From: Lactobacillaceae bacterium
Lineage (GTDB): Bacteria > Pseudomonadota > Alphaproteobacteria > RF32 > CAG-239
Length of the DNA stretch: 64,000 bases
Direction: 5' to 3'
Assembly (NCBI GenBank): GCA_031271345.1
Contig: JAISVX010000001.1
Location: 248,001-312,000 of the forward strand
Of the stretch, positions 1 to 64,000 are shown in pieces (within the stretch, counting starts at the first letter, position 1; every line of letters starts with the position of its first letter). Both the position numbers and the translations under genes were made by a program. The notes beneath the pieces are model-generated. The model saw nothing but the letters and a program-made list of their open reading frames with translations, was not told the origin of the DNA and ran no database searches.

Positions 1-1
1 T

Positions 2-136
2 AAAGTCGGCGAAGCAATTTTCAAAAATCTGAAAGAACTTATTGATGTCGACGGCGAAACAATTAAAAAACAGCGCACAGAAAAGTTTTTGGCGATGACA
101 AGAAATATTTCAGAAAAAGAGAAAAAAGGAAAATAA
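2..136 (+). CDS. accA: Acetyl-CoA carboxylase carboxyltransferase alpha subunit, C-terminal fragment
   Basis: The open frame enters from the left edge and gives 44 residues before TAA at 134-136. The tail, a helix followed by a KQRTEKFLAM-like segment, resembles the end of AccA proteins, which usually finish with an [RK]xQRxxKFLxxG motif. AccA is the alpha half of the carboxyltransferase that makes malonyl-CoA for fatty-acid synthesis. The body and catalytic region lie outside the window, so the call rests on the C-terminal motif only. The end of the frame also carries the AAAGGA ribosome binding site of the following rmuC, four bases downstream. Confidence 0.6.
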   Translation, partial: KVGEAIFKNLKELIDVDGETIKKQRTEKFLAMTRNISEKEKKGK

Positions 137-139
137 ACA

Positions 140-1285
140 ATGCCTTTAGAGCTGGACTTAAATTTACTCCTTATAATCGGGGCTGGTATATTTGGGGTTC
201 TGTTTCTGTTTGTCATTTTGTATTTTGCGTTTGGAAAAAAAGAAAAGATAAGCCTTTCAGATGTCGCGGAAAACATGTTTCGCGCGCAGGCAGAGCTGGC
301 TGGGCGTATTGCGCAAATGTCTGAAAGCAGCTTAAATCAGCAGGCAAAAATCGCAGAGGCGATTAATGAGCAGAAAATCTCCGTTCTTCAGATGGTCGAC
401 GAGAAACTTCTTCAGGTGACGAAAAATGTCGGAGAAGGATTGCAGCAGTCAACGACCAAAACTACGGAAACTTTGAACGATTTACGCGAAAGGCTGGCAA
501 AGATTGATGTCGCTCAGCAGAAAATCTCTTCTCTTTCAGAGCAGGTTGTTTCTTTGCAGGAAGTTCTTAACAACAAACAGGCAAGAGGCGCTTTCGGGGA
601 GATTCAGCTTAATGATATAGTAATCTCCGCGCTTCCTCCTTCGGCTTATTCTTTTCAGGTCACTTTAAGCAATCAGAAAAGAGCGGACTGTGTTCTTAAT
701 CTGCCCAACCCTCCAGGCATGATAATTATTGACTCGAAGTTTCCTCTGGAAAGCTATCAGGCTCTGAGAAATGCCGAAAGCGAGAGAGAAAAACTGGAGG
801 CCGCAAGATTTTTTAAAACCTCGGTTTTAAAGCATATAAAAGATGTTGCGGAAAAATATATTATTCAAGGCGAGACCGCGGAGTCGGCCTTAATGTTCCT
901 GCCTTCGGAATCGATATATGCCGAGCTTCACGCAAACTTTGTCGATGTGGTTGAGACCTCGTATCGAAGCAAAGTCTGGATTGTTTCGCCAACAACCCTG
1001 ATGGCAACGTTAAATACTGTCAGAGCGGTGCTGAAAGATGCGCGTATGCGCGAGCAGGCTGGAGTTATACAAAAAGAGGTCGGCTATCTTATTGAAGACA
1101 TAGCGCGTCTTGACGATAGAATTGAAAACTTATCAAGGCACTTTGACCAGGCGGGAAGGGATATTGGCGAGATTAAAATCTCTTCGGGAAAAATATCTAA
1201 AAGAATCGGAACAATTGAAGATATTCAGCTTGGCGATGATGCAAAAGTTTTGGAACAGAACCCCGCAAAGCTGCTGTCGGAATAA
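140..1285 (+). CDS. rmuC: DNA recombination protein RmuC
   Basis: 381 residues. An N-terminal membrane helix (about residues 8-32) is followed by a long coiled coil (about 40-150) and then the RmuC domain, recognisable from GAFGEIQL, the IDSKFPLE segment (about residue 200) and the VSPTTLMATL block (about 280). RmuC proteins have a restriction-endonuclease-like fold and limit recombination at inverted repeats in E. coli; their biochemical activity is not settled. The ATG at 140 has an AAAGGA site inside the end of accA, so the two are probably co-transcribed. The length is typical of alphaproteobacterial members. Confidence 0.9.
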   Translation: MPLELDLNLLLIIGAGIFGVLFLFVILYFAFGKKEKISLSDVAENMFRAQAELAGRIAQMSESSLNQQAKIAEAINEQKISVLQMVDEKLLQVTKNVGEGLQQSTTKTTETLNDLRERLAKIDVAQQKISSLSEQVVSLQEVLNNKQARGAFGEIQLNDIVISALPPSAYSFQVTLSNQKRADCVLNLPNPPGMIIIDSKFPLESYQALRNAESEREKLEAARFFKTSVLKHIKDVAEKYIIQGETAESALMFLPSESIYAELHANFVDVVETSYRSKVWIVSPTTLMATLNTVRAVLKDARMREQAGVIQKEVGYLIEDIARLDDRIENLSRHFDQAGRDIGEIKISSGKISKRIGTIEDIQLGDDAKVLEQNPAKLLSE

Positions 1286-1351
1286 ATTTTATAAATAAAT
1301 TAACCTATTTGGTTTAGTGTAATCAGCAAAGATTTTAGGCAAAGGCTGGTT

Positions 1352-2626
1352 ATGTTTTTACAATGGATTAAAGCAGGCAAAGTATATTTGGATAGAAGGA
1401 TGATAGTAATGACCCTGTTGGGCTTTGCCAGCGGGTTCCCGATGTCTTTGGTTACTTCGACGCTTAGTCTCTGGCTTAATAAATCGGATATTTCAAAAAA
1501 AACCATAGGTTTGTTTTCGCTGGTAAAAACCCCCTATAGCTTTAAATGGCTGTGGGCGCCGGTAGTTGACAGGATTGGCATTCCGTTTTTTCATAAAATG
1601 GGCAGACGCAGAAGCTGGGCGGTTTTTACGCAGATACTGCTTCTGCTTTCCATACTTGGAATGTCGCGGATTGACCCGAAAGCGCATATATATCTTCTCG
1701 CATTTTTTGCTGTTTTGGTAGTGATTGCGTCGGCGTCTCAGGATATTGTTTTGGACGCGTACCGTATAGAAACTTTTGCCCCAAAAGAGCAGGGCGCGGG
1801 AACGGCGATGTTTGTGCTGGGGTATAGGATTGGAATGTTGTTTTCCGGGGCGGGTGCCTTATGGTTTATTCATGCGACAAATCTGGGGTGGAACAGCGTT
1901 TATCTTCTTGTGGCAACTGGTTCGTTTGTCGGTATTTTTACAATCTTATTTATCAAAGAACCTGAGGGAGAACCTGCCGTACCGATAAAAGGCGCGGACT
2001 ATAAGGAGAAACTGAATAATTTTTATAAAACTTCCGTTGTCGAGCCAATGCGGGATTTTATGAAAAGAACTGACTGGAAAATTATTTTGCTTTTTGTTTT
2101 TCTTTATAAAATGAGCGACGCGTATATGGGACCGATGGTTTATCCGTTTTATGACGACATGGGCTTTTCCGAAGGCGAAATTGCAAAGATTACAAAAATT
2201 TACGGGATGATTGCGACAATAGCCGGCGGCATTGTCGGAGGATTAATTGCCAGCAGGTATAATATTTATAAAACTTTATTTATCGGCGGAGTATTGCAGG
2301 GGTTATCAAATTTAATGTTTGTTGTTCAGGCGCATGTCGGCAATGATACGGATTGCTTAACAATGACAATAGCGGTTGAAAATGTTGCCGGAGGCATTGG
2401 CACGGCGGCGTTTGTCGCGTATTTGTCGTCATTGTGCAATATAAAATATACCGCGACACAATATGCGCTGTTGTCGTCTTTTATGAGTCTGCTCCGAGAT
2501 ATAGTCTCATCCAGCAGCGGGTATCTGCTTACGGTTACAGACTGGTCGATGTTCTTTATAATCACAACATTGATGGCTCTGCCGGGGTTGTTATTAATCC
2601 CCTATATTGGCAGAAAAAGCGATTAG
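1352..2626 (+). CDS. AmpG-like MFS permease
   Basis: 424 residues, almost wholly hydrophobic with about 12 predicted membrane segments. The N-terminal LLGFASGFPM segment and the following LWL...K.IG.F.L...PY..K.LWAP.VD pattern are the signature of the AmpG family (major facilitator superfamily). AmpG imports GlcNAc-anhydroMurNAc peptides for cell-wall recycling. Related permeases are multiplied in Rickettsiales, where their substrates are unknown, so the substrate here is inferred from family only. The ATG at 1352 follows an AAAGG-like site; a later in-frame ATG at 1400 is possible. It lies 66 bases after rmuC and is probably the end of that transcript. Confidence 0.82.
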   Translation: MFLQWIKAGKVYLDRRMIVMTLLGFASGFPMSLVTSTLSLWLNKSDISKKTIGLFSLVKTPYSFKWLWAPVVDRIGIPFFHKMGRRRSWAVFTQILLLLSILGMSRIDPKAHIYLLAFFAVLVVIASASQDIVLDAYRIETFAPKEQGAGTAMFVLGYRIGMLFSGAGALWFIHATNLGWNSVYLLVATGSFVGIFTILFIKEPEGEPAVPIKGADYKEKLNNFYKTSVVEPMRDFMKRTDWKIILLFVFLYKMSDAYMGPMVYPFYDDMGFSEGEIAKITKIYGMIATIAGGIVGGLIASRYNIYKTLFIGGVLQGLSNLMFVVQAHVGNDTDCLTMTIAVENVAGGIGTAAFVAYLSSLCNIKYTATQYALLSSFMSLLRDIVSSSSGYLLTVTDWSMFFIITTLMALPGLLLIPYIGRKSD

Positions 2627-2700
2627 ACATAAGGCAAAATATTGACTTTTTCTTGTTTCATGCTATTTTTGTCCAAAATAAAAACAAGTCAGGAAAAAGA

Positions 2701-3450
2701 ATGAATAGTAAATTTGTAATAGTCGGTTTGCCCGGGTCTGGAAAGTCTACTGTCTGCGGATATATTTTGCAGAACATCTGCAAAGGAAAAGTAGCCCCTG
2801 TATCAACGGATAAAGCTGTTCTGCAGGCAAGACAAAATCATGATTTCCCGGTAACAAAAAAATATATTGAGAATTTTGAGAAAAACTATGGCGAAAAGCT
2901 GGATTTGGAAGTTTTCAGTCTGGAAAACGACGGCGCTTTTATAAAAAAACACGGAGAAACCGCGTTTAGAGATTTTGAGGAAGCGGTTATTATTGATATG
3001 TTTGAAAATAATAAGTTCAAAGGCAAATATCCCGATTTGGGAGGCGCCGCTTTTATGAGAGAAAATACCCGCAGAGCGATAAAGAAAAATAAATATTTAT
3101 CTATATATTTAAAAGTTTCTCCAGAGGTAATCGGAGATTATTTATATAAAGATTATATGGAGTCAAAGGCTGCGGGAGTCGTTAAAAGAGGAAATTATAC
3201 GACATGCGCAGACGATGCCGCGGCTGAAGGACGGGATGTTAGAGAGGCCTTGGTTGAGTTTAGTCAGAAACACAGAAAAGAACGCGAAACTATTTATGAA
3301 AAGGCGGACATCGTGGTATATGTCAATAAAAAAGAAGAAGCCGCCAATGTTGCCATGGAAATTATGGACGCCGTAAAAAAACACGGCGAGATTGAGCGGC
3401 GGGGCTTTTATAATATGTCTTTGCGCAAAAAGAAACAAAGCGCAAAATAA
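2701..3450 (+). CDS. Divergent shikimate-kinase-like P-loop kinase
   Basis: 249 residues from the ATG at 2701, which has AGGAAAAAGA just upstream; the open frame extends further upstream into the end of the permease gene, but that part overlaps a real gene and lacks a binding site. A Walker A loop GLPGSGKS is at residues 9-16. Further matches to shikimate kinase are STDK (acidic strand), the GETAFRDFEE motif (substrate-binding Arg in AroK) and a GGA-MRENTRRAI segment in place of GGG-x-RPEN. The C-terminal RETIYEKADIVV block matches the family end. It is about 75 residues longer than AroK because of central insertions, so the true substrate may differ. A strong terminator follows. Confidence 0.55.
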   Translation: MNSKFVIVGLPGSGKSTVCGYILQNICKGKVAPVSTDKAVLQARQNHDFPVTKKYIENFEKNYGEKLDLEVFSLENDGAFIKKHGETAFRDFEEAVIIDMFENNKFKGKYPDLGGAAFMRENTRRAIKKNKYLSIYLKVSPEVIGDYLYKDYMESKAAGVVKRGNYTTCADDAAAEGRDVREALVEFSQKHRKERETIYEKADIVVYVNKKEEAANVAMEIMDAVKKHGEIERRGFYNMSLRKKKQSAK

Positions 3451-3457
3451 CCAGTTG

Positions 3458-3486
3458 GGGCATAATATTTAATTATGCCCTTTTTT
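3458..3486 (+). terminator. Rho-independent terminator after the kinase-like gene
   Basis: A perfect 9-bp stem, GGGCATAAT (3458-3466) with ATTATGCCC (3472-3480), has a 5-base AT loop and is followed directly by six T. It stops transcription of the plus-strand kinase-like gene before the convergent dehydrogenase gene. Confidence 0.9.
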
Positions 3487-4258
3487 AGGCTTTTTGCGGC
3501 AATATAGAATATATGTAATCGCTGATAAAATTTGGTAAAATTGATAAAAACCATGTAGCCAGTCTCAAATACCATGGAAAAGAGATTACAGCTTTGTGCT
3601 TGTTCAGTCCATCGGCAATTATTTCTGCCGCTTCGTCAATTTCTTTAATACCCGGCATTGAGCAGGTGTTTTGGTCTGTGATGTTTGATTTAACAAAACC
3701 AGGGCATATAACGCTGACATTTATTCCCTCAGGTTTGAGTTTTATTCTCAAAGCTTCTCCCCATGCTTTTACGCAGGCTTTTGTCGCGCTGTAGTCCGGG
3801 CAGGTGGCAAGTCCGTGATACCCCGCGATAGAGCTTAAAACAGCGATAGATTTAATGTCGTTTATAGATTTTCTTTCGCTTTTTTTATAAATTTCTATGA
3901 CGGGTAAAACCGTGTTCAGAACGCCGTTAATGTTTATATTAAAGGTGTCGTATGCCGCTTCTATGCCGTCGTCTGTTGTCCCAACTCCGGCGTTTGCATA
4001 AACCAAATCTAAAGCCGCCTTTGAATTGCTTTCGTTTATCCAGTTGCGCATAGCGTCTCTATCGGTAACATCAAGCTTGACGGCAAAAACATTTTTGCAG
4101 TGTTTTTTACATTCTTTCTCGACTTCATTTAGTCTTTTTGCATTTCTCCCGCTGATGAAAAGATTTTCCGCTCCGTTTTTTGCATAAAAAACCGCTAGTC
4201 CTTTTCCAATTCCAGAGCTTGCTCCTGTGATTAAAATGTTTTTATAGATGTTTTTCAT
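3485..4258 (-). CDS. Short-chain dehydrogenase/reductase (SDR)
   Basis: 257 residues with the classical SDR pattern: nucleotide-binding TGASSGIG (residues 11-18), NAG (89-91), catalytic Ser in LSSIAG (about 142-143) and YSATK with Tyr156 and Lys160. The enzyme should reduce or oxidise a carbonyl or hydroxyl with NAD(P)(H); the substrate cannot be told from sequence. The C-terminal hydrophobic stretch (about 227-250) could associate with the membrane, as in several SDRs acting on lipids. It is transcribed alone, convergent with the kinase-like gene and divergent from yicC. Confidence 0.85.
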   Translation of the reverse strand: MKNIYKNILITGASSGIGKGLAVFYAKNGAENLFISGRNAKRLNEVEKECKKHCKNVFAVKLDVTDRDAMRNWINESNSKAALDLVYANAGVGTTDDGIEAAYDTFNININGVLNTVLPVIEIYKKSERKSINDIKSIAVLSSIAGYHGLATCPDYSATKACVKAWGEALRIKLKPEGINVSVICPGFVKSNITDQNTCSMPGIKEIDEAAEIIADGLNKHKAVISFPWYLRLATWFLSILPNFISDYIYSILPQKA

Positions 4259-4334
4259 TTAAACTCCGAGTAAAATATTATTTAACTAATTTGAGTCATA
4301 ATAAAACAAATTTTTAAAAATAGGGAGAAATTTT

Positions 4335-5240
4335 TTGGGTATTTCTAGCATGACGGGTTTCGCAAAGCAAAACGGCGAACTGGTTTTTGATGATTTGAGC
4401 TTTAACTGGTCTTTTGAGCTTAAAAGCGTAAACGGCAAAAGCATTGATATAAAAGTTAAATCTCCTTCATGGCTGGGGGATATATCAATTCAGCTTAAAA
4501 CAATTTTATCAAAATATTTCAGCCGCGGTTCGTTTGGCGTTTATCTTGATGTCAATTCCGAAAACTCTAACCAGAAGATAAGAATAAACGAAGATTTATT
4601 AAGCCAGCTTATTGAAAGAGCAATAGAGATATATAATAAAAATCAGGATGGTTTTGCCAAGCCTACAGCCGGCGAGCTTCTTAATGCAAAAGGCGTTATT
4701 GAAGTCGAAGACAGCATGCTGGGGGATGAAAACATGGAGACCTTTCAAAAAACGCTTTTCGACAGCTTTGAGGAGGGATGTAAATCTTTAAGAGAAAGCA
4801 GGCTTTTGGAAGGCGCGAAAATTAAAACCGCGTTGATGGATATTCTTGCTAAAGTTGAAGCAATAATAGGCGATATTGAAAATATTTCAAAAAACATGCC
4901 TGAAAAGCTGAAGGAAAAACTTCGCCAGCAGATTTCTTCAATGCTGGATACAAACGTAAATATTACGGAAGACAGGATTGCGCAGGAAGTGGTTTTTTAT
5001 GTTGCAAAAGCGGATATTCAAGAAGAAATAGACAGGCTTAAAGCTCATATCAAAACTGCGACAGAGCTTTTAGCCTCAAAAGAAGCCGTGGGAAGAAAAC
5101 TAGATTTTCTTTGCCAGGAGCTAAATAGAGAAGCCAATACGACATGCTCGAAGTCTGTTGATATAAATATTACAAATTATGGCATGGAGTTGAAAACTTT
5201 GATTGAGCAGTTTAGGGAGCAAATCCAAAACATAGAGTAA
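4335..5240 (+). CDS. yicC: YicC-family endoribonuclease-like protein
   Basis: 301 residues. The N-terminal SSMTGFA motif and the C-terminal block rich in E, K and L (KLDFLCQELNREANT followed by SKS, about residues 255-275) define the YicC family. E. coli YicC is an RNase that affects small-RNA turnover. The start is TTG at 4335: AGGGAG at 4322-4327 lies seven bases upstream, and the conserved MTGFA follows a few codons later. gmk starts 31 bases downstream, a pairing common in bacteria, and the gene heads an operon running to the PAP2 phosphatase. Confidence 0.9.
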   Translation: MGISSMTGFAKQNGELVFDDLSFNWSFELKSVNGKSIDIKVKSPSWLGDISIQLKTILSKYFSRGSFGVYLDVNSENSNQKIRINEDLLSQLIERAIEIYNKNQDGFAKPTAGELLNAKGVIEVEDSMLGDENMETFQKTLFDSFEEGCKSLRESRLLEGAKIKTALMDILAKVEAIIGDIENISKNMPEKLKEKLRQQISSMLDTNVNITEDRIAQEVVFYVAKADIQEEIDRLKAHIKTATELLASKEAVGRKLDFLCQELNREANTTCSKSVDINITNYGMELKTLIEQFREQIQNIE

Positions 5241-5271
5241 AAAACTCGGATTAAAAGAATGGAGCAAGGAT

Positions 5272-5946
5272 ATGGTCGATGTAGTTGATTATTTGAGAAA
5301 AACCCGCCGCGGCGCAATGTTTATTTTTGACGGGCTTTCAGGTTCGGGAAAAAACACCGTGATTGAAAAACTGATTGCAAGAGATAAAAACTTAAAGTTC
5401 TCGGTTTCTGTTACCAGCAGACCAATGAGAGAGGGCGAAAAAGAAGGCGTGAACTACTACTATGTTTCTGACGAAAAATATAATGAGCTGCTTTCCGAAG
5501 ACGCTTTTTATGAACATGTAGAATCTGATTATGGAAATAAATACGGCACTTTGCGTTCAGAAGTAGACGGCTTTCTTAAAGTCGGTCAGGATGTGCTGTT
5601 TGATTTGGATTTTCCCGGTATCGTTCAGCTAAAAGGCAAAGCCGGCGACGATGTCGTTACCATCGGTCTTTTGCCTCCGTCTATCAGAGAACTGAAAGAA
5701 AGGCTCATAAGCCGCGGCGATGATATAAGTGTTATCAAAAAAAGAATGAAAGCTTTTAGAACGCGTCTTTCATATATGAGCGGATATGACTATGTGGTTA
5801 TAAACGATAATATTGACGACACGGTGGCAAAAGTGCAGAGGATTATTTCCGGCGAGAGAATGAAAAGAGTGAGACAAATCGGGCTTCCGACGATTATGAA
5901 ACAGCTTTTTGACGAGCTTAAAGAGGTTGAAGAATTAGGAGAATAA
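5272..5946 (+). CDS. gmk: Guanylate kinase
   Basis: 224 residues. The enzyme phosphorylates GMP to GDP. The P-loop GLSGSGKNT is at residues 21-29, followed by SVTSRPMREGE-GVNYYYVS, which binds GMP, and the EHVESDYGNKYGT segment. The residue after the P-loop lysine is Asn where most families have Ser, Thr or Gly, and the usual DIDxQG becomes DLDFPG; both are mild departures. The start ATG follows GGAGCAAGG. Its last codons carry the AGGAG site of the next gene. Confidence 0.92.
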   Translation: MVDVVDYLRKTRRGAMFIFDGLSGSGKNTVIEKLIARDKNLKFSVSVTSRPMREGEKEGVNYYYVSDEKYNELLSEDAFYEHVESDYGNKYGTLRSEVDGFLKVGQDVLFDLDFPGIVQLKGKAGDDVVTIGLLPPSIRELKERLISRGDDISVIKKRMKAFRTRLSYMSGYDYVVINDNIDDTVAKVQRIISGERMKRVRQIGLPTIMKQLFDELKEVEELGE

Positions 5947-5950
5947 TAAA

Positions 5951-6892
5951 TTGAATAAAATTTATAATTCAATCGGCGAACTTGTCGGCAATACTCCGAT
6001 GATAAAGCTTGAAAGACTGTCGGAAGAACTCCGATTAAAAGGAAATATTCTGGCAAAATGCGAGTTTTATAACCCGCTGTTTTCTGTTAAAGACAGGGTG
6101 GCTCTCGGTATGATTGAAGCGGCGGAGAAAAGCGGCAGGGTCAATGAGGAAACAATATTTGTCGAGGCAACATCGGGAAATACGGGAATAGCATTATCGG
6201 CGATTTGCGCCTCAAGGGGCTATAAGCTGGTTATAATTATGCCTGAAAACATGACAAGAGAAAGAGTGGAGCTTGTTCGGCATTTTGGTGCGGAAGTTAT
6301 TCTTACTCCCCAAGAAGACGGCATGGAAGGCTCTCTAAAAAAGGCGGAGCTTCTTGAACTGCGCAATCCCAACGTTATTTTGCTAAAACAATTTACAAAT
6401 GAAGCGAATCCAAATGCCCACAGGTTTGGAACCAGCATGGAAATAATGGAGCAGACAGGCGGGGATGTCGATTGTTTGGTAAGCGCGGTCGGTACGGCAG
6501 GTACAATATCCGGCATTGCTTCAACATTGCGAACAACCAACCCAGACTTATATGTTGTGGCTGTCGAGCCAAAATCCAGCCCGGTATTAAGCGGAGGCGA
6601 ACCTGGACCGCACAAAATTCCAGGGATTGGCGCTGGATTTATCCCGGAGTTTTTTGATGACGGGCTGGTTGATGAAACTATAGATGTTAGAGATGAAGAA
6701 GCATGGGATATGCTGAAGCTTGCTGCAAAGATTGAGGGTCTTCCTGTAGGAATCTCTTCCGGGGCGGCGCTTTTTGCAGCTTGCGAAGTGGCGAAAAGAG
6801 ATGAAATGGAAGGCAAAAATATTGTGGTTATCTTGGCTTCTGCGGTTGAGAGATATTTATCTTTGCTTTATCCTGCTTTATCTAATGAGTAA
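5951..6892 (+). CDS. cysK: Cysteine synthase family PLP enzyme
   Basis: 313 residues. The pyridoxal-phosphate lysine lies in NPLFSVKDR (Lys47) and the substrate loop is TSGNTG (residues 74-79). GTAGTISG is the phosphate-binding loop (usually GTGGT). The family condenses O-acetylserine with sulfide to cysteine. The C-terminal motif, normally xSxGERYLST, reads ASAVERYLSL, so a residue that usually positions the PLP ring nitrogen is altered. The TTG start at 5951 has AGGAG nine bases upstream inside gmk. CysK and CysM cannot be separated with confidence. Confidence 0.85.
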   Translation: MNKIYNSIGELVGNTPMIKLERLSEELRLKGNILAKCEFYNPLFSVKDRVALGMIEAAEKSGRVNEETIFVEATSGNTGIALSAICASRGYKLVIIMPENMTRERVELVRHFGAEVILTPQEDGMEGSLKKAELLELRNPNVILLKQFTNEANPNAHRFGTSMEIMEQTGGDVDCLVSAVGTAGTISGIASTLRTTNPDLYVVAVEPKSSPVLSGGEPGPHKIPGIGAGFIPEFFDDGLVDETIDVRDEEAWDMLKLAAKIEGLPVGISSGAALFAACEVAKRDEMEGKNIVVILASAVERYLSLLYPALSNE

Positions 6893-6909
6893 AATTTGAC
6901 TGAGAAAAC

Positions 6910-8013
6910 ATGAACCCAAACTTTATTTTATCTAAATATCTTACCAAAAGCTTCCTAGTAACGTTTCTAGGCGTTTTGCTTATGGTTTTGGGCGTAGTTT
7001 TTATGTTTGAAATTATTGAGCTTTTGCGCAGGTTTTCCGGCAGAGACGCCGCGTTCAGCTTCATTCTTAAAATGGGGCTTACAAAGATGCCGAGGACAAT
7101 CGAAATGATTTTTCCTTTCGTTGTTATGATTGCGGGTATGATTACATTTTGGAAGTTTAGCAAATCGAACGAGTTTGTGGTCATTAGGGTTGCCGGCGTT
7201 TCAATTTGGGGCTTTTTGGCGCCGATTGTATTTATAACCTTTATCGTCGGGGCAATTAATGTCGCGGCTGTAAACCCTTTGTCTTCCTGGATGTATGAGG
7301 TTTATGAAACGCTTGATTACAGATATAAAACCAAAAATCCCGAAGCCATGCTGTTTGACAGCAAGGGACTGTGGTTTCGAGAGGCGGCGGAAGAGGGAAA
7401 AGTTGTAATTCTTCAGGCAAAATCAATTAAGCAGGAAGAAAAAACCCTGTTTTTGAAAAATATTACAATAATCGAAATGGATAAAAACTCTATTCCTATT
7501 CTTCGAATTGAGGCGTTTGCGGGCGATTTGTATGATGGCTATTTTGAGCTTAAAGACGTTAAAATATTTAAAGCCGGCGAGCCGACAGAAGTTTTAAACA
7601 GTATGGAATATAAAACGTCTATTAATATTGACAGGATTAGAGAAAACTTTGTTGAGCCAGAGGCGATTTCTTTTTGGGATCTGCCGTTGACAATTAAGTT
7701 TTATGAGGCGTCTGGCTTCTCCGCAAGAAAACACTATTTGAGATATATGACGCTTTTGGTTTCGCCATTTTTGCTGTGTTCGATGATACTTGTTTCCGCG
7801 GTGTTTTCACTGCGTCCAAACACCAGAAGAGGCGGCGTAATGCTTATGGTTGCGGGGGGCATATCAACGGGATTTTTGGTTTATTTTATGTCGCAGGTAA
7901 TATATGCCTTTGGTCTTAACGGATATATCCCGGTATTGCTGTCCGTATGCTCGCCGTTTTTGGTTATCACCCTTATCAGCGTTTCTGTTTTGCTGCACCT
8001 CGAGGATGGTTAG
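6910..8013 (+). CDS. lptG: LptG-like lipopolysaccharide export permease
   Basis: 367 residues of the YjgP/YjgQ (LptF/LptG) family. Three membrane helices near the N terminus, with the FEIIELLRRF motif after the first, precede a periplasmic beta-jellyroll-like region (about 115-260) and three more helices at the C terminus. With LptF and the ATPase LptB it extracts LPS from the inner membrane. The FEIIELLRR segment favours LptG over LptF. No LptF partner is next to it, although the two are often adjacent. It lies 17 bases after the cysteine synthase gene. Confidence 0.85.
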   Translation: MNPNFILSKYLTKSFLVTFLGVLLMVLGVVFMFEIIELLRRFSGRDAAFSFILKMGLTKMPRTIEMIFPFVVMIAGMITFWKFSKSNEFVVIRVAGVSIWGFLAPIVFITFIVGAINVAAVNPLSSWMYEVYETLDYRYKTKNPEAMLFDSKGLWFREAAEEGKVVILQAKSIKQEEKTLFLKNITIIEMDKNSIPILRIEAFAGDLYDGYFELKDVKIFKAGEPTEVLNSMEYKTSINIDRIRENFVEPEAISFWDLPLTIKFYEASGFSARKHYLRYMTLLVSPFLLCSMILVSAVFSLRPNTRRGGVMLMVAGGISTGFLVYFMSQVIYAFGLNGYIPVLLSVCSPFLVITLISVSVLLHLEDG

Positions 8014-8718
8014 ATGATAAGTTTCAAAAATTTTAGATTCCGCAAGATAAAACCCATAACTTTTTTTGATGAAAAGCCGATAGTTAATTTGTTGGTTTTG
8101 TTTTTTTCATTTATGGTAATCGCGCTGTCTCCTTATCTTGATATTTTTATAAGCGGCGCGTTTTTTAAAGATGGTAATTTTTTGTTTAAAAATAATATCA
8201 TTTTTAATTTTGTTGATAAATATTTCCCGCATATTTTGGTTTTAATAAGTTTATCCGTATTTTTACTGTGGCTTGCCGGGTACTTTAATTCAAAAAAATG
8301 GATTTTTTATATAAATACCAAAGCGATGTGGTTTCTATGCGGAACAATGCTTATCGGACCGCTTATAATTGTTAACGGGCTTTTTAAGACTTTTTGGGGA
8401 AGAGCCAGACCGAAAGACATTATAGAATTTGGTGGGGATAAAATATTTTCCCCCGCAATGATAATTTCCGATCAGTGCAGATGGGACTGCTCGTTTGTCT
8501 CCGGGCATACTTCGGTTGCTTTCTGGCTTATCGCTTTGGCGTTGGTTATGCCCGAAAAACACCGCAAAGCTTATGTCTGGGCAGCGTTTGTTATTGGAGT
8601 TTTCGTCGCTTTTGTAAGAATAGCTCAGGGATACCACTTTTTCTCGGATGTGTTTTTTGCCGGCGTAGTTACCACCTATGTTATATGGATTATGTATTAT
8701 TATTTAAAACCAAATTAA
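8014..8718 (+). CDS. PAP2-family membrane phosphatase
   Basis: 234 residues, about six membrane helices. All three PAP2 motifs are present: K-x6-RP (KTFWGRARP, Lys125 to Pro133), SGH (163-165) and R-x5-H-x3-D (Arg202, His208, Asp212). The family includes undecaprenyl-diphosphate phosphatases and lipid A phosphatases (LpxE/LpxF). The ATG follows the lptG stop directly, so the two are translationally linked, which favours a lipid A or carrier-lipid substrate; this is inference. It closes the yicC operon. Confidence 0.85.
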   Translation: MISFKNFRFRKIKPITFFDEKPIVNLLVLFFSFMVIALSPYLDIFISGAFFKDGNFLFKNNIIFNFVDKYFPHILVLISLSVFLLWLAGYFNSKKWIFYINTKAMWFLCGTMLIGPLIIVNGLFKTFWGRARPKDIIEFGGDKIFSPAMIISDQCRWDCSFVSGHTSVAFWLIALALVMPEKHRKAYVWAAFVIGVFVAFVRIAQGYHFFSDVFFAGVVTTYVIWIMYYYLKPN

Positions 8719-8780
8719 AAAAGTTCTGGAATTTTAAAAATATATATGATATATAACGATTAATTTGATAGATATTTATT

Positions 8781-8810
8781 GAAGGTGGGGTGAAAACCCC
8801 ACCTTCTTTC
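8781..8810 (+). terminator. Strong hairpin between the PAP2 gene and rimP
   Basis: A perfect 10-bp stem GAAGGTGGGG (8781-8790) / CCCCACCTTC (8797-8806) has a 6-base loop and a short TTTC tail. It lies 62 bases after the PAP2 stop and 21 bases before rimP. The stem is very strong but the T run is poor, so it may be a terminator or an attenuator in the rimP leader. Confidence 0.7.
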
Positions 8811-8827
8811 ATAGGAAAAAGCGAGAT

Positions 8828-9325
8828 ATGCGAAACGAAACTAAAATTGAAGAGCTGATAATCCCGATTATTGATAATCTGGGCTATGAGGTTGTGAGAG
8901 TTGCTTTAATAGGAAGCGTTAATCCAACATTGCAGATTATGATTGATAATAAAAATGAAAAGCCAATCATAATTGAGGACTGCGTGGCTGTAAGCAAGAC
9001 AATATCTGATATTTTAGACGAGAATATTGATTATCAATATAATCTTGAGGTTAGCTCTCCGGGGATTGACAGACCTTTAACAAAACCAAAACATTTTGAA
9101 AGATTTATTGGTTTTGATGCAAAAATTGATACTCTTGCGGAGGTTGAGAGAAGAAAACGTTTCAAAGGCAAAATTCTTGGCGTAAACGGTCAGAATATAA
9201 CTATTGAAACAGACGGTTCAGAATATGTTGTCGGTTTTGACAACATAATGAAGGCAAAATTAGTTCTTACTGATGAGCTTCTAAAAGCTTATGAGCAAGA
9301 GTGTGAAGATGAAACTAATATATAA
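8828..9325 (+). CDS. rimP: Ribosome maturation factor RimP
   Basis: 165 residues, the usual length. The N-terminal domain contains LGYEVVRV, and the central LEVSSPGIDRPL motif (about residues 75-86) is diagnostic for RimP, followed by a small SH3-like barrel. RimP is needed for assembly of the 30S subunit. It starts the rimP-nusA-ylxR-infB-rbfA cluster, nine bases before nusA. A stable hairpin in the leader may set its expression. Confidence 0.95.
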   Translation: MRNETKIEELIIPIIDNLGYEVVRVALIGSVNPTLQIMIDNKNEKPIIIEDCVAVSKTISDILDENIDYQYNLEVSSPGIDRPLTKPKHFERFIGFDAKIDTLAEVERRKRFKGKILGVNGQNITIETDGSEYVVGFDNIMKAKLVLTDELLKAYEQECEDETNI

Positions 9326-9334
9326 GAGGGAAAA

Positions 9335-10840
9335 ATGTCAAACGTTGAAAATATGCCTAGACCAGAAATTGTTCTTGTTGCTGACACAGTAGCAAGAGAA
9401 AAGAACATTGAAAGAGAAGATGTTTTTGTTGCTATGGAAGTAGCGATTCAAAAAGCGGCTCGTTCTAAATATGGTTTTGAACATGATATTAGAGCTGAGA
9501 TTGATAGAAAAACCGGCGCTATCAGCATGGCAAGATACAGAGAAGTCGTTGAAGAAATTGAAAACGAAGTTACTCAATTGGTTTTAGAAGATGCCCAGAT
9601 GTATGACAAAAAGGTTAAGGTTGGAGAGTTTATTATAGACCCTCTTCCCCCGATTGATTTTGGTCGTATCGCAGCGCAGACAGCTAAACAGGTTATTATG
9701 CAGAAAGTTCGCGACGCGGAACGCAATAAACAGTTTGAGGAATATAAAGAAAAAGTCGGCACAATCGTTAATGGTACAGTCAAGAGAATTGAATTTGGCA
9801 ATGTTGTTTTGGATATTGGCAAAGCGGAAGCAATTCTTCGCCGCGATGAAGTTATTCCGCGCGAGAAATTTAAAAACGGCGACAGAGTCAGGGCTTATGT
9901 TTTGGAAGTCCGCCGCGAAGCAAAAGGTCCGCAGATTTTCTTATCTCGTACCTGCCCAGAGTTTTTGGTTAAATTGTTCACTTCGGAAGTTCCTGAAATT
10001 TATGACGGCATAGTTAGAATTATGGGAGTTGCGCGCGATCCTGGTTCAAAAGCAAAAGTATCTGTCGCGACAGACGATATTACTGTTGACGCTGTCGGCG
10101 CGGCAGTTGGTCTGCGCGGTATCCGCGTTCAGGCTGTTGTTAATGAACTGCAGGGCGAGAAAATCGATGTAATTCCATACAGCGAAGATAAAGCCCAGTA
10201 CATTGTCAGCGCTTTGGCTCCGTCAGAGGTTTCAAAAGTTGTTCTTGATGAAGAAAATAACCGCATTGAGGTTGTTGTTCCACAAGAGCAGTTCTCAATG
10301 GCTATCGGTCGCCGCGGTCAAAACGTTAAATTAGCGTCTATCTTAATCGGCTCTGATATTGATGTTCTTACGGAGGATCAGGAACAAGAACGCAGACAAA
10401 ATGAAAACAAAGTCCGCTCTCAAAGATTTATGGAAGCTTTGGACGTTGACGATATGATTGCGCATCTTCTTATTGCCGAAGGTTTCTCTAAAGTTGATGA
10501 AATTGCTTTGGTAGATTTATCCGAACTTGCCGAAATCGAAGGCTTTGACGAAGATGTTGCGAAAGAGCTTCAGTCAAGAGCGATTGCATTCGTTGCAAAA
10601 AGAAATGAAGAATTTGCAAAACAAAGTAAAAACCTCGGCATTGATGAAGGACTAAAAAATATTGATGGTTTGGACCAAGACATGATTATAGTTCTTGCAA
10701 ACAACAATATTAAAACAGTTGATGATCTAGGCGACCTGGCAGCCGACGAATTGATAGAAATTCTTGGTGAAAACGCTATTTCAGAAGTTGAGGCTAATAA
10801 GATTATTATGGGCGCTCGCGCTCACTGGTTTGAGGAATAG
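9335..10840 (+). CDS. nusA: Transcription termination/antitermination factor NusA
   Basis: 501 residues. In order: N-terminal RNA-polymerase-binding domain (1-125), S1 domain (about 135-200, GTVKRIEFGNVVLDIG), KH domains (about 230-345, with RGIRVQAVVNELQGEK and AIGRRGQNVKLAS), and a C-terminal pair of helix-hairpin-helix acidic repeats (about 360-495). NusA binds elongating RNA polymerase and modulates pausing and termination. The ATG follows AGAGGGAAAA. A 136-base gap with no strong structure separates it from ylxR. Confidence 0.97.
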   Translation: MSNVENMPRPEIVLVADTVAREKNIEREDVFVAMEVAIQKAARSKYGFEHDIRAEIDRKTGAISMARYREVVEEIENEVTQLVLEDAQMYDKKVKVGEFIIDPLPPIDFGRIAAQTAKQVIMQKVRDAERNKQFEEYKEKVGTIVNGTVKRIEFGNVVLDIGKAEAILRRDEVIPREKFKNGDRVRAYVLEVRREAKGPQIFLSRTCPEFLVKLFTSEVPEIYDGIVRIMGVARDPGSKAKVSVATDDITVDAVGAAVGLRGIRVQAVVNELQGEKIDVIPYSEDKAQYIVSALAPSEVSKVVLDEENNRIEVVVPQEQFSMAIGRRGQNVKLASILIGSDIDVLTEDQEQERRQNENKVRSQRFMEALDVDDMIAHLLIAEGFSKVDEIALVDLSELAEIEGFDEDVAKELQSRAIAFVAKRNEEFAKQSKNLGIDEGLKNIDGLDQDMIIVLANNNIKTVDDLGDLAADELIEILGENAISEVEANKIIMGARAHWFEE

Positions 10841-10976
10841 TTTTATCGGGGAACTAATATAGAATTTTGAATATTTTATTCGGTTATGTAGATTTGTCTA
10901 CACTCCCTCGCAAAATTTCTTAATTCTTATTATTTCCCTCCCTAAAACATATTCCATGTAAAGATGGAGTAAAAAA

Positions 10977-11546
10977 TTGAAGGCTGAGGCTGAAAATAGA
11001 AAGTGCATAGTTCTTGGTGAAGTTGGAGAAAAAGACAACCTTCTTCGCTTTACCGAGGTCGATGGAAGCGTTGTTCCTGATTTTAACAAGAAACTTTTCG
11101 GCCGCGGAATTTATGTTTCAAATTCTGTTTCAGCCTTAACCAAAGCAATTGATAAAAAACTTTTTTCAAAAGCCGCGAAAAAAAAGCTTAATGAAGATAA
11201 AGTCCTTATTTCCGTTGTTGAAAATTTATTAAAGAAAAAGGGCTTGGAAACTGTTAATTTGGCAAAAAAAGCGGGAATTTTAATAACAGGTTTTGAAAAA
11301 GTAAAAGAAGTATTGATAAAAAATAAAGCAGCGTTTATTTTGGAAGCAAAAGATGCTGGAGACGACGGTCATAAAAGAGTTGCTTCTTTGGCCAAAGATT
11401 TGAGAGTTTTTTCTTTGTATACAACTGAGGAGTTAGACAAGGCATTAGATAAAGTAAACACAGTTCATGTTGCTTTTAAGCAAAGCAAAATGTCAGAAAC
11501 AGTCTATAAAGACTTGGATAGATACGAAAAGTTTTTAAATAGTTAG
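10977..11546 (+). CDS. YlxR/DUF448 and L7Ae-like RNA-binding fusion protein
   Basis: 189 residues. The N-terminal half carries the YlxR (DUF448) pattern, RKCIVLGE followed by LLRF and the GRGIYVS motif (about residues 40-46). The C-terminal half (about 85-180) resembles an L7Ae-type ribosomal domain, as in the COG2740 proteins found between nusA and infB in alphaproteobacteria. The role is probably in RNA binding or ribosome function; it is not defined experimentally here. Start TTG at 10977 has GATGGAG about seven bases upstream. Confidence 0.85.
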   Translation: MKAEAENRKCIVLGEVGEKDNLLRFTEVDGSVVPDFNKKLFGRGIYVSNSVSALTKAIDKKLFSKAAKKKLNEDKVLISVVENLLKKKGLETVNLAKKAGILITGFEKVKEVLIKNKAAFILEAKDAGDDGHKRVASLAKDLRVFSLYTTEELDKALDKVNTVHVAFKQSKMSETVYKDLDRYEKFLNS

Positions 11547-11575
11547 AAAATTGTTGAGATGGAGAAAGTATTATA

Positions 11576-14065
11576 ATGAATGAAAATTCAAACAACAAAT
11601 TAACATTATCAGGTAAATCTACTCTAACATTGAAGAATATTGGCGATAAGTCAAACTCTTCCGATGGCAAAAAGGTTGTGCAAGTTGAAGTTCGTAAGAA
11701 AAGAGTCATAAACCCTCAAGGTGTGTCCGCTAATGATAAAAATGTTAAAATTGATGATGCAATGGCAGCAAAGCTAAAGCTGATTCAAGAAGCCAAAGAA
11801 CATGAGGCAAGACGTAAAACCGAGGAAGAAGAAAAAGCCAAAACTCGTCAAAAAGAAATTGAAGAGCAGAAAAAAGCCGAGGAAGAAAAAGCTAAGGCAA
11901 GAGCATTAGAGGCTGAAGCAAAAAAGAAGGAAACATTCTCTAAACAAGAAAAGTCCGCTCCCGCCGAAGCGGATGCCATTGTTGAAGAAAAGCAAACCGC
12001 AAAAACAAAAGATAAAAAATCAAAAGATTATGATTATGACGAAGATGAAGATGATTTTGATGATAAAAAATCTAAAAAATCATCTGCTCCCAATTCCAAT
12101 GCAAGCAAAGTTGATATGTTTGAGCAAGAGCGCAAAAAGGTTATGAAAAGAAGCTTTGAGCCTCAAAGAAGAAATGCAAATAAGGTCAATGTTCATTCAT
12201 TTGCCGGTTCCGGCGAAGACGATGAAGATGATTATGGTTTTGGCAGCCGCCGCAGGTTTAAGAGAAAACAGCCTAAACAGGTTGTCGAAGTTCCATCTCA
12301 GGAAAAAGTTTTTAAAGAAGTTGTTATTCCTGAAGTAATTACTGTTCAAGAACTGGCAGGTCGTATGGCTGAGAAGAGCGCTATTGTTATCAAAAAGCTG
12401 ATGGAACTCGGCGTTATGGCGACAATTAATCAGGTTATTGACGCCGATACTGCGCAAATTGTGGTTGAGGACTTGGGTCATAAGTTTAAGCGCGTATCTG
12501 ACAGCGACGTTGAAGAAGGTTTGTTTGGAGATAAAGACGGCGATGAAAACTTGGAGCCAAGAGCGCCCGTCGTAACCGTTATGGGTCACGTTGACCACGG
12601 TAAGACATCTCTTCTTGACGCTCTTCGCGAAACAAACGTAGTTTCGCGCGAGGCTGGCGGCATAACCCAGCATATCGGCGCATATCAGATTACGGTTGAT
12701 AATGGTCAAAAAATTACGTTTATTGATACCCCCGGTCACGAAGCCTTTTCCGAAATGCGCGCCAGAGGTGCAAAAGTTACGGATATTGTGATTCTTGTCG
12801 TTGCTGCAAATGACGGTATTATGCCTCAGACTATTGAAGCTATCCGCCATGCTCAGGCTGGTGAAGTTCCTATCATTGTCGCTATTAATAAAATCGACCT
12901 TCCAGGTGCTGACCCGATGAAAGTCAAAACAGATTTGCTTAACCACGGCATTGTTGTCGAGGATATGGGCGGCGAATATCTTTCGGTCGAAGTTTCAGCG
13001 AAGAAAAGAATTAATATCAAGGGTTTGCTGGAAGCTGTTCTTTTACAGGCGGAAATATTAAATCTGCGCGCAAATCCTAATCGTAAGGCGGTCGGAACGG
13101 TGGTTGAGGCAAAAATGGAAAAAGGTCGCGGTTCGGTAGCGACGGCTCTTGTTCAAAACGGCACTTTACATATAGGCGATATTTTTATTGCCGGTAAAGA
13201 ATGGGGTCGCGTAAGAGCAATGTTTAACGAGCATGGTCAAAAACTTCTTGAAGCCGGTCCGTCAACTCCTGTCGAGGTAATCGGTTTGCAGGGGACTCCT
13301 TCCGCCGGTGATTCATTCTCAGTGGTTGAGAGCGAAGAAAAAGCGCGGGAAGTTACCGATTACCGCATAAGAAAAGAAAGAGACGCGAAACTTGTTAAGA
13401 GCGCGAAATCCGCTATGGAGCAAATGCTTGATAAAATTAAATCAGGCGAGTCTAAAACTCTTCCTGTTATTATTAAAGCTGACGTTCAAGGCTCAATTGA
13501 GGCAATTGAAGGTACGATTAATAAACTTTCTAATGATGAAGTTTCCGTTCATGTTTTACACTCGGCGGTCGGTCCTGTTACAGAGTCAGACATAACTCTG
13601 GCAAAGGCGTCTCATGCGTTTATTATCGGATTTAACGTCCGCGCGAATCCTCAGGCGAGAGATATGGCAAAACGAGATGGCGTCGATATTCGTTACTACT
13701 CTATCATTTATGATGTTGCGGACGATGTTAAAAAAGGTCTTGAAGGAATGCTTTCTCCAGAGCTTAGAGAGAAAATTATCGGTTATGCTGAAGTCCGTAA
13801 AGTCTTTAATATTACAGGCGTTGGTAAAGTTGCGGGCTGTATGGTAACAGAAGGAATAGTCAAACGCGGAGCAAAAGTACGCCTTCTTCGCGATAACGTC
13901 GTAATTCATGACGGAGCATTATCTCAGCTTAAACGTGCGAAAGACGATGTCAAAGAAGTTAAAGCAGGCTATGAGTGCGGCATGAGCTTTGAGAAGTATG
14001 AGGATATTAAGGAAGGCGATTATATTGAATGTTATGAAGTAGAAGAGCTGGAGAGAGTTCTTTAA
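11576..14065 (+). CDS. infB: Translation initiation factor IF-2
   Basis: 829 residues. A lysine- and glutamate-rich disordered N-terminal part (about 60-220) includes an acidic [11 protein letters not shown] run. The IF2 N-terminal fold (about 255-310) comes next, then the G domain starting near residue 330 with G1 GHVDHGKT, the [12 protein letters not shown] switch I region, G3 DTPGHE, G4 NKID. Domains II to IV complete the protein. IF-2 places initiator tRNA on the 30S subunit. The start ATG follows GGAGAAAGTATTATA. The charged N-terminal region is poor in recognisable motifs, as usual. Confidence 0.97.
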
Positions 14066-14079
14066 ATTGCTTACTGCCG

Positions 14080-14129
14080 GGGATTTTTCTTCTCGTGTAG
14101 CTGTTTTGTACACGTCGGCGAAAAATCCC
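14080..14129 (+). other. Two-part stem-loop between infB and rbfA
   Basis: An outer 10-bp stem GGGATTTTTC (14080-14089) / GAAAAATCCC (14120-14129) encloses an inner 6-bp stem CGTGTA (14094-14099) / TACACG (14109-14114), with internal loops of four and five bases. No T run follows on either strand, so it does not look like a simple terminator. It might be a processing or stability element in the infB-rbfA transcript. Confidence 0.6.
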
Positions 14130-14184
14130 TTCGTATTAATCTAATTTATAGAACTCATGGATGTTTTGTTTTTAAGAGGAAAAA

Positions 14185-14568
14185 ATGGCAATAAAAGAAC
14201 TATCGCAGCGTCAATTAAAAGTCGGGCAGGAAATTAGAAAAATAATTGCTGGTCTGATTGAGCGCGGCGAAATAAGAAATCTGCAGGAATTTGATGCCTT
14301 GGTTACAATTACGGAGGTTAGAGTTTCTCCAGACTTGAAATACAGCAATGTTTATTTCATTTCTTCAGACGATACGATGAACGAACAAGTTTTAGAAGGT
14401 TTGCAGCTTGCCGCGAATTATTTTCGCAAGCAAATTGCGGCAAAAACCGATTTGCGTTATGTTCCGGAGGTGGTTTTTAAGATCGATGAAAGCTTTGCCG
14501 AAGTTGATAAGATTGAGAAACTGCTTCACGATGACAGGGTTAAAAGAGACTTAAAGAAGTCAGTTTAA
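14185..14568 (+). CDS. rbfA: Ribosome-binding factor A
   Basis: 127 residues. SQRQLKVGQEIRKIIAGLI at the N terminus and the LxxVTITEVRVSPDLKYSNVYF block (about residues 37-60) are typical of RbfA, a KH-fold protein that matures the 5-prime end of 16S rRNA in the 30S subunit. AAGAGGA lies just upstream of the ATG. A very strong bidirectional terminator ends the rimP-to-rbfA transcript, so truB is transcribed separately. Confidence 0.95.
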   Translation: MAIKELSQRQLKVGQEIRKIIAGLIERGEIRNLQEFDALVTITEVRVSPDLKYSNVYFISSDDTMNEQVLEGLQLAANYFRKQIAAKTDLRYVPEVVFKIDESFAEVDKIEKLLHDDRVKRDLKKSV

Positions 14569-14575
14569 AGCTAAT

Positions 14576-14618
14576 TAATAATAAACCCCCGCTTTTTAAA
14601 AGCGGGGGTTTATTATTA
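14576..14618. terminator. Bidirectional terminator, rbfA versus the antisense membrane gene
   Basis: An 18-bp perfect stem (14576-14593 with 14601-14618) with a CCCCCGCT/AGCGGGGG core and AT-rich outer part. On either strand the distal arm gives a T-rich end, so it can serve both rbfA (plus) and the convergent membrane-protein gene (minus), whose stop codon lies in the right arm. Confidence 0.93.
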
Positions 14619-15173
14619 TTCAAGATACAGGCATCCGGCATAATACTTAAGAGTATATATGTGGTTATTGATGTATAGCTGTTCATCTATTCCGACTTTT
14701 TCAACCGTATCAGGGGAGACCTCTTCTCCGTAGATATAAGCCGATATGGAAACAGCGTACTTATTGTCAATATACCAGTAAAAGCTGCCTTCAAACTGTA
14801 TCAGTCCGATTTGATTTCCGGCAGCTCCTATGCCTGATTCCCTAAGAAGATTTATGGCTTCATTAGAGGATTTGATAACTAGCGCGTGCTGGAGCATGTA
14901 AAAATCTACAGCTTCTTTTACAAGCCAGAACCCTTCCCATGCCAGCCACAGTATTTCGACTGTAAGAATTATTGATAAAACGAGCATGAAGTCATAAGAA
15001 AACAATACGTCTCTTTTTACAAAAATAAAAACAGCGGCGGCTATTGCCAAGACCAGAGCGGAAGCTCCCTCGTGAAATACTTTCCCGTTTGTAATATCAT
15101 CCTTAAGGGTTTTCGGATGATAAATTAAGAACGCCATTGATACAATGAGCGCAATTAAGAATAATGTATTCAT
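14616..15173 (-). CDS. Membrane protein of unknown function, paralogue 1 of 2
   Basis: 185 residues, no family recognised. Three hydrophobic segments (about residues 2-17, 38-54, 62-90) are followed by a cytoplasmic or extracytoplasmic C-terminal domain (about 95-185) with an FYWYIDNKYAVSISAYIYG segment. The C-terminal domain is clearly related to that of the next gene upstream (15194-15754): NEAxxLL, L..IxxxGxxYWxID, YxVSxSxYIY and a final beta-rich YIxYxL part match. The pair looks like a tandem duplication in the opposite strand to the ribosome maturation cluster. Topology and function are inference only. Confidence 0.8.
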   Translation of the reverse strand: MNTLFLIALIVSMAFLIYHPKTLKDDITNGKVFHEGASALVLAIAAAVFIFVKRDVLFSYDFMLVLSIILTVEILWLAWEGFWLVKEAVDFYMLQHALVIKSSNEAINLLRESGIGAAGNQIGLIQFEGSFYWYIDNKYAVSISAYIYGEEVSPDTVEKVGIDEQLYINNHIYTLKYYAGCLYLE

Positions 15174-15193
15174 CTGTGTAAGTTTTTAGCGAG

Positions 15194-15754
15194 TTAATTA
15201 ATTTCTTCAAGAGATAAACCTTCTCTGGTTTTTCTCAGCTCATACGTTATGTAGTGGATTTCAACTTCTTCTCCAACTTCAATAACGTCACACTCAATTT
15301 CATCGTCCGTATAAATATAACCTGATAGAGAGACCAGATAGGTGTCATCTATGAGCCAGTAACAGACGCCGTTCCATTCAATTAAACAACAGTTCTTTTC
15401 AGCCAGGGGATAACCGTTTCTCACAATTAAATCGACAGCCTCATTCGATGTTTTTACAACAACCGCATAAACCTCTATAAATCGTACAAGCGATTTAAGA
15501 AGGATGAGTATGCCTATAAGGTAAAGCTGCAGATTTTTAATTATAAGCATGATTGCCAATACGATTACGAACCAGCCTTGGAAAAGGAACTGAAATTTGT
15601 TTATGATGGTTACGGTGGCAACGATAGCCGTTATTAAAGACAAAACGCCGTGCTTTAATAAGTAGGCGGGCTTTTCTTTGTCATCTATTCTGTTTAAATG
15701 ATAGATTAAGTAAGAAATTCCAGCCGTAGTCAAAATTATCATTATCTCGTTCAT
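15194..15754 (-). CDS. Membrane protein of unknown function, paralogue 2 of 2
   Basis: 186 residues. Hydrophobic segments at about 4-19, 35-52, 58-72 and 76-92 precede a C-terminal domain with KTSNEAVDLIV and YWLIDDTYLVSLSGYIY. This domain matches the neighbouring paralogue downstream in order and spacing, but the sequences have diverged along their whole length, so the duplication is not recent. The 20-base gap suggests a two-gene operon in the order paralogue 2 then paralogue 1. No homology to a named family could be recognised by eye. Confidence 0.8.
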   Translation of the reverse strand: MNEIMIILTTAGISYLIYHLNRIDDKEKPAYLLKHGVLSLITAIVATVTIINKFQFLFQGWFVIVLAIMLIIKNLQLYLIGILILLKSLVRFIEVYAVVVKTSNEAVDLIVRNGYPLAEKNCCLIEWNGVCYWLIDDTYLVSLSGYIYTDDEIECDVIEVGEEVEIHYITYELRKTREGLSLEEIN

Positions 15755-15896
15755 ACGCTTGAGAATTATATTGGTGAATAAATAATTATTATTATCTCAT
15801 ATTTTACATTTCTGGACAAAATTGTCAATGAACTAAATTAGATTGCCTGAATCAAAAATTTAAGTTATTTTGCTGTAAGATTTTGAAGGAATAAAA

Positions 15897-16808
15897 ATGT
15901 CTAAACGCAAAAAGTATGATGATGTAAACGGCTGGATTATAATCGATAAACCGAGAGATATGACGTCGAATATGGTTGTAAATATTACGCGCCGTATTTT
16001 TAACGCCAACAAAAACGGACACACCGGGACGCTGGATCCTTTTGCGACAGGGGTTCTTCCAATCGCTTTTGGCGAGGCGACAAAGCTGATACCTTTTGTT
16101 ACCGACGGCGAGAAGGAATATGAATTTATTGTAAAATGGGGAGCGTCAACTAATACTGACGACAGCGAGGGCGATGTTATCGCTTCGACGAACAATATTC
16201 CAACCAAAGCGGAAATCTTAAAAACTATTCCTTGTTTTATTGGCAAAATCAAGCAGATTCCTCCAATGTATTCCGCAATAAAAATCAACGGCGAAAGAGC
16301 ATACAGTCTTGCCCGCCAAGGGCAGGAAGTGGATATGCCCGAACGCGAGATTGAAATATATGATTTGGAGCTTTTAGAAATGCTGCCGGATAACTCGTCA
16401 AAATTCAGAGTGAGGTGTTCAAAAGGAACTTATGTCAGGACTTTAGGCAAGGACATAGCTCTTAAGCTTGGCAGTTTGGGATATTTAAAAGAATTGCGCA
16501 GAACAAAATGCGGCGTTTTTTCTCTTAACGATAAGATTTTGCTGGAAAGTTTAAAAAATATGGTGTACAAAGAGGAACTCGCAAGAGTATTGCTTCCGAT
16601 AGAGACATCTCTGCGCGACATCGCGGTTATTGCCGTTTCGGAAGGCGATGCTGCCAAATTAAAGCAGGGTCAGAGAATCTCTCCCAAAAACTATGACGCC
16701 GGTCATTTAATCGGGAGCGGGGCTGTGGCTGTATTTAATGATAATTTGGTGGCAATCGTCGGGGTGGAGGAAAGCAGAATCTCTCCGCTTCGAGTGTTTA
16801 ATATTTAA
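15897..16808 (+). CDS. truB: tRNA pseudouridine(55) synthase TruB
   Basis: 303 residues. The catalytic motif GHTGTLDPFATGVLP is near residue 41-55, with Asp in TLDP as nucleophile. GWIIIDKPRDMTS at the N terminus and the RCSKGTYVRTLGKDIA motif (about 178-195) confirm the family, and a small PUA-like C-terminal part follows. TruB makes pseudouridine 55 in the T-loop of tRNAs. The ATG follows GAAGGAATAAAA. rpsO follows after 16 bases. Confidence 0.96.
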   Translation: MSKRKKYDDVNGWIIIDKPRDMTSNMVVNITRRIFNANKNGHTGTLDPFATGVLPIAFGEATKLIPFVTDGEKEYEFIVKWGASTNTDDSEGDVIASTNNIPTKAEILKTIPCFIGKIKQIPPMYSAIKINGERAYSLARQGQEVDMPEREIEIYDLELLEMLPDNSSKFRVRCSKGTYVRTLGKDIALKLGSLGYLKELRRTKCGVFSLNDKILLESLKNMVYKEELARVLLPIETSLRDIAVIAVSEGDAAKLKQGQRISPKNYDAGHLIGSGAVAVFNDNLVAIVGVEESRISPLRVFNI

Positions 16809-16824
16809 TAAAAGGAAAATATAG

Positions 16825-17094
16825 ATGTCGATTACAAAAGAAAACAAAGCCGAGATTTTTAAATCTTACGGCTTAAATCCAAATGATACTGGTTCTCCTG
16901 AAGTTCAAATCGCTATTTGGACTCAAAGAATTAACAGTCTTATCGAACACTTTAATGTTCACAAAAAAGACAATCACTCACGTTTAGGTTTGATGAAAAT
17001 GGTTGGTAAACGTCGTCGTTTATTAGACTACCTGAAATCTAAAGATGAAAACAGGTATCAGGATATTATTGCTAAGCTCGGTTTGAGAAAATAG
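16825..17094 (+). CDS. rpsO: 30S ribosomal protein uS15
   Basis: 89 residues, the standard length. [38 protein letters not shown] and the ending [14 protein letters not shown] are characteristic of S15, which binds 16S rRNA helices 20-22 early in 30S assembly. It follows truB and precedes pnp, the classic rpsO-pnp pair, separated by a hairpin and a structured leader. Confidence 0.98.
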
Positions 17095-17102
17095 TGATTT
17101 TC

Positions 17103-17144
17103 GAAAGGCTTGCTGGTTTTTATCTGCAAGCCTTTCAACTTTGT
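17103..17144 (+). terminator. Hairpin after rpsO
   Basis: Perfect 11-bp stem GAAAGGCTTGC (17103-17113) / GCAAGCCTTTC (17126-17136), then AACTTTGTT. The T tail is weak, so termination may be partial and allow read-through into pnp. Confidence 0.75.
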
Positions 17145-17157
17145 TATAATTATTTGA

Positions 17158-17223
17158 GCTTGCTGCGTACTGGATTTATTTGAGAAACTTTTTGGTTTTT
17201 GAAATAAGTTCAGGGCGGCGGGC
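17158..17223 (+). promoter_or_regulatory. Long imperfect stem-loop in the pnp leader
   Basis: GCTTGC (17158-17163) can pair with GCGGGC (17218-17223) using two G-U pairs. Further in, CTGGATTTATTT (17170-17181) can pair with GAAATAAGTTCAG (17201-17213), using G-U pairs. It ends about 22 bases before the pnp start. In enterobacteria a comparable leader hairpin is cut by RNase III and lets PNPase repress its own synthesis; a similar role here is inference. Confidence 0.45.
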
Positions 17224-17244
17224 TTGAGAACGAAAGGTATAAAA

Positions 17245-19368
17245 ATGATTAAATTTAATATTTCTACTAAAGAAATGGATTGGGGCGGTCGTAAGCTTGT
17301 CCTTGAAACAGGAAAAGTTGCCAGACAAGCTACAGGTTCGGTCATTGCGACTTATGGTGAAACAAAAGTTCACGCGACTGTTGTCGCGGCAAAAGAAGCC
17401 AAAGCTGACCAGGACTTTTTCCCGTTGACAGTAAACTATGTGGAAAAATACTATGCGACAGGAAAAATTCCCGGCGGGTTTATGAAAAGAGAAGGCAAAG
17501 CAAGCGAGCGCGAAGTTTTAATTTCGCGTTTGATTGACAGACCAATCAGACCATTATTTCCGGAAGCATTTAAAAATGAAATTCAAGTGGTTTGCACAGT
17601 TTTGGCGCATGATCAAAAGAACGACTCCGATGTTGTCGCGATGGTTGCAGCTTCCGCAGCTTTGGCGATTTCCGGCGTTCCTTTCTTAGGTCCTATCGCC
17701 GCTGCTAAAGTTGGATATAAAAATGGCGAATATATCCTAAATCCAACTTTGGAAGAAATGAAAGATACAGAGCTTGAACTGGTTGTCGCCGGCACAACGG
17801 AAGGCGTTTTGATGGTTGAGTCCGAAGCGGACGAGCTTTCAGAAAAAGTTATGCTTGACGCTGTTATGTTTGGTTTTGATAACTTCCAGTCTGTTATCAA
17901 GCTGATTGAAGAGTTAAAAAAAGAAGCCGGTAAAGAACCATGGGAAGCTCCAAAGTTTCCAAAAGAGTTTGATGAGCTTTATAAAGAGGTTTCAAAAAAT
18001 TTCAAAGCAAAATACGAGAAAGCTTTCAATGAAACAGACAAACAAAAACGCGGCGAATTAGTCGGTCAGGTTACAACTGAAGCCAAAGAAAGCATTGATG
18101 CTGAAAATGAGCTTCAAGTCCGTTATATCGGCGATGTTGTTGAAAAGCTAATGAGCGAAGTAGTCAGAGGAAAAGTATTGACTACCGGCAGGAGAATCGA
18201 TGGGCGCGATACAAAAACAGTTCGTCCGATAGACTGTGAAGTTGATGTTCTGCCAACAGTCCACGGTTCCGCATTGTTTACTCGCGGTGAAACACAGGCT
18301 CTTGTTGTCGCAACACTGGGTACTGGAGAAGACGGACAGATTATTGACGGTCTTTTTCCCGAATATAAGCAGACGTTTATGCTAAACTATAATTTCCCTC
18401 CTTTTTCTGTTGGCGAAGTTGGACGCTACGGCGCTCCGGGCAGACGTGAAATCGGTCATGGAAAGTTAGCATGGCGCGCGATTAATCCCATGCTTCCAGA
18501 AATGGGTGGAGACGAGTTTCCTTATACTTTGCGCGTTGTTTCAGAGATTATGGAATCTAACGGTTCTTCTTCTATGGCAACGGTTTGCGGAACAACGCTA
18601 TCTCTTCAGGCGGCGGGTGTTCCTTTGAGAAAACCAGTCGCTGGCATTGCAATGGGCTTGATTAAAGAAGCTGACGGCAGCTTTGCTGTTCTTACAGATA
18701 TTCTTGGCGATGAAGACCATCTTGGCGATATGGATTTTAAAGTTGCAGGTACTAAAGATGGTATTACAGCTTTGCAAATGGATATTAAAATTACATCTAT
18801 TACAAAAGAGATTATGGAACAGGCTCTTGCTCAGGCTTATGATGGCAGAATTCATATTATGGGCGAAATGGCGAAAGCAATTTCCGAGCCTCGTAAAGAA
18901 TTAGCTCCAACGGCGCCAAAAATTATTGCTATTAAGATTCCTGTAGATAAAATTCGCGAAGTTATCGGAACCGGCGGCAAGGTCATCAGAGAGATTATTG
19001 AAAAGACCAATACAAAAATTGATATCACTGACGACGGCGTTGTTAGAATTGCCGCTGTTAATCAAGAAGACGGCAATGCGGCTCTTGAATGGGTTAACGG
19101 TATTGTGGCTGTTCCAGAAGAAGGCAAAATCTACAAAGGCGTAATTACAAAAATTATGGACTTTGGTGCGTTTGTAAAATTCTTGGGTTCAACAGAAGGT
19201 TTGGTTCATATCTCGGAAGTTAAAGATGAGAGAATCGCCTCTGTATCAGACTTCTATAAAGAAGGCGATACAATCTGGGTTAAATATATGGGCAATGATA
19301 ACCGTGGAAAAATCAGATTATCTGCGAAGCGTGTTAACCAGGAAACAGGCGAAGATTTAGAAAAATAA
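17245..19368 (+). CDS. pnp: Polyribonucleotide nucleotidyltransferase
   Basis: 707 residues from the ATG at 17245, which has CGAAAGG at 17231-17237; an in-frame TTG at 17224 lies inside the leader hairpin and lacks a binding site. Two RNase PH-like domains (about 1-210 and 300-540) flank a helical linker. The second carries the LFTRGETQ phosphate site and [12 protein letters not shown] (about 550-610, [14 protein letters not shown]) and S1 (about 615-690) domains follow. PNPase degrades RNA 3-prime to 5-prime by phosphorolysis and is part of the degradosome. Confidence 0.97.
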
Positions 19369-19382
19369 AATCTGTTTTAAGC

Positions 19383-19414
19383 AAAAAAGAGCGGTATAAA
19401 AACCGCTCTTTTTT
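19383..19414 (+). terminator. Terminator after pnp
   Basis: A 13-bp perfect stem (19383-19395 with 19402-19414), core AGAGCGGT/ACCGCTCT, with a 6-base loop and T-rich end. It is symmetrical, so it also serves the convergent gene ending at 19429. Confidence 0.95.
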
Positions 19415-19428
19415 GTTTGTGCATTATA

Positions 19429-20514
19429 TTAATGCAGAGTTCTTTTTGTTTGGCTTAGTTGCATTTTTACTGCCGGATTGATTTGCTTTTCCACGTTATG
19501 CCTAAACGAACTTCCGCTGTCAGGAGATGGTTTTTCAGCTTTTTTAGGCATTCTGTCTCTGACAGATTGTATTTTTTTCGATCTGTCAACAACGGGTTTG
19601 GCAACAGCTTCCATAATCTCGGAAGCGTTTTCGATTAAGCTTCTATGTTCTTTTGTCTGTTGTTTTTTCATCAGCGGTATGTTTTCAGCTATCATAACAT
19701 CCAACTGATCCAGCATAGTTATCATTGCTTCGTTGTTTAGTTCTCTAGGATTTGACGAGCCATTTGTCGCCATGTTGTATCTTATGACAAATTTCTTTGC
19801 GTCTTCAGCGGTAGCCTGGTTATATTTTTCGCTTTTCAGTTTGTATAATTTTAGGGTATCGCAGACGCCGTCATTAATTTCCTGTTGTGTACTGCACTCA
19901 TCCAAAGGACCTTGCACAAAATCGAACCCGGTTTCTTCGGCTTCGTATCCTGGTCCGCTGATAATTTTGATTCTTTTTGCCGGATCCATACAGTCGTTTT
20001 CAAAACGGTTGGGATCATTCTCATTCCATTCGACTTTAGCCGGGTCGTTGACTTCCCAAAAGATTGCTTTTAGAGGCTGCCCGTTGATTGAATTGTTTAA
20101 ATCATTAAGCCCTTTTTCAGCATGGGAACATATCTCGGCGCCGCTGATTGTATTGTCGTATTCTTTTACTCTGATGATATAGTCTACCAGCGCGCAGTTG
20201 CTGTCGGCTAATACTCTGCTGCAAATAAAACCCATTATCTGAGGGTTTTGCGAATCCAAATCTTTTCCAAATACGCTGAGCAGCTGCTGACCTTCTTCTC
20301 TTCCCGCCTGAAGATTTCCCATCCAGTATTCCAAGCTTTCCTGTTCGCAAGGGATTGGAAACGCGTCGTTATATATTCCGGCGTGGACGTTTGCCAATAG
20401 TTTTGCGGCGGCTTGCTGGTCCGACTTGGAGCCTCCCTTTTCAAAAGCGTCATTGAGGTCTACGCATTCGATTGCTTCCCCAGCCTCTGTTTTAAAAGTT
20501 TTGGATATTGTCAT
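19429..20514 (-). CDS. GNAT-acetyltransferase-like protein with long C-terminal tail
   Basis: 361 residues. Residues about 90-240 show the outline of a GNAT domain: a GFICSRV strand, an SHAEKGLNDLNN helix and a DPAKRIKII...GFDFVQGPL motif like the DPEKR...GFxxxDFxYVQPPL pattern of some acetyltransferases. The acetyl-CoA loop is not obvious, so activity is uncertain. The last 100 residues are charged, lysine- and serine-rich and probably disordered. AAAGG lies upstream of the ATG. It is convergent with pnp and divergent from the gene at 20705. Confidence 0.5.
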   Translation of the reverse strand: MTISKTFKTEAGEAIECVDLNDAFEKGGSKSDQQAAAKLLANVHAGIYNDAFPIPCEQESLEYWMGNLQAGREEGQQLLSVFGKDLDSQNPQIMGFICSRVLADSNCALVDYIIRVKEYDNTISGAEICSHAEKGLNDLNNSINGQPLKAIFWEVNDPAKVEWNENDPNRFENDCMDPAKRIKIISGPGYEAEETGFDFVQGPLDECSTQQEINDGVCDTLKLYKLKSEKYNQATAEDAKKFVIRYNMATNGSSNPRELNNEAMITMLDQLDVMIAENIPLMKKQQTKEHRSLIENASEIMEAVAKPVVDRSKKIQSVRDRMPKKAEKPSPDSGSSFRHNVEKQINPAVKMQLSQTKRTLH

Positions 20515-20635
20515 ATTGAGCCTTTCTTTGTCAAAACATAGGGAAGATATAACATGTTTTTGTCAAGTTTTCAACTATTTTTTGGAAAAATTTTTACTTG
20601 TGTATGGCTTTATGCTTTTATGCAAAGAAATTCAT

Positions 20636-20664
20636 TTGACAAACCATATTTTTTTGTCTAGTAT
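20636..20664 (+). promoter_or_regulatory. Sigma-70-type promoter for the small membrane protein
   Basis: TTGACA at 20636-20641, a 17-base spacer and TAGTAT at 20659-20664, about 40 bases before the ATG at 20705. The -35 is perfect and the -10 matches four of six. This also supports the start at 20705 over earlier in-frame codons. Confidence 0.65.
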
Positions 20665-20704
20665 TAAAATAGCTTTTTTATTAGTAACTAATACATATAA
20701 AACT

Positions 20705-21043
20705 ATGGCAACTATTTTTTTTATTGTCCGCGTAATCTGCATAATCGCTGTCATTTATGGCTTAATATGCTTGGTTTCGTGGCATTACGAGAAGAAACTG
20801 AGAGTGGTTCGTCTCGTTGAAAAGTATGAAACTCCCGAACGTTGGTACTGTGTTTGGATTGAATACGGCGTCGAGTGCTGGGGTGAAATTTGTGTTCCCA
20901 AGGATGCTATGGTTTCCGCGGGAGATTACGTTCTTGCCCACAAAGGCAGGTTTGGTAAGGAGAGATGGGAAATGACGGTTGTCGACGGCAATGTGGCGCG
21001 TCATTATAAAAACGACAAGTATCCCAATATCAAGCTTATATAA
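20705..21043 (+). CDS. Small membrane-anchored protein of unknown function
   Basis: 112 residues from the ATG at 20705. One N-terminal membrane helix (about residues 3-24) is followed by a soluble, aromatic-rich beta domain with RWYCVWIEYGVECWGEI and three cysteines (two in that segment). No family is recognised. The ATG lies about 40 bases after a good promoter and before a strong terminator, so the gene is a single transcription unit. No clear Shine-Dalgarno is seen, which lowers certainty on the exact start. Longer in-frame starts would overlap the promoter. Confidence 0.6.
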   Translation: MATIFFIVRVICIIAVIYGLICLVSWHYEKKLRVVRLVEKYETPERWYCVWIEYGVECWGEICVPKDAMVSAGDYVLAHKGRFGKERWEMTVVDGNVARHYKNDKYPNIKLI

Positions 21044-21065
21044 GAACCTATCAAAGATTTTATTA

Positions 21066-21108
21066 ATGCCGCAGTTTTCCTAAAAAGGAAACTGCGGCAT
21101 TTGTTTTT
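21066..21108 (+). terminator. Terminator after the small membrane protein
   Basis: ATGCCGCAGTTTTCCT (21066-21081) pairs with AGGAAACTGCGGCAT (21086-21100) with one bulged T, followed by TTGTTTTTT. Confidence 0.93.
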
Positions 21109-21154
21109 TAAAATTTGCTTGCAAAATTAAATATATAGTTGTAAAAGGTAGGAA

Positions 21155-21189
21155 CTTTCGCAGGCACCCCTGGAGGCTGCGGAAGAAAG
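21155..21189 (+). promoter_or_regulatory. Structured leader upstream of bL25
   Basis: CTTTC (21155-21159) pairs with GAAAG (21185-21189), and GCAG (21160-21163) with CTGC (21177-21180), leaving a GGAA bulge on the right side and a GC-rich apical part. It is far more GC-rich than its surroundings and lies 27 bases before the bL25 ATG. Autoregulation by the ribosomal protein is a plausible but untested role. Confidence 0.45.
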
Positions 21190-21216
21190 ATTAATAATAT
21201 AAAAGGATTTTTTAAA

Positions 21217-21507
21217 ATGGCTAAAATAGTTTTTAACGCTGAAAAACGCGAAAAAGCAGGTAAGGGGGCAGCTAGAGCAGTACGTCGCGAAGGTCGTATT
21301 CCTGCAGTTATTTATGGTGGAAAACAAGAACCAATGCTGGTTAGCTTGCACCCGGTTGAGTTAGAAAAAGCTCTTGAAAAAAGAGATTTCTACAAGTCTG
21401 ATATTGAAGTTGTTGTTGGAGGCAAAGCTTACAAAGTTGTCTGCCAAGATGTGCAGTTTCATGTTGTTACAGATTTCCCAATCCACGTAGATTTTTTAAG
21501 AAAATAA
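21217..21507 (+). CDS. rplY: 50S ribosomal protein bL25, short form
   Basis: 96 residues. The GKGAARAVRREGRIPAVIYG segment (about residues 10-29) and the VxxKxYKVVCQDVQFHVVTDFPIHVDF block (about 66-92) are the L25 core that binds 5S rRNA. Most alphaproteobacterial bL25 (Ctc type) proteins have an added C-terminal TL5 domain of about 100 residues; here the frame stops at the end of the core, as in E. coli. The stop is followed by a terminator, so no hidden extension exists. AAAAGGA is the binding site. Confidence 0.9.
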   Translation: MAKIVFNAEKREKAGKGAARAVRREGRIPAVIYGGKQEPMLVSLHPVELEKALEKRDFYKSDIEVVVGGKAYKVVCQDVQFHVVTDFPIHVDFLRK

Positions 21508-21530
21508 TTTCTACGGTGATATAAAGTTTT

Positions 21531-21558
21531 AAGGATGAGGTTTTCTCATCCTTTTTTA
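21531..21558 (+). terminator. Terminator after bL25
   Basis: AAGGATGAG (21531-21539) / CTCATCCTT (21545-21553), a 9-bp stem with a 5-base loop and a run of T. Confidence 0.92.
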
Positions 21559-21606
21559 TTTGATTATTAAGATATTTTTGCTATCTTACCGAGAGGAGAA
21601 AGCATA

Positions 21607-22185
21607 ATGTTTTTAATCGTCGGATTGGGCAATCCCGGAGCGGAATATGTAAATACGCGTCATAATGTCGGTTTTATGACCGCGGATGCGGTTGCTGAAA
21701 AATATGGGTTTTCAGCATACAAGTCTAAGTTTGACGGATTGATTGCGGAAGGGAAAATTGCCGGCGAAAAGGTTATGCTGCTTAAGCCGCAGACATATAT
21801 GAATCTTTCTGGAAACTCGGTTGTTAAAGCCGCGCTTTTTTATAAAATTCTGCCTGAAAACATTATAGTTATACACGATGATTTGGATTTGGAAGTCGGC
21901 AAGATAAAAACCAAGCTGGGCGGCGGAGCCGGAGGACACAACGGCATTAAGAGCATTGATTCGCACATAACGCCGGGTTATAACAGAATAAGAATCGGTA
22001 TCGGCTATCCGAATGAAAAAAGAGATGAAAAAGTGGTGGCTCACGTTTTGGGCAAAATATCGAAAGCCGAAGAAGAAGCAATCGGCAAAAGCGTTGAGAT
22101 TGTAACGGATACAATCTCCATTCTTATAAAAGAAGGGGTCTCTTCATATTCCAACAAGCTTGGAATGCTCCTTTATATATCTTGA
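21607..22185 (+). CDS. pth: Peptidyl-tRNA hydrolase
   Basis: 192 residues. FLIVGLGNPGAEYVNTRHNVG contains the catalytic His (about residue 20) after the conserved Asn. KPQTYMNLSG and the IVIHDDLDLEVG and GGGAGGHNGIKSI segments follow in order. The enzyme frees tRNA from prematurely released peptidyl-tRNA. GAGAGGAGAAAG is the binding site. Gene order bL25-pth-ychF is common in proteobacteria. Confidence 0.97.
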   Translation: MFLIVGLGNPGAEYVNTRHNVGFMTADAVAEKYGFSAYKSKFDGLIAEGKIAGEKVMLLKPQTYMNLSGNSVVKAALFYKILPENIIVIHDDLDLEVGKIKTKLGGGAGGHNGIKSIDSHITPGYNRIRIGIGYPNEKRDEKVVAHVLGKISKAEEEAIGKSVEIVTDTISILIKEGVSSYSNKLGMLLYIS

Positions 22186-22252
22186 AAAAACTGAAACTAT
22201 AATGTATAAAGCTCCTAAATTTAATTGGCATTAGTTTATGGAGTTTTTTGAT

Positions 22253-23365
22253 ATGGGTTTTAATTGCGGTATTGTTGGTTTGCCAAATGTTGGAAAATCT
22301 ACATTATTTAATGCTTTGACACAAACTATCGCGGCTCAGGCGGCAAATTTTCCGTTCTGCACCATTGAGCCAAATACTGGCAGAGTGGCTGTTCCTGACG
22401 AGCGTTTAGACATGCTGGCAAATATTGTAAAGCCGCAGGCGGTAATCCCTACTTATCTTGAGTTTGTTGATATTGCTGGTCTTGTCAAAGGGGCGTCAAG
22501 AGGCGAGGGCTTGGGGAATAAGTTTTTGGCAAATATTCGCGAAACCGATGCGATTATTCATGTTCTTCGCTGCTTTGAAGACGGCAATATTACCCATGTC
22601 GAAGGGAGCGTCGACCCGATAAGAGACGCGGAGATTGTTGAGACAGAGCTTATGATTGCGGATTTGGAGTCCTTGGAGAAAAGATTTGAGCAGCTTGAGA
22701 AAAAAGCAAAATCCGGCGGAGATAAAGACGCGCAGTTAAAAGTTGAGGTTATGGCTCCCATTGTCGAAGCTTTAAGACAAGGCAAGCCGGCGAGAGTCGC
22801 CGCTCCAGGCAAAGACAACAAGGACGCGTACAAGCAATATCAAATGCTTCAGCTGTTGACATCCAAACCGGTATTGTATGTATGCAATGTTGACGAGGAC
22901 AGCGCGGCGGAAGGCAATAAATATTCGGAAGTTGTTTTTGCAAAAGCCAAAGAAGAAAACGCACTGGCGGTTATTATTTCTGCGGCGATTGAATCCGAAG
23001 TCGCCCAGTTAGAATCAGATGAAGAGAAAAAAGAATTTTTAGAGTCTTTGGGCTTGGAAGAAACGGGTCTTTCTAAAATTATCCGCGCCGGATATAATCT
23101 TTTGGGGCTGCAGACATATTTTACCTGCGGCGTTAAAGAAGTTCGGGCATGGACTTTCTTAAAAGGCTATAAAGCTCCGCAGTGCGCGGGAGTTATTCAT
23201 ACAGATTTTGAAAAAGGCTTTATCAGAGCCGAAACAATTGCTTATGACGATTTTGTAAAGTTTAACGGCGAGCAAGGCGCGAAAGAAAACGGCAAAATGC
23301 GTTCCGAAGGCAAGGAGTATGTGGTAAAAGACGGGGATGTTATGCACTTTCTTTTTAATGTGTAA
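22253..23365 (+). CDS. ychF: Redox-regulated ATPase YchF
   Basis: 370 residues from the ATG at 22253; GGAG at 22240-22243 is nine bases upstream and the protein then starts MGFNCGIVG as in the family. An earlier in-frame ATG at 22238 overlaps this site. P-loop GLPNVGKST, switch region [17 protein letters not shown] and a TGS-type C-terminal domain (about 285-370). YchF is an Obg-family protein that prefers ATP and binds ribosomes. A coiled-coil arm spans about 120-200. Confidence 0.96.
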
Positions 23366-23433
23366 GTTTTATTTACGAGCTTCATGCTTGTTAAAAATTT
23401 TTATCTGCGTGGCAAACTCATAAATAAAACTTA
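23363..23433. terminator. Inverted repeat between ychF and the autotransporter gene
   Basis: TAAGTTTTATTTACGAG (23363-23379) is repeated inverted at 23417-23433 with one mismatch. The spacer of 37 bases contains AAAAATTTTT. The left arm includes the last bases of the ychF stop. The two flanking genes converge here, so it may act as an AT-rich bidirectional terminator; the large loop makes this less sure. Confidence 0.5.
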
Positions 23434-23454
23434 TGAATGGCTGTTTAATAAAGG

Positions 23455-26400
23455 CTACCAGGCATAGTTAAGACCAACATTAAGCGATAAAGCGTCATAA
23501 TTTGAGCCGAAGGTATAATTTGTCATTCCAAATATTGATAACTGTTTATCAACGGCATATCTTCCTCCAAGTTCAATACGGCTTAAAGTTCCAGCCTTAT
23601 AACTTTCCACTTTTCCAAGGCTTGTTATGCTTACGCTGTTTCCATTAACATAACTGCGGATAATGCTTGGCTTAATATAAACCTTTGCCAGACCGTTTAT
23701 CTGAGCCAAAGTTTTTTCAAGTTTTAATCCAAGTTCTATTTCTGTGTGGCTTAATGTTTCAAATTTTGCGGTTTTGCCAAAATTGTCGGTTATTTCATCA
23801 AAATCAGTTTTGTTATAAGAAATTCCCGCGCTAGGTTCTAATGTATATTTATTTTTCAATGCAAACAAGTATCCAAAGTCAGCCTCTCCGCCAATCTGTC
23901 TGCCATCAGTATCATTTTTGACGCCGTCTTTGGTGCTTAGGTCTGTCTGAAGCAGTCCGCCGTAAACAGCTGCGAATGCCCAGAAGTTGTTTTTATCATA
24001 GCGATAATACAGCCCCGTGATGTAGCTGTTAACATCTATTTCTCCCTTAATCGGCGAGTTGTAGTGTTCTCCTTTGCCGTTTAGGTCAAAACTTCCCATT
24101 CTATATGAAGCAAATGCGCCAAGCTTATGGTTTGCATTATATTGGACGTCAAATCCGCCTTCAAGACCGTAGATGTCCGCTTCCATATTCTGCGGTTTTT
24201 TCAAAGTTGCCGTGTGGTAAACAGGACTGACCCATACATTATAAAGAGGGTTTCCGTCGTAGTTAATGTCATAAATTCCGCAGCCCGGGCAGTATGCTTT
24301 GTTATCGGCTATTTTGTTGAAAATATTGCGTGTCATGCTTCTGGTCTGCTCAACGGCGGCTGCATGAAGGTCTATATATCCGACAATCTCAGATGCCACG
24401 TCAATTTTTCCGCCGCCTTTTTCATAATCTGGATTATTGCTGCCGTTCATTGCAAACGACCATGTCTTGCTGTCATCTCCCAAGTCCGTATAGACAATGT
24501 CGTATAAATACGGACTGCCGAACACGCGGAAAATTGAAAACGAAGAAGCGGAACCCGCCGTATCATTAAACGATTCCGCAAACAAAATTTTTCCGCGTTT
24601 ACGGATGTCTTCATTGCTTGTCGCATGGACGACCAATCTTGTCGAACCAGTAACATCACCGCTAACGCTCAATACGTCAGATTTCATCAAGTCGGGATTG
24701 ACGTCGATGTTCACATAACTGTCTCCGCTGATTGTGTATGATTTGAGGTTTATTGTTTCCACATAGCCGTTATTGAGGTCAAGCGTCGAGTCTGTGATAG
24801 CGAGGTCGGGAGCTGTGCCGCTGATGCCTCCTTGATTATCCAGGCTGTAGGTGAACCTTGAGCTTGTAAAGCCTCCAAGACCGCTTACCGCTCTTCCAAG
24901 CTTGAGCGTTGAGTTTGCGATGTTTATGCTGCCGGCATTAACGAGAGAGTTGTTAAGAGATACCACGCCGCTGCCGTCGCCGGTAATAGAAACGCTGTAC
25001 CCGGCGTCGCCGTCTATTGAATCGTCAAAAAGAATTGTACCGCCGTTGATAGTGTTAAGACTCAGAGTTGTCGGAAAATCAATGCTGCCTTCCGTGCAGT
25101 TGTTCAAATCGCAAATCGTCTGAGAGCCTTTAAGGTGAGCCATATAAATTGCGTTATGCTCGTCATTGGCTTTATTGCCGCTAAACTTGGAAAAATAATT
25201 ATCTGCAGTGATATTAATGCTGCCCTCATTATAAATTGCTCCGCCCTTTGCTTCGCCCGCCGCTTTTACGGAATTACCGATAAAGCCGACATTGGTTAAA
25301 ACAAGCGTCGGCACGACGAAATCTTCAATCTGAGGTTCTTCTTTTGTATATAAATCAGAATTTTCAATGTCATTTAATGTATTGTCATATTCATCTTGGC
25401 TCCAAAGGGTACTAGGATAAACAGTTTTATTTAAAGAAAATCCATTAAAAATGGCGCCGCCATAGGCGTCTCCATGCTGTGAAACAGCCTTGTTTCCGCT
25501 GAATATGTTGCCGTTTAAGTTCATTGTTGTTACTGTAGAACTGTTTCCGCTGACATACCAGTAAGTATCTGAAAATACGCTCGGGTCATCATATAAAGTG
25601 AAGAAATAACCGATTAGATTTTTCTGCTCTGCTCTATAGATAGCTCCGCCGGAAGCGGTGCTGTCTACGGAAGAGGCATAATTATCTGTAAAATTACCCG
25701 TTATATTGCCGATATTGCCATTGCCATAAAGAGCTTCGTAAATAGCTCCGCCGCTTGCTCCATTTGCTGTTGAGGATACGTAGTTGCCGATAAAATTTCC
25801 CGCAATGCTGTCTATAGAACCTGTGTTATAAATTGCTCCCCCATAGGCTTGAGTATTAGCCCCTGAAGCCAGAGCATGGTTGCCGACAAAATCTCCAGTA
25901 ATAACGGCAATTTTGGTACGGTTGTGAATTGCCCCTCCAGCAGCATAACCAGAATAGGAGGCATTGGTTACTTCCACATAATTTTGAATGAAATTTCCAG
26001 TTATATTTATAGTCTTGTTATACGCTTCGTTAAAGATTGCCCCCCCATAGGCATCGGATGTTAAAGAGACATGATTTTTAATAAAATTGCCAGTTACATT
26101 TAGGTCTCCCAGATTACTAATTGCGCCGCCGTAGGACGATGAATAATTTTCAATAAAATGTCCGGCAATATTTGCGCTGCCAGTTGAATAGTTGTAAAAA
26201 GCGCCTCCCTGATTGCTGTAATTTTTGACAAAGCTTCCAGTTACATTTAGGTCTCCCAGATTACTAATTGCGCCGCCGTAATTGTAGGAATGATTATCAA
26301 AAAAATCTCCCGTGATAGAGCTTATTGTGCCTTCATTATGTATAGCGCCGCCGTAACTATAATAACCGCCGAAAATGCCGTTAGTTGTCGAAGAAACATA

Positions 26401-27303
26401 GTTGCCGAAGAAGCTGCCGGTTATGTCGCTGATAATGCCAGCATTATAAATGGCTCCGCCATAAGAAAAACTGTTCAGCCAATATCCCCCGTTTCCATAA
26501 AGCTCCGAATAAACGTGGTTTCCGATAAAGCTGCCGGTGATACTTGTAATGCTGCCTGCGCTGCTGTTTGAGACCGCGCCGCCATAAGCGTAAATTTTGG
26601 TATCGCTGGATGTGTCCTTATGATATGCGTGGGTATAATTATTAATGAAATTTCCGGCAATATCGCCAATACTTCCCTCATTATAAACCGCGCCTCCGTA
26701 TGCATTGTTTTTCATGCCGTAATACCCGGTATTGGTATAGAGATATGAATTGACTGTGTTGCCGATAAAATCTCCCGTAATACCGGAAATGCTGCCGCCG
26801 CTGATATTTGAGAGGGCGCCGCCATAAGCATAAATCTGAGAAGAGTTTAAGCTGTTTTGATAGTGTGCGCTGGCAAGGTTGTTTGTAAAATCTCCAGTAA
26901 TCGTTCCCATAGAGTTGGTGTTATATATCGCGCCGCCTGAAATAGACGATGTTCCGTCTGCTGTCAGGCTATTAAAATATCCTTCCAGATTTTGACCGGC
27001 TGAAGGGCTTTGCCTGTATAGATAATCGCTTCCGTTTCTGGCAGGATTAACGCCTGTCGTAATTTTATAATAAACGGGAGTAGAGGTATTGTCATCACTG
27101 TTTACCATGTAATAGATAAAGTCATGATCCGCAATGGTTCCATGCGTGAATTCCAAAGTATATCCGCTGTTGATATTTGTATCGCCATCGGTATAAGCTT
27201 CATCTAACGTTGGGGTATAATCGGAAAAATTAAAATCGTCCGCCGCTTGTGCCGGAGCGCTAAAAGCCAAGAAGGGTATAATAAGAGTTAAAGGCTTATT
27301 CAT
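23455..27303 (-). CDS. Autotransporter adhesin-like outer-membrane protein
   Basis: 1282 residues. A signal peptide (1-20, cleaved after AQA) is followed by a passenger (about 21-1000) made of many degenerate units of the form GGAIYNxGSIxxITGxFxGNYV, as expected for a right-handed beta-helix. The last part (about 1010-1282) is an autotransporter beta-barrel with the linking helix, GLEGGFDVQYN, and a C-terminal aromatic residue after beta strands ending LNVGLNYAW. Such proteins export their passenger to the surface by the type V pathway; adhesion is a guess from family. A 44-base perfect direct repeat lies inside the passenger. AAGGAACTC precedes the ATG. Confidence 0.88.
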   Translation of the reverse strand: MNKPLTLIIPFLAFSAPAQAADDFNFSDYTPTLDEAYTDGDTNINSGYTLEFTHGTIADHDFIYYMVNSDDNTSTPVYYKITTGVNPARNGSDYLYRQSPSAGQNLEGYFNSLTADGTSSISGGAIYNTNSMGTITGDFTNNLASAHYQNSLNSSQIYAYGGALSNISGGSISGITGDFIGNTVNSYLYTNTGYYGMKNNAYGGAVYNEGSIGDIAGNFINNYTHAYHKDTSSDTKIYAYGGAVSNSSAGSITSITGSFIGNHVYSELYGNGGYWLNSFSYGGAIYNAGIISDITGSFFGNYVSSTTNGIFGGYYSYGGAIHNEGTISSITGDFFDNHSYNYGGAISNLGDLNVTGSFVKNYSNQGGAFYNYSTGSANIAGHFIENYSSSYGGAISNLGDLNVTGNFIKNHVSLTSDAYGGAIFNEAYNKTINITGNFIQNYVEVTNASYSGYAAGGAIHNRTKIAVITGDFVGNHALASGANTQAYGGAIYNTGSIDSIAGNFIGNYVSSTANGASGGAIYEALYGNGNIGNITGNFTDNYASSVDSTASGGAIYRAEQKNLIGYFFTLYDDPSVFSDTYWYVSGNSSTVTTMNLNGNIFSGNKAVSQHGDAYGGAIFNGFSLNKTVYPSTLWSQDEYDNTLNDIENSDLYTKEEPQIEDFVVPTLVLTNVGFIGNSVKAAGEAKGGAIYNEGSINITADNYFSKFSGNKANDEHNAIYMAHLKGSQTICDLNNCTEGSIDFPTTLSLNTINGGTILFDDSIDGDAGYSVSITGDGSGVVSLNNSLVNAGSINIANSTLKLGRAVSGLGGFTSSRFTYSLDNQGGISGTAPDLAITDSTLDLNNGYVETINLKSYTISGDSYVNIDVNPDLMKSDVLSVSGDVTGSTRLVVHATSNEDIRKRGKILFAESFNDTAGSASSFSIFRVFGSPYLYDIVYTDLGDDSKTWSFAMNGSNNPDYEKGGGKIDVASEIVGYIDLHAAAVEQTRSMTRNIFNKIADNKAYCPGCGIYDINYDGNPLYNVWVSPVYHTATLKKPQNMEADIYGLEGGFDVQYNANHKLGAFASYRMGSFDLNGKGEHYNSPIKGEIDVNSYITGLYYRYDKNNFWAFAAVYGGLLQTDLSTKDGVKNDTDGRQIGGEADFGYLFALKNKYTLEPSAGISYNKTDFDEITDNFGKTAKFETLSHTEIELGLKLEKTLAQINGLAKVYIKPSIIRSYVNGNSVSITSLGKVESYKAGTLSRIELGGRYAVDKQLSIFGMTNYTFGSNYDALSLNVGLNYAW
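26090..26133 (-). repeat. Direct repeat copy A in the autotransporter gene
   Basis: 44 bases identical to 26237-26280. The copies start 147 bases apart, exactly 49 codons, so recombination between them would remove or add one in-frame block of the passenger. They encode part of the GGAISNLGDLNVTG unit. Confidence 0.95.
26237..26280 (-). repeat. Direct repeat copy B in the autotransporter gene
   Basis: Second copy of the 44-base repeat at 26090-26133. Flanking bases differ on both sides, so the identity ends sharply. Confidence 0.95.
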
Positions 27304-27452
27304 GAGAGTTCCTTAATAAAATAGTTCCTTTACAATATTATATATATTTTATAATAATCTTCGTTTTTAGTAAATGTTTTTTAAACTTGCATTGAAAATT
27401 ATTTCTTTATGAGTTAGCTTCTGAAAAGTTTAATAAAAAGAAAGTATTTGCA

Positions 27453-27923
27453 ATGCGTCTTGCCCTTTTTCAACCAGATATTCCGCAAAACACTGGAACG
27501 CTGCTGCGTTTGGGCGCCTGCTTAGGTATTGAGCTGGATATTATCGAGCCGTGCGGCTTTGTCTTTTCTGAGGCTAACTTAAAACGAGCGGGGATGGATT
27601 ATTTGCATCTGGTCAAATATAGAAAGCACGATTCCTGGAATGAGTTTTTGGATTATAGGAAAAATCATTCGGATGAATATGGGCGACTCGTGCTTTTAAC
27701 TACAAAGACAGATAAATCATATATTGATTTTGAATTCAAAAAGAACGATATTTTGATGTTGGGACGCGAAAGCGCGGGGGTTCCTCAAGAAGTGCATAAT
27801 ATTGTTGATGCAAAAGTTACGATACCAATGACTCCAAACTCCCGCTCCATAAATGTCGCGGTATCCGGGACAATGGTTCTGGGTGAAGCTATGCGCCAGA
27901 CAGGAAGTTTTATTTCAAAATAA
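27453..27923 (+). CDS. trmL: tRNA (cytidine/uridine-2'-O-)-methyltransferase TrmL-like
   Basis: 156 residues of the SPOUT (SpoU/TrmH) superfamily. MRLALFQPDIPQNTG at the N terminus, the GRESAGVP knot motif (about 109-116) and the IPMTPNSRSINVAVSG end are typical of TrmL, which methylates the wobble nucleotide of two leucine tRNAs. The size equals that of E. coli TrmL. It is divergent from the autotransporter gene. The start is supported by AAAGAAAG and the canonical N terminus. Confidence 0.93.
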   Translation: MRLALFQPDIPQNTGTLLRLGACLGIELDIIEPCGFVFSEANLKRAGMDYLHLVKYRKHDSWNEFLDYRKNHSDEYGRLVLLTTKTDKSYIDFEFKKNDILMLGRESAGVPQEVHNIVDAKVTIPMTPNSRSINVAVSGTMVLGEAMRQTGSFISK

Positions 27924-27972
27924 TTATGACAAATGTTTTGACAAAAAAGTACTAGCTTTGACCTTAAAAATG

Positions 27973-27981
27973 TGGTATATT
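27973..27981 (+). promoter_or_regulatory. Candidate extended -10 promoter for carD
   Basis: TGGTATATT, an extended -10 element, lies about 70 bases upstream of the carD ATG. TTGAC-like hexamers at 27938 and 27958 are nearby but neither has standard spacing to it. Weak evidence from pattern only. Confidence 0.35.
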
Positions 27982-28049
27982 GTATTCTCGTTTGGTGAAA
28001 AATTGATGACTCACTTGATGTGTGAGCCAAACTCAAATAAGGAATCTTA

Positions 28050-28556
28050 ATGAACAAAAAAACTTCTTCTAATATTGCATTTAATCCTGGCGATTATGTA
28101 GTATATCCAGCTCACGGCGTTGGAAAAATCCATGATATTTCAAAACAAAAAGTGGCTGGCTCTGAATTGGAATTAATAGTTGTTAATTTTGATAGAGATA
28201 AAATGACTTTGCGTATTCCAATGTCAAAAATTGAGAATGTCGGCTTGCGCAAAATATCTGGAACGGATGCTATGAACGATGCTCTGGGCATTTTAAAAGG
28301 CAAGGCTAAAGTGAAAAAAATTATGTGGTCAAGACGTGCGCAGGAATACGAAAATAAAATTAATTCCGGCAACCCATCGGCAATAGCCGAGGTTGTGAGA
28401 GATTTGCACCGCAATGATAATCTTGCGGAGCAGTCTTACAGCGAAAGACAAATTTATGAGCAGGCTTTAGACAGATTAGCTAATGAGTTTGCCATTTGCG
28501 AAAATATTCCGTCAGTTGACGCGACAAAAAAACTGCTGGATATTTTATCTAAATAA
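28050..28556 (+). CDS. carD: CarD/CdnL-family transcriptional regulator
   Basis: 168 residues. The N-terminal RNA-polymerase-interacting domain shows FNPGDYVVYPAHGVGKI (about residues 11-27) and the RIPMSKIENVGLRKI segment (about 58-72). A helical C-terminal DNA-binding domain follows (about 80-168). CarD-type proteins bind the RNA polymerase beta subunit and stabilise open complexes, notably at rRNA promoters. Alphaproteobacteria commonly carry one. AAGGAATC precedes the ATG and a good terminator follows. Confidence 0.93.
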   Translation: MNKKTSSNIAFNPGDYVVYPAHGVGKIHDISKQKVAGSELELIVVNFDRDKMTLRIPMSKIENVGLRKISGTDAMNDALGILKGKAKVKKIMWSRRAQEYENKINSGNPSAIAEVVRDLHRNDNLAEQSYSERQIYEQALDRLANEFAICENIPSVDATKKLLDILSK

Positions 28557-28578
28557 TATTTATGGAAATTGCATATTA

Positions 28579-28606
28579 AAAGCCTCCGATAAAGGAGGCT
28601 TTTTCT
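28579..28606 (+). terminator. Terminator after carD
   Basis: AAAGCCTCC (28579-28587) / GGAGGCTTT (28594-28602), 9 bp with a 6-base loop and T run. Confidence 0.93.
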
Positions 28607-28704
28607 TGTGTATAAGACTGTTGAAAACAATAGCTTGTTATTGCGAATCAGCAAAAGTTTCTTTACTTTCTCTTATTATAAGTTAATAAAAGGTAAAGAG
28701 AGTT

Positions 28705-29100
28705 ATGCAAAACAAAGACTACTTTTTCAGCCAAACAGACGATATAAGCATATCCGCATGCCCAATGCTGGTGGAAAATTTAGGCGCCGCTTCGGTGTGG
28801 GGATACTATTTTTGTTTTGAAAATAATTCTGATAAGAAAATCCAGCTGGTTGGCAAGAACTGGAATATTACGGACAGCCTTGGCAATGTTTTTCACGACG
28901 GTTCCGCAGGTTTTAAAGGCGAGCTTCCAGAGCTTGAGCCGGGAGAATATTTTGAGTTTACCAGCGAAGTTCCTCTATCGTCGCAGGAAGCGGTCTTTTA
29001 CGGCAGCTGCAAAATAATACTTAATGATGAGGTTTTGGATGTAAAAATGCCCACGTTTTGCATGAGCGGCGATAAAAACTCCCAGGTTGTCTATAACTAG
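28705..29100 (+). CDS. apaG: ApaG-family protein
   Basis: 131 residues with the ApaG (DUF525) fold: YYFCFENNSDKKIQLVGKNWNITDS (an Ig-like strand pair), GFKGELPELEPGEYFEFTS (about 72-90) and a GSCKI segment. ApaG is a small beta-sandwich domain linked to Co/Mg resistance in Salmonella and found as a domain of eukaryotic F-box proteins; its biochemical role is unclear. A run of about 25 residues precedes the domain. AAAGAGAG lies upstream of the ATG. Confidence 0.82.
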   Translation: MQNKDYFFSQTDDISISACPMLVENLGAASVWGYYFCFENNSDKKIQLVGKNWNITDSLGNVFHDGSAGFKGELPELEPGEYFEFTSEVPLSSQEAVFYGSCKIILNDEVLDVKMPTFCMSGDKNSQVVYN

Positions 29101-29112
29101 GAATTCGGCAAT

Positions 29113-29144
29113 AAAAAAAGAAGAGTTTTTACTCTTCTTTTTTT
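29113..29144. terminator. Bidirectional terminator after apaG
   Basis: A-run plus GAAGAGT (29113-29126) pairs with ACTCTTC plus T-run (29131-29144). It serves apaG on the plus strand and the convergent gene ending at 29162. Confidence 0.92.
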
Positions 29145-29161
29145 GTCTCTTTAAGATATTG

Positions 29162-29770
29162 TTATTTCTTTTCCACGCCAAGCTCCGCAGCCATTTTTCT
29201 AAGCTCTGGAGATAAAGTTGTCGCAACAGCGGGTTTTCTTTCTTCTTTCGCCGGTTTTCTGCCGGTGATTTCGTTGAAAGTCTGCTCCATTGCATTTGGC
29301 TCTTCCACGCCAAGCTCTTTTCTTTTATTTTCCAGTTCAGCCATTTTGCCTTTTACCTGTTCAAGATATTGCTGGTTGGCTTGAGTGTTTTTGCTGAAAT
29401 CCTGAGCTTGAACTCTTGCTATCTCGGCTTGTTTCTGTTCGGGGCTTAGATTGCTGGAATTTATCAGGTTTATAGCCTCGTTTTGAACATCGCTCAAATT
29501 GTTGCCGGCTTGGTTAACGTTGGTAATATCTCCGCTTTCTACCATGCCCTTAAGCTCTTTCTGCTCGCCCCTGACTTCAACTTCGCTTGTTTCGTTGTTT
29601 ATTTTTACGTCGGATTTCGCGCCGTTTTGGCTGGTTAAGGCGAATTCGGTATTGTTTCCGACAACTATCTGCTTTTTCTCGACTTTTACGCCTCTTCCGC
29701 TTTTCTCGAGAGCCGCAATCATGCTCTCTCTTTTTGCTGCAGCGTCTTCTTTGCCGCCTTCTTCAATCAT
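29162..29770 (-). CDS. Hydrophilic protein of unknown function
   Basis: 202 residues, rich in Glu, Lys, Asn and Gln, with no membrane helix or signal peptide. Predicted order: a short helical N-terminal part, a small beta region (about 28-70), a coiled-coil-like region (about 100-150) and a disordered end with KPAKEERKPA. No family recognised. A good TAGGAGA site precedes the ATG at 29770, and terminators are near its 3-prime end, so it is probably a real single gene. Confidence 0.65.
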   Translation of the reverse strand: MIEEGGKEDAAAKRESMIAALEKSGRGVKVEKKQIVVGNNTEFALTSQNGAKSDVKINNETSEVEVRGEQKELKGMVESGDITNVNQAGNNLSDVQNEAINLINSSNLSPEQKQAEIARVQAQDFSKNTQANQQYLEQVKGKMAELENKRKELGVEEPNAMEQTFNEITGRKPAKEERKPAVATTLSPELRKMAAELGVEKK

Positions 29771-29884
29771 GTTAGTCTCCTAAAGTTCAAAACTTATTTT
29801 TATTATCTGTAATTATACACAAGATTTTATATCTTTGCAATTATTATTTTGTCTATTTGTCGAAGAGTTGTCGGGGCTAAAATA

Positions 29885-29913
29885 AAAAAAGAGCGGAAAC
29901 TCCGCTCTTTTTT
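29885..29913 (-). terminator. Terminator after the lipoprotein gene
   Basis: AAAAAAGAGCGGA (29885-29897) / TCCGCTCTTTTTT (29901-29913), 13-bp stem with a 3-base loop. It lies 17 bases beyond the stop of the minus-strand lipoprotein gene. Its GAGCGG arms resemble those of the pnp terminator. Confidence 0.93.
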
Positions 29914-29929
29914 CAATATTGGAAATATA

Positions 29930-30538
29930 TTAGTTATATTCTTTGATTACTTTGTTGTCTTTAACGTACATGTTTAAGTATTGGCGAATGTTTTGCTCCA
30001 TACGCGCGTTAAACTCGTCAAACAGCTTATAAACCATTCCGTTCCAGTACTTTTCTTTTTCAGCCAGAGGAGTATCCGCAGGAATAGTCAGCTCTCTCCA
30101 AGCTTCGATTTCAGTTTGAGCGGAAGAAAGCTGGCGAGCGTCGTGTACTCTTAATACAACATTTAAAGTTGCTTTATATTTTACACGGTCTTTTGTGAAA
30201 GCTTTATCGGAAATTTCTAATGTTTCAGTAACGCTTGCATTTTTGATGATATAAACAGCTTTTTTGTCTGAAGAGAAGTCAACGGCTTTTAGTCTGTCAG
30301 CCGCCCAAGTTTTTGCAGTTTTCTCAATCGAAATTGGGAAAAGATGTTCAACATTCGGGCGTTTGTATGTTTGAGAAAATTCTGAAACAACTTCAATTTT
30401 GTTTACGTTTAGCTCAATTGGGTCTTCACTGGTAAACCTTGGCTCATTGAAGTTTTCGATTTCTTCGCTTTTGTTTCCACAAGCAGGCACTAAACCAACA
30501 AGTAGAGCTACAAATAAGATTTTCTTTAAAGTTGTCAT
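29930..30538 (-). CDS. Putative lipoprotein of unknown function
   Basis: 202 residues. A type II signal peptide, with KK followed by a hydrophobic stretch and the lipobox LVPAC (Cys20), predicts a lipid-anchored periplasmic protein. The residue after Cys is Gly, not Asp, so outer-membrane sorting is likely. The mature part is mixed alpha/beta with no recognised motif. It lies 40 bases after hslO on the same strand and is probably co-transcribed. Confidence 0.75.
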   Translation of the reverse strand: MTTLKKILFVALLVGLVPACGNKSEEIENFNEPRFTSEDPIELNVNKIEVVSEFSQTYKRPNVEHLFPISIEKTAKTWAADRLKAVDFSSDKKAVYIIKNASVTETLEISDKAFTKDRVKYKATLNVVLRVHDARQLSSAQTEIEAWRELTIPADTPLAEKEKYWNGMVYKLFDEFNARMEQNIRQYLNMYVKDNKVIKEYN

Positions 30539-30578
30539 GTTTTTTAATCCATATATTGTTTGTACAAACTAAATAAAA

Positions 30579-31496
30579 CTAATGTTTTATTAATTCGCCC
30601 CGATTAAAAATATACTGCTCGGAGCAGAAATTACAAGTAATAGCTATTTTACCTTTATCTGCCATCTCGTCAATATCTTTTTTTTCAAAGCTACTTAATG
30701 TATTTAATAACTTATCGCGAGAACAACGGCAAGCAAATTTATAGTTTTTTACACCAGATATAACTAATTTGTTCGCATGGTACAAACGATTGAGGATATT
30801 TTCAGAGTCTAAACCCGCGTCAAACACTTCCTTGTCTTTAAGACTCTCGGCAAAAACCAATGCTTCATACCATGCGTCGTCAAGGTTAAGGTTTTTGTCG
30901 GTTTTGCCTCCGAAAGCAGGGGTCTTTTGCAGCATTAAACCGGCGGCTTTCCACGCGTCATCATTGTTTTTGGGTTCTTCCAGATATAGTTTTATATATG
31001 TTTCAATTTGCTCCGACTGGGCGAAATAGCGCAAAGCAACCTCGGATAAAGTTTTTCCCTGAATGTCAACAACGCCCTGATAAAGGTCGGTTCCCTTACC
31101 CTGGTCTATTGTAAAAGCAAGATGTCCGTTGCCTAAGAAATGCGGCGCCGCCTCTATTTCGCCGGTTGTTTTTCTGATTTCTTTGGCGCGGTTAATTCTT
31201 TCTTCGTCAAACTTTGCGTAAGCGCGGACATCTCCGTCAGACGTAACGTCCACAACCACCATAGAAACAGGTCCGTCGCTTTGGGTCTGAAGAGTGAATA
31301 AGCCTTCATATTTCATTGAGCTTGAAAGCAGAACTGCCAAAGCGGCGCATTCCGCAACAACGGCGCCGACCTGTTTGGGATATTTGTGCCGGCCTAATAT
31401 GTTGTCCAGCGCGGCATCTAAACGGACAAAGCGCCCGAGAAAAGCGCCTCCGTCGATATGGAAAGAGGTGCATTGGTCAAAATTTTTATTGGTCAC
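30579..31496 (-). CDS. hslO: Redox-regulated chaperone Hsp33
   Basis: 305 residues. The N-terminal chaperone domain includes GQVGAVVAE-like and LTLQTQSDGPV patterns, and the C-terminal zinc switch has a CxC (in FACRCSR, about residue 262) and a CxxC (CNFC, about 291). The four cysteines bind zinc when reduced; oxidation by peroxide plus heat activates the holdase. Length and motif order match the family. It is divergent from recX, with about 70 bases between. Confidence 0.93.
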   Translation of the reverse strand: MTNKNFDQCTSFHIDGGAFLGRFVRLDAALDNILGRHKYPKQVGAVVAECAALAVLLSSSMKYEGLFTLQTQSDGPVSMVVVDVTSDGDVRAYAKFDEERINRAKEIRKTTGEIEAAPHFLGNGHLAFTIDQGKGTDLYQGVVDIQGKTLSEVALRYFAQSEQIETYIKLYLEEPKNNDDAWKAAGLMLQKTPAFGGKTDKNLNLDDAWYEALVFAESLKDKEVFDAGLDSENILNRLYHANKLVISGVKNYKFACRCSRDKLLNTLSSFEKKDIDEMADKGKIAITCNFCSEQYIFNRGELIKH

Positions 31497-31566
31497 TATC
31501 TTTTTTCCTTATATAATCTTTTTAAAATCTGACTTTATATTTAGTGTTTATAAAAGGAAAAAGCAA

Positions 31567-32124
31567 GTGTTTGCTGATGATGAGAAAAAAGTTAAACCTT
31601 TGAAAAAAATAACCAGGAAAAGACTGAAAAACATCGGTCTTTATTATCTAAAAAGGTTTGAAACCTCAACGGACAATTTACGTTTCGTTTTGAAAAGACG
31701 CGTTGATAAATATGCTTTTGCCAATTCTGATTTTGATAAGGCGGAAGCATATCAGTGGATTGAAGAGTTGATAGAAGAGTTTAAAAAACTCAATTATGTA
31801 GACGATGAAAGATATGCCGCTTTTAAGGTAAAATCCTATCTTAGCTCTGGGAAGTCGGCAAAATATATACATGGAAAGCTAAAGCAAAAAGGCATATCGG
31901 ACGATATAGTGGAAGACTTGCTTGAAGAGCAAAATTACAATCCTCTCAGCTCGGCGTTGAAAATTGCAAAAAAGAAAAGAATCGGACCTTTTCGAAAAGA
32001 TGAAGAAGAAAGGAGAGCTTTTCGGCAAAAAGACATGGTGAAGCTTGTTCAGGCTGGTTTTGATTATGATACGGTCTTAACGGTTTTGGATTATGATTCT
32101 ATTTCTTGTGCGGATGAATTTTAA
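31567..32124 (+). CDS. recX: Regulatory protein RecX
   Basis: 185 residues from GTG at 31567, which has AAAGGAAA at 31553-31560; the open frame runs upstream but enters the hslO coding region on the other strand. Three-helix repeats typical of RecX: LYYLKRFETSTDNLRFVLKRRV, then the YVDDERYAAFKVKSYLSSGKSAKYIHGKLKQKGI segments. RecX limits RecA filament growth. recA itself is not in the window. The reading is firm from the RecX repeat pattern. Confidence 0.85.
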   Translation: MFADDEKKVKPLKKITRKRLKNIGLYYLKRFETSTDNLRFVLKRRVDKYAFANSDFDKAEAYQWIEELIEEFKKLNYVDDERYAAFKVKSYLSSGKSAKYIHGKLKQKGISDDIVEDLLEEQNYNPLSSALKIAKKKRIGPFRKDEEERRAFRQKDMVKLVQAGFDYDTVLTVLDYDSISCADEF

Positions 32125-32192
32125 AGTTGTAGACAAAATAATATAGTTTTGTATAATAAAAGATACTTTTTATAATTTAGATTTATTAACCG

Positions 32193-32211
32193 CTGCCTGG
32201 CAGTATAAAAT
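32193..32211 (+). promoter_or_regulatory. Palindrome next to a -10-like element
   Basis: CTGCCTGGCAG (32193-32203), a perfect 5-bp palindrome around one base, directly abuts TATAAAAT (32204-32211). The layout suggests a promoter with an overlapping operator, but no good -35 is seen. Low confidence. Confidence 0.3.
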
Positions 32212-32219
32212 ATTTTGTT

Positions 32220-32312
32220 ATGCTAACATTAATAATAATCTTAGCCATAATAGCTTTTATCAGAAAAAGAAAAGAAGCTAAAAAGCAAAGTAAAAACGAA
32301 CTAAACAGCTGA
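32220..32312 (+). CDS. Possible 30-residue membrane peptide
   Basis: The frame ATG 32220 to TGA 32310-32312 encodes one N-terminal hydrophobic helix (about residues 2-14) and a lysine-rich tail. Its stop lies two bases before the ATG of the next gene, so translation of the two could be coupled. There is no Shine-Dalgarno; if the -10 element at 32204 is used, the message would be nearly leaderless. It may be only a leader peptide or a chance frame. Confidence 0.35.
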   Translation: MLTLIIILAIIAFIRKRKEAKKQSKNELNS

Positions 32313-32314
32313 AT

Positions 32315-32977
32315 ATGGAAGCAAACTTTCTTGTTGGCCCGTTTGACTGCTTTGAGGAGCTTATAAACGCGAAAGGCGTTGTTCCGATGGAGTTGAGCGA
32401 TTTTGGTATTCAGGCTTATCTTTTGTTCGGTCGATATGTTTTATGGATTGTTTTTATAATTCTTGGATACAAGATTATGAAGACCATTTATAAAAAAATC
32501 AGGTATCGAATAAGGATAAGAAAACTCTGGAAAGCCCTGCTTGTTGAAGAGACGGTTGTGAACAACCTCAAACAGCCCATGGAGGATCTTTTTCACAAAG
32601 ACTCTTCTGCGCGAAAACTCTTTACGAGCATAGAGGTGCTTTTGAACACTCCTATCATCGAGAATTGCGATAGGGTGCCTGTGCGGATTACTAAGCTCAA
32701 GCTTTCAAAGAATAAAGTTCTTACGCTTTTTGTTGATATTGTTCAAAAGGCGTATGAATTTGAAGTTTTGAATGTTTTTGAGCGTAAACCCCAGTTTGGG
32801 AGTCTGCCGCCGAGAGATGACGGAGTAAGGCTTAACCTCTATACCGTAGATTTGGGAGAGGTTATAGTCAAACGACATTTGTGCGGGATTCCTGATACGG
32901 TATGTCAGGGTGACAAAATCAGGCTTGAGTTTGTTGAAAATAAGGCTTGTATGAGCCTTGTTTACAGAAACGACTGA
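32315..32977 (+). CDS. Membrane-anchored protein of unknown function
   Basis: 220 residues. One or two hydrophobic segments (about 33-55) are followed by a very basic stretch (KKIRYRIRIRKLWK) and a soluble alpha/beta domain (about 80-220) with no recognised motif. The basic stretch suggests that the soluble domain is cytoplasmic by the positive-inside rule. Ends before a strong terminator shared with truA. A later in-frame ATG at 32387 is possible, because no clear Shine-Dalgarno marks 32315. Confidence 0.65.
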   Translation: MEANFLVGPFDCFEELINAKGVVPMELSDFGIQAYLLFGRYVLWIVFIILGYKIMKTIYKKIRYRIRIRKLWKALLVEETVVNNLKQPMEDLFHKDSSARKLFTSIEVLLNTPIIENCDRVPVRITKLKLSKNKVLTLFVDIVQKAYEFEVLNVFERKPQFGSLPPRDDGVRLNLYTVDLGEVIVKRHLCGIPDTVCQGDKIRLEFVENKACMSLVYRND

Positions 32978-32999
32978 CCCATGCCTTGGCAAAAGAGCT

Positions 33000-33037
33000 A
33001 AAAAAATCGCGGTTCCTGTTGGAGCTGCGATTTTTTT
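33000..33037. terminator. Bidirectional terminator between the unknown gene and truA
   Basis: A7-TCGCGGTTCC pairs with GGAGCTGCGA-T7 through an 11-bp GC-rich core with two G-U pairs and a TGTT loop, flanked by A and T runs. Confidence 0.92.
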
Positions 33038-33038
33038 G

Positions 33039-33785
33039 TTAATACCAAACCTGTTTGAAATATAATCCGCAGGCGGGAGCCGTAATTCCAGCTTTGGTTC
33101 GGTCTTTTGCTTCCAAAATTGTTTTGACGTCTTTCGGTGTTATACTTTTGTCCCCCGCCATTTTTAAGGTTCCGACCATGTTGCGTACCTGGTGATGGAG
33201 AAAAGATTTTGCTTCAAAATAAAAAACTATCTCATCGCCTTCTTTAGTTATTTCGATTATATCCAAAGTTTTTTCTGGAGATTTTGCCTGACATGCCGCC
33301 GCGCGAAAAGAGCTGAAATCATGATGTCCAAGAAGATGTCTGCCCGCCTCTTTCATTTTCTCAATATCCAGAGGATAGTTGATGTGCCAGACTCTGTTTT
33401 CTCTTAAGGGGCTTGAAGCTCTGCGGTTTAAAATGCGGTAAATGTAGCTTCTTTTTACAGTGTCAAAGCGGGCATTGAAATCATTCTGAACTTTTTCAAC
33501 CTCAAGAATCGCAATCTTTGCTTCCATAATTTTTAAATGGGCGTTTAAAGCTTCGCGAAGCTTAAACTCGTCCATATCCGTATCAAAATCGAAATGCGCG
33601 ACCTGACCCAAAGCATGAACTCCGGCGTCTGTTCTTCCGCTTCCATGGACTTCGACAATTTGGCTGGAAAATTTATAAATCGCGGTTTCAATATATTCCT
33701 GAACGCTGGGACCATCAAGCTGTCTTTGCCAGCCTAACAGCCCGGTGCCGTCATATTCTATTGTTATTTTAAATCTGGCAGGCAT
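33039..33785 (-). CDS. truA: tRNA pseudouridine(38-40) synthase TruA
   Basis: 248 residues. The catalytic Asp lies in GSGRTDAGVHA (about residues 48-58), and FLHHQVRNMVGTL (about 196-208) is the second family signature. TruA modifies positions 38-40 of the anticodon arm. It is three bases after the upstream Gfo/Idh/MocA gene and probably shares its transcript. Confidence 0.95.
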   Translation of the reverse strand: MPARFKITIEYDGTGLLGWQRQLDGPSVQEYIETAIYKFSSQIVEVHGSGRTDAGVHALGQVAHFDFDTDMDEFKLREALNAHLKIMEAKIAILEVEKVQNDFNARFDTVKRSYIYRILNRRASSPLRENRVWHINYPLDIEKMKEAGRHLLGHHDFSSFRAAACQAKSPEKTLDIIEITKEGDEIVFYFEAKSFLHHQVRNMVGTLKMAGDKSITPKDVKTILEAKDRTKAGITAPACGLYFKQVWY

Positions 33786-33788
33786 TTT

Positions 33789-34802
33789 TTAAGCAGCGGA
33801 TATTTTCTTGCTGGAAGGCTTCTTTGTTAAACCAAGTTTTTCCTGAACCTGCCAAATTACCTGCAGCGCGTCCAGCGCGTTTTCACCGCTGATTCTTGGA
33901 GTTTCTTTTCCTTTAATGCAGTTAACGAAGTGAGTTAATTCAGCCTGCAGGGGTTGATTTGTCGGAATAAACAACTGCTCAACGCTGCCTTTAAGACCAT
34001 AGTTCATCCATTCGGGGATTTCCGCCTGGTTAGCATAAGGCATGCGTCCTTGAGAATGGACGTTGATACTTTGATTGATGAAATCCATATCAATGTAGTT
34101 TGTATCGGTTGTAACGGTCAAAGTTCTGACGCGCGCCTGAGTAATACGGCTTGCTGTGATATTTGCGGTCGCACCGTTTTCAAATTCTACCAAAGCGGTA
34201 ATATAATCTGTGCCAAGAGGATTTTCTTTTGTCTTAACGCTTGCGGTCTGAACATCTGCCACAGGAGATTTTACTAATGACATTATAACCTCAACGTCAT
34301 GAATCATTAAATCCATCGCGACGTCAACGTCAGTAATGCGTCCGCTTGCGGCAGACATTCTTTGTGCGGTTAATGATCTGATTTTTTTTGTGTCGGACAG
34401 GATTTTGCCCATTTGCTCAACCGCAGGATTAAAGCGTTCAATGTGACCGACAAGAAGAGTTACATTGTTGTTTTTTGCCGCGCTGATTAATCTCTGGCAC
34501 TCTTCTTCAGTTGTTGCCAAAGGTTTTTCGATAAGGCAGTGAATGCCTTTATTTAAGAAAAACTCGCCGACCTCGGCATGAGTTATTGAAGTTGTAACAA
34601 CACTGACTGCGTCAACAGCTTTTGCAACATCTTCCAAAGATGAAAAAGCTTTGATTTCAAACATATCCGCAGCAGCTTTTGCCGCTTCCGGGATAATGTC
34701 GTATACGCCGACCAGCTCAATATGCGGAAGAGATTTGTATGTTTTCAGATGGTTTTTTCCCATCATTCCAGCACCGATAACGGCAACTTTTAGATTACTC
34801 AT
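33789..34802 (-). CDS. Gfo/Idh/MocA-family oxidoreductase
   Basis: 337 residues from the ATG at 34802, with AAAGG nine bases upstream; 15 more codons are open but lack a site. A Rossmann fold (VIGAGMMGKNH, residues 8-18) and the EKPLA motif (about 95) fit the family. GHIERFNPAV (about 120) occurs in UDP-GlcNAc 3-dehydrogenases of the GnnA type, which serve amide-linked lipid A, and in other sugar-nucleotide dehydrogenases. Without the partner aminotransferase here the substrate is uncertain. Confidence 0.82.
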   Translation of the reverse strand: MSNLKVAVIGAGMMGKNHLKTYKSLPHIELVGVYDIIPEAAKAAADMFEIKAFSSLEDVAKAVDAVSVVTTSITHAEVGEFFLNKGIHCLIEKPLATTEEECQRLISAAKNNNVTLLVGHIERFNPAVEQMGKILSDTKKIRSLTAQRMSAASGRITDVDVAMDLMIHDVEVIMSLVKSPVADVQTASVKTKENPLGTDYITALVEFENGATANITASRITQARVRTLTVTTDTNYIDMDFINQSINVHSQGRMPYANQAEIPEWMNYGLKGSVEQLFIPTNQPLQAELTHFVNCIKGKETPRISGENALDALQVIWQVQEKLGLTKKPSSKKISAA

Positions 34803-35003
34803 GTTTACGAACCTTTTTATAGAATTGAAATAAATATTTATTGGCACATTTATAGCAAATTTCTTTGGAAAAAGCTTTTAAAATGATGTTACGTATTATT
34901 ACAAAAAAATCCGCGGTCTTTTTGTTAAAGCCATTGTAAATATTAAAGATATAATATATAGTTAGTTTCATTGATTTTGACATTTTAAAAATGAGATTTG
35001 TAT

Positions 35004-36188
35004 ATGGCAGGCAGCAAAGATTATGAGAAAAAAAATGATAGTAACCGCTTCGTTTTAGAAGACGAAGACCAAGCTGTGTGGAACGCTGTTGCAAGGAAAG
35101 AAGACGAAGAGCCAGAGCGCGGACCGCAAGACGAGCATAATCCCCCTGTGAAAAAGCCTTCTCAGTATAAGGGTTTTGATAAGAAAATGCCGAAAAGCAA
35201 TATTGAGTTTGGCGGAAAAAGCATTATGAGGGGTTCTTTTTCGAAAGAAAACTTAGAGAACGCAAACTTTTCCGCCGCTAATCTTATCGGCGCCAACTTA
35301 TCCGGCGCAAATCTTCGAAATGTTGATTTCTCTGGCGCGGATTTATCCGGCGCAAATTTGTCGGGAGCAGATTTGTCGGGCGCTATTTTAGCTGGGGCAG
35401 TGCTGCATGAGACCAATTTTACAGGCGCCAAGCTTCATAATGTTAAGCTTCATGACGCCGATTTAGAGAATGCAATCTTATTAGATATTGATATTGACGA
35501 CGTAACTTTAGAAGAGCTTCAGGAGTTAGTGGAGTATCTTGCGAAATATTATCCGCACAAGCTTAATCTTACGCGTATAAATTTAACATTGCTTGACTTA
35601 AAAAGAGTTGATTTAAGCAAAATCAGCCTGAGGGGCGTCGATTTTACTGGCGTCGATTTTACGGGCGTAAATATTATGGAGCTTGATTTGTCGGAGAGCA
35701 TTATTACTCCCCAGCAGATAGCGCAGGCTTTGGGGCGCGTGCCGAATGTCGAGGAACTGAAAAAGATTTTGGCTCCGAAGAAAACAAAAGGCAAAGGGTT
35801 TGAGGGGCTTGATTTTGATAAACTGTTTTTTGATGACGGAAGAGAATTTGGGACATGGGATTTTACCAAGGATAAGGGAATGAGCATTGAAAAAATGCTT
35901 AAAGCCGGCAAAAAAGTTTTCCGCAGTCCAAATGCCAAGCCCCCAGTTAAAGAAGACGAGATTTTAGAAAAAATTAGACGCGAGAGAGAAAACGAAGAAA
36001 AAAATAATAACCGAGAATTAAGAGAGCTAATCGAACAAAGAAAAAGAGAAGAACTTGAAGCGCGCAGGGAAAAGAAAAGAGAGCAGGAAAAGAATGATTC
36101 CGCAAGCAGAGAAATTGACAAGGACATCTTTAAGGATGATATGCATAGAGACCAGATGATAAGTTCAAGAGGTGGAAATGAGCGTTAA
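35004..36188 (+). CDS. Pentapeptide-repeat protein coupled to a VirD4-like ATPase
   Basis: 394 residues. A charged N-terminal region (about 1-80) precedes two blocks of A[DN]LSG-type repeats (about 83-163 and 186-231), which fold as right-handed square beta-helices. The C-terminal part (about 320-385) is highly charged with coiled-coil pattern. No signal peptide or membrane segment, so it is probably cytoplasmic. The last 11 bases overlap the start of the coupling-ATPase gene, so the two proteins are likely made together. A role as adaptor, scaffold or secreted substrate is inference. The start ATG at 35004 has GAG upstream; an in-frame TTG lies six bases earlier. Confidence 0.8.
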   Translation: MAGSKDYEKKNDSNRFVLEDEDQAVWNAVARKEDEEPERGPQDEHNPPVKKPSQYKGFDKKMPKSNIEFGGKSIMRGSFSKENLENANFSAANLIGANLSGANLRNVDFSGADLSGANLSGADLSGAILAGAVLHETNFTGAKLHNVKLHDADLENAILLDIDIDDVTLEELQELVEYLAKYYPHKLNLTRINLTLLDLKRVDLSKISLRGVDFTGVDFTGVNIMELDLSESIITPQQIAQALGRVPNVEELKKILAPKKTKGKGFEGLDFDKLFFDDGREFGTWDFTKDKGMSIEKMLKAGKKVFRSPNAKPPVKEDEILEKIRRERENEEKNNNRELRELIEQRKREELEARREKKREQEKNDSASREIDKDIFKDDMHRDQMISSRGGNER

Positions 36189-38517
36189 AACTTACTTTAA
36201 GGAGTCTAAAAGCCCTTATGCCTTTTGGCTGTGGCTTTTGTATTTGGCTATTGTTGTCGCTGTGAGTTTTTGTTTGTTCAGCTTGTTTTTCTTTTTCTTG
36301 CATTATGTTCTCAGATACGGCTTGAGTATAGAGACATTTAAAGCAACTGGTTTGTCATCCATAACATTTATGAGTCTGCCAAGCTATCTTTACCGCGCGT
36401 ATGAAACATGGTTTGCCGAGTTTCAGCTGGCAAGAGTTTCAAACAAAATGAATATGCTTTTGCTTCTTCCTCATCTGGCTGTAGTCTCCACGGTTGTTTT
36501 GTTTTTGTATATGATTTTTACCTGTCCGCTAAGAAAAAGAGGCGCTTATTTTGCATCAACGGACGAGATTGAACGATACGGGCTTTTGGGCAACGGTGCA
36601 ATGTTGTTCGGGCGTATTGCCGATATCACGTTAAAAGCGGTTAAAAACGCGTCTGCCTTAATATGGTTTGGAAAAGGACTGGGTAAAACAACTTCAATTG
36701 CGATACCTACTATTTTGAACGCGGATGATACAAATGTCATAGCGGTAGACTGTAGCGGAATTCTTCCGAGGTTTTCCAGCGGATACAGAGCAAAAATCGG
36801 CAAGGTTTTCAACTTTAACTGGGACAGGCTGGATAACCCCGCAAAGGGAGAATATTATCCGAGATGGAATCCTTTGTCGCATGGTAATATGCCGAAAAAA
36901 GACCCGGCAAGGAATAATTATATAAAATTTGTCTCCCAGTATTTAGTCATAAAAGATGCCAATAACTATTGGGAAAAACTTGCGGGTACAACGCTGGAGG
37001 GGTTGATACACTTTTTTGTTTCCAAAATAGAACAAGCCATGGCAAATGACTATTTCCTTACAAGGCTTCAAGAAGCAGGCAGTCTAAATGATGAGGAGAA
37101 AAGCATTTTATACAGCTATTATCAGTATATGTCGTCTGACGAGGCTGAAGAAGCTATCCGCAATCTTGAGGAAGGCGAGGTTACTTTTGATAATTATTTG
37201 CCAATCGGTACTTGGTATAATATTCCTCCGCAATGGCAGGGCAGGGATTTGAGTCTGTCGATGATAGTTGATACGCTTGTGCATAGATACTGTTCCGCAA
37301 ACAGCGGCAAAGAAAACGACAGCGAAGTAATATGGAAAAATATGCTTGGAGAATATATGGCGGAGGCCGGTTTCTTTGGGTATAATCCCAAATTTTCATC
37401 AGTGTTCGAATATTTGGACCACTTATCCAAAAAACAGCGCTGGGTAGTTTTCAGCATTGTCCTTGACTCTTTGTCAATTTTTAGAAAAGAATCAATCAGA
37501 GAAAGAACTTCTTTGAGCGATTTTACCGTTCATGATGTTCGGGGTATTATAAATGAGGAAACAGGGGAAAAAGAACTGGTTACGGTTTATAGCGGCGCGT
37601 ATACCAGAGAGTCGGCTTTTATGACCGCGTTTTTCATGGATATGCTTCTTGTCGCGAATATCCAAAGCAAAAACACAAGTTCTCCGCTTCTGTTCCTTTT
37701 GGACGACTTTGAACTTCTTCCAAGGATTAAGCTTTTGAGTGAATTGCTGGACGTTAAGGAAGAGGCAAATATTTCGACAATGCTTTTAACAAACGATATG
37801 GACAGCTTGAGTGAAACATATAATACGGAAACCGTCGGAGAGGTTATAAACAAAACGACATACAAGCTGATTTCCGCAGAGGACAATCAGGCGGTTGTTC
37901 AAAGGCTGAGTCAGTTGTCGATATATGATAAGGAAGCGAATGAAATTAATATGAAAAGCGGAATTGACTATGTCGCAAACCCTGATATGGCGTTTAAGAG
38001 CCAGACTTACCGCGCTTTGTCAAGAGATTTGATGTCGCCAATGCTTAAAAACGCGTTTTCAAAAGGTAAATATCTGCTTCTGGTTGAAGGGCATTATGAC
38101 CTGCCGATTAAGTCTGACTCATTGTTCTTTGCAAAAAATTATGACCTGAAAGTTAAGGCGGCGCTCCGGGAAATTGACAATGTTAACGAGATTGTTTTGA
38201 GAAACAGACACCGTCAGGATTCAGTTGTTCCCGATATTCTGGACGTTGTAAAAGGAACAGGCGTGAAGATTTCGTCAAAAGAAGATTTGGAAAAATATTT
38301 ATATAAGCAAAGAAATCTTTTAACGGATAATATTTCAAAAATTAAGGAAAGCGAAACCACCAAGCGCGAGTCTTCCGACAAATGGCAGAATACGAAGAAG
38401 CAGAAATTGGAAACAATGAAAATTGAAAAGCTGCAGGAAGAAGACAGCTGGTGGCTGGGAGAAGATGCGTTTGGCTCTTCTTTGGAAACCAAAAAAGCAA
38501 ATCCGTTTGATAATTAA
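36178..38517 (+). CDS. VirD4/TraG-like type IV secretion coupling ATPase
   Basis: 779 residues from the ATG at 36178 with AGAGG five bases upstream. Two membrane helices (about 17-45 and 93-115) are followed by the STDEIERYGLLGNGAMLFGR segment typical of VirD4, a Walker A-like FGKGLGKTT (about 164-172, the first Gly of the usual motif is Phe), an RWNPL motif and Walker B FLLDDFELLPRI (about 505-516). Coupling proteins feed DNA or protein substrates to type IV secretion systems. No relaxase or virB genes are within the window. Downstream, rarA follows after 24 bases. Confidence 0.82.
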   Translation: MSVKTYFKESKSPYAFWLWLLYLAIVVAVSFCLFSLFFFFLHYVLRYGLSIETFKATGLSSITFMSLPSYLYRAYETWFAEFQLARVSNKMNMLLLLPHLAVVSTVVLFLYMIFTCPLRKRGAYFASTDEIERYGLLGNGAMLFGRIADITLKAVKNASALIWFGKGLGKTTSIAIPTILNADDTNVIAVDCSGILPRFSSGYRAKIGKVFNFNWDRLDNPAKGEYYPRWNPLSHGNMPKKDPARNNYIKFVSQYLVIKDANNYWEKLAGTTLEGLIHFFVSKIEQAMANDYFLTRLQEAGSLNDEEKSILYSYYQYMSSDEAEEAIRNLEEGEVTFDNYLPIGTWYNIPPQWQGRDLSLSMIVDTLVHRYCSANSGKENDSEVIWKNMLGEYMAEAGFFGYNPKFSSVFEYLDHLSKKQRWVVFSIVLDSLSIFRKESIRERTSLSDFTVHDVRGIINEETGEKELVTVYSGAYTRESAFMTAFFMDMLLVANIQSKNTSSPLLFLLDDFELLPRIKLLSELLDVKEEANISTMLLTNDMDSLSETYNTETVGEVINKTTYKLISAEDNQAVVQRLSQLSIYDKEANEINMKSGIDYVANPDMAFKSQTYRALSRDLMSPMLKNAFSKGKYLLLVEGHYDLPIKSDSLFFAKNYDLKVKAALREIDNVNEIVLRNRHRQDSVVPDILDVVKGTGVKISSKEDLEKYLYKQRNLLTDNISKIKESETTKRESSDKWQNTKKQKLETMKIEKLQEEDSWWLGEDAFGSSLETKKANPFDN

Positions 38518-38541
38518 TTTAACCAAGTTTTGTGAGAAGTT

Positions 38542-39858
38542 ATGGAAGAAACATTATTTTCATCTCAGATTAAGCGTCCGCTTGCAGACAGGCTTCGACC
38601 CAAAAGCTTGAGCGAGGTTGTCGGTCAGGATCAGGTTGTTGGTCCAGACGCTCCTTTGGGCAGAATGGTAAAATCTGGAAAAATTACTTCCTTTATTCTC
38701 TGGGGACCTCCAGGCTGCGGCAAAACAACAATCGCACGCCTTATTGCAGAGGATACAAATTTATATTTTGAGCAAATTTCCGCGGTTTTCTCCGGGGTCG
38801 CAGATCTTAAGAGGGTGTTCCAGTATGCGGAGGAAAGACGGGCATCTCAAGGAAAAGGCACGCTTTTGTTTGTAGACGAGATACACCGCTTTAATAAATC
38901 TCAGCAGGACGGTTTTTTGCCTTATGTCGAAAACGGCACAATAATATTGGTTGGCGCGACAACGGAAAACCCGTCGTTTGAGCTGAACGCCGCTTTGCTT
39001 TCACGGGCGCAGGTCTTTGTGCTTAACCGTTTGACGTATGATGATTTTGAAACCCTGCTGCAGAGAGCGGAAAAAGAAATGGGACGTAAGCTTCCTGTTG
39101 ATGACGACGCCAGAGGCTTTATGAAAGAGATTGCCGACGGCGATGGCAGATATATCTTAAATTTGGCGGAAAATATTTTTTCTTATGCTCAGGATAATGA
39201 AGTTTTTGACAAAGACGCGGTTATTAAGCTGGTGCGTTCGCGCGCGCCGATTTACGACAAAGGGCGCGACGGGCATTATAATCTGATTTCCGCAGTTCAT
39301 AAGTCAATGCGCGGTTCCGACCCTGACGCGACCATGTATTGGGTCGCAAGGATGATAGAATCTGGCGAAGACCCGCGATATTTGCTCCGCAGGTTGACAA
39401 GGTTTGCGGTTGAGGATGTTTCTCTGGCTGACCCTAACGCGGTTACGCAGGCGGTTGCCTGCTGGGAAATTTATGAAAGACTTGGTTCTCCCGAAGGAGA
39501 TTTAGCGGTTTTTCAGCTGGCAGTTTATCTGGCGACCGCGCCAAAATCTGTCGGCATTTATAAAGCGAGCTATAAGGCAAAAGATTTAGCGCGAAGAACA
39601 GGTTCTCTTATGCCGCCGAAAAATATATTAAACGCTCCAACCAAGCTGATGAGAAACCTTGGCTACGGGGAAGGGTACCAGTATGATCCCGACGAAGAAG
39701 ACGGTTTTTCCGGGGCAAATTATTTTCCGACAGAAATGAAGAGAGAGAAAATTTATCATCCTGCGGACAGGGGTTTTGAAAGAGAAATAAAAAAACGGGT
39801 GGATTATTTTGATAATCTTCGCAGGGAAAAACAAAAAAATACCAAGAAAGAAGATTAG
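38542..39858 (+). CDS. rarA: Replication-associated recombination protein RarA (MgsA)
   Basis: 438 residues of the clamp-loader-like AAA+ family. RPKSLSEVVGQDQVVG, Walker A WGPPGCGKTT (about 54-63), Walker B LLFVDEIHRFNKSQQD (about 113-128) and the sensor motif GATTENPSFE are all present. The C-terminal domain ends with KRVDYF, as usual. RarA acts at stalled replication forks and binds SSB. It follows the coupling ATPase and precedes the pseudouridine synthase by 16 bases. Confidence 0.95.
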   Translation: MEETLFSSQIKRPLADRLRPKSLSEVVGQDQVVGPDAPLGRMVKSGKITSFILWGPPGCGKTTIARLIAEDTNLYFEQISAVFSGVADLKRVFQYAEERRASQGKGTLLFVDEIHRFNKSQQDGFLPYVENGTIILVGATTENPSFELNAALLSRAQVFVLNRLTYDDFETLLQRAEKEMGRKLPVDDDARGFMKEIADGDGRYILNLAENIFSYAQDNEVFDKDAVIKLVRSRAPIYDKGRDGHYNLISAVHKSMRGSDPDATMYWVARMIESGEDPRYLLRRLTRFAVEDVSLADPNAVTQAVACWEIYERLGSPEGDLAVFQLAVYLATAPKSVGIYKASYKAKDLARRTGSLMPPKNILNAPTKLMRNLGYGEGYQYDPDEEDGFSGANYFPTEMKREKIYHPADRGFEREIKKRVDYFDNLRREKQKNTKKED

Positions 39859-39874
39859 AAACAAAAGGTAAATT

Positions 39875-40807
39875 ATGTCAAAAGTTGAACTGATAAAAAT
39901 AAAAGATATTGATGACGGCATGAGGTTAAACAGATGGTTTTTGAAGTATTATCCGGCTGTTCCGATGTCTCGTCTGCAAAAACTGCTTCGGACAAAGCAA
40001 ATAAAAGTAGACGGGAAAAAAGTCGAAACCGGCACAAAGCTTTCAACGGGTCAGGAAATTAGAATTCCTCCTATGGAAACAGATAATGCCATAGTGGAAA
40101 AAACCGGCAGATTATCCGCTAAAGACACGGATTTTATTCAATCGCTGGTTATCTTTAAGGATGATAATATAATTGTCTTAAACAAGCCTTCTGGTTTGGC
40201 GGTTCAGGGCGGAACTAATACGAATAGACATGTCGACGGCATGCTTGACGGGTTGAAATTTGGTTCGGATGAAAGACCTAAGCTGGTGCATCGGATTGAT
40301 AAGGAAACCAGTGGTATTCTGCTTTTGGCGCGCAATAGAAAATATGCGGAAAAACTTACCAAAGCCTTTAGAGAGCATAGTTTGAAAAAAACTTATCTGG
40401 CTCTTGTCATCGGTAAGCCGCAAAAAGACGAGGGCGAAATAAAGGCTCCCCTGGAAAAAGTTGGCGAGAAAAGCTTTGCGGTTGACGACGGCAGGAAAGC
40501 CGTGACCGATTATAAGGTTATTGACAGCGTCGGCAAAAAGTTTTCGCTGGTCGAAGCCTTGCCTGTTACCGGAAGAACCCACCAAATTCGTGCGCACATG
40601 GAATATATTGAAACGCCGATTGTCGGAGATGGCAAATATTATGGAGAAACGCGGCAGAAGTTTGATATTTTTGCGGATAAACTGCATCTTCATGCATACA
40701 AAATCGATTTATCGGGCATATATAATAAAAAGACAATAATTGTGGCAAAACTGCCGGAATATTTTATAGATAGTATAAATGCTGTTGGTATGAATTTTAA
40801 AGGATAA
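39875..40807 (+). CDS. RluC/RluD-type 23S rRNA pseudouridine synthase
   Basis: 310 residues. An N-terminal S4 domain (about 15-75) is followed by the RluA-family catalytic domain with LVHRIDKETSGILLLAR (about 130-146), the Asp in RIDK being the nucleophile. The GRTHQIRAHM motif (about 231-240) completes the family signature. RluC targets U955, U2504 and U2580 of 23S rRNA in E. coli; RluD targets others, so the exact sites are uncertain. The AsmA gene starts five bases downstream. Confidence 0.92.
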   Translation: MSKVELIKIKDIDDGMRLNRWFLKYYPAVPMSRLQKLLRTKQIKVDGKKVETGTKLSTGQEIRIPPMETDNAIVEKTGRLSAKDTDFIQSLVIFKDDNIIVLNKPSGLAVQGGTNTNRHVDGMLDGLKFGSDERPKLVHRIDKETSGILLLARNRKYAEKLTKAFREHSLKKTYLALVIGKPQKDEGEIKAPLEKVGEKSFAVDDGRKAVTDYKVIDSVGKKFSLVEALPVTGRTHQIRAHMEYIETPIVGDGKYYGETRQKFDIFADKLHLHAYKIDLSGIYNKKTIIVAKLPEYFIDSINAVGMNFKG

Positions 40808-40812
40808 GAGAG

Positions 40813-42975
40813 ATGAAAAAGATATTTAAGTTTTTAAAGTATTTGCTGATTGCTTTAATTTCCCTGATTTTCCTACTGCTTATTGGAATTGCGATTTTTG
40901 CGTATTTCTTTGATTTAAATAAATATAAAGAGCAAATATCGCAGATTGTTGAAAAACAAATCGGACGCGAGTTTGCAATTGACGGCAACGCAAAATTGGG
41001 GATTTCTCTTATTCCAACTCTTGAGCTGGAGAAAGTCAGGCTTGCCAATGCCAAATGGTCGAAGAATCCTAATATGGTTGAGCTGGAAAGGCTTGATGTA
41101 AAAGTTTCCATACTTCCTCTTTTAAGAAAAGAAATTGAAATTTATAAATTGATATTAATCAAGCCGATGATTTATCTTGAGATTAATAAAGACGGCAAAG
41201 CAAACTGGGAGTTTGAGGCGCTGAAATCGGCGGCATTGGGTTATAAAGTCTATGCGCAGAATGCGCAGACAGTTGTAAACGATGTTATTGTTCAAAATAA
41301 TTCGGAAGAATTTAAAATGCCGATTGACGGGCTGTTTGCAAAAAATATTTTAATTCGGGATGGTTTTGTTGAGTTTAGCAACCATAAGAACAATCAGGAT
41401 ATTAAACTTAAAATTAATGAGTTTAACATCACTTCGGAAAGTATTGACAGCGATATGAACTTTAAGTTTGATGTCGCTTATAATGACGAGACGATAAAAG
41501 GAACGGCAACTGTCGGCTCTTTAAGAAGCTTGGTTCAAGATTATAACCCTTATCCGTTTAATCTTGACATAACGGCTTTTGGGGCGAATGCCAAGGTAGG
41601 CGGCAGCGTTATTGACGCTTTGAGCAAAGATCTTCATTATGTTCTAAATGTTGACGCGACTAATCCGCGCGGTAATTTCGGCGCGCCGCAGGTAAAGTTT
41701 GTCGGCGTAGTTGACGGTAATGTCAACAGTGTCGGCATTAATATTCACTCTCTTGATGTTGAAGAAAATATTATCACAGGCAATGTGGTTGCAAATATTA
41801 AGGGAACTCTGCCTTATGTTTTTGTTAGCCTTAACAGCGACAGATTTGATTTGAGAAAGCTTAAAACCCAAACCGCTTCATTAATAGAGTTTCCAAGCCT
41901 TATATCTTCGGCCCATGCAGCCGAACGGCTTATTAAAGACGCTCCGCTGCCTTTTGATGTTTTGAAAACAGTTAATGCGGACGCAAAAGCAAGCATGGGA
42001 ACAATTATCATAAGTGACGACATGCAGATTGATAAGCTTAATCTTACGGCAAAACTAAAAGACGGTCTCTTAAATGCCGACCCGATAACAATTTTGGCGG
42101 GCGACGGCACTCTTGCCGCCAATGCTTCGGTTAACGCGAATAATTCGTCGGTGAAATTTAGCGCGAAAAGTCAGGATATAAAAATTCAAAAATTATACAC
42201 GGCATTGCAGTCGCATGATAACAAAAACTTTGCTATTCTTGATGGCGGCAGCACAGATTTGAACATAAATATTACTGGTTCGGGAAAAACAGTTAAGTCA
42301 TTGATTAGCAGCTTAGACGGACAAGTTATAGCTATTGTGAACAAGTCCAAAATTAATTCCGGCGAGCTGAGATTTATAAAGGGAAACTTCTTCAGCCAGA
42401 TTATGGGAATGCTTAATATTAGAGATAATGCGGAAGTCAACTCAACTCTAAACTGCGCAGTTGTAAGAGCTGATATTAGCAAAGGCAGTGTTAATTTCCC
42501 TAACGGCATAGCGTTCGACACCAATGGACTTAAACTTTCAAGCGACGGCAGCATTAACCTTAATAATGAAAAGATTGATTTCAGCATCAAGCCTTTTTCT
42601 GGAAGTGTTACTGATGTAAATATTTCGCAGATTATATCTTCCTTTATCAGGGTAACAGGAACATTATCCGAGCCAGGAGTTGGTCTGGATAAAACTCAGA
42701 CTGCAAAAACCGCGGTTGGCTTGGCATTAAACGCTCCAGTATATGCGGCTTCCGCGGTTTTATTGGACGCTTCAAGCGCCCCATGTTATACCGCCTTGGA
42801 AAAAACATCTTATTCAAGCCGTTTCCCTAAACCGACAGGTGTTGCGGCGACTGGTCAGGATGCTTATAAAGGAGTTGAAGACGCTGTAAAGAACACTATA
42901 AAAAGCGTTACTTCTGGAAACACTGAGGATTTGAAAAATACGGCAAAAGATGTTTTAAAAATGTTTAAGAAATAG
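40813..42975 (+). CDS. AsmA-family envelope protein
   Basis: 720 residues. An N-terminal membrane anchor (about 8-32) is followed by a large periplasmic region. The start, with a helix, FDLNKYKEQISQIVEKQIGRE and the IDGNAKLGISLIPTLELEKV strand, and the C-terminal AsmA-like domain (about 470-620) match the AsmA/TamB-related bridge proteins. Such proteins are thought to carry phospholipids between membranes. The tail (about 620-720) is probably disordered. It lies between an rRNA modification gene and the Atp12-like gene in a single run. Confidence 0.88.
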   Translation: MKKIFKFLKYLLIALISLIFLLLIGIAIFAYFFDLNKYKEQISQIVEKQIGREFAIDGNAKLGISLIPTLELEKVRLANAKWSKNPNMVELERLDVKVSILPLLRKEIEIYKLILIKPMIYLEINKDGKANWEFEALKSAALGYKVYAQNAQTVVNDVIVQNNSEEFKMPIDGLFAKNILIRDGFVEFSNHKNNQDIKLKINEFNITSESIDSDMNFKFDVAYNDETIKGTATVGSLRSLVQDYNPYPFNLDITAFGANAKVGGSVIDALSKDLHYVLNVDATNPRGNFGAPQVKFVGVVDGNVNSVGINIHSLDVEENIITGNVVANIKGTLPYVFVSLNSDRFDLRKLKTQTASLIEFPSLISSAHAAERLIKDAPLPFDVLKTVNADAKASMGTIIISDDMQIDKLNLTAKLKDGLLNADPITILAGDGTLAANASVNANNSSVKFSAKSQDIKIQKLYTALQSHDNKNFAILDGGSTDLNINITGSGKTVKSLISSLDGQVIAIVNKSKINSGELRFIKGNFFSQIMGMLNIRDNAEVNSTLNCAVVRADISKGSVNFPNGIAFDTNGLKLSSDGSINLNNEKIDFSIKPFSGSVTDVNISQIISSFIRVTGTLSEPGVGLDKTQTAKTAVGLALNAPVYAASAVLLDASSAPCYTALEKTSYSSRFPKPTGVAATGQDAYKGVEDAVKNTIKSVTSGNTEDLKNTAKDVLKMFKK

Positions 42976-42990
42976 AAAAGGCGGTTGGAA

Positions 42991-43497
42991 GTGCTTAAAA
43001 AGCTTAAAAAAACGGAGCTGGGCATTGCCGAGAACAGGTCCGAAGTTATAAACGGTCTGATAAAAATCGCCATGTCGGATTTGATGGTTTTCTGGGGTAC
43101 GGAAAGAGAGCTGGTAAAAAGACAGGAGAAGCTGTGGCTGCCGATAATTAAGTGGCTGGAAGATTCCGTTCTGCGCTATAAGCTCAGTCAGACAAAAGAC
43201 CTCAATGTTCCTAAGCAGCAAGGTTCTTTGATGGGCGCTTTTACATCGTATCTTGAAAAAATGAGCAATAAAAAGCTTGCCGCTTTTTATGACGCCTCCA
43301 TGACTTTGCAGTCAATGATGATTGCGGCGGCGTTTGTTGAAAAGAAGATTACTCCAGAGCAGGCTTTTGACGCCGCGTATATTGAAGAGATATGGCAAAA
43401 CGAGACCTGGGGTACGACTGATGAAGCTCTTGAAAGACAAAACAGTATTAAAAGCGAATTAAAGGCGTTGAGAGATTATCTTGATGAAAGCGTCTGA
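42991..43497 (+). CDS. Atp12-like F1-ATPase assembly chaperone, short form
   Basis: 168 residues from GTG at 42991, with AAGGCGG at 42978-42984; an in-frame TTG two codons earlier has no proper spacing. The C-terminal half matches Atp12: AENRSEVINGLIKIAMSDLMVF, then KLWLPIIKWLE, a long helical part and EEIWQNETWGTTDEA with the conserved Asp/Glu-WQ-WG pattern. The usual N-terminal beta domain of about 65 residues is absent; no matching sequence is seen upstream, where the AsmA gene ends. In mitochondria and alphaproteobacteria Atp12 holds free alpha subunits. Confidence 0.75.
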   Translation: MLKKLKKTELGIAENRSEVINGLIKIAMSDLMVFWGTERELVKRQEKLWLPIIKWLEDSVLRYKLSQTKDLNVPKQQGSLMGAFTSYLEKMSNKKLAAFYDASMTLQSMMIAAAFVEKKITPEQAFDAAYIEEIWQNETWGTTDEALERQNSIKSELKALRDYLDESV

Positions 43498-43632
43498 CGA
43501 TATGGGTAAAACTTTTCGAGTACTGTAGTGTATTGGCGAATTTAATAAAAAGTTAATTATAATTATAGTAAATTCACTGTTATACTACTACTATAGGGAT
43601 GTGGTTTTTATTATTTGCTGAGAGTGTGTCAG

Positions 43633-44184
43633 ATGGCTAATGCGACCTTGACTAAAAATGATATAAATAAATTGTCTCAGGATATGTCGGCAAAGACTAA
43701 GACCGAGGCAATAAAAAAAGCCGGGCATTATAATGACGCGTCATCAACAGATAATCTTACTTTAAAAATTTCAGAAAACAGCACCGATAAAGAAACAGAA
43801 GCCATTGTCAAGCAGCTGTACAGCCTTGAAAGGCTGACGCCGACGTTAGTCGCGCGTTCAATGTGTATGGGAGATTTAAAGTTTTTTGAGTATGCTCTTT
43901 CCTATCTAACCAAAAGAAACATTAAAGAAATCAGAGAAATATTACGCAATACGGAAGACGAATATATGATAAGAAATATAATGCGGGAAGCCCGTATTTC
44001 CAACACATTTTTCCCTGCCGTAATTGCCGCGCTAAAAATTATATATGAATTAAATTTTGATATGAGAAAAGAAAGTAGGGAAAATTTCATACAAAAAGTC
44101 GTAGAAAGAGTATTAACATTTGACAGTGTTAATGAAAAAATGGATATTAAAGATATACAGTACCTAATTTCAAAGATAAGTTGA
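43633..44184 (+). CDS. DUF2336-family protein
   Basis: 183 residues from the ATG at 43633, which follows GAGAG; a TTG at 43615 is a less likely start. The N-terminal LTKNDINKLSQDMSAKTK segment and the C-terminal LTPTLVARSMCMGDLKFFEY part are like those of DUF2336, a helical-repeat family mainly in alphaproteobacteria, some members fused to signalling domains. Function unknown. It overlaps the HD-GYP gene or lies just before it, which suggests a two-component signalling unit. Confidence 0.72.
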   Translation: MANATLTKNDINKLSQDMSAKTKTEAIKKAGHYNDASSTDNLTLKISENSTDKETEAIVKQLYSLERLTPTLVARSMCMGDLKFFEYALSYLTKRNIKEIREILRNTEDEYMIRNIMREARISNTFFPAVIAALKIIYELNFDMRKESRENFIQKVVERVLTFDSVNEKMDIKDIQYLISKIS

Positions 44185-44204
44185 CAAGTAGTCGGAGAAG
44201 AACA

Positions 44205-45887
44205 TTGGTTAATATAGTTGAGGATTTATTGTTTGATGTTTTTGAGCTTCAAGAGTTCATCTCTAAAGAAGAAGAATATCATGTCATAATTCAAAAAACG
44301 ACGCAGCTTGCGATGAAAGTGGCAAATGCGGACGCGTGTTTCTTCTATAATATTGACAATAACGGGTACCTAAGCTTGGACTACAGCGTAAATCAGAGTC
44401 TAAAAATGTCAAAGGCGGGCATTGATAACTTATCTTACGCCTCCATCGTCAATTTGTCAGACCAAAAAGTTAAGATTAAAAAATCTGCGGTTGAGCGAAG
44501 CGCTCTTAATAAAGAGGTGCTGAATTTAAGCCATATATATGTAAACAGCGATTTGGACAATTCTTTTTTTGAAAAATATGATTTAAATAATAACTATACG
44601 ACAAACTCTGTTTTGACAATTCCTTTGATAGATAAGAAAGAAGATGTTATTGCCGTTGCCCAGTTTGTTAATGCTTTAGACAGCAATGGCAAGTCCATTC
44701 CCTTTACAAAAGATATGCAAAGAGCGATAACCTTTTTATGCGAGCTTTTGGCATATTTAGTTGAAAACAGAAGGCTGCGAGAGTCTTACGGACATTTATT
44801 GGAATCGTTTATTGAAGTTATCGCGAGGGCTATAGACGCAAAATCGCCTTATACGGGAAGTCACTGCCAGCATGTGCCGGTTATTACCAGAATGCTTGCG
44901 ACAGCCGCGGTGCAGGAAGACAGCGGACCGCTGGCTGGTTTTGAAATGACCTCGGAAGAATGGTATTCTCTGCACATCGCGTCATGGCTGCACGACTGCG
45001 GAAAACTTACTACTCCAGAATATATTGTTGATAAAGCGACAAAGCTTGAAACCATTAATAACAGAATTCATGAAATAAGGTCTCGTTTTGAAATTCTGCG
45101 CAGAGACGCTCATATCGAGTATCTTAAAAAACGTTTGGGAGATGTTGATACAAAAGAAAACCTTGAGGCGGAATTTGTTGCAAAAGTGAAAAAACTTGAG
45201 GATGATTTTGATTTTGTCGCAAGATGTAATATCGGCGATAATGCAATGAGCGACGATGATATTTCAAGATTGAAAAACATTTCCGAGATTAAGTTTAAAA
45301 GATATTTCAGCCGTATGAAGGGATTGTCTTGGGCGGAAAGAGACAGCGTCGTCGACCATGAGCTTTACAGCAAGCCCAGCATAGAAAACCTTCTGCAAAA
45401 CCGAGAAGACCACCTGTTTGGAGGATATAACAGGGGAGAACTTTATAATCTTGAAATCAGAAGAGGTACAATTACGGCGGAAGAACGAACAAAAATTAAC
45501 GAGCATATAGAAGTTACCATCGACATGCTAAAGGCTCTTCCTTTCCCTAAAGAGCTGTCAAATGTTGTCGAGTATGCCGGCTCCCATCACGAGAGAATGG
45601 ACGGACAAGGGTATCCAAACGGCTTAACCGGCGAGGAAATGTCAATCCCGGCAAGGGTAATCGCCATAGCGGATATTTTTGAAGCGCTTACCGCAAGCGA
45701 CAGACCGTATAAAGAGACAAAAACATTGTCTCAGGTTTTAAGCATTATGAAGAGCATGAAAAACACCGGTCACATAGACCCGGATTTATACCGAGTGTTT
45801 ATAAACAATAAAGTATATCTCGAATATGCCAAACAATATATGAAGCCGGAACAAATTGATGAGATAAATCCCGGCGACTATCTATAA
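44205..45887 (+). CDS. GAF-like and HD-GYP domain phosphodiesterase
   Basis: 560 residues from the TTG at 44205, which has GGAG at 44194-44197; a TTG at 44181 overlapping the DUF2336 stop is possible but has a poorer site. An N-terminal GAF-like domain (about 15-190) precedes an HD-GYP domain: HCQHV, the SWLHDCGK metal site (about 264-271), an insertion of about 110 residues, and HHERMDGQGYPNGL (about 465-478). HD-GYP enzymes hydrolyse cyclic di-GMP. The large insertion between the HD and GYP parts is unusual in length but contains charged helices. Confidence 0.88.
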   Translation: MVNIVEDLLFDVFELQEFISKEEEYHVIIQKTTQLAMKVANADACFFYNIDNNGYLSLDYSVNQSLKMSKAGIDNLSYASIVNLSDQKVKIKKSAVERSALNKEVLNLSHIYVNSDLDNSFFEKYDLNNNYTTNSVLTIPLIDKKEDVIAVAQFVNALDSNGKSIPFTKDMQRAITFLCELLAYLVENRRLRESYGHLLESFIEVIARAIDAKSPYTGSHCQHVPVITRMLATAAVQEDSGPLAGFEMTSEEWYSLHIASWLHDCGKLTTPEYIVDKATKLETINNRIHEIRSRFEILRRDAHIEYLKKRLGDVDTKENLEAEFVAKVKKLEDDFDFVARCNIGDNAMSDDDISRLKNISEIKFKRYFSRMKGLSWAERDSVVDHELYSKPSIENLLQNREDHLFGGYNRGELYNLEIRRGTITAEERTKINEHIEVTIDMLKALPFPKELSNVVEYAGSHHERMDGQGYPNGLTGEEMSIPARVIAIADIFEALTASDRPYKETKTLSQVLSIMKSMKNTGHIDPDLYRVFINNKVYLEYAKQYMKPEQIDEINPGDYL

Positions 45888-45987
45888 AATGATTTTATAA
45901 AGTATCTAGAGCCGATTTTGCGAATACAGAAATTTTGAATAAAAATTTTTTCTTATTTCTTGTTAGCTAACTCTATAAAATCATTTT
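45883..45987. repeat. Inverted repeat flanking the gap before the glyoxalase gene
   Basis: TATAAAATGATTTTATA (45883-45899) is itself almost palindromic and contains the HD-GYP stop codon. Its 14-base part at 45886-45899 recurs inverted at 45974-45987, separated by 74 bases. It could be a weak terminator or a binding site pair; its role is open. Confidence 0.5.
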
Positions 45988-46011
45988 GTGTATTTAAGGA
46001 GGGGGGGTGTA

Positions 46012-46722
46012 ATGAAAATCGAAACTGTTTTGTGCCGTGAAGGCTCTATGGATAATTATGCTTATATAATAATTGATGAAGATACCGGCGTTTCCGCAAT
46101 TGTTGACGCTCCAGAGGCGGCAAATATTGTCAACAGATGTTTAGAGCTTGGCATAAAGCCGGAGTATATATTAAACACTCATCATCATTTTGACCATACG
46201 GACGCGAATATTGAGCTGAAAAATATTTTTGGCTCTAAAATAGTTGGAGCCGCGTATGATGAGCATAGGATACCGGGAATAGACATTAGCGTGAGAGATG
46301 GCGATATATTTAAGATTGGAAGCTTGGAAGCTCATATAATCCATGCTGAAGGACATACAACAGGTCATATTTTGTGGTACTTTTCAAAAGAAAAAGCATT
46401 GTTTACAGGGGACGTTTTGTTTAACCTCTGTGTCGGCGGATTATTTGAGGGAACTTCTGAGCAAATGCTTAACTCTTTGAAAAAGATAAAAACCCTTCCA
46501 GACGATGTAATGTTTTATCCAGGGCATGAATATACTATCCATGCAATAGGTTTTGCCATGAGGGCAAACACGGGAAATTCAGTTATGGATGAATATGTTA
46601 AAATTGCGCAGGAAAGGCTTGATAAGGGGCTTCCTGTCAGTCCGATAAGCCTAGGTATGGAGAAAGCCTGCAACCCTTACCTTAAGGCTGATTCTAAGGA
46701 AGATATAAAGAATTTATTCTAG
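46012..46722 (+). CDS. gloB: Glyoxalase II-like metallo-beta-lactamase hydrolase
   Basis: 236 residues. The zinc motif THHHFDHTDAN (about residues 56-66, HxHxDH) and downstream HAEGHTTGH, FTGDVLF and YPGHEYT segments are those of hydroxyacylglutathione hydrolase. GloB converts S-lactoylglutathione to lactate and glutathione, completing methylglyoxal detoxification. The C-terminal part ends NPYLKA as in the family. The ATG at 46012 has AAGGAGG at 45996-46002 and a run of seven G in the spacer. Confidence 0.88.
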   Translation: MKIETVLCREGSMDNYAYIIIDEDTGVSAIVDAPEAANIVNRCLELGIKPEYILNTHHHFDHTDANIELKNIFGSKIVGAAYDEHRIPGIDISVRDGDIFKIGSLEAHIIHAEGHTTGHILWYFSKEKALFTGDVLFNLCVGGLFEGTSEQMLNSLKKIKTLPDDVMFYPGHEYTIHAIGFAMRANTGNSVMDEYVKIAQERLDKGLPVSPISLGMEKACNPYLKADSKEDIKNLF

Positions 46723-46728
46723 GCGGTT

Positions 46729-47865
46729 TTAGTCTTTTCCAATATTTATATGCCTGTTTATATAAAAGGATAAAATAATTCCGAAACTTGCCATTACCGA
46801 CATCATAACCGTTCCGCCGTACGATATGAGAGGCAGGGGGATGCCGACGACAGGAATCAAGTCCAGGACCATTGCGGTGTTCATAGATACATATATAAAG
46901 TAGTTTGTCGTCAGTCCGATAATTACAAGCTTGCCGAAATATCCTGTTGTTTTTAGGGCAAATGAATAGCCGTAAGCGATTATCAGCATATTTATAATAA
47001 CGACAAAAACGGCTCCGACCATGCCGAACTCTTCAGATAACATGGTGAAAATGAAATCGGTATGTTTTTCCGGCAAAAAGTTTAAATGGCTTTGGGTTCC
47101 CTGAAGATAACCTTTGCCGAAAATGCCTCCCGAGCCGAGAGCTATTTTTGATTGGATAATATTATATCCAGAGCCTAAAGGGTCTCTTTCGGGGTTTAAA
47201 AATGTGTATACGCGTTCCTTTTGATAATCATGTAAAAAGTGCCAGATTATGGGAAGGGATATAAGCGCGGCAATTCCCGCTACTATAAATTTCCATATTT
47301 GCACCCCTACAATAAAAAATATTACTCCCGCAGAAAATATCATCATTAACGCGGTGCCAAGGTCCGGCTGTAAAACGGTGAGTATGGCTGGAATGGCAAC
47401 CATAAGACCTGGTATTATAATGCCCCTGAAGTTTTCTATGCTCTGTATTGACGAATTGTGAAAATATTTTGCCAAAGCAAGAATAAGCGAGATTTTCATA
47501 ATCTCCGAAGGCTGTATTCTAATAAATCCAATATCAATCCACCTTTGCGCGCCTTTGCCGATATGCCCCTCAACTTCGACTATTATTAACAGTATGACGG
47601 TAAGAAAGAATAAGGGGTATGCCAGCCTCAGATAATATTTTACATCCACTAACGACAAGGTAATCATAATGCAAAAGCTTATCCCGAATCTTATCAGGTG
47701 TTTTGATGCCCATGGCTGCCAGTCTCCGCCAGACGCCGAATATAGCATCATTGTTCCGATGGCGGCAATTATGATGATGAAATAAATATAGGCAAAGCTT
47801 AAGTTGTATAACTTTTCCTTTATGCTTAAACTCTGATTTCCTAAGCCCATACCTTGTCTGCGCAT
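46729..47865 (-). CDS. rodA: Peptidoglycan glycosyltransferase RodA
   Basis: 378 residues, about ten membrane helices, of the SEDS family. Features are the RWIDIGFIRIQPSEIMKISL segment, QPDLGTALMM (catalytic Asp in the loop about 165-170), and YNIIQSKIALGSGGIFGKGY, with LPEKHTDFIFTMLSEEFG. RodA polymerises glycan strands during cell elongation with the transpeptidase PBP2. It lies ten bases downstream of mrdA and closes the mre operon. Confidence 0.95.
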   Translation of the reverse strand: MRRQGMGLGNQSLSIKEKLYNLSFAYIYFIIIIAAIGTMMLYSASGGDWQPWASKHLIRFGISFCIMITLSLVDVKYYLRLAYPLFFLTVILLIIVEVEGHIGKGAQRWIDIGFIRIQPSEIMKISLILALAKYFHNSSIQSIENFRGIIIPGLMVAIPAILTVLQPDLGTALMMIFSAGVIFFIVGVQIWKFIVAGIAALISLPIIWHFLHDYQKERVYTFLNPERDPLGSGYNIIQSKIALGSGGIFGKGYLQGTQSHLNFLPEKHTDFIFTMLSEEFGMVGAVFVVIINMLIIAYGYSFALKTTGYFGKLVIIGLTTNYFIYVSMNTAMVLDLIPVVGIPLPLISYGGTVMMSVMASFGIILSFYINRHINIGKD

Positions 47866-47875
47866 TATTCTTTTC

Positions 47876-49702
47876 CTATTCCTTTATGTCTTCATCATCC
47901 AGTTTTAATGCTTCAAGCAGTAGTTTTGAAGCAATCGGCGCCGCGACGGCAGAGCCGCTTCTTCCATGCTCTACAATTACGACAACGGCATATTTGGGGT
48001 TATTATGAGGCGCATATCCGACAAAAAGAGCGTGGTTTCTAAACTTCCAGGGCAAATCTTCCTGTTTGATTATTCCGCTCTGCCTCTCTTTTAATGATAT
48101 TCTTTTTACTTGAGTTGTTCCAGTTTTTCCGCCCATTTTTTTGCCTTTATAATCAAATTTGGACATAAATGCCGTTCCGCCCGAAATGTTTACGACCTCA
48201 TACATACCGGCTTTTACCGTATCAAAATATTTTTTTTGAATGTTCAAACTTTCGGGAGCTTTCGATAAAACGTTCTGCTTTATAAAGGTAGGTTCGACTT
48301 CAACACCGTTGTTGGCAATCATCGCCATCATTTTTGCCAGCTGTATCGGCGTGGTCAGTATATATCCCTGTCCAATGCCGGAAATCATGCTTTCGCCCTG
48401 CTGCCAAGCCTCTCCGAACCTTTTCATTTTCCAGTCTTTGTTGGGGATTAAACCGTCTCTTTCGTCATCAAGCCCGATACCAGTTTTTTTGCCCAGACCA
48501 AACTTGTCCGCCATATTGTATATCTTATCAATGCCCAATTTTTGTGAAATGTTATAAAAATATATATCGCAGGAATGTTTTATTGCCTCAACCAGGTCTA
48601 TTCTGCCGTGTCCATCATGTTTCCAGCAGTGAAAGATATGATTTCCGAGAGTTGTTTTTCCCGAGCAGTACTCGGTGCTTGTTGTTGAAATAATATTATC
48701 TGTTAAAGCCGCGAGCGCTACGACCATTTTGAAGGTCGAGCCTGGAGAGTATTGTCCTGAAACAGCTTTGTTTGACAGTGGATTCCTTTCGCTTTTTTGC
48801 AGTTCTTCCCAATCTTTTGTGCTTATGCCCTGAATGAAAAGGTTGGGGTCAAAAGATGGAAAAGATGAAAACGAAATAACTTCGCCGGTATTGACATCCA
48901 TTACAATTGCGGCGCCGCTTTCATCTTTAAATAGTTCGTGGGCTTTTTTCTGCAGCCTTACATCTATAGATAAAGTAACGTCTTCGCCGGCGATACCATC
49001 AACGCGTTGAATCTCCTGCATAATGCGTCCGAAGGCGTTTACCTCAAGCTTTAAGTTTCCGCCTTTTCCGCGCAGTTTCTTTTCAAAAGTTTTTTCCAGC
49101 CCTTTTCTGCCAATCCTAAAATCCGGAACCTCGAGAAGCGGGTCGTTTTCTTTTTTTAAATCGTCTTTAGTAACATAAGAGACATAACCTAATATGTGAG
49201 CGGTCAGCTCGCCGTAAGGATAATGCCTTAAGAGACCCTCATCAACAAAAATGCCGGGTAAATCTGATGAATGAAGCTGAATCTTCGCCATATCTTCCCA
49301 TGACAGGTTGTCTTTGATTTTTATTGGAACAAAACTTTTGTTTTTCTTTAGGTCTTTTTTTATTTTATCTATTTCACCTTCGGTCAGCGGCATAATCTCA
49401 TTGAAGGCTTTTAGGGTTTCGTCTATGCTGGTTGTCTGCTCGGCTACAATAAGAGCCTGAAAATTTTGCTGGTTAACAGCAAGCGGTTCATTGTTTCTAT
49501 CGAATATTCTCCCTCTGTGAGGAATCAGAATTCTTGTGGAAATGCGGTTTCTGTCGGCAAGGGTTTTATATCTGTCCGCTTGGTATACCTGCAAGTGATA
49601 AAGACGCAAAATAATGGCGAGCATGATAAAAAAATTGAACGCCGCCATTATTAATGCGCGTTTTATCAAAATTCTTCCCTTATCGTTATCTCTGTTCATC
49701 AT
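47876..49702 (-). CDS. mrdA: Penicillin-binding protein 2
   Basis: 608 residues. An N-terminal membrane anchor (about 15-37) is followed by the dimerisation domain and the transpeptidase domain. The catalytic motif is SPGSTFKM (S-x-x-K, about 325-332), then SCD as the SxN-like motif and KTGTTQ (about 530-535). PBP2 crosslinks peptidoglycan for elongation and partners with RodA. The ATG shares its first base with the last base of the mreD stop, so they are tightly coupled. Confidence 0.96.
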   Translation of the reverse strand: MMNRDNDKGRILIKRALIMAAFNFFIMLAIILRLYHLQVYQADRYKTLADRNRISTRILIPHRGRIFDRNNEPLAVNQQNFQALIVAEQTTSIDETLKAFNEIMPLTEGEIDKIKKDLKKNKSFVPIKIKDNLSWEDMAKIQLHSSDLPGIFVDEGLLRHYPYGELTAHILGYVSYVTKDDLKKENDPLLEVPDFRIGRKGLEKTFEKKLRGKGGNLKLEVNAFGRIMQEIQRVDGIAGEDVTLSIDVRLQKKAHELFKDESGAAIVMDVNTGEVISFSSFPSFDPNLFIQGISTKDWEELQKSERNPLSNKAVSGQYSPGSTFKMVVALAALTDNIISTTSTEYCSGKTTLGNHIFHCWKHDGHGRIDLVEAIKHSCDIYFYNISQKLGIDKIYNMADKFGLGKKTGIGLDDERDGLIPNKDWKMKRFGEAWQQGESMISGIGQGYILTTPIQLAKMMAMIANNGVEVEPTFIKQNVLSKAPESLNIQKKYFDTVKAGMYEVVNISGGTAFMSKFDYKGKKMGGKTGTTQVKRISLKERQSGIIKQEDLPWKFRNHALFVGYAPHNNPKYAVVVIVEHGRSGSAVAAPIASKLLLEALKLDDEDIKE

Positions 49703-50220
49703 TATATGTCGTCCTCCATCAGATGATTTTGGATATAGGCATTAACGAAACTGAAAATAGGATAAAAAACAATTGTTGCCAGCAGGCTGAAAATCAAAGG
49801 AATAAACGGTAAAAACTGGCTGTAGTAAATAGACAAGACAAACCATTTTATAATTGACGCGCTGGCGGCAATAAACGCGAAGCCGTACCATGTTACTGTA
49901 AATGGTTTGTTTGCGACAAATTTATATATCAAATTTGTCAGAACATAAACAAAGAGAATAGTAAAAATATTTATTCCAAAAGGCGTCGAAGACACAATAT
50001 CTTCAAGCATTCCGATGATATAAATAGAGATAATGCCAAACATGTACGGGCGGTATATCAGCCAGAAATAGACGCAGATTATGGAGACATAAGGTCTGAT
50101 ATTGTCAGCGACGAAGGGATATCTGGGAATACAGAAAATTAAAACAAAAAGAATAGAGCTAATGACTGGCATTAACTGCTGGATTTGTATTTTTATATTT
50201 TCAGCCCAAAATTCTCTCAT
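49702..50220 (-). CDS. mreD: Rod-shape-determining protein MreD
   Basis: 172 residues, five to six membrane helices. The position between mreC and mrdA and the YRPYMFGIISIYIIGMLEDIVSSTPFG segment identify MreD, a membrane scaffold of the elongasome. MreD is variable, so the call rests largely on the operon and hydrophobic pattern. It overlaps mrdA by one base. Confidence 0.9.
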   Translation of the reverse strand: MREFWAENIKIQIQQLMPVISSILFVLIFCIPRYPFVADNIRPYVSIICVYFWLIYRPYMFGIISIYIIGMLEDIVSSTPFGINIFTILFVYVLTNLIYKFVANKPFTVTWYGFAFIAASASIIKWFVLSIYYSQFLPFIPLIFSLLATIVFYPIFSFVNAYIQNHLMEDDI

Positions 50221-50237
50221 GCTTATCTCATAAAAAC

Positions 50238-51083
50238 CTAATTAGCTTCGTCAATATCATAACCGATTATTCTTATGTATTCCGCGCCCTGAATATCTGC
50301 GTAAGGCTTTACTTTTATGCCGCTTTTGTCAATGGAGATAACGACGCCGACCGGCAGTCCCGGAGGGAACACGCCGGCTATTCCCGAAGTAATGATTTTG
50401 TCGCCGATACTTATATCAGCCGCTCTCGGGGTAAACATAAGTTTGTTAATGTTTGTGTTATCTCCGATTAAAATTCCTCTGACTCTGTTTTTTTCGACAA
50501 TTACAGGAATTTTAGAGTTAATGTCTGTTATCAGAGTTATTTTAGAATACATTTTACCAACATTTTCCACGCGTCCGACCACGCCTGTATTTGACATTGC
50601 GATATGTCCTTTTCTGATTTTATCGCTGCCGCCCGTATAGGCAATTACGGAGTTTGAAAAAGCGTCGTTTTCTGTCGCAACTATTCGAATGGTTGAAGAT
50701 GTTGCTTCTGGGGGCGGAATATAGTCGAGTAGGCGGGATAAAAGCCTGTTTTCAATCTCTAAAGATTTTAAGTATCTGTTTTCATCATTAAGCTTTAAGT
50801 TTTCGCCTTTTAACGCAATGTTTTCCTTATATGTTTTTTGCAAATCAACGGCGTAGTCATATCCTTTGACCGTAATTTTTGCGGGGATTGATAAAGTGTC
50901 GATAAGAGGAGAAACAATGTTCATAGCCAAAGACGAGGTTTCGCCGATAACTTTGGTATCGGTCTTGCTTATGAGCATGAAAGCAAAAGCGGACAAAAAC
51001 AAAATTACAATTGCAAATCTTTTTGTCAGAAGCTTGATTTTGCTGAGTTTAAGAAATAAAAGTTTTTTGTTTTTTGCTCTCAT
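50238..51083 (-). CDS. mreC: Rod-shape-determining protein MreC
   Basis: 281 residues. Cytoplasmic start with basic residues, one membrane helix (about 23-40), a coiled coil (about 75-115) and a periplasmic beta-rich part with the VVGRVENVG-like and TDINSKIPV segments. MreC links MreB to PBP2 in the periplasm. It starts 88 bases downstream of mreB, with a hairpin between, and precedes mreD. Confidence 0.94.
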   Translation of the reverse strand: MRAKNKKLLFLKLSKIKLLTKRFAIVILFLSAFAFMLISKTDTKVIGETSSLAMNIVSPLIDTLSIPAKITVKGYDYAVDLQKTYKENIALKGENLKLNDENRYLKSLEIENRLLSRLLDYIPPPEATSSTIRIVATENDAFSNSVIAYTGGSDKIRKGHIAMSNTGVVGRVENVGKMYSKITLITDINSKIPVIVEKNRVRGILIGDNTNINKLMFTPRAADISIGDKIITSGIAGVFPPGLPVGVVISIDKSGIKVKPYADIQGAEYIRIIGYDIDEAN

Positions 51084-51115
51084 AACAATCCTATTTTGAA
51101 GGGTTTTTAAAAGTG

Positions 51116-51148
51116 CTTAAGAGTGATAAGCTATCTACCACTCTTAAG
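51116..51148 (-). terminator. Hairpin between mreB and mreC
   Basis: CTTAAGAGTG (51116-51125) pairs with CACTCTTAAG (51139-51148); the loop is 13 bases. On the minus strand it is followed by CACTTTTAAAAA, a weak T run. It may partly terminate mreB transcripts, giving more MreB than MreC. Confidence 0.6.
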
Positions 51149-51171
51149 AATTTTTGCTGTACAAGCCGGGC

Positions 51172-52221
<1,050 letters not shown>

Positions 52222-52272
52222 CTAAAATCGAACATTAATCTTTAAGTTTATTATTATAAGTGTTTTATAACG

Positions 52273-53211
52273 TTATGAGCTTTTGTGCAATACCTTTTTA
52301 AGCTCTTTCATAAGATTTTTGTCGCTTTTATAACATTTTTTCAATGTCATATCGGATTTAAGTTTATTATTAAACCAGGTCCTTTGTCTTTTTGCATATT
52401 GCCTTGTATGCAGCTTGGCAAGAACGATGGCTTCAGACAAAGCTGTCCTGCCTTCAAGATGGTCTATCAGCTCGGGTACGCCCAGAGCTTTCATTGCGGG
52501 GAGGTTTTTATTCAGACCTAAAGACATAATTTTTTTTGCTTCTTCCAAAGCTCCAAGTTCCAGCATTTTATCAAAACGCCAAAAACTTGCCTCATCTAAG
52601 TCTTGAGCGGAAGGAATAATTTTTATTACATAAAATTCCGCTTCGGGAATTGGTCGAATATTTGGTTCTTTATGCCATTCCGATATGCTTTTTCCCGTGT
52701 CTTGCAAAACTTCATAAGCCCGCCTTACCCGCGTGGTATCGTTTGGGCTTAATTTTTTTGCGGTTTCCGGGTCTTTTTCTTCAAGTATTTTGTGGATGCC
52801 ATGAGATCCTATTTTATCTAAAAGCGCAGCCGTTTCCTGTTGTATTTTTACAGACGTTTCCGATATCGGTGACATGCCGTTTATAAGTATATCAATATAC
52901 ATTCCGCTTCCGCCGACGACAACAGGCATTTTACCATTTTTCCAGGCGTTTCTGATTTCCGCCGCCGCTAATTTAAGCCATTCCGCAACGGTTCCGTGGC
53001 GGGCGCTTTCAAATAATCCGTAAAGCTTGTGAGGTATTTGTTTTTTTTCATCTTCTGTCGGACATGCCGAGAGGATTGGCGTGTCTTTGTATATCTGCAT
53101 TGAATCGGCATTTATAATTATTCCGTCAAACTCTTTGGCGACATCTAATGCTAAACTGGATTTTCCAGATGCCGTCGGTCCGCCGATTACAATGACTAGA
53201 TTTTTTTGCAA
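52273..53211 (-). CDS. miaA: tRNA dimethylallyltransferase MiaA
   Basis: 312 residues from the TTG at 53211, which has GGAG eight bases upstream; a GTG at 53238 is an alternative with poorer spacing. P-loop GGPTASGKSSLA and INADSMQIYKD, then VVVGGSGMYIDILINGM and the RQYAKRQRTWF motif. MiaA adds a dimethylallyl group to A37 of tRNAs reading UNN codons. The start overlaps the end of ddl by 16 bases, so they are probably coupled. Confidence 0.94.
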   Translation of the reverse strand: MQKNLVIVIGGPTASGKSSLALDVAKEFDGIIINADSMQIYKDTPILSACPTEDEKKQIPHKLYGLFESARHGTVAEWLKLAAAEIRNAWKNGKMPVVVGGSGMYIDILINGMSPISETSVKIQQETAALLDKIGSHGIHKILEEKDPETAKKLSPNDTTRVRRAYEVLQDTGKSISEWHKEPNIRPIPEAEFYVIKIIPSAQDLDEASFWRFDKMLELGALEEAKKIMSLGLNKNLPAMKALGVPELIDHLEGRTALSEAIVLAKLHTRQYAKRQRTWFNNKLKSDMTLKKCYKSDKNLMKELKKVLHKSS

Positions 53212-54104
53212 GACGCGTTCTCCACGAGGGTTTTGCACAGCTCCTCATAACTCATTCCAATATACGCGGCTTGTTCCGGGACTAATGACAAAGGCGTCAG
53301 TCCGGGATTGGTGTTTATTTCCAAAAACACCACGCCGTCGGTTTCGTTATATCTTAAATCGCTTCGTGATACGGTGTTGCAGTCGAGAGCATTATGAATT
53401 CTTTCCGAATAGCTCATTACTATATTCGTTACATCATCGGGAAGCGGCGCTGGGAGGATGTGTTCCGTCAGCCCGTCGGTATATTTTGCCTCATAATTAT
53501 AAAACTCTTTTGAAGCAACCAGTTCTGTGACAACATGGGCTTTGCCGTTTATAACCGCGCAGGTTATCTCTTTTCCGTCAATAAACTTTTCAATCAGAAT
53601 ATCCTGATTCTCGTCAGCATAGTTGACATGTTTTAAATCTTTTTCGGTTTTGATTATAAAAACGCCGACGCTTGAGCCTTCGCTTACGGGTTTGATTACA
53701 TAAGGCAGTTCTATTCTGGTTCCTTTTTCTTTGAATTTTTTAAAAGTCATTTTTTGGGATTCCGCAACATTTATCCCTAAAGAAACTGCGACCTCTTTCG
53801 TTACCTGCTTGTTCATTCCGATTGCCGAGGCATTTACGCCGGAATGCGTGTACGGAATCTGCAAAATATCCAAGAATCCCTGGATTGAACCGTCTTCTCC
53901 GAAGGTTCCGTGCAGCGCGTTAAAAACAACGTCAGGTTTAATTTTTATCAGTTCTTTTGAGAATTTGTGACCGTTTTTTAAGTCGTATTCATAGACTTCA
54001 TAGCCGGAGTTTTTAAGAGCCTGCGCGGCTCCTTTTCCCGTAACCAGGCTGACTTCTCTTTCAGAAGACATGCCTCCCATTACAACCATAACTTTTTTCA
54101 TCAT
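53196..54104 (-). CDS. ddl: D-alanine-D-alanine ligase
   Basis: 302 residues. The N-terminal GGMSSEREVSL and HGTFGEDGSIQGFLDI motifs, the EGSSVGV phosphate loop and the C-terminal LEINTNPGLTPLSLVP of the ATP-grasp domain are clear. Ddl makes the D-Ala-D-Ala ending of the peptidoglycan stem. It precedes miaA, which is a less common neighbour. The start may be either of two adjacent ATG codons. Confidence 0.95.
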   Translation of the reverse strand: MMKKVMVVMGGMSSEREVSLVTGKGAAQALKNSGYEVYEYDLKNGHKFSKELIKIKPDVVFNALHGTFGEDGSIQGFLDILQIPYTHSGVNASAIGMNKQVTKEVAVSLGINVAESQKMTFKKFKEKGTRIELPYVIKPVSEGSSVGVFIIKTEKDLKHVNYADENQDILIEKFIDGKEITCAVINGKAHVVTELVASKEFYNYEAKYTDGLTEHILPAPLPDDVTNIVMSYSERIHNALDCNTVSRSDLRYNETDGVVFLEINTNPGLTPLSLVPEQAAYIGMSYEELCKTLVENASCKKI

Positions 54105-54182
54105 TTCTACTCTTTATAATTTTGAATTTTGTGTTATTATGCCACCCAAGTTTTGATTTTTTATTAAGAAGACGTGAATTTT

Positions 54183-54959
54183 ATGAAAAAAATATTTTTT
54201 ATTTTAGCTTTTTTATCTTTGGCAAAAAATTCTTTGGCTTTTACCGTCAATCATGAGTTCGATGTTTTTATCGGCAAATTTAATGCCAGCCGGACCAGCT
54301 TTTCATATAGCGTTTCGGACAAAGACTATACGGTGAGTTCGGATGTAAAAACTTATGGTTTGTTTGATAAATTATATCCGTTTCAGGCCGTTTACTCGAC
54401 GGAAGGAAAGATAGGAAAAGACAAAGAGATGAAAACCGTCAGTTATAAATATGTCGCCAAATCAAGGTTTAACCGAAGAACAAAAGAGCTGGTTTATAAT
54501 GACGAAGGGATTCCCGTCTATAGAATTAGTTCAAAAAATGAAAAAGAAAAAAAATCAAACGTGAATGTGGATGTCGATGTGGAAAGCACTACCGATTTGC
54601 AGACCGTTATGGCGGAGCTGGTTATGCAATATGCGGAGTTTAGATTTTGCGATGCCAGAATGGAAGTTTTTGACGGTAAAAAAAGGTTTGATGTGATTTT
54701 TAAGGATGAAGGAAATCAAACCATAAAAGCGAATAAATATTCAGCGTTTGAAGGCAGCGCCACAAAATGCTCGATGTATATTGACAATTTAGGCTCAAAA
54801 GGCGGGGATATGCTGTGGGAAATTTCTTCCGACCAGCCTGTTTATTTCTGGATTATGGAAGACGAAAATAAAATACCCTTTATTGCCAGACTTGAGATTA
54901 AAGACACAAAATATGGCAGGGTTCAGGTTTATACAAAAAATGTGGAAGTCAGGAAGTAA
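54183..54959 (+). CDS. DUF3108-family periplasmic protein
   Basis: 258 residues from the ATG at 54183 (a GTG at 54174 is an alternative; neither has a strong site). A signal peptide with KK and a hydrophobic stretch ends near NSLA (about residue 19). The NHEFDVFIGKFNASR opening and the VKTYGLFDKLYPF block fit DUF3108, whose members occur in proteobacterial envelopes. The function is unknown. It lies one base before the U32 gene, so the two are coupled. Confidence 0.72.
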   Translation: MKKIFFILAFLSLAKNSLAFTVNHEFDVFIGKFNASRTSFSYSVSDKDYTVSSDVKTYGLFDKLYPFQAVYSTEGKIGKDKEMKTVSYKYVAKSRFNRRTKELVYNDEGIPVYRISSKNEKEKKSNVNVDVDVESTTDLQTVMAELVMQYAEFRFCDARMEVFDGKKRFDVIFKDEGNQTIKANKYSAFEGSATKCSMYIDNLGSKGGDMLWEISSDQPVYFWIMEDENKIPFIARLEIKDTKYGRVQVYTKNVEVRK

Positions 54960-54960
54960 A

Positions 54961-56346
54961 ATGAGAGAATCAGAACTGTTAATGCCGGCCGGCTCGCTAA
55001 CAAAGTTAAAAACGGCAATTTTATATGGAGCAGACGCGGTTTATGCCGGAACTCCAGATATGTCCTTGCGCACGCAGTCTCAATTTTCTTTGGAAGATTT
55101 AAAAGAAGGTATAGAGTTTGTTCACAGTCTGGGAAAAAGAATATATCTGACCCTTAATCTTTATACCCATAACAGAGATATTGAAAAACTTCCTAATTTT
55201 GTAAAAACGATAAGAGAGCTAAAGCCTGACGGCGTAATTATGGCTGATCCCGGAGTGTTTAGATATTTCAAACAGCATGCTCCCGAAATTAAACGTCATA
55301 TTTCAACTCAGGCAAATGTCTGTTCTTATGAAACAGTGAATTTCTGGCAGGATTTAGGGGCGGACTTATGTGTTCTCGGACGCGAGGTTACCTTTGACGA
55401 ACTGACCGAAATAAGAGAAAAATGTTCGGATATAAGGTTGGAAACTTTTGTACACGGCGCAATGTGCATGTCATATTCCGGCCGCTGCCTAATTTCAAAC
55501 TTTTTGGCGAACAGAAGCGCCAATCAAGGCAAATGCGCCCACTGCTGCCGCTGGCATTATAAGTTGAACATCCGTCTCAAGGACGGAACAATCAAAGACT
55601 TGATAGTTGATGAAAATAATAAAGATTTGTTTGAGTTTTTGGTTGAGGAAGATTTTCGTCCCGGCGAGTTTATTGAGATTATGGAAGACGAGAGAGGCTC
55701 ATATATAATGAACTCAAAAGACATGTGCCTGCTTCCGCGTTTGGATAAAATTCTGGATTTGGGTATCGAATCATTGAAAATTGAAGGACGCAACAAGACA
55801 GAATATTATGCCGCGATTGTCGCGAGAACATACCGCAAAGCAATTGACGATTATAGAAAAGATCCAAAAAATTGGGATTATAAAAAATATATGGGCGAAA
55901 TTAATACTCTGCAAAACCGCGGATATACTTTGGGTTTTTTTGAAGGCGAGCTGACGGATATTGCCCAGAATTATGAATATACCAGAACGCTTGGCGATTG
56001 GATGTTTGCTGGTTCTATTGTCGAATGGCGGGGCGGCGACGCAATTTTTGAACTAAGAAATCATATCGAAGAGGGAGACTGGATAGAGTTTTTAAAGCCT
56101 GGCTCGTTTGAGAATGTCAGAGTTATGTTTAATGAGTTTGAGGATGCCGAGACAGGAGAGATTACGTCAAGAGTTTCGGCTGGGCAGGGGAAGAAAATTA
56201 GGATTAAGGCGTCTCAGTTTGGTATTGAGAATGTGAAAGATATTCTTCCGAAGTTCTCTATTGCCAGACGTCCTTCTAACCTTACGCCGGAAAATGAAAC
56301 GCTTCTTCGCAAAGTGCAGGAGGAGTATAAAATTGAGAGCAAATAA
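54961..56346 (+). CDS. trhP: Peptidase U32-family protein, TrhP-like
   Basis: 461 residues from the ATG at 54961 after AGGAAG. The U32 signature ETFVHGAMCMSYSGRC (about 162-177) is followed by cysteines in CAHCCRW (about 193-199), and the family region NEDxxDLxxxxx-like NSKDMCLLPRLDKI (about 247-260) follows. E. coli TrhP (YegQ) helps make hydroxyuridine at the tRNA wobble position. Members were first listed as collagenases; the tRNA role is better supported. The length matches TrhP. Confidence 0.88.
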   Translation: MRESELLMPAGSLTKLKTAILYGADAVYAGTPDMSLRTQSQFSLEDLKEGIEFVHSLGKRIYLTLNLYTHNRDIEKLPNFVKTIRELKPDGVIMADPGVFRYFKQHAPEIKRHISTQANVCSYETVNFWQDLGADLCVLGREVTFDELTEIREKCSDIRLETFVHGAMCMSYSGRCLISNFLANRSANQGKCAHCCRWHYKLNIRLKDGTIKDLIVDENNKDLFEFLVEEDFRPGEFIEIMEDERGSYIMNSKDMCLLPRLDKILDLGIESLKIEGRNKTEYYAAIVARTYRKAIDDYRKDPKNWDYKKYMGEINTLQNRGYTLGFFEGELTDIAQNYEYTRTLGDWMFAGSIVEWRGGDAIFELRNHIEEGDWIEFLKPGSFENVRVMFNEFEDAETGEITSRVSAGQGKKIRIKASQFGIENVKDILPKFSIARRPSNLTPENETLLRKVQEEYKIESK

Positions 56347-56364
56347 AAGACGCTTTTATTTTGT

Positions 56365-56778
56365 TTATGGGACAAAGATTTGCCAAGTTATGCCGAATTT
56401 ATCAGTCAGCATGGTGTAATAATCGCTGAAAAATGTTTTTTGCGGCGCCATGATAACCGCGCCGCCGTCGCGGAGTTCGCGGAACAAGCGGTCGATTTCG
56501 GCATGGTCGGAGACATTGATTGCCGGCATTATATTGTTTCCCATCACGACTGGATAAGATGACGCCATATCCATAAACATAATGTTTTTATCCGCGATTT
56601 TAACAGTCGCGTACATTATCCTGCCGCGTTCGGATTCTTCTATCGGATATGCCGGGTTATCAGGAGCGTCGGAAAACAACGTGATATTTTCGACTGACGA
56701 TTTGAAAACAGCCGCATAAAATTCTGTTGCCGCGCGGCATTTTCCGTCATTAAAATTCAAAAATATTTCAAAAGTCAT
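56365..56778 (-). CDS. VOC/PhnB-like protein
   Basis: 137 residues from the ATG at 56778, which has AGGAG just upstream; five codons more are open. The opening FEIFLNFNDGKCRAATEFYAAVF, with MYATVKI and KFGITWQI, matches the PhnB branch of the vicinal-oxygen-chelate fold. The fold binds a metal in glyoxalase-like enzymes. No substrate can be assigned. The gene sits between convergent U32 and upstream Bax-like genes. Confidence 0.75.
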   Translation of the reverse strand: MTFEIFLNFNDGKCRAATEFYAAVFKSSVENITLFSDAPDNPAYPIEESERGRIMYATVKIADKNIMFMDMASSYPVVMGNNIMPAINVSDHAEIDRLFRELRDGGAVIMAPQKTFFSDYYTMLTDKFGITWQIFVP

Positions 56779-56799
56779 AACTTCTCCTAACATGTTTTT

Positions 56800-57753
56800 T
56801 TAATCTGGAAGCCTGAAATCATTTTCATCGGGAAATCCGAGCTTCGCTTTATCAATATTGGTCAATTCATAGAATGTTATCGTATAATTTAGCAGCCCGA
56901 GAAAGTTTTGCAGATTTGAGTTGTAGTAAAAATTGTGCGATATATTGCGTCCGTTGACAACAGGTCCGCGTGATAATAAATCTGCGCGGGAATGTCGGAA
57001 CAGCTCATAATTTACGTTTGAGTTTATTTTTAAAGCGAACGACCTAATAGAATCAAGCAATGTCGGAAAAGTTTTGATTCTATAGCTGTCGTCAACGCTG
57101 TCTTCTGGTTTTATTCCCTCGTCGGTATACCAGACAAGTTCTTTATAAAGAGAATTTCCTTCTCTTAACGGCGCCGAATCTCCCCAGTTTGTTTCAATTG
57201 CGGCGTTGGCAATTAGTATTGACGGAGGAATTGTATTTATTTTTTCATCAAGTTTTTCAATCAGAATATTATATCTTCTTAAGCCGCTCATTCTTGTGAA
57301 GACGTCATATCTTTCCGCAAATTTTTCAAGCTTTTCTTTTTCTTCGTCGGTTAAGTCTGTGTTCTTGTCAAATGCCTGTCTTATATTTACGAAATCAAGC
57401 CGTTCGATTTGAATTTCCTCGTTTGTTTTCAGCGCCAGAGGAATCATTATTTTGATAAAATAATTAATTCGTTTGTTTCTGTCTTCAACGCTCATAAAAT
57501 CTGTCGGCATATTTTCTAAAAAAATCGGCGGATATTTCCATCCCGGCATATATATATATCTGTCGTATTCAAATAAATCAAAAAGGTTCTGCAAATCTTT
57601 GATGGCGATGTTTTTTGCATAAACGCCGTCTTCCGTAAAATCAATCTTCTTTTCGCCTGTTTGAGGAGTGTTTTGGGCAAAAGCATTTAAGGAGGCAAAA
57701 ACAATGCCCAGAAAAATAAAAATAGAAAGATTTTTAATTATTTTCTTTATCAA
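56800..57753 (-). CDS. Bax-like glucosaminidase
   Basis: 317 residues. Signal peptide to about residue 26 (AFA). The YFIKIMIPLALKTNEEI segment, PPSILIANAAIETNWGDS (about 185-202) and the SLYKELVWYTDEG part match the E. coli Bax / COG2992 family with a lysozyme-like fold. The Glu in AAIETNWG is the likely catalytic acid. Its start overlaps the Nfu gene by 20 bases. It is likely to be periplasmic and to trim glycan strands. Confidence 0.82.
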   Translation of the reverse strand: MIKKIIKNLSIFIFLGIVFASLNAFAQNTPQTGEKKIDFTEDGVYAKNIAIKDLQNLFDLFEYDRYIYMPGWKYPPIFLENMPTDFMSVEDRNKRINYFIKIMIPLALKTNEEIQIERLDFVNIRQAFDKNTDLTDEEKEKLEKFAERYDVFTRMSGLRRYNILIEKLDEKINTIPPSILIANAAIETNWGDSAPLREGNSLYKELVWYTDEGIKPEDSVDDSYRIKTFPTLLDSIRSFALKINSNVNYELFRHSRADLLSRGPVVNGRNISHNFYYNSNLQNFLGLLNYTITFYELTNIDKAKLGFPDENDFRLPD

Positions 57754-58279
57754 TGTTTCTTACCTCTTTGACTTCCGGGATATAGGTTTTTAAGAGCTTT
57801 TCCACGCCGTCTTTCAGCGTTACGAGGGCATAGGCGCAGCCGACGCAGTTTCCTTTCAGTTCGACATAGACAATTCCGTTATCAAAGTTTTTAAATTCTA
57901 TGTCTCCGCCATCCTGTTGAATCGCCGGCTGAATTCTTGCGGATATAAGCCCTTGTATTTGACTGATTATGTCGTCTTTTGATTTTGTTGTCTGTTCGAT
58001 TATCGCAGAACTTCCGACGTTTAAAAAATCGACAATTTCGGCTAGAATCTGCGGTTTTAATTCATCCCAATAGGCGTCGGAATTTTTTGTAACGGAAACA
58101 ACGTCAGGCGTAATTAATATAGACTTTATGCCGCCGACATCAAATATCTGTTCTCCCAAAGGAGATTTGCGCAGCGTTTTGGCGTCAATAATTTCTAATG
58201 TAACTCCTTCGGTGATTTTTACCGGGAGAAAAAAGTTCATAACGTCTTCATTGGGAGCCAGCTGTGTCTCAATAATCAT
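57734..58279 (-). CDS. Nfu-type iron-sulfur scaffold protein
   Basis: 181 residues. An N-terminal Nfu_N domain (about 1-90; with FDVGGIKSILITPDVVSVTK) and a C-terminal NifU-like domain with CVGC (about 147-150) followed by LKDGVEKLLK. The CxxC cysteines coordinate a 4Fe-4S cluster that is passed to target enzymes. It resembles mitochondrial NFU1 and alphaproteobacterial homologues. It overlaps its neighbours on both sides (11 and 20 bases). Confidence 0.9.
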   Translation of the reverse strand: MIIETQLAPNEDVMNFFLPVKITEGVTLEIIDAKTLRKSPLGEQIFDVGGIKSILITPDVVSVTKNSDAYWDELKPQILAEIVDFLNVGSSAIIEQTTKSKDDIISQIQGLISARIQPAIQQDGGDIEFKNFDNGIVYVELKGNCVGCAYALVTLKDGVEKLLKTYIPEVKEVRNIDKENN

Positions 58280-59285
58280 TTACAATAGTTCCTGTCGCTG
58301 TTTCTAGTTTTCGAATTGTTTTTTGAATGTTATTATCGGCTTTTAACGCGTAAAGCGCCAAATAATTTAAATGGTTAGGCGCAACAATGCTATTCAAACT
58401 TGCGTCTCTAATATAGAGAGGGGCAATATTAGACGCGTCAGCCAAAGATTTTGTGATAATAGCCCATCTTGTATATAAATTATTTGCAACGATTAAATCT
58501 TTATAATCCTGTCCGACGGCATTTAAAAGCAGATAATACGCGTAAAGCTTGCCCTGATTGTAGAAGAAAACATCGTCGCTTTTAGTGTCTGTATAGCTGT
58601 TTTTTTCTTCGTTTATATGCTCTTCTAACTCATCGATTGATTTAGCTATGTTCTCACCGGCTCTTTTTAGAATAAAAGCCAAATCTGCGGGTCTTTTATT
58701 GAATACTTCTTTATTGTCAGCCAATGACTGGTTAAAAGCCTTTAGTTTTTTCCTGCCGTCCCGATACATTTTGTTTGCAGAGCTTATTGGGGTTATTTTG
58801 TTTTCAGGCGAAAACATCCAGATTTTTCCGTTGTAAGATAAAAATTCGGAGATACTTTTCATTTCGGAATCCGGCGGAAACGCATTTCTGAAAGAATAGC
58901 TGAAATCTGACAGCGCGTCGAACATGCCTAATTGGAAATTCGGCATATTGTCAAGTATTGCAGAAGGAAAGAAAAACGGCAGATTAGGCGTCCATGTTTT
59001 TTGGTTTACTTCTCTGTCGATTATATATGACATTATTTCGACAGACTGCGATTGAAGATGATTTTCAGGAGGGGCAAAGTTATAGTCCGTGTTTCTATCA
59101 ATATTGTTGACGAGAAAAGCCCCTATCGGGTAGTACAGAAACAAAATTAGCAGCAATGCGAAAATTATGCCGCGCCACCAGGAGGCGACAAAAACGGATG
59201 TCGCGACAGCGAAATCTTTTAGTCCGATTAATGTTTTTATTAGAAAGTTTTTTGTTCCTATTAAGAAGTTTATTATTTTATCCAT
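58269..59285 (-). CDS. DUF2333-family membrane protein
   Basis: 338 residues. One membrane segment (about 33-60) and a large helical extracytoplasmic region. The FPSAILDNMPNFQLG stretch and the later NNLYTRW helix fit DUF2333, found in proteobacteria next to envelope genes. Function unknown. It overlaps murJ by eight bases at its start and Nfu by eleven at its end. Confidence 0.72.
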   Translation of the reverse strand: MDKIINFLIGTKNFLIKTLIGLKDFAVATSVFVASWWRGIIFALLLILFLYYPIGAFLVNNIDRNTDYNFAPPENHLQSQSVEIMSYIIDREVNQKTWTPNLPFFFPSAILDNMPNFQLGMFDALSDFSYSFRNAFPPDSEMKSISEFLSYNGKIWMFSPENKITPISSANKMYRDGRKKLKAFNQSLADNKEVFNKRPADLAFILKRAGENIAKSIDELEEHINEEKNSYTDTKSDDVFFYNQGKLYAYYLLLNAVGQDYKDLIVANNLYTRWAIITKSLADASNIAPLYIRDASLNSIVAPNHLNYLALYALKADNNIQKTIRKLETATGTIVNDY

Positions 59286-60861
59286 TAACTTTCCTCCTTC
59301 TTGACATCATGTTAAGGATGTCGGACATGCAAAGCACGCCTGTTATTTTAGCCATAAATCCAAAACTTACAACTCCGAAAACTCCTATCATTCCAAGAAT
59401 CGATAATTTTGCGAAGAATCCGAACTCCAGCCAGTTGCCAAACGCATTGTAACATAACTTTTCGGCAATAACCAGTATTACTCCCATAAGTAATGCACAA
59501 ATGAAGATTTTAAACACCTGAATTGACAATTCTTTTGAAAAACTCCAATAATTTCTTCTTTTTAAGCCCCAAACATACTGCGATACGGATACTATTGCCG
59601 CAAGCGAAGTTGCCAGCGCGACGCCGATATGTTTTAAGGGTATAATTAAAATCAGGCTTAATGTTAAGTTTGCGAGAAGTGAGACTATGCTGTATTTTAC
59701 AGGTGTTTTTGTGTCTCCGCGTGCGAAAAAGTTTGGCGCCAATGCCTTAATCATAACATAAAAAGGCAGACCGATACTGTATGCGACCAGCACTTTATAG
59801 GTCATTTCCGTTTCAAAGCTGCCGAACGCACCTCTTTGGAACAATACGTTTATAACCGTTTTTCCTATGACTATTAACGTTACCGCCGCAGGAAAAGACA
59901 GCAACGCGCCGTATTCTACGGCTTTGTTTTGAGTTATGGCGGCTTGTTCGGTTTTGCCCGATTTAAGCTCTTGGGATAAAACAGGGAGCAAAGCTACGCC
60001 GATAGCCGCGCCGACAACCCCAAGCGGCAGCTGCTGCAATCTGTCCGCATAATAAAGCCATGATATAGCGCCGGTTGAGACTAAAGAAACCAGAATTGTT
60101 CCAATCATAATATTTATCTGATATATTCCGGCGCCGAGGATTCCCGGAGCAATTCTTTTAAACAGGGTTTTTATTTCTTCATCTTTGAACATATTAAAAA
60201 TGTCAAAACGGGGACGAAGGTGATAATTTTCTTTTCTTAGGTTATAAGCCAGCCACATAATTTCGATAAAGCCCGCGGTTGTTGCTCCGATTGCCAGACT
60301 GTGGGCTGGCGTTGGCGTGACGTTCATTAATATAAATACGGAGGCAATCATAACAATGTTTAGTATTATCGGCGTTGAAGCGGGAGCCGCAAATCTACCT
60401 AAAGAGTTTAATATTCCGGACTGAAAAGATACAATTGAGACCAAAAGCAGGAATGGAAACGTGATATAAGAAAGCGTTATCGTAAGCTCGATTTTGCTGG
60501 GGTCGCTGATAAAACCAGGCGCCAAGATTCTAACGACATAAGGCATGCCGCATATCATAAGAATGACGAAAATTGTCAGGATAAAGGCTAAGACAGAAAT
60601 TGCTTTTGAGGCAAAAATCTGGGATTTTTCTTTTCCGTTTTCCGCTATGTTATGAGACAGCATAGGTACAAAAGCACTGTTAAACGCGCCTTCGGCAAAA
60701 AGGCTTCGAAAAAGGTTCGGAAGTTTGAATGAAACCAGAAAAGCGTCTGAAAGCATGCCCGCGCCAAGATATTTTGCAATTACCATATCTCTAATAAAGC
60801 CCATTATTCGGCTTATTAATGTAAAACCTCCAAAGGTAGCTATGGATTTAAATAAAGACAT
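59278..60861 (-). CDS. murJ: Lipid II flippase MurJ
   Basis: 527 residues, about 14 membrane segments. The FTLISRIMGFIRDMVIA and SDAFLVSFKLPNLFRSLFAEGAF motifs are typical of MurJ, which moves lipid II to the periplasmic face. A TATAAT is present about 40 bases upstream on the minus strand but without a good -35. It heads a run with DUF2333, Nfu and Bax-like genes. Confidence 0.95.
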   Translation of the reverse strand: MSLFKSIATFGGFTLISRIMGFIRDMVIAKYLGAGMLSDAFLVSFKLPNLFRSLFAEGAFNSAFVPMLSHNIAENGKEKSQIFASKAISVLAFILTIFVILMICGMPYVVRILAPGFISDPSKIELTITLSYITFPFLLLVSIVSFQSGILNSLGRFAAPASTPIILNIVMIASVFILMNVTPTPAHSLAIGATTAGFIEIMWLAYNLRKENYHLRPRFDIFNMFKDEEIKTLFKRIAPGILGAGIYQINIMIGTILVSLVSTGAISWLYYADRLQQLPLGVVGAAIGVALLPVLSQELKSGKTEQAAITQNKAVEYGALLSFPAAVTLIVIGKTVINVLFQRGAFGSFETEMTYKVLVAYSIGLPFYVMIKALAPNFFARGDTKTPVKYSIVSLLANLTLSLILIIPLKHIGVALATSLAAIVSVSQYVWGLKRRNYWSFSKELSIQVFKIFICALLMGVILVIAEKLCYNAFGNWLEFGFFAKLSILGMIGVFGVVSFGFMAKITGVLCMSDILNMMSRRRKVNG

Positions 60862-60978
60862 TCTTTTCTCTAAAAAAATTTTAGTTCTTGCGACAACCGC
60901 ATTATATTGTATAATGTAAAAAAATCCAGCTGTTTAATAATAGTTTATAACATAAAAAAATAAATTTGAAAAAAATAG

Positions 60979-61007
60979 TTGACAAAAAATCTTTTTATTG
61001 TGATAAT
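60979..61007 (+). promoter_or_regulatory. Near-consensus sigma-70 promoter for the 55-residue protein
   Basis: TTGACA at 60979-60984, 17-base spacer, GATAAT at 61002-61007. The ATG at 61042 follows about 35 bases later with TTAGGAG at 61028-61034. Confidence 0.8.
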
Positions 61008-61041
61008 GGACAAAAGAGATAAAATATTAGGAGTTATTCTG

Positions 61042-61209
61042 ATGAGTGTAAGACAAGAAATATTAGACCGCGGTAAAGCAAAAGATTTGACTGGTTCTCA
61101 GCCGGTAGAATATGCCGGCGATACTGTTGCTATCGGCTATGACAGGGTAATCGGTCAAGAGGCAGCTGTAAGCGCTATGTTGAAGCGTCAGGAAAAAAGC
61201 ATCGGCTAA
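61042..61209 (+). CDS. Small protein of unknown function (55 residues)
   Basis: The frame from the ATG at 61042 encodes a soluble protein with MSVRQEILDRGKAKDL at the start and a YDRVIGQEAAV segment near the end. Glycine, lysine and charged residues dominate and no membrane helix or cysteine is present. It has a near-consensus promoter, TTAGGAG site and a Rho-independent terminator of its own, so it is probably well expressed as a single-gene unit. No family recognised. Confidence 0.7.
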   Translation: MSVRQEILDRGKAKDLTGSQPVEYAGDTVAIGYDRVIGQEAAVSAMLKRQEKSIG

Positions 61210-61249
61210 ATCTAATTATGCTTGCTATGAGTTTTTATTCGGCATACTC

Positions 61250-61284
61250 AGGTTCTGCGTATAAGGCGGAGCCTTTTTGCTTTT
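61250..61284 (+). terminator. Terminator after the 55-residue gene
   Basis: AGGTTCTGC (61250-61258) pairs with GCGGAGCCT (61266-61274), using two G-U pairs, then TTTTTGCTTTT. Confidence 0.85.
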
Positions 61285-61367
61285 AAATATTTTAAATTTC
61301 AAAATCACTCTCAACTACCGAGCGTATTTTCATTTTGCCTCTCTATTCTGGCGCCGTAAAAGTCTGA

Positions 61368-61904
61368 TTATAATTTATTTATAAGCTTAAATACCGGGTC
61401 TATCCAGTTTGTCCGCGGAAATAATCCGCCTCTTTCTTTGAGTTTTTGAATATCGGTATAAGACGCCCACATTATTTCATCAACTTCAGAATCATTAAAT
61501 CTAAAATCTTTGGCGTCAATATCTCTTATTAAGGCAAACAAGTCATACCAATGCTTTTCGGTTCTGTCTGGCAGATGTAAGTCCTCGCGGAAACTGGTTA
61601 GGAATCTAAAATCTTTCGCTTGAACTTTGCGTTCTATTTGAACGCCGATTTCCTCGTTTGTTTCACGCATGGCGGTCGCCACAGAATCTTCTCCAGCAAG
61701 AACATGCGCTGCAATTGAAATATCCCAGGTGCCGGGATAAAGCTTTTTTGCCGCGCTGCGGTGCTGCAGTAGAATGCGGTTGTCAGAGTTTATTATGGCA
61801 ACAAGAGAAATGCGGTGAAGCAGCCCTTTCGAGTGAGCTTCATCACGCGAAACTATTCCCTCCGTAATACCATAATCGCTTAATTTTTCGAGCATTTCCG
61901 ACAT
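61368..61904 (-). CDS. Nudix hydrolase
   Basis: 178 residues. The Nudix box at about residues 66-88 has E-x7-REx-x-EE-x-G in GEDSVATAMRETNEEIGV; the first conserved Gly is Ala. The overall pattern (YPGTWDISIAAHV and HRISLVAIIN) resembles YfcD/isopentenyl-diphosphate-isomerase-like members. The substrate is unknown. AGGATAATACG precedes the ATG. It lies between typA and the 55-residue gene. Confidence 0.85.
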   Translation of the reverse strand: MSEMLEKLSDYGITEGIVSRDEAHSKGLLHRISLVAIINSDNRILLQHRSAAKKLYPGTWDISIAAHVLAGEDSVATAMRETNEEIGVQIERKVQAKDFRFLTSFREDLHLPDRTEKHWYDLFALIRDIDAKDFRFNDSEVDEIMWASYTDIQKLKERGGLFPRTNWIDPVFKLINKL

Positions 61905-61976
61905 CGTATTATCCTTTTTTGTGTTTTTATATTATGTACTGGGCTTATATAAAAATCAACGGCTAATAAGTTTGTC

Positions 61977-63788
61977 TTAATTTTTAGACATTCTTTTTCT
62001 TTCGTGCGGGTCTAAATATCTTTTTCTTAAACGCAGAGATTTTGGCGTCACTTCAAGAAGCTCGTCTTCCTGAATGTAGGACAAAGCGTCCTCCAGACTC
62101 AACTTTCTTGGCGGCGCAAGAGTTATCGCTTCGTCTTTTCCCGAAGCGCGGATATTTGTGAGTTGCTTTGCCTTTGTAGGGTTTATTTCAAGGTCGTTGG
62201 ATTTTGTGTGTTCGCCGATTATCATGCCGGTATAGACTGGAGAGTTGGGAAAAACAAACATCGGTCCGCGGTCTTCGAGCTTCCATAAAGCGTAAGCGAT
62301 TGCTTCGCCGTTTTCACTGGATACCAATACGCCGTTTCTGCGACCTTCAATGTTTCCTTTATGAGATTCGTAGGCGTAGAAAATTCTGTTCATAACGCCG
62401 GTGCCTCGGGTATCGGTAAGAAACTCCGAATAATATCCGATTAAACCGCGCGAAGGAGCGTGAAAAATTAAGCGCACTTTGTTTCCAGCCTGCGATGGTA
62501 TCATCTCGACAAGCTCTGCTCTGCGCATGCCCATTTTCTCAACGACGGAACCTGAAAACTCTTCGTCGACATCGACGACAACTTCCTCAATCGGCTCCAA
62601 TACCTGATTGTTTTCGTCTTTTCTCATCAAAACTCGTGGTCGGGATACCGAAAGCTCAAAGCCTTCTCTTCTCATCGTTTCAATTAACACGCCCAACTGA
62701 AGCTCGCCGCGACCTGCAACTTCGAAAGAATCTTTATTTTCGCTTTCGGATATTTTAAGAGCGATGTTGCCCTCGGCTTCTTTTTTCAATCTGTCGCCAA
62801 TCATGCGGGATGTAACTTTATCGCCTTCGCGTCCAGCCAGAGGCGAATCATTAACCGAAAAAGTCATGGATAATGTCGGCGGGTCAATCGGCTGAGCTTT
62901 TAGAGGCTTGGTGACCTCAAAAGAGCAGAGAGTGTCGGCAACGGTCGCTTTGCTCATTCCTGATAACGCAACAATGTCGCCTGCGCTGGCTTCTTCTAAG
63001 CTTACTCTTTCCAAACCCTTATATGCGAGGATTTTGCTCACGCGGAATCTGTCAACTTCTTTGCCGTCAATGTTTATGGCTTTAATTGTTTCGGCGATTC
63101 TTATTTTTCCAGTTTGAATTTTTCCAGTTAAAACGCGGCCTAAAAATTTGTCGGCTTCAAGAATCGTCGCCAACATTGAAAACGGCGCGTTTGGGTTGCA
63201 GTCTGGTTCTTTTACATAAGAAACGATGAGTTCAAAAAGCGGCGATAGGTCTTTTTTCTCTTCGTCCATCTCTTTGATTGCCCAGCCGTCGCGTCCAGAC
63301 GCATAAAGCACTGGAAAGTCTAGTTGCTGGTCGTTGGCGTCCAGGCTTACAAACAAATCAAAAACTTCATTTAAAACATCGTCCGTGCGGGCGTCTGGTT
63401 TGTCGGCTTTATTAATTACGACAATTGGTTTTAATCCGATTTTAAGAGCTTTGCCCAAAACAAATTTTGTTTGCGGCATAGGACCTTCGGAACTGTCGAC
63501 AAGAAGAACAACGCCGTCAACCATAGATAAAATGCGTTCGACTTCTCCGCCGAAGTCAGCGTGTCCGGGAGTGTCTACAATGTTTATATGAGTATTTTTC
63601 CAGTTGATAGAGGTGCATTTGGCAAGGATTGTAATGCCTCTTTCTCTTTCAATATCTCCGCTGTCCATAGCTCTTTCGGCAACTTTTTGGTTGTCTCTGA
63701 AAGTTCCGCTTTGTCTTAACATATTGTCGACGAGTGTGGTTTTACCGTGGTCGACGTGGGCTATTATGGCAACATTCCTTAATTGCAT
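61977..63788 (-). CDS. typA: GTP-binding protein TypA/BipA
   Basis: 603 residues. G1 AHVDHGKTT (about 10-18), switch GITILAKCT, DTPGHADF and NKADKPDA are present, followed by domain II, the EF-G-like domains and the BipA-specific C-terminal domain with NALxxRxP-like GRRNGVLVS. TypA binds ribosomes and helps growth at low temperature and 50S assembly. Length is normal. GAAAGAAAAT lies upstream of the ATG. Confidence 0.97.
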   Translation of the reverse strand: MQLRNVAIIAHVDHGKTTLVDNMLRQSGTFRDNQKVAERAMDSGDIERERGITILAKCTSINWKNTHINIVDTPGHADFGGEVERILSMVDGVVLLVDSSEGPMPQTKFVLGKALKIGLKPIVVINKADKPDARTDDVLNEVFDLFVSLDANDQQLDFPVLYASGRDGWAIKEMDEEKKDLSPLFELIVSYVKEPDCNPNAPFSMLATILEADKFLGRVLTGKIQTGKIRIAETIKAINIDGKEVDRFRVSKILAYKGLERVSLEEASAGDIVALSGMSKATVADTLCSFEVTKPLKAQPIDPPTLSMTFSVNDSPLAGREGDKVTSRMIGDRLKKEAEGNIALKISESENKDSFEVAGRGELQLGVLIETMRREGFELSVSRPRVLMRKDENNQVLEPIEEVVVDVDEEFSGSVVEKMGMRRAELVEMIPSQAGNKVRLIFHAPSRGLIGYYSEFLTDTRGTGVMNRIFYAYESHKGNIEGRRNGVLVSSENGEAIAYALWKLEDRGPMFVFPNSPVYTGMIIGEHTKSNDLEINPTKAKQLTNIRASGKDEAITLAPPRKLSLEDALSYIQEDELLEVTPKSLRLRKRYLDPHERKRMSKN

Positions 63789-63937
63789 TTTATTTTCTTT
63801 CCTAAAAGCACTTCATGTCATTATTTTAATTTCTTATGTACCTTATTCTTCTATTAAAGAAAAGGTTCTTTGGAATTTTGCCCTAAAATAGCAGTATGAT
63901 ATTAAATTACAAGAAAAAATTAGCGGAAATTTTAATC

Positions 63938-64000
63938 TTAGAAGTCTTTGCCTATTTGTCTCATTTTGTTGCGGACGAATCCACGCAATGAAGCTTCCGG
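63938..64000 (-). CDS. C-terminal end of an unidentified gene
   Basis: The last 20 residues of a minus-strand frame run off the right edge and end at TAA (63938-63940). The residues ASLRGFVRNKMRQIGKDF are basic and do not identify a family. The codon pattern looks normal, but the fragment is short. Confidence 0.35.
   Translation of the reverse strand, partial: PEASLRGFVRNKMRQIGKDF

Follow-up and report, generated by a model that had tools for sequence, protein, structure and literature searches.

A tandem pair of genus-restricted orphan membrane protein genes at the variable rbfA-truB junction of an alphaproteobacterial family

Genes and putative signals between rbfA and truB

The window, that is the whole stretch of 64,000 nucleotides that was analyzed, probably comes from an uncultivated alphaproteobacterium of the gut, with a genome of 1.5 Mb, and contains a cluster with the gene order rimP, nusA, ylxR-like, infB, rbfA, U1, U2, truB, rpsO and pnp. 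The cluster genes were named after recognized standard families, and the names of rbfA and truB were additionally backed by searches of relatives. U1 and U2 are two complete open reading frames (ORFs), separated by 20 bp, that lie antisense between rbfA and truB. The ORF scan matched exactly the coordinates and placement given in an initial annotation and showed no ORF of at least 60 aa on the plus strand between rbfA and truB. The locus contains the following features:

14185..14568, plus strand: rbfA, left edge of the variable spot
14576..14618, no strand assigned: inverted repeat, perfect over 21 bp with a 1-nt loop, A/T-rich at both ends, MFE -29.2 kcal/mol
14616..15173, minus strand: U1, predicted membrane protein of 185 aa with a C-terminal alpha+beta domain at ∼96-185
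15194..15754, minus strand: U2, paralogue of U1 with 186 aa, first gene of a presumed two-gene transcript
15759..15786, plus strand: promoter-like site ahead of truB, TTGAGA-16-AATAAT, 10/12, consensus match only
15801..15828, minus strand: promoter-like site for U2-U1, TTGACA-16-TAAAAT, 11/12, consensus match only
15897..16808, plus strand: truB, right edge of the variable spot

The relationship between U1 and U2 was investigated by pairwise alignment, under which the similarity claimed in the initial annotation proved strong. The BLASTP alignment ran from Met1 to the C-terminus with 60/186 identities (∼32-33%), 55% positives, 79 bits and an E-value of 2e-23, and the global alignment score was 16.8 SD above composition-preserving shuffles. 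When the two halves were shuffled separately, z was 9.8 for residues 1-95, the membrane half, and 12.4 from residue 96 to the end. Judged by these alignments, U1 and U2 are tandem paralogues along their whole length, membrane part included, being adjacent genes with significant homology over residues 1-185. The initial annotation had described them as unknown membrane proteins with related C-terminal domains inside the rimP-pnp cluster, representing one domain type kept in a duplicated pair. The membrane character, the tandem duplication and the setting were all borne out, and the C-terminal part is indeed the better conserved; the relationship was understated, however, as the membrane part is paralogous as well and the homology extends beyond one common domain. 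The best-conserved stretch, residues 96-150, had 24/55 identities and included SNEA and LI..G..YW.ID..Y.VS.S.YIY. The segments YWxID and YxVSxSxYIY, which had been picked out before, are present in both proteins.

The differences between U1 and U2 at codon positions 1, 2 and 3 numbered 96, 64 and 127 over ∼182 aligned codons, and 36 of the 60 residues identical in the two proteins use different codons. This pattern shows selection on the protein, and by the same codon evidence both U1 and U2 are protein-coding. The GC content of the two genes was 0.39 and 0.37, compared with 0.40 for the window, and thus gave no sign of foreign origin.

The inverted repeat is situated between the converging rbfA and U1 genes, and the stop codon of U1 falls within it; it is probably a bidirectional terminator common to infB-rbfA on the plus strand and U2-U1 on the minus strand. 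The minus-strand promoter-like site precedes the start codon of U2 by 46 bp and had the best promoter-like score in the region. Shine-Dalgarno sequences were present at rbfA (AGAGGA) and truB (GAAGGA), and no clear one could be read upstream of U1 or U2. Flanking repeats resembling attachment sites were searched for around the pair, with no convincing candidate, and no tRNA or RNA-family anchors were found within the window. Elsewhere in the window, ORFs without Pfam match follow just after pnp (19429-20514, minus strand, 361 aa, and 20639-21043), and positions 23455-27303 encode an autotransporter of 1282 aa; its passenger is filled by GGAIYN-type repeats, and an autotransporter beta-domain (E 1.6e-27) forms the C-terminal part.

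A homologue in the sister species and the distribution of the family

The other genome of the genus contains a single homologue, a 204-aa ORF located antisense ∼12 bp past the stop codon of rbfA; a terminator-like hairpin lies between rbfA and the ORF. It was found by inspecting the rbfA locus and then by profile; single-sequence searches with U1 and U2 returned no relatives and missed the sister homologue too. Comparison with the U family, as we call these proteins, gave an E-value of 2.4e-5 over 155 columns in the profile comparison and 4e-7 with phmmer. Of the two motifs, the sister homologue keeps only YW-I and one Tyr of the second. In this genome truB is inverted and ∼13 kb away, while the U gene is still beside rbfA. 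A plus-strand ORF of 194 aa without Pfam match (L033:3731-4312) lies just past the sister homologue.

The sister rbfA and truB are each 73% identical to those of the window. The U family evolves far faster than these neighbors, as the identity between U1 and the sister homologue is only ∼26%. The three identities within the family (U1/U2 33%, U1/sister 26% and U2/sister 19%) fit a duplication after the species split. The duplication most likely took place in this species after its separation from the sister, although its timing and the age of the genes rest on three sequences from two genomes, and unequal rates could give the same picture as a late duplication.

A profile built from the three sequences detected nothing further convincing in 152 genomes of the family (150 besides the two of the genus) and no convincing match in 385 genomes sampled across the class. 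Weak matches in four genomes (G096, G100, G179 and G040, E 1e-4 to 8e-3) were confined to brief segments of the membrane part and were set aside as effects of composition. No source for the U genes was found in the public collections searched (phages, plasmids, viral contigs and other genomes), and a pattern-based scan of viral contigs gave no match. As the initial annotation had supposed, U1 and U2 belong to no family of Pfam, NCBIfam, PHROGs or PADLOC: the best E-values against these collections were at least 0.1, to unrelated models and far under the cut-offs. PDB sequences gave no match at E≤10. As far as these searches reach, U is a genus-restricted, fast-evolving resident gene. The named relatives of truB trace to metagenome assemblies of alphaproteobacteria from deer rumen and horse faeces. 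One contig titled Lactobacillus sp. (L138) carries a truB of alphaproteobacterial type, 65% identical to that of the window, and likely belongs to a mislabelled or contaminated bin.

The rbfA-truB junction as an insertion spot

Comparison of the rbfA-truB content in relatives, which the initial annotation had proposed, revealed a family-wide variable spot in which the U pair is one genus-specific occupant. The gap exceeded 400 bp in 34 of 51 linked loci, with a median of 768 and a maximum of 4721; these are loci that carry both genes on the same strand (opposite-strand pairs were excluded), nearly all from the family, with a few named or outside ones included. At the neighboring junctions of the same loci, gaps of this size were found in 2/37 cases for infB-rbfA and in none for truB-rpsO (0/29), ylxR-infB (0/12) and rpsO-pnp (0/16). 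Outside the family, rbfA and truB are nearly adjacent, ∼5-57 bp apart, in all four relatives in which both were found (L028-L031). These counts mark the rbfA-truB junction of this alphaproteobacterial family as an insertion spot. In the open-access texts searched, no literature on an orphan spot between rbfA and truB was found.

Most of the 49 insert ORFs that were scanned had no Pfam match. The exceptions were Peptidase_C26/GATase (3), a phosphoribosyltransferase, a histidine phosphatase, an M15/VanY peptidase and an inverted rbfA, so ordinary enzymes have entered the spot as well. The Peptidase_C26/GATase gene (PuuD-like, of the gamma-glutamyl-GABA hydrolase type) is antisense in the gap at L039, L097, L098, L099, L100, L101, L103 and L105, and occurs twice in L100 and L105. 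Tandem paralogues are also present at other occupied loci (L038, L045, L113 and L100/L105). Among the 152 genomes, insert family A4 had ten matches in nine genomes, all adjoining rbfA or upstream of truB, and family A5 was largely confined to the locus, apart from two weak matches in other places. This confinement suggests that genes of the spot are residents diverging in place rather than mobile cargo. The inserts of other genera are mostly soluble-looking and encoded on the plus strand, whereas this genus has a membrane family. That the plus-strand inserts form a single superfamily is suggested but not proven by their best comparison (E 1.7e-5 of 1081 profile comparisons). Common ancestry of U with the inserts of other genera was considered and rejected, the best E-value being 0.0076 over 16 columns, uncorrected for ∼46 tests.

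In one related genus, rbfA itself appears inverted and divergent from truB in six genomes (L125, L126, L127, L132, L133 and L136), and an apparent antisense insert at these loci turned out to be this inverted rbfA. The call is based on one member of the scanned set that matches RBFA and on the clustering of the six loci. The inversion is another sign that the junction is prone to rearrangement.

Predicted architecture and possible role of the U proteins

Hydropathy analysis of U1 showed three hydrophobic segments, at about residues 3-18, 37-53 and 61-85. Three membrane segments were also predicted for the sister homologue; in U2 the later two were clear and the first fell below the threshold used. 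The remaining C-terminal domain of U1 and U2 comprises ∼90 residues. The first loop of the three proteins holds 3, 4 and 4 Lys/Arg residues, and the second loop 1, 1 and 1. This excess of positive charge in the first loop points weakly to an N-out, C-in topology, with the C-terminal domain probably in the cytoplasm. The AlphaFold model of U2 had a mean pLDDT of 66, with mostly confident long helices at residues 2-112 and a beta-rich C-terminal domain of low confidence (pLDDT <50 for most of the chain past residue 107), and the model of U1 was poor throughout (mean pLDDT 50). A Foldseek comparison with PDB folds, using the unreliable model of the C-terminal domain as query, gave a best E-value of 1.4. 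With models this poor, the fold and the binding role of the C-terminal domain are unsupported guesses.

On balance, we favor the explanation that U2 and U1 are a genus-restricted, fast-evolving inner-membrane family, resident 3' of rbfA, tandem-duplicated in this species and carrying a membrane-anchored binding domain. The family would have kept its antisense position directly 3' of rbfA from the genus ancestor onward, and a tandem duplication in this species would have produced the pair. U2 and U1 probably form one transcript that starts at a promoter between U2 and truB and would end at the terminator shared with rbfA. Each protein would probably span the membrane with three helices and expose its C-terminal domain to the cytoplasm, most likely acting there as a membrane-anchored binding domain; the two paralogues may have diverged in binding target or may be paired as a hetero-oligomer. 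Other genera of the family keep different, likewise locus-bound, lineage-specific genes in the same spot.

The main functional rival to a binding domain is that U1 and U2 are orphan immunity or antagonist proteins that guard against toxins of neighboring bacteria or phages and diversify in this conflict as a tandem pair. Fast evolution, the small multi-helix membrane build, the lineage-variable spot and tandem paralogy, also seen at other occupied loci such as L038, L045 and L113, would all fit. On the other hand, PADLOC, Pfam and PHROGs offered no match, no mobile-element genes were seen at the locus and no toxin-like gene occurred among the flanking genes examined, the immediate neighbors being rbfA and truB instead of a cognate toxin gene; moreover, generic rapid drift gives the same pattern, and we regard this role as unlikely. 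A broader proposal, which we hold to be slightly less probable still, is that the junction serves as a slot reserved for locus-bound genes that diversify rapidly, are duplicated again and again and have a common conflict or sensing role, guarded by the nearby essential translation genes.

Horizontal acquisition, with the junction merely permissive and the U pair its cargo, appears about as improbable as such a slot. The strong enrichment of insertions compared with neighboring junctions, the differing contents between genera and the ordinary enzymes among the inserts (Peptidase_C26, phosphoribosyltransferase) are what it would predict, but a homologue occupies the equivalent place in the sister species, the GC content of U1 and U2 matches the genome, the phages, plasmids, viral contigs and other genomes searched held no source, and the best-sampled insert family of other genera is confined to this spot. 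Least plausible is that U1 and U2 are functionless ORFs, either recently born (de novo) or in decay. Their orphan status, fast divergence and missing Shine-Dalgarno sequences could be read in that way; start and length are nevertheless conserved, substitutions at codon position 2 are few, the YW/ID motifs are retained and the gene is kept in a second species.

The U pair is ordinary in kind, as genus-restricted orphan membrane proteins are, and its setting is more interesting. Genes private to one genus are frequent and for the most part unexplained, and here they recur at one point of a gene cluster that ranks among the most conserved in bacteria, where relatives with an empty site could allow orphan-gene origin, turnover and duplication to be traced in one place. 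The pair offers a clear case of a membrane family, so far undescribed, that outpaces its neighbors in evolution. Among known families, DUF6232 (PF19744) weakly resembles the membrane part of U2; membership was rejected, as U2 reached 11.7 bits (E 0.37) against a cut-off of 27.4 bits and U1 had no match. The small multi-helix immunity proteins of bacteria, as a general type, may be likened to U in size, membrane helices and tandem fast-evolving copies; U differs in that no homology and no cognate toxin were found, and the likeness is one of analogy only. The families of the FESNov catalogue (PMC10849945), which are lineage-specific families of uncultivated taxa, are likened to U by kind, U being known, unlike them, from two genomes only. 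As in that catalogue, U has no match to a curated family, comes from uncultivated gut-type bacteria and is recognizable through comparative genomics alone.
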